DNA from: Nitrospinae bacterium RIFCSPLOWO2_12_FULL_45_22
GTDB taxonomy: Bacteria; 2-12-FULL-45-22
Direction of reading: 5' to 3'
Assembly: GCA_001803565.1 (NCBI GenBank)
Contig: MHDQ01000308.1
Span: forward strand, 1-12,805
DNA: 12,805 bases
The notes under the pieces are model-generated. The model searched no databases and was not told the DNA's origin. It saw only the letters and a program-made list of their open reading frames with translations. Shown one piece after another: positions 1 through 12,805 of the stretch; within the stretch, counting starts at the first letter, position 1, and every line of letters starts with the position of its first letter. The translations under genes were made by a program, and so were the position numbers.

Positions 1-357
1 ACCTTGGGCAAGAAACCATTAGTACGACAAAAGCTAGCTGGGATAGCCATCGAGGTAGAAATAGCCCAGTTGCTGGCTTATCGGGTCATATGGCTCTTGA
101 GCCAGGAAATAGTACCTAATTATGAGGCAGCCATGCTGAAGGTATTTGCTACTGAGCTGCGCCAACGGATAGATAAGATAGGCTTACAGATAACGGGGCT
201 TTACGGTCAGTTACAGAGTGGGTCTAAATGGGCCCCGGTGGGAGGCAAGCTAGAACATTACTACCGGGATGATCTTCTAGTAACCATTGTGGGTGGTACA
301 TCAGAAATTATGAGAAATATTATTGCCACCCGGGGGTTAAAAATGCCCCGAGGCTAA
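1..357 (+). CDS. Acyl-CoA dehydrogenase, C-terminal part (gene enters from the left edge)
   Basis: This is the final ~118 codons of an acyl-CoA dehydrogenase, a flavoprotein that introduces an alpha,beta double bond into acyl-CoA thioesters. The reading frame is open to the left edge, so the gene begins outside the window; the TTG at position 4 is probably an internal Leu codon. What is visible is the C-terminal helical bundle (QKLAGIAIEVEIAQLLAYR and following) and the closing signature VGGTSEIMRNIIATRGL, which binds FAD across the dimer interface. In medium-chain enzymes the catalytic base is the Glu of a YEGT motif here; this protein has VGGT, so the base must sit elsewhere (as in isovaleryl/long-chain types) or in a partner subunit. 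The next gene on the same strand starts 36 bp downstream, so the two may be co-transcribed. The family is secure; the substrate is unknown. Confidence 0.9.
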   Translation, partial: TLGKKPLVRQKLAGIAIEVEIAQLLAYRVIWLLSQEIVPNYEAAMLKVFATELRQRIDKIGLQITGLYGQLQSGSKWAPVGGKLEHYYRDDLLVTIVGGTSEIMRNIIATRGLKMPRG

Positions 358-393
358 ATCATGTAGTAAGCGTAGCGAATCTAAAGGCGCGAA

Positions 394-1059
394 ATGAAGC
401 TGACAGAAGGTTTGTATGCCTACCCCTGGCTAGATATGATGGCAAACAATTGCAACACCTATCTCCTGAAGGGTAGGTTAAATATCCTGGTAGACCCGGG
501 CCATAGCGCTTTCTTAGACCAGCTTTTTCAGGCTATGAAGGACGATGATATTGTGCCCGAAGAGATAGACCTGGTGATTAATACCCATGCCCACCCGGAT
601 CATTCTGAAGGGAACAGCTTCTTTCAACAGGATAACACCTTAATAACTTTACATGAGGACGAAGACCGGTATCTGAAAGGCGAAGGAGCTCAACTGTATA
701 AACTGTTCGGCCTGGAGATGTCTCCGTTTCAAGCTGAATTTTATCTGACTGAAGGATGGCTGGAACTGGACGACATATACCTGGAGATTTATCATACCCC
801 GGGCCATTCTCCTGGCTCTATCTGTCTCTATTGGCCAGCAAAAAAGGCCCTGATTAGCGGTGATGTAGTATTCTACCAAGGTGTTGGGAGGACTGATATA
901 CCCGGAGCTGATGGGGAACTGTTAAAGCAGAGTCTGGATAAGCTAGCTCAGTTAGACACCGAGCTTCTACTGCCTGGCCATGGTGACTTAGTAATAGGCA
1001 AAGATGAGGTAAGGGATAATTATGCCCTGATCCAGCAATATATTTCTGAATTGCTTTAA
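394..1059 (+). CDS. Metallo-beta-lactamase-fold hydrolase (glyoxalase II-like)
   Basis: This 221-residue protein has the full metal-binding set of the metallo-beta-lactamase superfamily: HAHPDH at residues 65-70, His138 in TPGHSPGS, Asp157 in SGDVVF, and His196 in LPGHG. The GRTD motif (165-168) followed by the helix and LLLPGHG matches the glyoxalase II / persulfide dioxygenase / thioester hydrolase branch, so a binuclear Zn or Fe hydrolase acting on a thioester or similar ester in the cytoplasm is likely. There is no signal peptide and the length fits a single-domain member. The start is supported by AAAGG at 383-387, six bases upstream. It follows the acyl-CoA dehydrogenase by 36 bp, which would suit a role in acyl-thioester turnover, but that is inference. 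The next gene converges on it. Confidence 0.9.
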   Translation: MKLTEGLYAYPWLDMMANNCNTYLLKGRLNILVDPGHSAFLDQLFQAMKDDDIVPEEIDLVINTHAHPDHSEGNSFFQQDNTLITLHEDEDRYLKGEGAQLYKLFGLEMSPFQAEFYLTEGWLELDDIYLEIYHTPGHSPGSICLYWPAKKALISGDVVFYQGVGRTDIPGADGELLKQSLDKLAQLDTELLLPGHGDLVIGKDEVRDNYALIQQYISELL

Positions 1060-1150
1060 GAATAATATTCTATCTCATGGATCTTACGAAATGTTTTAGT
1101 TAAAAGTTCCACCTCTTTGCTAGCCGAAAGGCCGGTTTACCCATTGCCGG

Positions 1151-1984
1151 CTATGAGAGTGGATACAGGACGCTTTCTATAACGGGCAGACCAGCCAACT
1201 CCGGAGGATGAAAGCCAAATACGGTATCCAAAAAAGACATGATAATGCTATAGGTGGCTCCCCAGAGGATTTCAGTGGGTTGAGCCGGTTCTTGGTAGAT
1301 AAGGCAGGGATAGTCAATGGTGTCTGCCTGGATGATATCTTTAAAGATCGGGTTCCCTACCTTTAGCCTGTATACCCCATAGTTTTCTTCCTGGAAGAAG
1401 GAGTGGAGAGGGATTTGCAAGATTTTTGCTACTTCCCAATTGGGCTTGAGGGACAAAGGAGCTTTAACAGCCCCTACTATGGGAAAGATAATGTTCTTGA
1501 ACAGGGTGAGCCGATAGCAGTTCAATGGCCCCAGGAAGTTTACGGCAAAAGGGTTCAATCGGATTTCTTCCCAACTCTCCCGCAGGGCATTGGTCAGGAA
1601 GAAGGTTATCTGGTTTAAAGGCTGTGGGCCTAGTTGCTTAGCCTTTAGATAGGCGGGGTTTTTTCTCCAGGCTAAGAGGGGCTTAGTGATCAAGTGGCCC
1701 AATAAGCTGTCTATTATTCGATTACTACTACCGCCAGGGCAACATAGGTCACCGGGCTGCTGCACCTTATCCGATCTCTTGTTAAGTAAAAAGACATACC
1801 CCTTATCCGGCTGGTATTGGATGAGCAGAAGCACCCCCGCAACACTACAATTCTGCCCCTGCTCCCTTTGCTCATTAACAAAATTTATCTGGTCTTGATA
1901 ATCTATTGAGTGGCTATAAAGGGCATTCGTTATTAAGGGTTCCAACTCTCCGGGATTAATATCTTGGAGGAGTTTGCCAGGCAT
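1151..1984 (-). CDS. Nudix hydrolase with an interrupted Nudix box (CoA pyrophosphatase-like)
   Basis: This 277-residue protein is a Nudix hydrolase, a family that cleaves nucleoside diphosphates linked to another group. Residues 67-85 read LLNKRSDKVQQPGDLCCPGG, close to the LLxxRS...GxxxFPGG motif of the CoA/NADH pyrophosphatase branch. The metal-binding part follows much later as LRESWEEIRLNP (134-145), which matches REUxEExGU except that Gly is Arg. In a canonical box the Gly-to-Arg distance is 14 residues; here it is about 50, so roughly 35 residues (about 90-130) are inserted in the loop. Related long Nudix proteins with such an insertion exist, so the gene need not be broken. AAAGG lies just before the ATG. 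A thioesterase remnant lies directly upstream on the same strand. The CoA link is inference from the motif. Confidence 0.82.
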   Translation of the reverse strand: MPGKLLQDINPGELEPLITNALYSHSIDYQDQINFVNEQREQGQNCSVAGVLLLIQYQPDKGYVFLLNKRSDKVQQPGDLCCPGGSSNRIIDSLLGHLITKPLLAWRKNPAYLKAKQLGPQPLNQITFFLTNALRESWEEIRLNPFAVNFLGPLNCYRLTLFKNIIFPIVGAVKAPLSLKPNWEVAKILQIPLHSFFQEENYGVYRLKVGNPIFKDIIQADTIDYPCLIYQEPAQPTEILWGATYSIIMSFLDTVFGFHPPELAGLPVIESVLYPLS

Positions 1985-2000
1985 TTTCCTTTGCTGCTCC

Positions 2001-2236
2001 CTATCTTTTTCCTTTAATAAAAGTAATTGTGGCAGTAGCTAGAGTATTACCATTTCCTTTAAGGCAACAGCTACGGCTGTATCGGCTAGAGAGGCAATTG
2101 CTCCACCATGTACTATACCCGCAGGCTGGGTAAGTTCTAATCGGAAGGGCAGTTCAATCCGGCAAAACCCTCGTTCTATCTGGATAACTTTCATACCCAG
2201 TAATGTTTCAAAGGGAGCTAACTCTAGCGCTTCCAC
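2001..2236 (-). pseudogene. PaaI-type hotdog thioesterase, frameshifted and truncated
   Basis: The open frame (stop at 2039) encodes the first half of a PaaI/YbgC-type acyl-CoA thioesterase: FETLLGMKVIQIERGFCRI, the active-site segment GIVHGGAIASLADTAVAVAL, then a stop after KEMVIL. Normal members are about 130-140 residues and continue with beta strands like TVEMKINFLRP. That strand can be read in another frame as NTLATATITFIKGKR, ending at a stop at 2001-2003, which points to a single-base indel near 2045-2055. Even with the shift repaired, the last ~45 residues are missing. A perfect GGAGG (2243-2247) sits six bases before a GTG at 2236, so I take that as the original start instead of the upstream ATG at 2284, which has no ribosome binding site. 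A promoter-like sequence lies upstream at 2313-2341. A sequencing error could explain the shift but not the missing C-terminus. Confidence 0.7.
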
Positions 2237-2242
2237 AACTTT

Positions 2243-2247
2243 CCTCC
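2243..2247 (-). promoter_or_regulatory. Ribosome binding site deciding the thioesterase start
   Basis: On the minus strand the sequence is GGAGG, six bases upstream of GTG at 2236-2234. The in-frame ATG at 2284 has no purine-rich box before it. The site therefore supports a GTG start that gives the N-terminus typical of short PaaI proteins. Confidence 0.6.
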
Positions 2248-2309
2248 AAAAATACATGTGGCAAGGGGCTGGGTGACTTTTCATTTTTGCTTGCCATAAT
2301 TTGAATAAC

Positions 2310-2336
2310 TTGATATTATCACTTTTTACTTATACT
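2310..2336 (+). promoter_or_regulatory. Possible promoter for the molybdoenzyme unit, overlapping the divergent one
   Basis: TTGATA (2310-2315) and TATACT (2331-2336) resemble -35 and -10 boxes, each with five of six matches, but the spacing is 15 bases, shorter than the usual 16-18. If used, it would leave an untranslated leader of about 200 bases that includes the palindromic element at 2400-2454. This is a weak call; no better promoter was seen closer to the gene. Confidence 0.22.
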
Positions 2337-2341
2337 ATCAA
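2313..2341 (-). promoter_or_regulatory. Promoter-like sequence for the thioesterase-Nudix direction
   Basis: Reading the minus strand, TTGATA (2341-2336) is followed after 17 bases by TAATAT (2318-2313). The -35 box matches TTGACA at five of six positions and the -10 box matches TATAAT at four. Position and direction suit transcription of the thioesterase remnant and the Nudix gene. It overlaps a weaker promoter-like sequence on the plus strand. Confidence 0.4.
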
Positions 2342-2399
2342 AATCTATTTCCCCCATGCAATGGTGCAAAAATCGTTTAGTAATGCCTCAGTTATGCGG

Positions 2400-2454
2400 G
2401 GTAGCCGCAACCTTTAGGTTGCATTATTTACGCAGGCTAAAGCCTGCGACTACC
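2400..2454. repeat. REP/BIME-like element: two palindromes inside an outer inverted repeat
   Basis: Two palindromes lie side by side: GCAACCTTTAGGTTGC (2407-2422, 7-bp arms) and CGCAGGCTAAAGCCTGCG (2431-2448, 8-bp arms). They are enclosed by ends that are themselves inverted, GGTAGCCGC (2400-2408) and GCGACTACC (2446-2454), matching at eight of nine positions. This double-hairpin layout is typical of dispersed REP/BIME or small non-autonomous elements between genes. It sits between the divergent thioesterase and molybdoenzyme genes, 87 bp before the latter. It has no T-tract, so a plain terminator role is less likely. Copy number in the genome cannot be judged from one window. Confidence 0.72.
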
Positions 2455-2527
2455 AATTCTCCCTATGTGACCGAGGGATTATTCGTTTTCCTCCATTGCC
2501 TCATGATTAGCCTTAAATAGTTTGACC

Positions 2528-2535
2528 AGGAGGAG
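2528..2535 (+). promoter_or_regulatory. Strong ribosome binding site of the molybdoenzyme
   Basis: AGGAGGAG lies six bases before the ATG at 2542. It selects this ATG, which gives a complete Tat signal, over any downstream start. Confidence 0.75.
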
Positions 2536-2541
2536 AGAAAG

Positions 2542-5418
2542 ATGGAGAAAAAGGACAATGGCTTTACCCGACGCGATTTTATCAAAGGCGCCAGTTTTGG
2601 TGTACTTACCTTATCGCTTGGTACCCTGCGCTTCAAAGGAGGAGAAGTCTTTGCCCAAGAGCCCCTCAAACCGTATCCCTATCGCACCTGGGAAGACCTG
2701 TACAAAAAGCAATGGACCTGGGACAAAGTAGCTAAAGTTACTCACCCTAGAAACTGTTGGTACCAGGCCCATTGCTCCTGGGATGCCTTCATAAAGAATG
2801 GCATTATAGTCCGGGAAGAGCAAACCGCTGATTATCCCCAGACCCGGCCTGAGCTATCAGATTTTAACCCCCGGGGCTGTCAGAAAGGGGCCTGTTATAG
2901 TGCCCGGATGTATGACCCTACCCGTATTAAGTATCCGTTAAAAAGGGTAGGGGAGCGGGGTGAAGGGAAATGGAAAAGGTTATCGTGGGATGAGGCCCTT
3001 ACCGAGATAGCCGATACCATGATAGATATTATCGCTAAAGAAGGGCCCGATACCTTTCTCTATGATGTAGGTACCAATCTAAGCCTGGGACCTCAAGGGT
3101 TAGGTCTGTTTAGGCTCTGCACCTTACTCGACTCGGGCGTCCTGGATTGTAACCCAGAGATCGGGGATGATCATCAAGGCTGGGCCGTGACCAGTGGTTC
3201 TATGATTGGTTGCGGTTCAGCAGATAATTGGTTTTACTCAGATATCGTCCTGATCTGGGCTGGTAACCCCTCTTATACGGGTATGCCATATTCTCATTTC
3301 TTATGGGAAGCCCGCTATAATGGCACCCGGGTCATCGGTATCAGTCCGGATTATAATGCGAGTGTTATTCATTGTGACCAATGGATCCCTATTAATATTG
3401 GTACAGATGCGGCTTTGGCCATGGGCATGGCCCAGGTTATAGTGAAAGAAGGACTATATAATAAAGAATTTATCAAAGAGCAGACCGATATGCCTTTCCT
3501 GGTAAGGGATGATACCAAACAGTTCCTTAGGGAGAAAGACCTTAAAGAGAATGGGCGGGATGATCTCTTCTATATATTTGACCTCAAGAGCCAGGGCATA
3601 AAAGAACCTCCCAGAGCTACCCTGACCCTGGGAGACTTAGACCCTGCCCTGGAAGGGAGTTTTGAGGTAGAGACCATCCAGGGTAAGGTCAAGGTACGCC
3701 CGGCATTTGAGTTCTTAAAGGATAAACTGAAGGATTATTCCTTAGATAGGGTTTCTCAAATAACCGGTATAAACCCCACCATTATTGAAAGCCTGGCCCG
3801 GGATATAGCCAAGGCCCGAACCGTTACTAACGTGACTAATTCTTGTATATCTAAATTCTATCACGGTGACCTGATCGAACGGACCCAGATCCTTGTGCTG
3901 GCCCTCTGTGGTCATTTTGGCAAGAAAGGTAGTGGGTTCAATGCCTTCCCCATGCTGATAGACGATACCAATTTCCGCCTGGCCTTTGCCCCACCCCTGC
4001 CTTTCAAAGAGGCACTGGCGGCCTTTGAAAAATCTTTTGCTGAACAAGTCAAAGACCTAAAGCAGGCAGACTATACCGATGAGATGCTCTCTTATGAATT
4101 TGGACGCAGGCTGGAAAAGACCGGCATAACCGTCTCCAATACCCTGTTTTGGTATGTACATGGTGGTTTGAATGAGCTTTCTGGCCGCTCCAAGGAATGG
4201 GATAAATACTTGAAGCGTGATGTAGATGAGTATGTAAAAGAGTCTCTGGAAAAAGGCTGGCAAAATGTATTCCCTGCTCCAGGCAAAGAGCCCCGCATAT
4301 TATTCGAGTGCGGCGGGAATGTTATCCGGCGGGTACGGGGTTACACGGCCTTGCTCAAGACCCTCTGGCCCAAACTCCATTTGATAGTAACCCTTGACTT
4401 CCGGATGGGGGCGACGGGTCTCCATTCCGATTATGTCCTCCCAGCCGCAGGGTATTATGAAAAGGACGATTTTGCCGGTTGGGTCGGTCCCTATCAGCCT
4501 TTCTTCCAGGTTACGACCAGGGCGGTAGAACCCTTGCATGAATCAAAATCAGAATGGGAGATCCACTGTCTGCTGGCCAAGAAGATCCAGGAAAGGGCTA
4601 AGCAAAGGAATATCCTCACCTTTAAAGATAAGCAAGGCAAAGAGAGGCGATTCGATAATCTCTATGATATTCTGACCTATGGCAGGCATTATACAGAGAA
4701 GGATGAAGAGAAGGTTTGTCGGGACTCCCTGGCCCTGTCCCCTTGCTTTAAAGGTGACTGGAAACACCTGAAAGAAAAGGGGTGGGTTAAATGGGAAGAC
4801 ATTGGCAAGGGCTTCTTCGGTATCGGTAATGCTACCGATATCAAACCCGATGAGCCTATTGTCCCTTATACCTGGCATACAGATAAGAAGGTCCCCTGGC
4901 CTACCCTTAGTCGGCGGATGCAGTTCTACATAGACCAGGATTTTTATCTGGAGTTAGGAGAGGAATTACCTATCCATAAAGACCCTCCTATCAGTGGTGG
5001 TAATTATCCCCTTACGGTTACCGGTGGGCATACCCGCTGGAGTATCCATTCCATGTGGCGCGATGAGGCCCATATGCTCCGGCTCCAGCGTGGTCAACCG
5101 GTTATGTATATGAGTGTAGCCGATGCCCAGAAGAGGGGGATAAAGGATGGGGAAATAGTCCTGGTAAAGAACGATATTGATTCTTTCGAGATAATGGCTA
5201 AGGTAGCCCCGGCTATTCGTCCGGGCCAGGTGGTCATCTACCATGCCTGGGAACAGTATCAATTTAAGGGGCATAAACTCTTCCAGAACCTGATGCCGAG
5301 TCCCATAAAACCCACTGAGTTAGCCGGTGGTTACTTTCATCTGGGACCCTTCTTTGGCCAACTCAGCCCGGGCCAGAGTGACCGAGATACCAGGGTTGAA
5401 GTAACCCGGATCGCCTAG
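2542..5418 (+). CDS. Tat-exported molybdopterin oxidoreductase, type II DMSO reductase family catalytic subunit
   Basis: This 958-residue protein is a bis-MGD molybdenum (or tungsten) enzyme. It opens with a Tat signal (RRDFIKG, residues 10-16, hydrophobic stretch to ~30, cleavage probable after VFA at 38). Iron-sulfur ligands are His68, Cys72, Cys78 and Cys113. The His-led set and the 34 residues between the last two cysteines match NarG-type enzymes, but Cys72-Cys78 is CX5C where CX3C is usual. EIGDD (206-210) may carry the Asp that ligates Mo in this group. EARYNGTRVIGISPDYN (256-272) and GTDAALAMGMAQVI, plus the C-terminal cofactor domain from ~822 (GGHTRWSIHSMW, later PSPIKPTELAGGYFHLG), most resemble ethylbenzene and dimethylsulfide dehydrogenase alpha subunits. 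Those act with beta, gamma and chaperone proteins; none is encoded here. AGGAGGAG at 2528-2535 fixes the start. Substrate and direction of reaction are unknown. Confidence 0.9.
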   Translation: MEKKDNGFTRRDFIKGASFGVLTLSLGTLRFKGGEVFAQEPLKPYPYRTWEDLYKKQWTWDKVAKVTHPRNCWYQAHCSWDAFIKNGIIVREEQTADYPQTRPELSDFNPRGCQKGACYSARMYDPTRIKYPLKRVGERGEGKWKRLSWDEALTEIADTMIDIIAKEGPDTFLYDVGTNLSLGPQGLGLFRLCTLLDSGVLDCNPEIGDDHQGWAVTSGSMIGCGSADNWFYSDIVLIWAGNPSYTGMPYSHFLWEARYNGTRVIGISPDYNASVIHCDQWIPINIGTDAALAMGMAQVIVKEGLYNKEFIKEQTDMPFLVRDDTKQFLREKDLKENGRDDLFYIFDLKSQGIKEPPRATLTLGDLDPALEGSFEVETIQGKVKVRPAFEFLKDKLKDYSLDRVSQITGINPTIIESLARDIAKARTVTNVTNSCISKFYHGDLIERTQILVLALCGHFGKKGSGFNAFPMLIDDTNFRLAFAPPLPFKEALAAFEKSFAEQVKDLKQADYTDEMLSYEFGRRLEKTGITVSNTLFWYVHGGLNELSGRSKEWDKYLKRDVDEYVKESLEKGWQNVFPAPGKEPRILFECGGNVIRRVRGYTALLKTLWPKLHLIVTLDFRMGATGLHSDYVLPAAGYYEKDDFAGWVGPYQPFFQVTTRAVEPLHESKSEWEIHCLLAKKIQERAKQRNILTFKDKQGKERRFDNLYDILTYGRHYTEKDEEKVCRDSLALSPCFKGDWKHLKEKGWVKWEDIGKGFFGIGNATDIKPDEPIVPYTWHTDKKVPWPTLSRRMQFYIDQDFYLELGEELPIHKDPPISGGNYPLTVTGGHTRWSIHSMWRDEAHMLRLQRGQPVMYMSVADAQKRGIKDGEIVLVKNDIDSFEIMAKVAPAIRPGQVVIYHAWEQYQFKGHKLFQNLMPSPIKPTELAGGYFHLGPFFGQLSPGQSDRDTRVEVTRIA

Positions 5419-5500
5419 CCCCGGCACTACAGGTAGCTGGGTGAATCAGTGGAAATCTGCATCCAAAATAATTTAACTTAAAACAACAACCGTAGAGGAG

Positions 5501-5507
5501 GGGAGGA
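5501..5507 (+). promoter_or_regulatory. Strong ribosome binding site of the double-hotdog gene
   Basis: GGGAGGA lies ten bases before the ATG at 5518, at the end of a purine-rich run from 5494. Such a strong site suits high translation, like that of the molybdoenzyme upstream. Confidence 0.65.
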
Positions 5508-5517
5508 AGAGCGAGAA

Positions 5518-6792
5518 ATGAGTAATAAAAAAGCGCCGATGGAACATGCACGGTTATTGCCGGTAGGAGAAAAGGGTGGGGCACTTAAACATGAAAAATT
5601 TACCCCAGAGGTACAGACCCGGAGGCGGGCACGGGCAGATAAACCCTTTTATCCCAGGGATATTTATTTTAATACCCAGGCATCAAAGGATGGCATAAGG
5701 CATTTTGCCAATGGCCTGGGTGATTTAAATCCTTTATTTCGGGAGGAAGAATATGCCAAGAAGACCAAGTATGCCAGCATCATAGCACCCCCCTGCTATC
5801 TCTACACTATCCGGTGGTTGTCTCCTGGTGGTGGCGGGACTGGTATCCATGGCTGGTATTCCGGGGGTGAATGGGAATGGTATCGGCCGATCTTTGCCGG
5901 AGATGAATATACGGTGGTTTGCGTGCTACGGGACCTGGTGGAGAAACAAGGCAAGATGGGCGGTGGGAAGACCTGGATTGACTATAGTGAAGTTATCTAT
6001 GTAAACCAGAGGCATGAGATCGTAGGCAAGGAACTGGGCTGGGCGGTAATGGGTGAGCGCGAGGCCTCGGGCTCGGCCGGCAAATACCGGGGTACCCCTA
6101 AGCCAGAATATTCCCGGGACGATTGGATGAGAATCCTGGATTTATATAATAAAGAAGAGCTAAGGGGCCCTAAGCCACGCTATTGGGAAGATGTTCAGGT
6201 GGGTGACAAGCTGGGGCCTATGCTCAAAGGACCGTTGAGTGTCCGCGATGAGGTAGGCTGGCTGATGGGTGCCGGTTCACCCTTCTTCCGGGCCCATAAG
6301 ATAGAATACGAGTGGGAAAGGAGACATCCCCATACCTTGGAGTATGTTGAGGAGACCGGAGAAAGGGATGTCCCTGAGCTGGTCCATATATTTGATGCCT
6401 TTGCCCGTACTATAGGCGTGGAGCGGGCTTATGATTATGGCTGTCAGAGAATGAGCTGGCTGGGCAATCTTTACACTAACTGGATGGGAGACGACGCTTT
6501 CTTGTGGAAGATGCGTGGTGACCTGAGGGTCTTCAATCAGATGGGTGATATTACTACCTTTGAAGGGAAAGTAATCAAGAAATATATCGAGGATGGAAGG
6601 TGTTGTGTAGATATAGAGGCCTGGGGTAAAAACCAGAGAGATGAATGGTCTATGCGGCCTAACCCGGCGACTGTTATACTTCCCTCAAGAGAATACGGTC
6701 CCGTTGTCTATCCTAATCCCTCGGTTAAGCTGATGAAGGAAGCCGAAGAGGCAAGGCCTTTAGATGAGCTGATCAAAGAAGGAATAATCTAG
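5518..6792 (+). CDS. Double-hotdog MaoC / FAS1-like acyl dehydratase family protein
   Basis: This 424-residue cytoplasmic-looking protein has two hotdog halves. The N-terminal half (about 45-180) is a FAS1-like / MaoC-N dehydratase domain, seen in HFANGLGDLNPLFREEEYA (62-80) and the later EWYRPIFAGDEYTV. The C-terminal half (about 220-390) begins with YWEDVQVGDKLGP, a common MaoC opening, and ends with the strand segment DLRVFNQMGDITTFEGKV. Family members hydrate enoyl-CoA or dehydrate hydroxyacyl-CoA using a D-x-N-P-x-H signature. Here the first half has DLNPLF (no His) and the second GAGSPFFRAH (no Asp-Asn), so the classic Asp/His pair is not evident. A 40-residue charged N-terminal extension precedes the fold. 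The gene starts 99 bp after the molybdoenzyme on the same strand with no clear terminator between, so co-expression is likely. The domain call is good; activity is uncertain. Confidence 0.8.
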   Translation: MSNKKAPMEHARLLPVGEKGGALKHEKFTPEVQTRRRARADKPFYPRDIYFNTQASKDGIRHFANGLGDLNPLFREEEYAKKTKYASIIAPPCYLYTIRWLSPGGGGTGIHGWYSGGEWEWYRPIFAGDEYTVVCVLRDLVEKQGKMGGGKTWIDYSEVIYVNQRHEIVGKELGWAVMGEREASGSAGKYRGTPKPEYSRDDWMRILDLYNKEELRGPKPRYWEDVQVGDKLGPMLKGPLSVRDEVGWLMGAGSPFFRAHKIEYEWERRHPHTLEYVEETGERDVPELVHIFDAFARTIGVERAYDYGCQRMSWLGNLYTNWMGDDAFLWKMRGDLRVFNQMGDITTFEGKVIKKYIEDGRCCVDIEAWGKNQRDEWSMRPNPATVILPSREYGPVVYPNPSVKLMKEAEEARPLDELIKEGII

Positions 6793-6843
6793 GGTAATAC
6801 AGGAAGATTATCTAGCCGCTAAAAGAAAAGACCACCAGGGTTT

Positions 6844-7542
6844 TTAGGCCAGCAACCTGAGTTTATGGATCATAAAGAAAGTTTGCAGCAGTTTATAAAA
6901 GGTAAGGGATGACTTGCCCCTCTTCCTATCCTGGAAGATTATGGGGATCTCCTTGACCCGAAAACCGTTTTTATGACAATGGTAGAGTATTTCTTCTACG
7001 ATAGAAGGGCCGTTAGAGTATAGGTTAGACAAAGGGATTGTCTCAAGCACCTCGCGGCGGAAGCAGCGGAAGCCCGAGGTGCAGTCCCTTACCTTTAGCC
7101 CCAGGAGCCAGCGAATATAGCTATTAGCCAGTTTTGTTATCATAGTTCGGAACAAATTTCTACCGGCCTCTTCACCCCCCTTTATCCCCCGGGATCCGAT
7201 TACGACATCACATCCCTCAATAGTCTTTAGCAGATCAGGTATATATTTAGGCTGGTGAGAAAAATCGGCATCCATCTCGATAATATAATCCACTGGCATA
7301 GTTAATGCCTTTTGAAACCCGGTGATTCCGGCACTGCCCCGCCCCTTTTGGTCATAACGATGCAGGATATTGACCTGAGGATATTCAGCCGCCAGCCGAG
7401 CTACTATCTCTCCGGTACCATCCGGGGAGTCATCATCCACCACCAGGATAGAGATATTCAAACCTAGTTGTATGATATCTTTAATTAAAAGGGCAATATT
7501 TTCCTTTTCATCATATGTAGGGATAACTACAACCGCCTTCAA
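6844..7542 (-). CDS. GT2 glycosyltransferase, polyprenyl-phosphate mannosyltransferase (DPM1)-like
   Basis: This 232-residue GT-A enzyme resembles dolichyl/polyprenyl-phosphate mannose synthases, which move a sugar from a GDP- or UDP-sugar to a lipid phosphate at the inner membrane face. Visible landmarks are VVIPTYDEKEN (4-14), VVDDDSPDGT (34-43), the metal-binding DAD (91-93) in IIEMDADFSHQP, GSRG (116-119), the acceptor-loop CTSGFRCFRREVL (154-166), and DRKRGKSS (205-212). The protein ends soon after this, so it is the soluble single-domain type without C-terminal membrane helices. The start is a TTG (7542-7540) preceded by AAGG; no in-frame ATG fits the conserved N-terminus. The gene begins 21 bp after the sugar kinase gene, so the two are probably one transcript. 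The exact sugar and lipid are not known. Confidence 0.87.
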   Translation of the reverse strand: MKAVVVIPTYDEKENIALLIKDIIQLGLNISILVVDDDSPDGTGEIVARLAAEYPQVNILHRYDQKGRGSAGITGFQKALTMPVDYIIEMDADFSHQPKYIPDLLKTIEGCDVVIGSRGIKGGEEAGRNLFRTMITKLANSYIRWLLGLKVRDCTSGFRCFRREVLETIPLSNLYSNGPSIVEEILYHCHKNGFRVKEIPIIFQDRKRGKSSLTFYKLLQTFFMIHKLRLLA

Positions 7543-7563
7543 TTTGGGCCTTATATACCTTTT

Positions 7564-8463
7564 TTATTTTATAAAGTCTCTTACTTCTTTTAGGCTAGGG
7601 ATACCTGCCCTCCCCCCTAACTTCTGGCAACTAAGGGCCGCTACCGCATTAGCAAATATTAACGAGTCCTCGGGACCCCATCCCTGCAACAAACTATATA
7701 TGATCCCGGCATGGAACAAATCCCCTGCCCCAGTGGTATCTATCGCCCTAACTTCGGGCCCTGGCGTTCTAAATACCTTATCCCCCCATAAAGCCAATGA
7801 TCCCTCTTTGCCCAGGGTCATAACCACGACCTCTGGGCCTTGCTGCTGGATATGCCTTAGGGCTTTTAAAGGATCATTCTGGCCGGTATAATTATAAGGG
7901 AATTCCTGGTCAGAAGCCAGGATATGGGTAAGGCGGATCAATTCTGAGGTTTTAGGGTTTATAGAATCAATATCTAAGACTATTTTTATACCCGCTTCTC
8001 GGGCCCAATGCGCGGCAGTAATTGCCGCCTCTATTTCATGCCCGTCCAGATGGAGTAGCCGACCGGCCTTAATTATCTCCGGATTCAGCTCTTCGGGTTT
8101 TAAACAAACTTCTTCCGAGCGATGCCATACAATAGTCCGCTCACCACATATCTGATCTACCATAATAAAAGCAAATTGAGAAGTTGTACCGGTAGCAGTA
8201 ATCAAGCCACTGATATCCACCCCTTCTCGCTCTAAGTCCTGCCGGGTAAAACGCCCCCATTCATCATCCCCCACCTTCCCTATATAGGCCGTACGGAGAC
8301 CCCAGCGGCTCAGGGCAACAAGGGCAGTAGCTATCTGGCCCCCAGCTTCTCTTTTAAAGTCCAGCATCTTTACCTTGGAATTAAAGCAGGGATAATGGGG
8401 CACAATGCAGAGATAATCTACCGCATTCAAGCCCACTCCTACTACATCAAATCTCGTTTTCAT
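7564..8463 (-). CDS. PfkB/ribokinase-family carbohydrate kinase
   Basis: This 299-residue protein has the full layout of the PfkB family, which phosphorylates sugars or nucleosides with ATP. The N-terminal strand FDVVGVGLNAVDY (5-17) is followed by the first PfkB signature region AGGQIATALVALSRWG (40-55) and GKVGDDEWG (62-70). The C-terminal signature DTTGAGDLFHAG (242-253) holds the anion hole and the catalytic base Asp247. Length is normal and there is no signal peptide. The upstream purines on the coding strand (AGAGAAG) form only a weak ribosome binding site. It leads the transcript that continues into the GT2 gene, so it may supply a sugar phosphate for glycosylation; that link rests only on position. 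The substrate within the family cannot be told. Confidence 0.88.
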   Translation of the reverse strand: MKTRFDVVGVGLNAVDYLCIVPHYPCFNSKVKMLDFKREAGGQIATALVALSRWGLRTAYIGKVGDDEWGRFTRQDLEREGVDISGLITATGTTSQFAFIMVDQICGERTIVWHRSEEVCLKPEELNPEIIKAGRLLHLDGHEIEAAITAAHWAREAGIKIVLDIDSINPKTSELIRLTHILASDQEFPYNYTGQNDPLKALRHIQQQGPEVVVMTLGKEGSLALWGDKVFRTPGPEVRAIDTTGAGDLFHAGIIYSLLQGWGPEDSLIFANAVAALSCQKLGGRAGIPSLKEVRDFIK

Positions 8464-8510
8464 GACTTCTCTTGAACGACAAACTGTTGCTCAATCCCCT
8501 TTTCTAATCA

Positions 8511-8560
8511 TTCACCGCAGCTTTACACTTTTCGCTTCCTTTAGCTTCCTTGGCGGTGAA
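8511..8560. repeat. Inverted repeat with TTCACCGC / GCGGTGAA ends
   Basis: TTCACCGC (8511-8518) and GCGGTGAA (8553-8560) are exact inverted arms around a 34-base centre that is rich in pyrimidines on the plus strand. Similar TTCACCGC-ended palindromes are known as dispersed intergenic repeats in many bacteria. It lies between the divergent sugar kinase and tatA genes, upstream of the tatA promoter-like boxes. It could also form a weak hairpin in RNA. Confidence 0.45.
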
Positions 8561-8587
8561 CGTCTACTAATTATTGCCTGGGGTTTA

Positions 8588-8616
8588 TTTACTCGGTGAA
8601 GACTTTGTGTTATTAT
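8588..8616 (+). promoter_or_regulatory. Promoter-like sequence for tatA
   Basis: TTTACT (8588-8593) and TATTAT (8611-8616) are spaced by 17 bases. They match the sigma-70 boxes at four and five of six positions. Transcription would start near 8623 and leave a leader of about 50 bases before tatA. Confidence 0.42.
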
Positions 8617-8674
8617 AAATGATGATTTAGAACAATTCTAGAATCAATAACATTGTGTAGATGGAGGATAAGCT

Positions 8675-8875
8675 ATGCTAGGTGGTCTAGGGATGCCAGA
8701 ATTGATGATAATTTTAGTTATCATCTTGATAATCTTCGGTACGGGCAAACTCCCTGAGATTGGTAGTGCCCTGGGGAAAGGGATCAAGAATTTTAAGAAG
8801 GCTACTACGGAAAAAGACGAACTAGAGTTATCCCCACCCAAACTCGAAAAAGCCGAGGCCAAAAAGGAAGAATAG
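8675..8875 (+). CDS. tatA: Sec-independent translocase protein TatA
   Basis: This 66-residue protein is a TatA/TatE-type component of the twin-arginine export system, which oligomerises with TatC to move folded proteins across the cytoplasmic membrane. It has the short N-terminal membrane helix (about 7-22, [14 protein letters not shown]), the hinge [10 protein letters not shown] (21-30), the amphipathic helix [13 protein letters not shown] (31-43), and an acidic/lysine-rich tail (44-66). GGAGGA at 8663-8668, six bases upstream, fixes the start. It stands alone: the neighbours on both sides are on the other strand and no tatC or tatB is present in the window. The molybdoenzyme at 2542 carries a Tat signal and would be a plausible client, but the genes are 3 kb apart. 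Confidence 0.93.
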
Positions 8876-8910
8876 ATCAATCCCGAATTTATTAACCTCT
8901 GGGTCCCTGT

Positions 8911-8951
8911 CTCTATCTCTTCCGGCTTTGAGATAGGGAAGGGAGATAGAG
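8911..8951. repeat. CTCTATCTC / GAGATAGAG inverted repeats between convergent genes
   Basis: CTCTATCTC (8911-8919) pairs with GAGATAGAG (8943-8951), and the inner CTATCTC (8913-8919) can pair instead with GAGATAG (8930-8936). A third related copy, CTCTATC, is at 8982-8988 inside a pyrimidine-rich run. The element sits in the 137-bp gap between tatA and the convergent TPR-like gene, where a two-way terminator would be expected. No run of T follows the hairpin, so termination is only a possibility. Nothing else is seen in this gap. Confidence 0.45.
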
Positions 8952-9012
8952 CAATACTAATCTCTTTTCTCTGTCTCCTTTCTCTATCTGTCCCGTCGCA
9001 ATCCCTTATTCA

Positions 9013-9213
9013 TCAGGTCGGAGCCAGATTAAGCTCCCGGATCAGCAGGCTTATCATACCTGCCTCTTCGTATAGCCCAGCTAGTTCCAGGTGAATAGCA
9101 GGGTCGTTTATAGCAATAGAGTCTATCTGTTGGGGCTGTGACTCGGCCTCTTCGAGACGCTCATTTGCCAGTAAGTCCTTTATTTCTGCCAGCTTTGCTT
9201 GTATAGTACCCAT
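9013..9213 (-). CDS. Short TPR-like protein, probably truncated
   Basis: The 66-residue product from ATG 9213 has two helical stretches, MGTIQAKLAEIKDLLANE (1-18) and AIHLELAGLYEEAGMISLLI (about 38-57), ending RELNLAPT. The latter looks like a tetratricopeptide helix pair that in complete proteins runs on as RELNLAL plus further repeats; here a stop comes at once. A frame-breaking change or truncation near 9013-9025 is therefore suspected. I prefer ATG 9213 to the upstream TTG 9228, because the likely ribosome binding site GAGGAT (9226-9221) lies between them. The gene starts inside the 3' end of the 87-residue gene upstream (53-bp overlap on the same strand). Function is unknown. Confidence 0.45.
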   Translation of the reverse strand: MGTIQAKLAEIKDLLANERLEEAESQPQQIDSIAINDPAIHLELAGLYEEAGMISLLIRELNLAPT

Positions 9214-9424
9214 GGCTTTTATCCTCAAATTTTTCGCCCCTGCGAAAGCGTTCCCAGATGAGCCGGTTTTCTGGAGGCATGTTCCGGTATAAGAAACGGT
9301 TGGCCTCTTCTAGCCAGTCCAGCTTCATCTTGGCGGACCATTGCATATACTCTCTTATAGTTTCCTCTGAATAGCTATAAGAATATCCGCCAGCCTGTTG
9401 ATTCCTATTACCTAAGTTAGGCAT
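9161..9424 (-). CDS. Small conserved-looking protein of unknown function, coupled to a nucleotidyltransferase
   Basis: This 87-residue soluble protein is mostly helical. Its core, ETIREYMQWSAKMKLDWLEE (21-40) and ANRFLYRNMPPENRLIWERF (41-60) followed by RRGE, resembles small uncharacterised proteins that I recall being found beside nucleotidyltransferase genes. The start overlaps the end of the nucleotidyltransferase gene by eight bases, and GGAG/AAGGA precede the ATG, so translation is probably coupled. The last ~22 residues (FEDKSHGYYTSK onward) look like extra tail, and the next gene begins inside this part. A role as the partner (antitoxin-like or substrate-binding subunit) of the nucleotidyltransferase is inference from position. 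Confidence 0.62.
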   Translation of the reverse strand: MPNLGNRNQQAGGYSYSYSEETIREYMQWSAKMKLDWLEEANRFLYRNMPPENRLIWERFRRGEKFEDKSHGYYTSKAGRNKGLTGK

Positions 9425-9965
9425 TATTTCCTTTCTCCCTTTTTATCTTTTTGACCTTTTTCAGGGATTCTATATCGGCCTTATCTTGTTTTCGGCCAAT
9501 GAGCTTCTTAACCTGAATCAGGTCTCTCAAAGAAATTACCGGAATAGGTAGGTATTCTGTACCCATAATATCCCGGTCCCGATAGGCGGTATCAAAATCA
9601 ATGGGATTCTCCAGTAATATATCTATTTGATAGTAAGGGATAAGGGTTTTATAAAAGGAGAAAACTGCCATATGTTTTTCTTCTTGCCACTTTTTCCTAA
9701 TCTCTGGATCAGTAAGGTCATTAGGGTCAACCGGGGCTTTTGTGCTATAGCCTAAAAGGGTGAGTGCCTCGATCAGCTTGGTAATATTAGCCGGAGAAAG
9801 ATCAACCATAAGGTCTAGATCAGCAGTCATGCGGGGGATACCATGGAGGTTGACGGCAATCCCGCCGATGACCAAGTAACGTACTCCCCTAGCATTCAAT
9901 TGGGAAAATACCTCTTCATAGTACAATATATGGCTCCTTATTAATATCTCATTCTCTCCTTCCAT
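9417..9965 (-). CDS. Nucleotidyltransferase-fold protein (AbiEii/MNT-like)
   Basis: From ATG 9965 the product is 182 residues. It shows the pol-beta-type nucleotidyltransferase core: YLVIGGIAVNLHG (30-42) with the GG turn, DLDLMV with acidic pair Asp49/Asp51, and a third acid Asp115 in YQIDILLEN. The C-terminal DLIQVKKLIGRKQDKADIESL (148-168) is typical of the DUF6036/AbiEii-like group, some of which are toxins of type IV-like modules that transfer a nucleotide to RNA or protein. The frame is open further to 10082, but the longer form would overlap the FAD gene and a palindrome, and an AAGG box precedes ATG 9965, so the shorter start is better. It leads a same-strand unit with the 87-residue protein. 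Fold is well supported; toxin activity is not shown. Confidence 0.8.
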   Translation of the reverse strand: MEGENEILIRSHILYYEEVFSQLNARGVRYLVIGGIAVNLHGIPRMTADLDLMVDLSPANITKLIEALTLLGYSTKAPVDPNDLTDPEIRKKWQEEKHMAVFSFYKTLIPYYQIDILLENPIDFDTAYRDRDIMGTEYLPIPVISLRDLIQVKKLIGRKQDKADIESLKKVKKIKREKGNNA

Positions 9966-10001
9966 TTTGCCTTGGAAATAGCCTAATTTGTTTGCTAAAT
10001 A

Positions 10002-10019
10002 GCACGGATAAATTCGTGC
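10002..10019. repeat. Short intergenic palindrome
   Basis: The 18-base sequence GCACGGATAAATTCGTGC forms a near-perfect hairpin (seven of eight pairs). It lies in the 64-bp gap between the FAD protein gene and the nucleotidyltransferase gene. No T-run follows on the coding strand, so it may be a small dispersed repeat, like the palindromes at 2407-2448, and not a terminator. Confidence 0.45.
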
Positions 10020-10029
10020 CTGCAATATT

Positions 10030-11409
10030 TTAATGTGTTGTGGCGCCGATAGGAGTAACGCCGATAATACCATCGGCGGCAATTATGCCGGTAATAGCAG
10101 CATTGATAATATCCCGGCTGAGTCCTGCCCCATCTCCTGCCAGATAAAGCCCTTTAATCTTGCTCCCCAGGGTCTTATCGGTAATGATCCGTAAGGCGGA
10201 GAATTTTATCTCCGGGGCATAGAGCAAAGTCGAGCCCGAAGCAACTCCCGGAATGACTTTATCCAACATATCCAGCCCTTCAATAATATCAGTAACGATG
10301 CGGTGCGGTAAGGCCATAGAGATATCCCCAGGCGTAACGACCCGCAGTGTAGGCCGTACATAACTATGGTCTATACGGTTCCAGGTAGAGCGACGACCCT
10401 GCTTCAAATCCCCTAATCGCTGGATGATAGGTGCCCCGCCACCAATAGTATAAGCCAGATGTGAGATAGAATGACCATAAGCGCTGGTATCTTCTAAAGG
10501 CTCTGTAAGGTCAACCTTTACCAGGAAGGCGAAGTTGGTGTTCTCCGAGTGCTGAAAATGTAAGGCATGGCCATTGACCCCGGTGCCATTAGCGCCATAG
10601 GTCTCGCGGATAACAAATCCACAAGGGTTAGTACAAAAAGTCCTTACCAGGTCATCATAAGTAGGGGTCCGGAGCCTAAACTTAGGGTCCCAGTTGACTT
10701 GTACCGCCTCATCATAACAGACTGCTGGCACCTCTACCCGCACGCCGACATCAATGGGCTCATGTCTGGTAGGCAACTGGTATTTGTGGGCTAATTGAGC
10801 CAGCCAGGAAGACCCGGCCCGGCCCGGGGCAAGTATAACGCTGTCCGCTTCAATCTCTACATTACCCAGGCACACCCCTTTACAGCGATTATTTTGGACA
10901 ATAATGTCCTCCACTCTACTTTGCAAAATGAATTGAACACCTTTATTTATCAAGCTTTCTTTAAACTGATGGATCAGGCTGGGTAAGCGATCAGAACCTA
11001 TATGCCTCTGCCGGGCCGGGATAAATTCTATCCCGCAGGAGGCCGCGCGACGTAGCAAGGGTGCAGGGTCAGATTGATTAGCTGGTGGGGCGCCGAATTC
11101 TACAAAGACCCTATCTACTTGATCTATCAAGGCTTCGGCTGCTTCCAGGGTGATAAATTCTGTGAGGTCTCCACCAATCTTGGGGTGCAGATTGAGTTTC
11201 CCGTCCGACATCCCACCAGCACCCCCCACACCCTCTATTATGCCGCAAGAGGGGCATTTGATACAGCGATCATGGGAAGGGCAGTGGCGGTCATAAATAT
11301 CTTTACCCTTTTCTATAACCGTAACCTCGGCTTTGCCCGCCAGCCTCCAGGCCGCAAATAGGCCCGCAGGCCCCGCCCCAACGATTATTCCCTTTTTCCT
11401 TCTCTTCAT
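10030..11409 (-). CDS. FAD-dependent dehydrogenase of the COG2509 type
   Basis: This 459-residue flavoprotein has an N-terminal Rossmann motif IIVGAGPAGLFAAWRL (8-23) with the ribose-binding Glu33, and a C-terminal FAD motif LYLAGDGAGLSRDIINAAITG (421-441). Between them, four cysteines (43, 49, 52, 55 in CPSHDRCIKCPSC) precede GVGGAGGMSDGKLN (60-73); this cysteine cluster is a hallmark of the uncharacterised COG2509 FAD dehydrogenases and could hold a metal or redox disulfide. No signal peptide or membrane helix is seen. The start ATG overlaps the purM stop as ATGA (11406-11409), so the two are translationally coupled. No reaction has been established for this family to my knowledge; the purM link suggests only co-expression. 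Confidence 0.88.
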   Translation of the reverse strand: MKRRKKGIIVGAGPAGLFAAWRLAGKAEVTVIEKGKDIYDRHCPSHDRCIKCPSCGIIEGVGGAGGMSDGKLNLHPKIGGDLTEFITLEAAEALIDQVDRVFVEFGAPPANQSDPAPLLRRAASCGIEFIPARQRHIGSDRLPSLIHQFKESLINKGVQFILQSRVEDIIVQNNRCKGVCLGNVEIEADSVILAPGRAGSSWLAQLAHKYQLPTRHEPIDVGVRVEVPAVCYDEAVQVNWDPKFRLRTPTYDDLVRTFCTNPCGFVIRETYGANGTGVNGHALHFQHSENTNFAFLVKVDLTEPLEDTSAYGHSISHLAYTIGGGAPIIQRLGDLKQGRRSTWNRIDHSYVRPTLRVVTPGDISMALPHRIVTDIIEGLDMLDKVIPGVASGSTLLYAPEIKFSALRIITDKTLGSKIKGLYLAGDGAGLSRDIINAAITGIIAADGIIGVTPIGATTH

Positions 11410-12467
11410 AAGCTGACCCGCCTCTGCCCCGGGATTATCTCACCAATCAAATAATTCTCCAGCCCCCATTGCTGCCTGAGCCGTTCTTGCGCAGTAGCAG
11501 CCTCAGCTTTGGCTATCACCAGTACCATACCGATACCCATATTAAAGGTTCGATACATATCATCCCGCGGTACGTTACCCTCTTCCTGGATGAGCCGGAA
11601 GATAGGTGGTATTTCCCAACTATTGGGATAGATCAATGCCTCGCAGCCAGGGGCCAGTATCCGTGGTAGGTTATCTATCAGACCACCACCAGTGATATGG
11701 GCTATCCCTTTTATCTCTATGGCCTCTATCATGGCTAAAACCGCTGGGGCATAGTTACGGTGGGGTTTCAATAGTTCTTCAGCTAATGTGGTGCCCACTT
11801 CGGGAATATATCTATCCACCTGATAGCCTTTTAACTCAAAGAATACCTTACGGGCCAGACTATAGCCATTGGTATGGAGCCCATTAGAAGCAAGCCCTAC
11901 TAGAATATCCCCCGGACAAATCTTTTTACCGGTAATTATCCTCTCTCGCTCTACAATGCCCGTGATAGATCCCACCAGGTCGTATTGGCCGGGGCAATAT
12001 ATTCCGGGCAACTCGGCTATCTCGCCCCCTACCAGGGGCATCCCTGCCTCTTTGCAACCTGCCACTATACCCCCTACTACCTGTTCAATATGCCCCGGTT
12101 CTAGCTTATCTACCGCAATATAATCCAAAAAGGTCAGGGGTCTCGCCCCTTGACAGAGTATATCGTTTACCCCATGGGCAACCATATCCATACCGATAGT
12201 AGTATGATTGTTCACCATCCGGGCAATCATTAGTTTAGTACCTACACTGTCTATGCTCTGTACCAAAACCGGATGGTGATAATCTTTTAGTATATCGCTC
12301 AGGTCCAGCAGGGAGCCAAAGGGGCCTATGCCCTGAAGTACCGAGGGGTTATAAGTAGATTCTACCGCCATCTTTATCCGGCAGACACTCTCCTGGCCCG
12401 CCTCAATATTTACTCCCGCATCTTTGTAGGTAATAAAATCTTTCATACTCTTTTTAGATACTACCAT
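11406..12467 (-). CDS. purM: Phosphoribosylformylglycinamidine cyclo-ligase (AIR synthetase)
   Basis: PurM uses ATP to close the imidazole ring of formylglycinamidine ribonucleotide, giving aminoimidazole ribonucleotide in purine synthesis. The protein shows the family landmarks in order: ITYKDAGVNIEAG at the N-terminus, DSVGTKLMIA, GMDMVAHGVNDILCQGARPL, GGEIAELPG, GLASNGLHTNGYSLAR, HITGGGLIDNLPR and FNMGIGMVLV. It is complete, about the size of the E. coli enzyme. Starts are possible at 12503, 12467 and 12446; the first has no ribosome binding site, 12467 has a GGAG 13 bases upstream (rather far), and 12446 gives the most typical length, so the start is uncertain. It is coupled downstream to the FAD gene. 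A transposase end lies upstream on the same strand, and no other pur gene is present. Confidence 0.95.
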   Translation of the reverse strand: MVVSKKSMKDFITYKDAGVNIEAGQESVCRIKMAVESTYNPSVLQGIGPFGSLLDLSDILKDYHHPVLVQSIDSVGTKLMIARMVNNHTTIGMDMVAHGVNDILCQGARPLTFLDYIAVDKLEPGHIEQVVGGIVAGCKEAGMPLVGGEIAELPGIYCPGQYDLVGSITGIVERERIITGKKICPGDILVGLASNGLHTNGYSLARKVFFELKGYQVDRYIPEVGTTLAEELLKPHRNYAPAVLAMIEAIEIKGIAHITGGGLIDNLPRILAPGCEALIYPNSWEIPPIFRLIQEEGNVPRDDMYRTFNMGIGMVLVIAKAEAATAQERLRQQWGLENYLIGEIIPGQRRVSL

Positions 12468-12589
12468 AATTTTGTTGAGTCTCCAATAACTCCCCTGCTG
12501 CATATCGGTGTTTATTTGTATTAATCCATGGCTAACATCTTAATCCTATATACTCAAAAGCGACGGGTATACTTGAGAAAACATAGGTA

Positions 12590-12805
12590 CTATGCAGCTT
12601 TTCTCAGCTTTTTCATTTTTATCTCCAGCGAATGTTGAAATTGGTTCTGGATTAGGTGCATCGTAAAGTTGTTTTTGAGCGGAAAAATACTCCACGATTT
12701 GCCAGGTTTTATATCCTGTTTGCGAGCCCGAATTAGGATCAGATAAGCAACAATGGCTATTCCGATTGATTTTTCAATCCGGTCGATTTTTTTAGTGACT
12801 TGGTG
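12590..12805 (-). CDS. Transposase, C-terminal end (runs off the right edge)
   Basis: Translating the minus strand from the right edge gives an open frame of 71 residues ending at TAG (12592-12590), with no start inside the window. It reads HQVTKKIDRIEKSIGIA at the edge, then KPGKSWSIFPLKNNF and HSLEIKMKKLRKAA at the end. The pattern of an IEKSI helix followed by a short hydrophobic stretch and a SIFPLK/F segment is that of the C-terminal end of DDE transposases of the IS4-like superfamily. The insertion sequence must end between 12468 and 12589; inverted CTCAA (12553-12557) and TTGAG (12573-12577) lie there, but the terminal repeat cannot be identified without the other end. purM begins about 120 bp downstream on the same strand. 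Family assignment is tentative. Confidence 0.62.
   Translation of the reverse strand, partial: HQVTKKIDRIEKSIGIAIVAYLILIRARKQDIKPGKSWSIFPLKNNFTMHLIQNQFQHSLEIKMKKLRKAA

Follow-up and report, generated by a model that had tools for sequence, protein, structure and literature searches.

The locus considered here raises the question of which electron-transfer subunits, if any, serve a catalytic (alpha) subunit of the type II DMSO reductase family whose gene stands alone. The gene lies in a 12,805 nt stretch of DNA (the window) from Nitrospinae bacterium RIFCSPLOWO2_12_FULL_45_22, which is the entire contig C308 of a metagenome-assembled genome (MAG) of 3.67 Mb (321 contigs, 85% complete), so that merely 2.5 kb are available upstream of the alpha gene. 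A previous reading of the sequence (the original prediction) described a Tat-tagged alpha subunit beside an acyl dehydratase-like gene, saw no genes for beta, gamma or chaperone proteins in the 12.8 kb, and proposed an orphan enzyme that either works alone, as acetylene hydratase does, or uses an unlinked electron carrier.

Features of the alpha subunit

The alpha gene is an intact ORF with an ATG start that encodes 958 aa, is preceded by a Shine-Dalgarno-like sequence (AGGAGGAG), and begins with the Tat motif TRRDFIKG followed by a hydrophobic stretch, as is characteristic of a Tat export signal (Table 1). Pfam domains Molybdopterin (aa 128-681) and Molydop_binding (aa 824-921) were detected, and the top solved structure is EbdA (2ivf_A), matched over the full length with an E value of 2e-206. 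The type II alpha profile TIGR03479 also matches over the full length, and while the score of 958 bits is below the curated cut-off of 984.75, this is uninformative because the AhyA-like alpha of Desulfosudis oleivorans (921 bits) likewise falls under it. The NCBIfam equivalog for ethylbenzene dehydrogenase (EBDH) sensu stricto, NF042978, scores 738 bits against a cut-off of 2000 bits.

Compared to EbdABC (2ivf), the window alpha belongs to the same full-length fold family and shares the Mo-binding Asp, the equivalent of Lys450, the CX5C arrangement of FS0 ligands and the Trp following Cys86, but it is only 39% identical, has no ebdABCD operon, and carries T178 at the position of EbdA His192, leaving no active-site His there. 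The equivalent of Lys450 acts as hydrogen-bond partner of the Mo-Asp (PMC6153880). Since His192 is not conserved, ethylbenzene itself is not predicted as the substrate; the active-site His is also absent in steroid C25 dehydrogenase (S25DH; PMC6153880), and the combination of a type II alpha, a Tat signal and no active-site His is shared with S25DH1-4 of Sterolibacterium denitrificans (PMC6016249, PMC6153880).

Table 1. Features of the alpha locus in the window (C308) and of the gamma gene on contig C151
Feature	Position	Strand	Basis or remarks
Shine-Dalgarno-like AGGAGGAG ahead of alpha start	2528..2535	+	Sequence; rated a strong RBS
Alpha (catalytic, Mo-bisMGD) subunit, EBDH/S25DH-branch type II DMSO reductase family hydroxylase (predicted)	2542..5418	+	Profiles, structure matches, tree
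Tat signal peptide (MEKKDNGFTRRDFIKG...VFAQ)	2542..2658	+	Sequence; aligned with EbdA Tat region
FS0 [4Fe-4S] ligands His68, Cys72, Cys78, Cys113 (CX5C, CWYQAHC)	2743..2880	+	Correspond to EbdA H82, C86, C92, C127
Asp209, Mo ligand (EbdA Asp223)	3166..3168	+	EbdA alignment; Asp in 116/116 aligned alphas
Lys438 (EbdA Lys450), Mo-Asp hydrogen-bond partner	3853..3855	+	Lys in 112/116 aligned alphas
Double-hotdog MaoC/FAS1-dehydratase-like protein, probable acyl-CoA hydratase-type enzyme	5518..6792	+	Profiles; 99 bp 3' of alpha
EB_dh-type gamma on C151 (L065)	9762-10442		Profile match; follows beta after six bases

Phylogenetic placement

In an IQ-TREE phylogeny of 37 alphas, with EbdA, an AhyA-like alpha, chlorate reductase and a haloarchaeal type II alpha as references, the window alpha falls inside a clade of 22 with 100/100 support, and this clade is sister (93/99) to EbdA plus the AhyA-like alpha of Desulfosudis oleivorans. 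Relatives from Azoarcus sp. Aa7 and Steroidobacteraceae MAGs are found in the same large clade as the window alpha; chlorate reductase and the haloarchaeal type II alpha fall outside the hydroxylase clade. The spacing of the first two FS0 cysteines was observed to be a clean clade marker in an alignment of 116 alphas: the large clade that includes the window alpha has CX5C without exception (65 assessable members), as does EbdA, whereas the spacing is CX4C in the AhyA-like clade and mostly CX3C in the remaining alphas. A search of a plasmid collection returned no close homologue of the alpha, only chlorate reductase and haloarchaeal relatives.

Two clustered systems provide useful comparisons. 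The alkane C2-methylene hydroxylase (AhyABC) type of Desulfosudis oleivorans (L142) represents the sister hydroxylase branch and uses the same families of beta, gamma and chaperone proteins, but its alpha is 42% identical, has the CX4C spacing, and is encoded in a cluster with gamma, beta and chaperone genes, whereas the window alpha is unlinked. The chlorate reductase ClrABDC of an Alicycliphilus plasmid (L165) likewise combines a type II alpha with a beta-gamma-chaperone set; it differs in being a reductase (37% identity) outside the hydroxylase clade, encoded in a compact operon beside cld.

Judged by its ligands and clade, the window alpha is a member of the oxygen-independent C-H hydroxylase branch. 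Members of this branch use water to hydroxylate unactivated C-H bonds of ethylbenzene, p-cymene and sterol side chains, and probably also of n-alkanes (PMC8840923, PMC6016249, PMC7411048, PMC7803848). Most likely, the enzyme would place water-derived oxygen on hydrocarbon-type molecules without O2.

Gene context in the window

Among the other genes of the 12.8 kb window, neither the ORF list nor Pfam profiles revealed a beta, gamma or TorD-like gene. Two further features were observed upstream of the alpha. A palindrome, CGCAGGCTAAAGCCTGCG, lies about 95 bp before the alpha start (2431-2448) and is dispersed in the genome, with 35 copies at no more than one mismatch (reversed control, 0). Between a NUDIX-like gene and the alpha is a thioesterase-like (4HBT/DUF4442-like) fragment on the minus strand, at about 1985-2290, with a broken frame.

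The gene downstream of the alpha specifies a double-hotdog protein (Table 1) for which profile searches returned (R)-specific enoyl-CoA hydratases and MaoC dehydratases (5cpg, E 1e-10; 5i7n). Its AlphaFold model gave Foldseek matches to double-hotdog MaoC dehydratases/hydratases, which, given the pLDDT of 55, are taken solely as being in line with the sequence profile. In the first half of the protein, Phe takes the place of the catalytic His in GDxNPLH, a motif of the PhaJ/hydratase-2 family. The linkage of hotdog and alpha genes is not conserved. Three other hotdog relatives occur in the genome, none of them near an alpha of the window type on its own contig, and in the orthologous locus of a sister genome (L074) an alpha/beta hydrolase gene lies downstream of the alpha in place of the hotdog gene. 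Elsewhere, hotdog relatives were seldom found near alphas, the cases being L079, L137 and L126, the last with a separation of about 9 kb. A metabolic link between the two proteins, in which the hydroxylated product is oxidized as an acyl-CoA, is plausible. The original prediction was thus accurate in its description of the locus, that is, a Tat-tagged alpha on the EBDH side of the family, an acyl dehydratase-like neighbor, and no partner gene within the window.

Partner genes elsewhere in the genome

The genome carries four alphas of the window type on four contigs, C308 (the window), C273 (64%), C124 (59%) and C96 (46%), the last interrupted by an assembly gap (Ns). The sole beta above the TIGR03478 cut-off was found on contig C151 (8778-9743; 523 bits); its nearest solved structure is EbdB, and all the Cys-rich cluster motifs of EbdB are kept. 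It is followed almost immediately by an EB_dh-type gamma gene (Table 1). No alpha was found on C151, where the neighbors of the pair are hrcA-like, purA-like and acyl-CoA dehydrogenase genes. Among the chaperones scanned, the only one passing the TIGR03482 cut-off is encoded just upstream of the C273 alpha. A four-cluster beta, a haem-b gamma and a chaperone are therefore all encoded in the genome but unlinked to the window alpha (C151, C273). The possibility that C151 is a contaminant was rejected, as in composition it resembles the window (GC 0.470 vs. 0.471 in the window; tetranucleotide r 0.951) more than the remaining contigs in the comparison do.

On C96 (L040) the fourth alpha is followed by a 2-hydroxyglutaryl-CoA dehydratase D/benzoyl-CoA reductase-like gene, and a DUF1329 gene is present on the same contig. 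Orphan alphas can also adjoin housekeeping genes, such as mutS2-like on C273 and ligA-like on C124, and in a deltaproteobacterial MAG an orphan alpha lies directly beside a ribosomal protein operon (L077, 10001-22844).

The haem b site of the C151 gamma may be altered because Met205 replaces the residue that is Lys201 in EbdC and that we take to be the haem-ligand Lys of the 2ivf structure. Among 30 other gammas aligned, this position is Lys in 26 and Arg in three, with one not covered, and a second position, Met194 in the C151 gamma, is Trp in 30/30. Haem ligation by Lys and Met has been described (PMC8840923).

A published parallel is the cholesterol-degrading bacterium Sterolibacterium denitrificans, which has eight alphas and fewer beta-gamma pairs, and in which alpha1, alpha2 and alpha3 were each active with beta3gamma3 and the chaperone (PMC6016249). 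Alphas exceed beta-gamma pairs in both organisms, and in S. denitrificans different alphas draw on the same pairs (PMC6016249). Unlike the S25DH genes, the beta-gamma pair described here has no adjoining alpha, and the four alphas are spread over four contigs.

Alpha and beta genes in related loci

Of 74 related loci that were fetched, 28 extended 8 kb or more beyond the alpha in each direction; a beta was close by in 18 of these and absent in 10. Alphas usually outnumber betas in 13 related genomes, with alpha:beta counts that include 18:1, 15:4, 12:4, 10:5, 8:3 and 6:1 when type II-like betas under 300 bits are left out and some partial alpha matches are included. In several loci a single beta accompanies a tandem row of alphas, as in L078 (gamma-beta-chaperone-alpha-alpha-alpha-alpha), and single betas adjoin alphas of different deep clades (L102, L121, L146). 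Beta-linked alphas are intermixed throughout the clade of the window alpha. The betas of related loci were extracted with tblastn for beta trees, but the branches of these trees were too weakly supported for the C151 beta to be assigned to any single alpha clade.

Orphan status in the strict sense, as originally proposed, gives way on both counts: many homologues have a beta nearby, and the genome itself encodes a beta-gamma pair of the matching type. The suggestion of an unlinked electron carrier came close, the carrier being, on our reading, an ordinary EBDH-type beta-gamma pair.

Proposed mechanism and alternative explanations

Our preferred interpretation, to which we assign a probability of about 0.77, is that the window gene specifies the alpha subunit of a periplasmic, oxygen-independent Mo hydroxylase of the EBDH/S25DH branch that uses the unlinked beta-gamma pair of C151 in common with the other three alphas. 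We infer that the alpha is assembled and Tat-exported with this pair, and that it hydroxylates a hydrophobic substrate with water. The C151 beta and gamma would assemble with each of the four alphas and be exported together with them, and the assembly chaperone would be supplied from the gene beside the second alpha (C273). In the predicted reaction, Mo(VI)=O would abstract the hydrogen of an unactivated C-H bond in an alkyl-, isoprenoid- or steroid-type substrate, hydroxyl rebound would yield the alcohol, and water would refill the Mo site. Two electrons would leave via FS0 to beta FS1-FS4 and then to the gamma haem b, such that a single shared electron-transfer module would serve several scattered catalytic subunits.

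The isolation of the alpha could instead be an artefact, its own beta-gamma genes having been lost in the unassembled 15% of the MAG. In favor of this are the 321 contigs and a contig that begins 2.5 kb upstream of the alpha, and further beta-gamma copies could be missing because the MAG is about 85% complete. We consider it improbable as the explanation, since the 7.4 kb downstream of the alpha is covered, the first gene on the upstream side reads in the opposite direction, and no beta or gamma was detected in the 10 kb before and the 4.6 kb after the orthologue L074. Orphan alphas also occur inside 23 kb stretches of other genomes, and they are not merely an assembly artefact because in the closed chromosome CP070734 four of 10 alpha matches (one a fragment) are 124-408 kb from the nearest beta.

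It is also improbable that the alpha acts without a beta, either as a non-redox, acetylene hydratase-like enzyme or by passing electrons to an unrelated soluble carrier. The window contig has no partner gene, and in the nearest relative genome no beta was detected alongside the two orthologous alphas, but that genome is just 68% complete. Against this explanation, the whole clade is mixed with beta-linked alphas, and 12 of the 13 related genomes with such alphas carry a type II beta, nine of them over the cut-off. Preliminary S25DH constructs of alpha alone gave no soluble or active protein (PMC6016249). The comparison to acetylene hydratase itself is weak and partial, as 2e7z (727 aa) aligns only with aa 113-312 and scores 91.8 bits, compared to 690.8 for EbdA, and the original idea of an enzyme that works alone in this manner was discarded. 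Given the alpha and beta counts, the clade, and the precedent of S. denitrificans, a shared beta-gamma pair is much likelier than an enzyme that acts by itself or without redox chemistry.

Contig C4 (L044, 3262-12929) encodes a divergent type II system, in which an alpha of 1161 aa is accompanied by beta-like, EB_dh-like and TorD-like genes, two of each. Two beta/gamma-like pairs are therefore present that might serve the window alpha in place of the C151 pair, but we regard this as very unlikely and rejected the C4 betas as partners: they score 255 and 246 bits with TIGR03478, far below the cut-off, lie beside their own alpha, and are set apart from the EBDH-type betas by fully supported branches in the beta trees. 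Finally, a decaying or misplaced, functionless gene copy would account for the lack of operon partners, but is scarcely credible for an intact frame of 958 codons with a good ribosome-binding site, every ligand kept, and an intact orthologue, 73% identical, in another family of its order.

Implications

The apparent mystery of this locus mostly dissolves into a known but under-appreciated modular arrangement. Annotation locus by locus would label the window alpha a standalone molybdoenzyme. Whether the system is fully dispersed, with scattered single alphas and one alpha-less beta-gamma pair carrying a Lys to Met change at the haem, is a tentative proposal that we would sooner doubt than assert; if true, substrate range would grow by the addition of alphas alone. 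Within the hydroxylase branch, orphan alphas are common in several phyla, and the most satisfactory view is that they are interchangeable catalytic subunits which plug into a shared electron-transfer module. On this view, alpha genes without operon context should be kept in annotation, and counts of beta subunits underestimate the number of anaerobic C-H hydroxylases. The analysis also places a predicted capacity for oxygen-independent hydroxylation of hydrocarbons or isoprenoids in a poorly sampled lineage, for which the closest relative sequenced is a MAG from groundwater.
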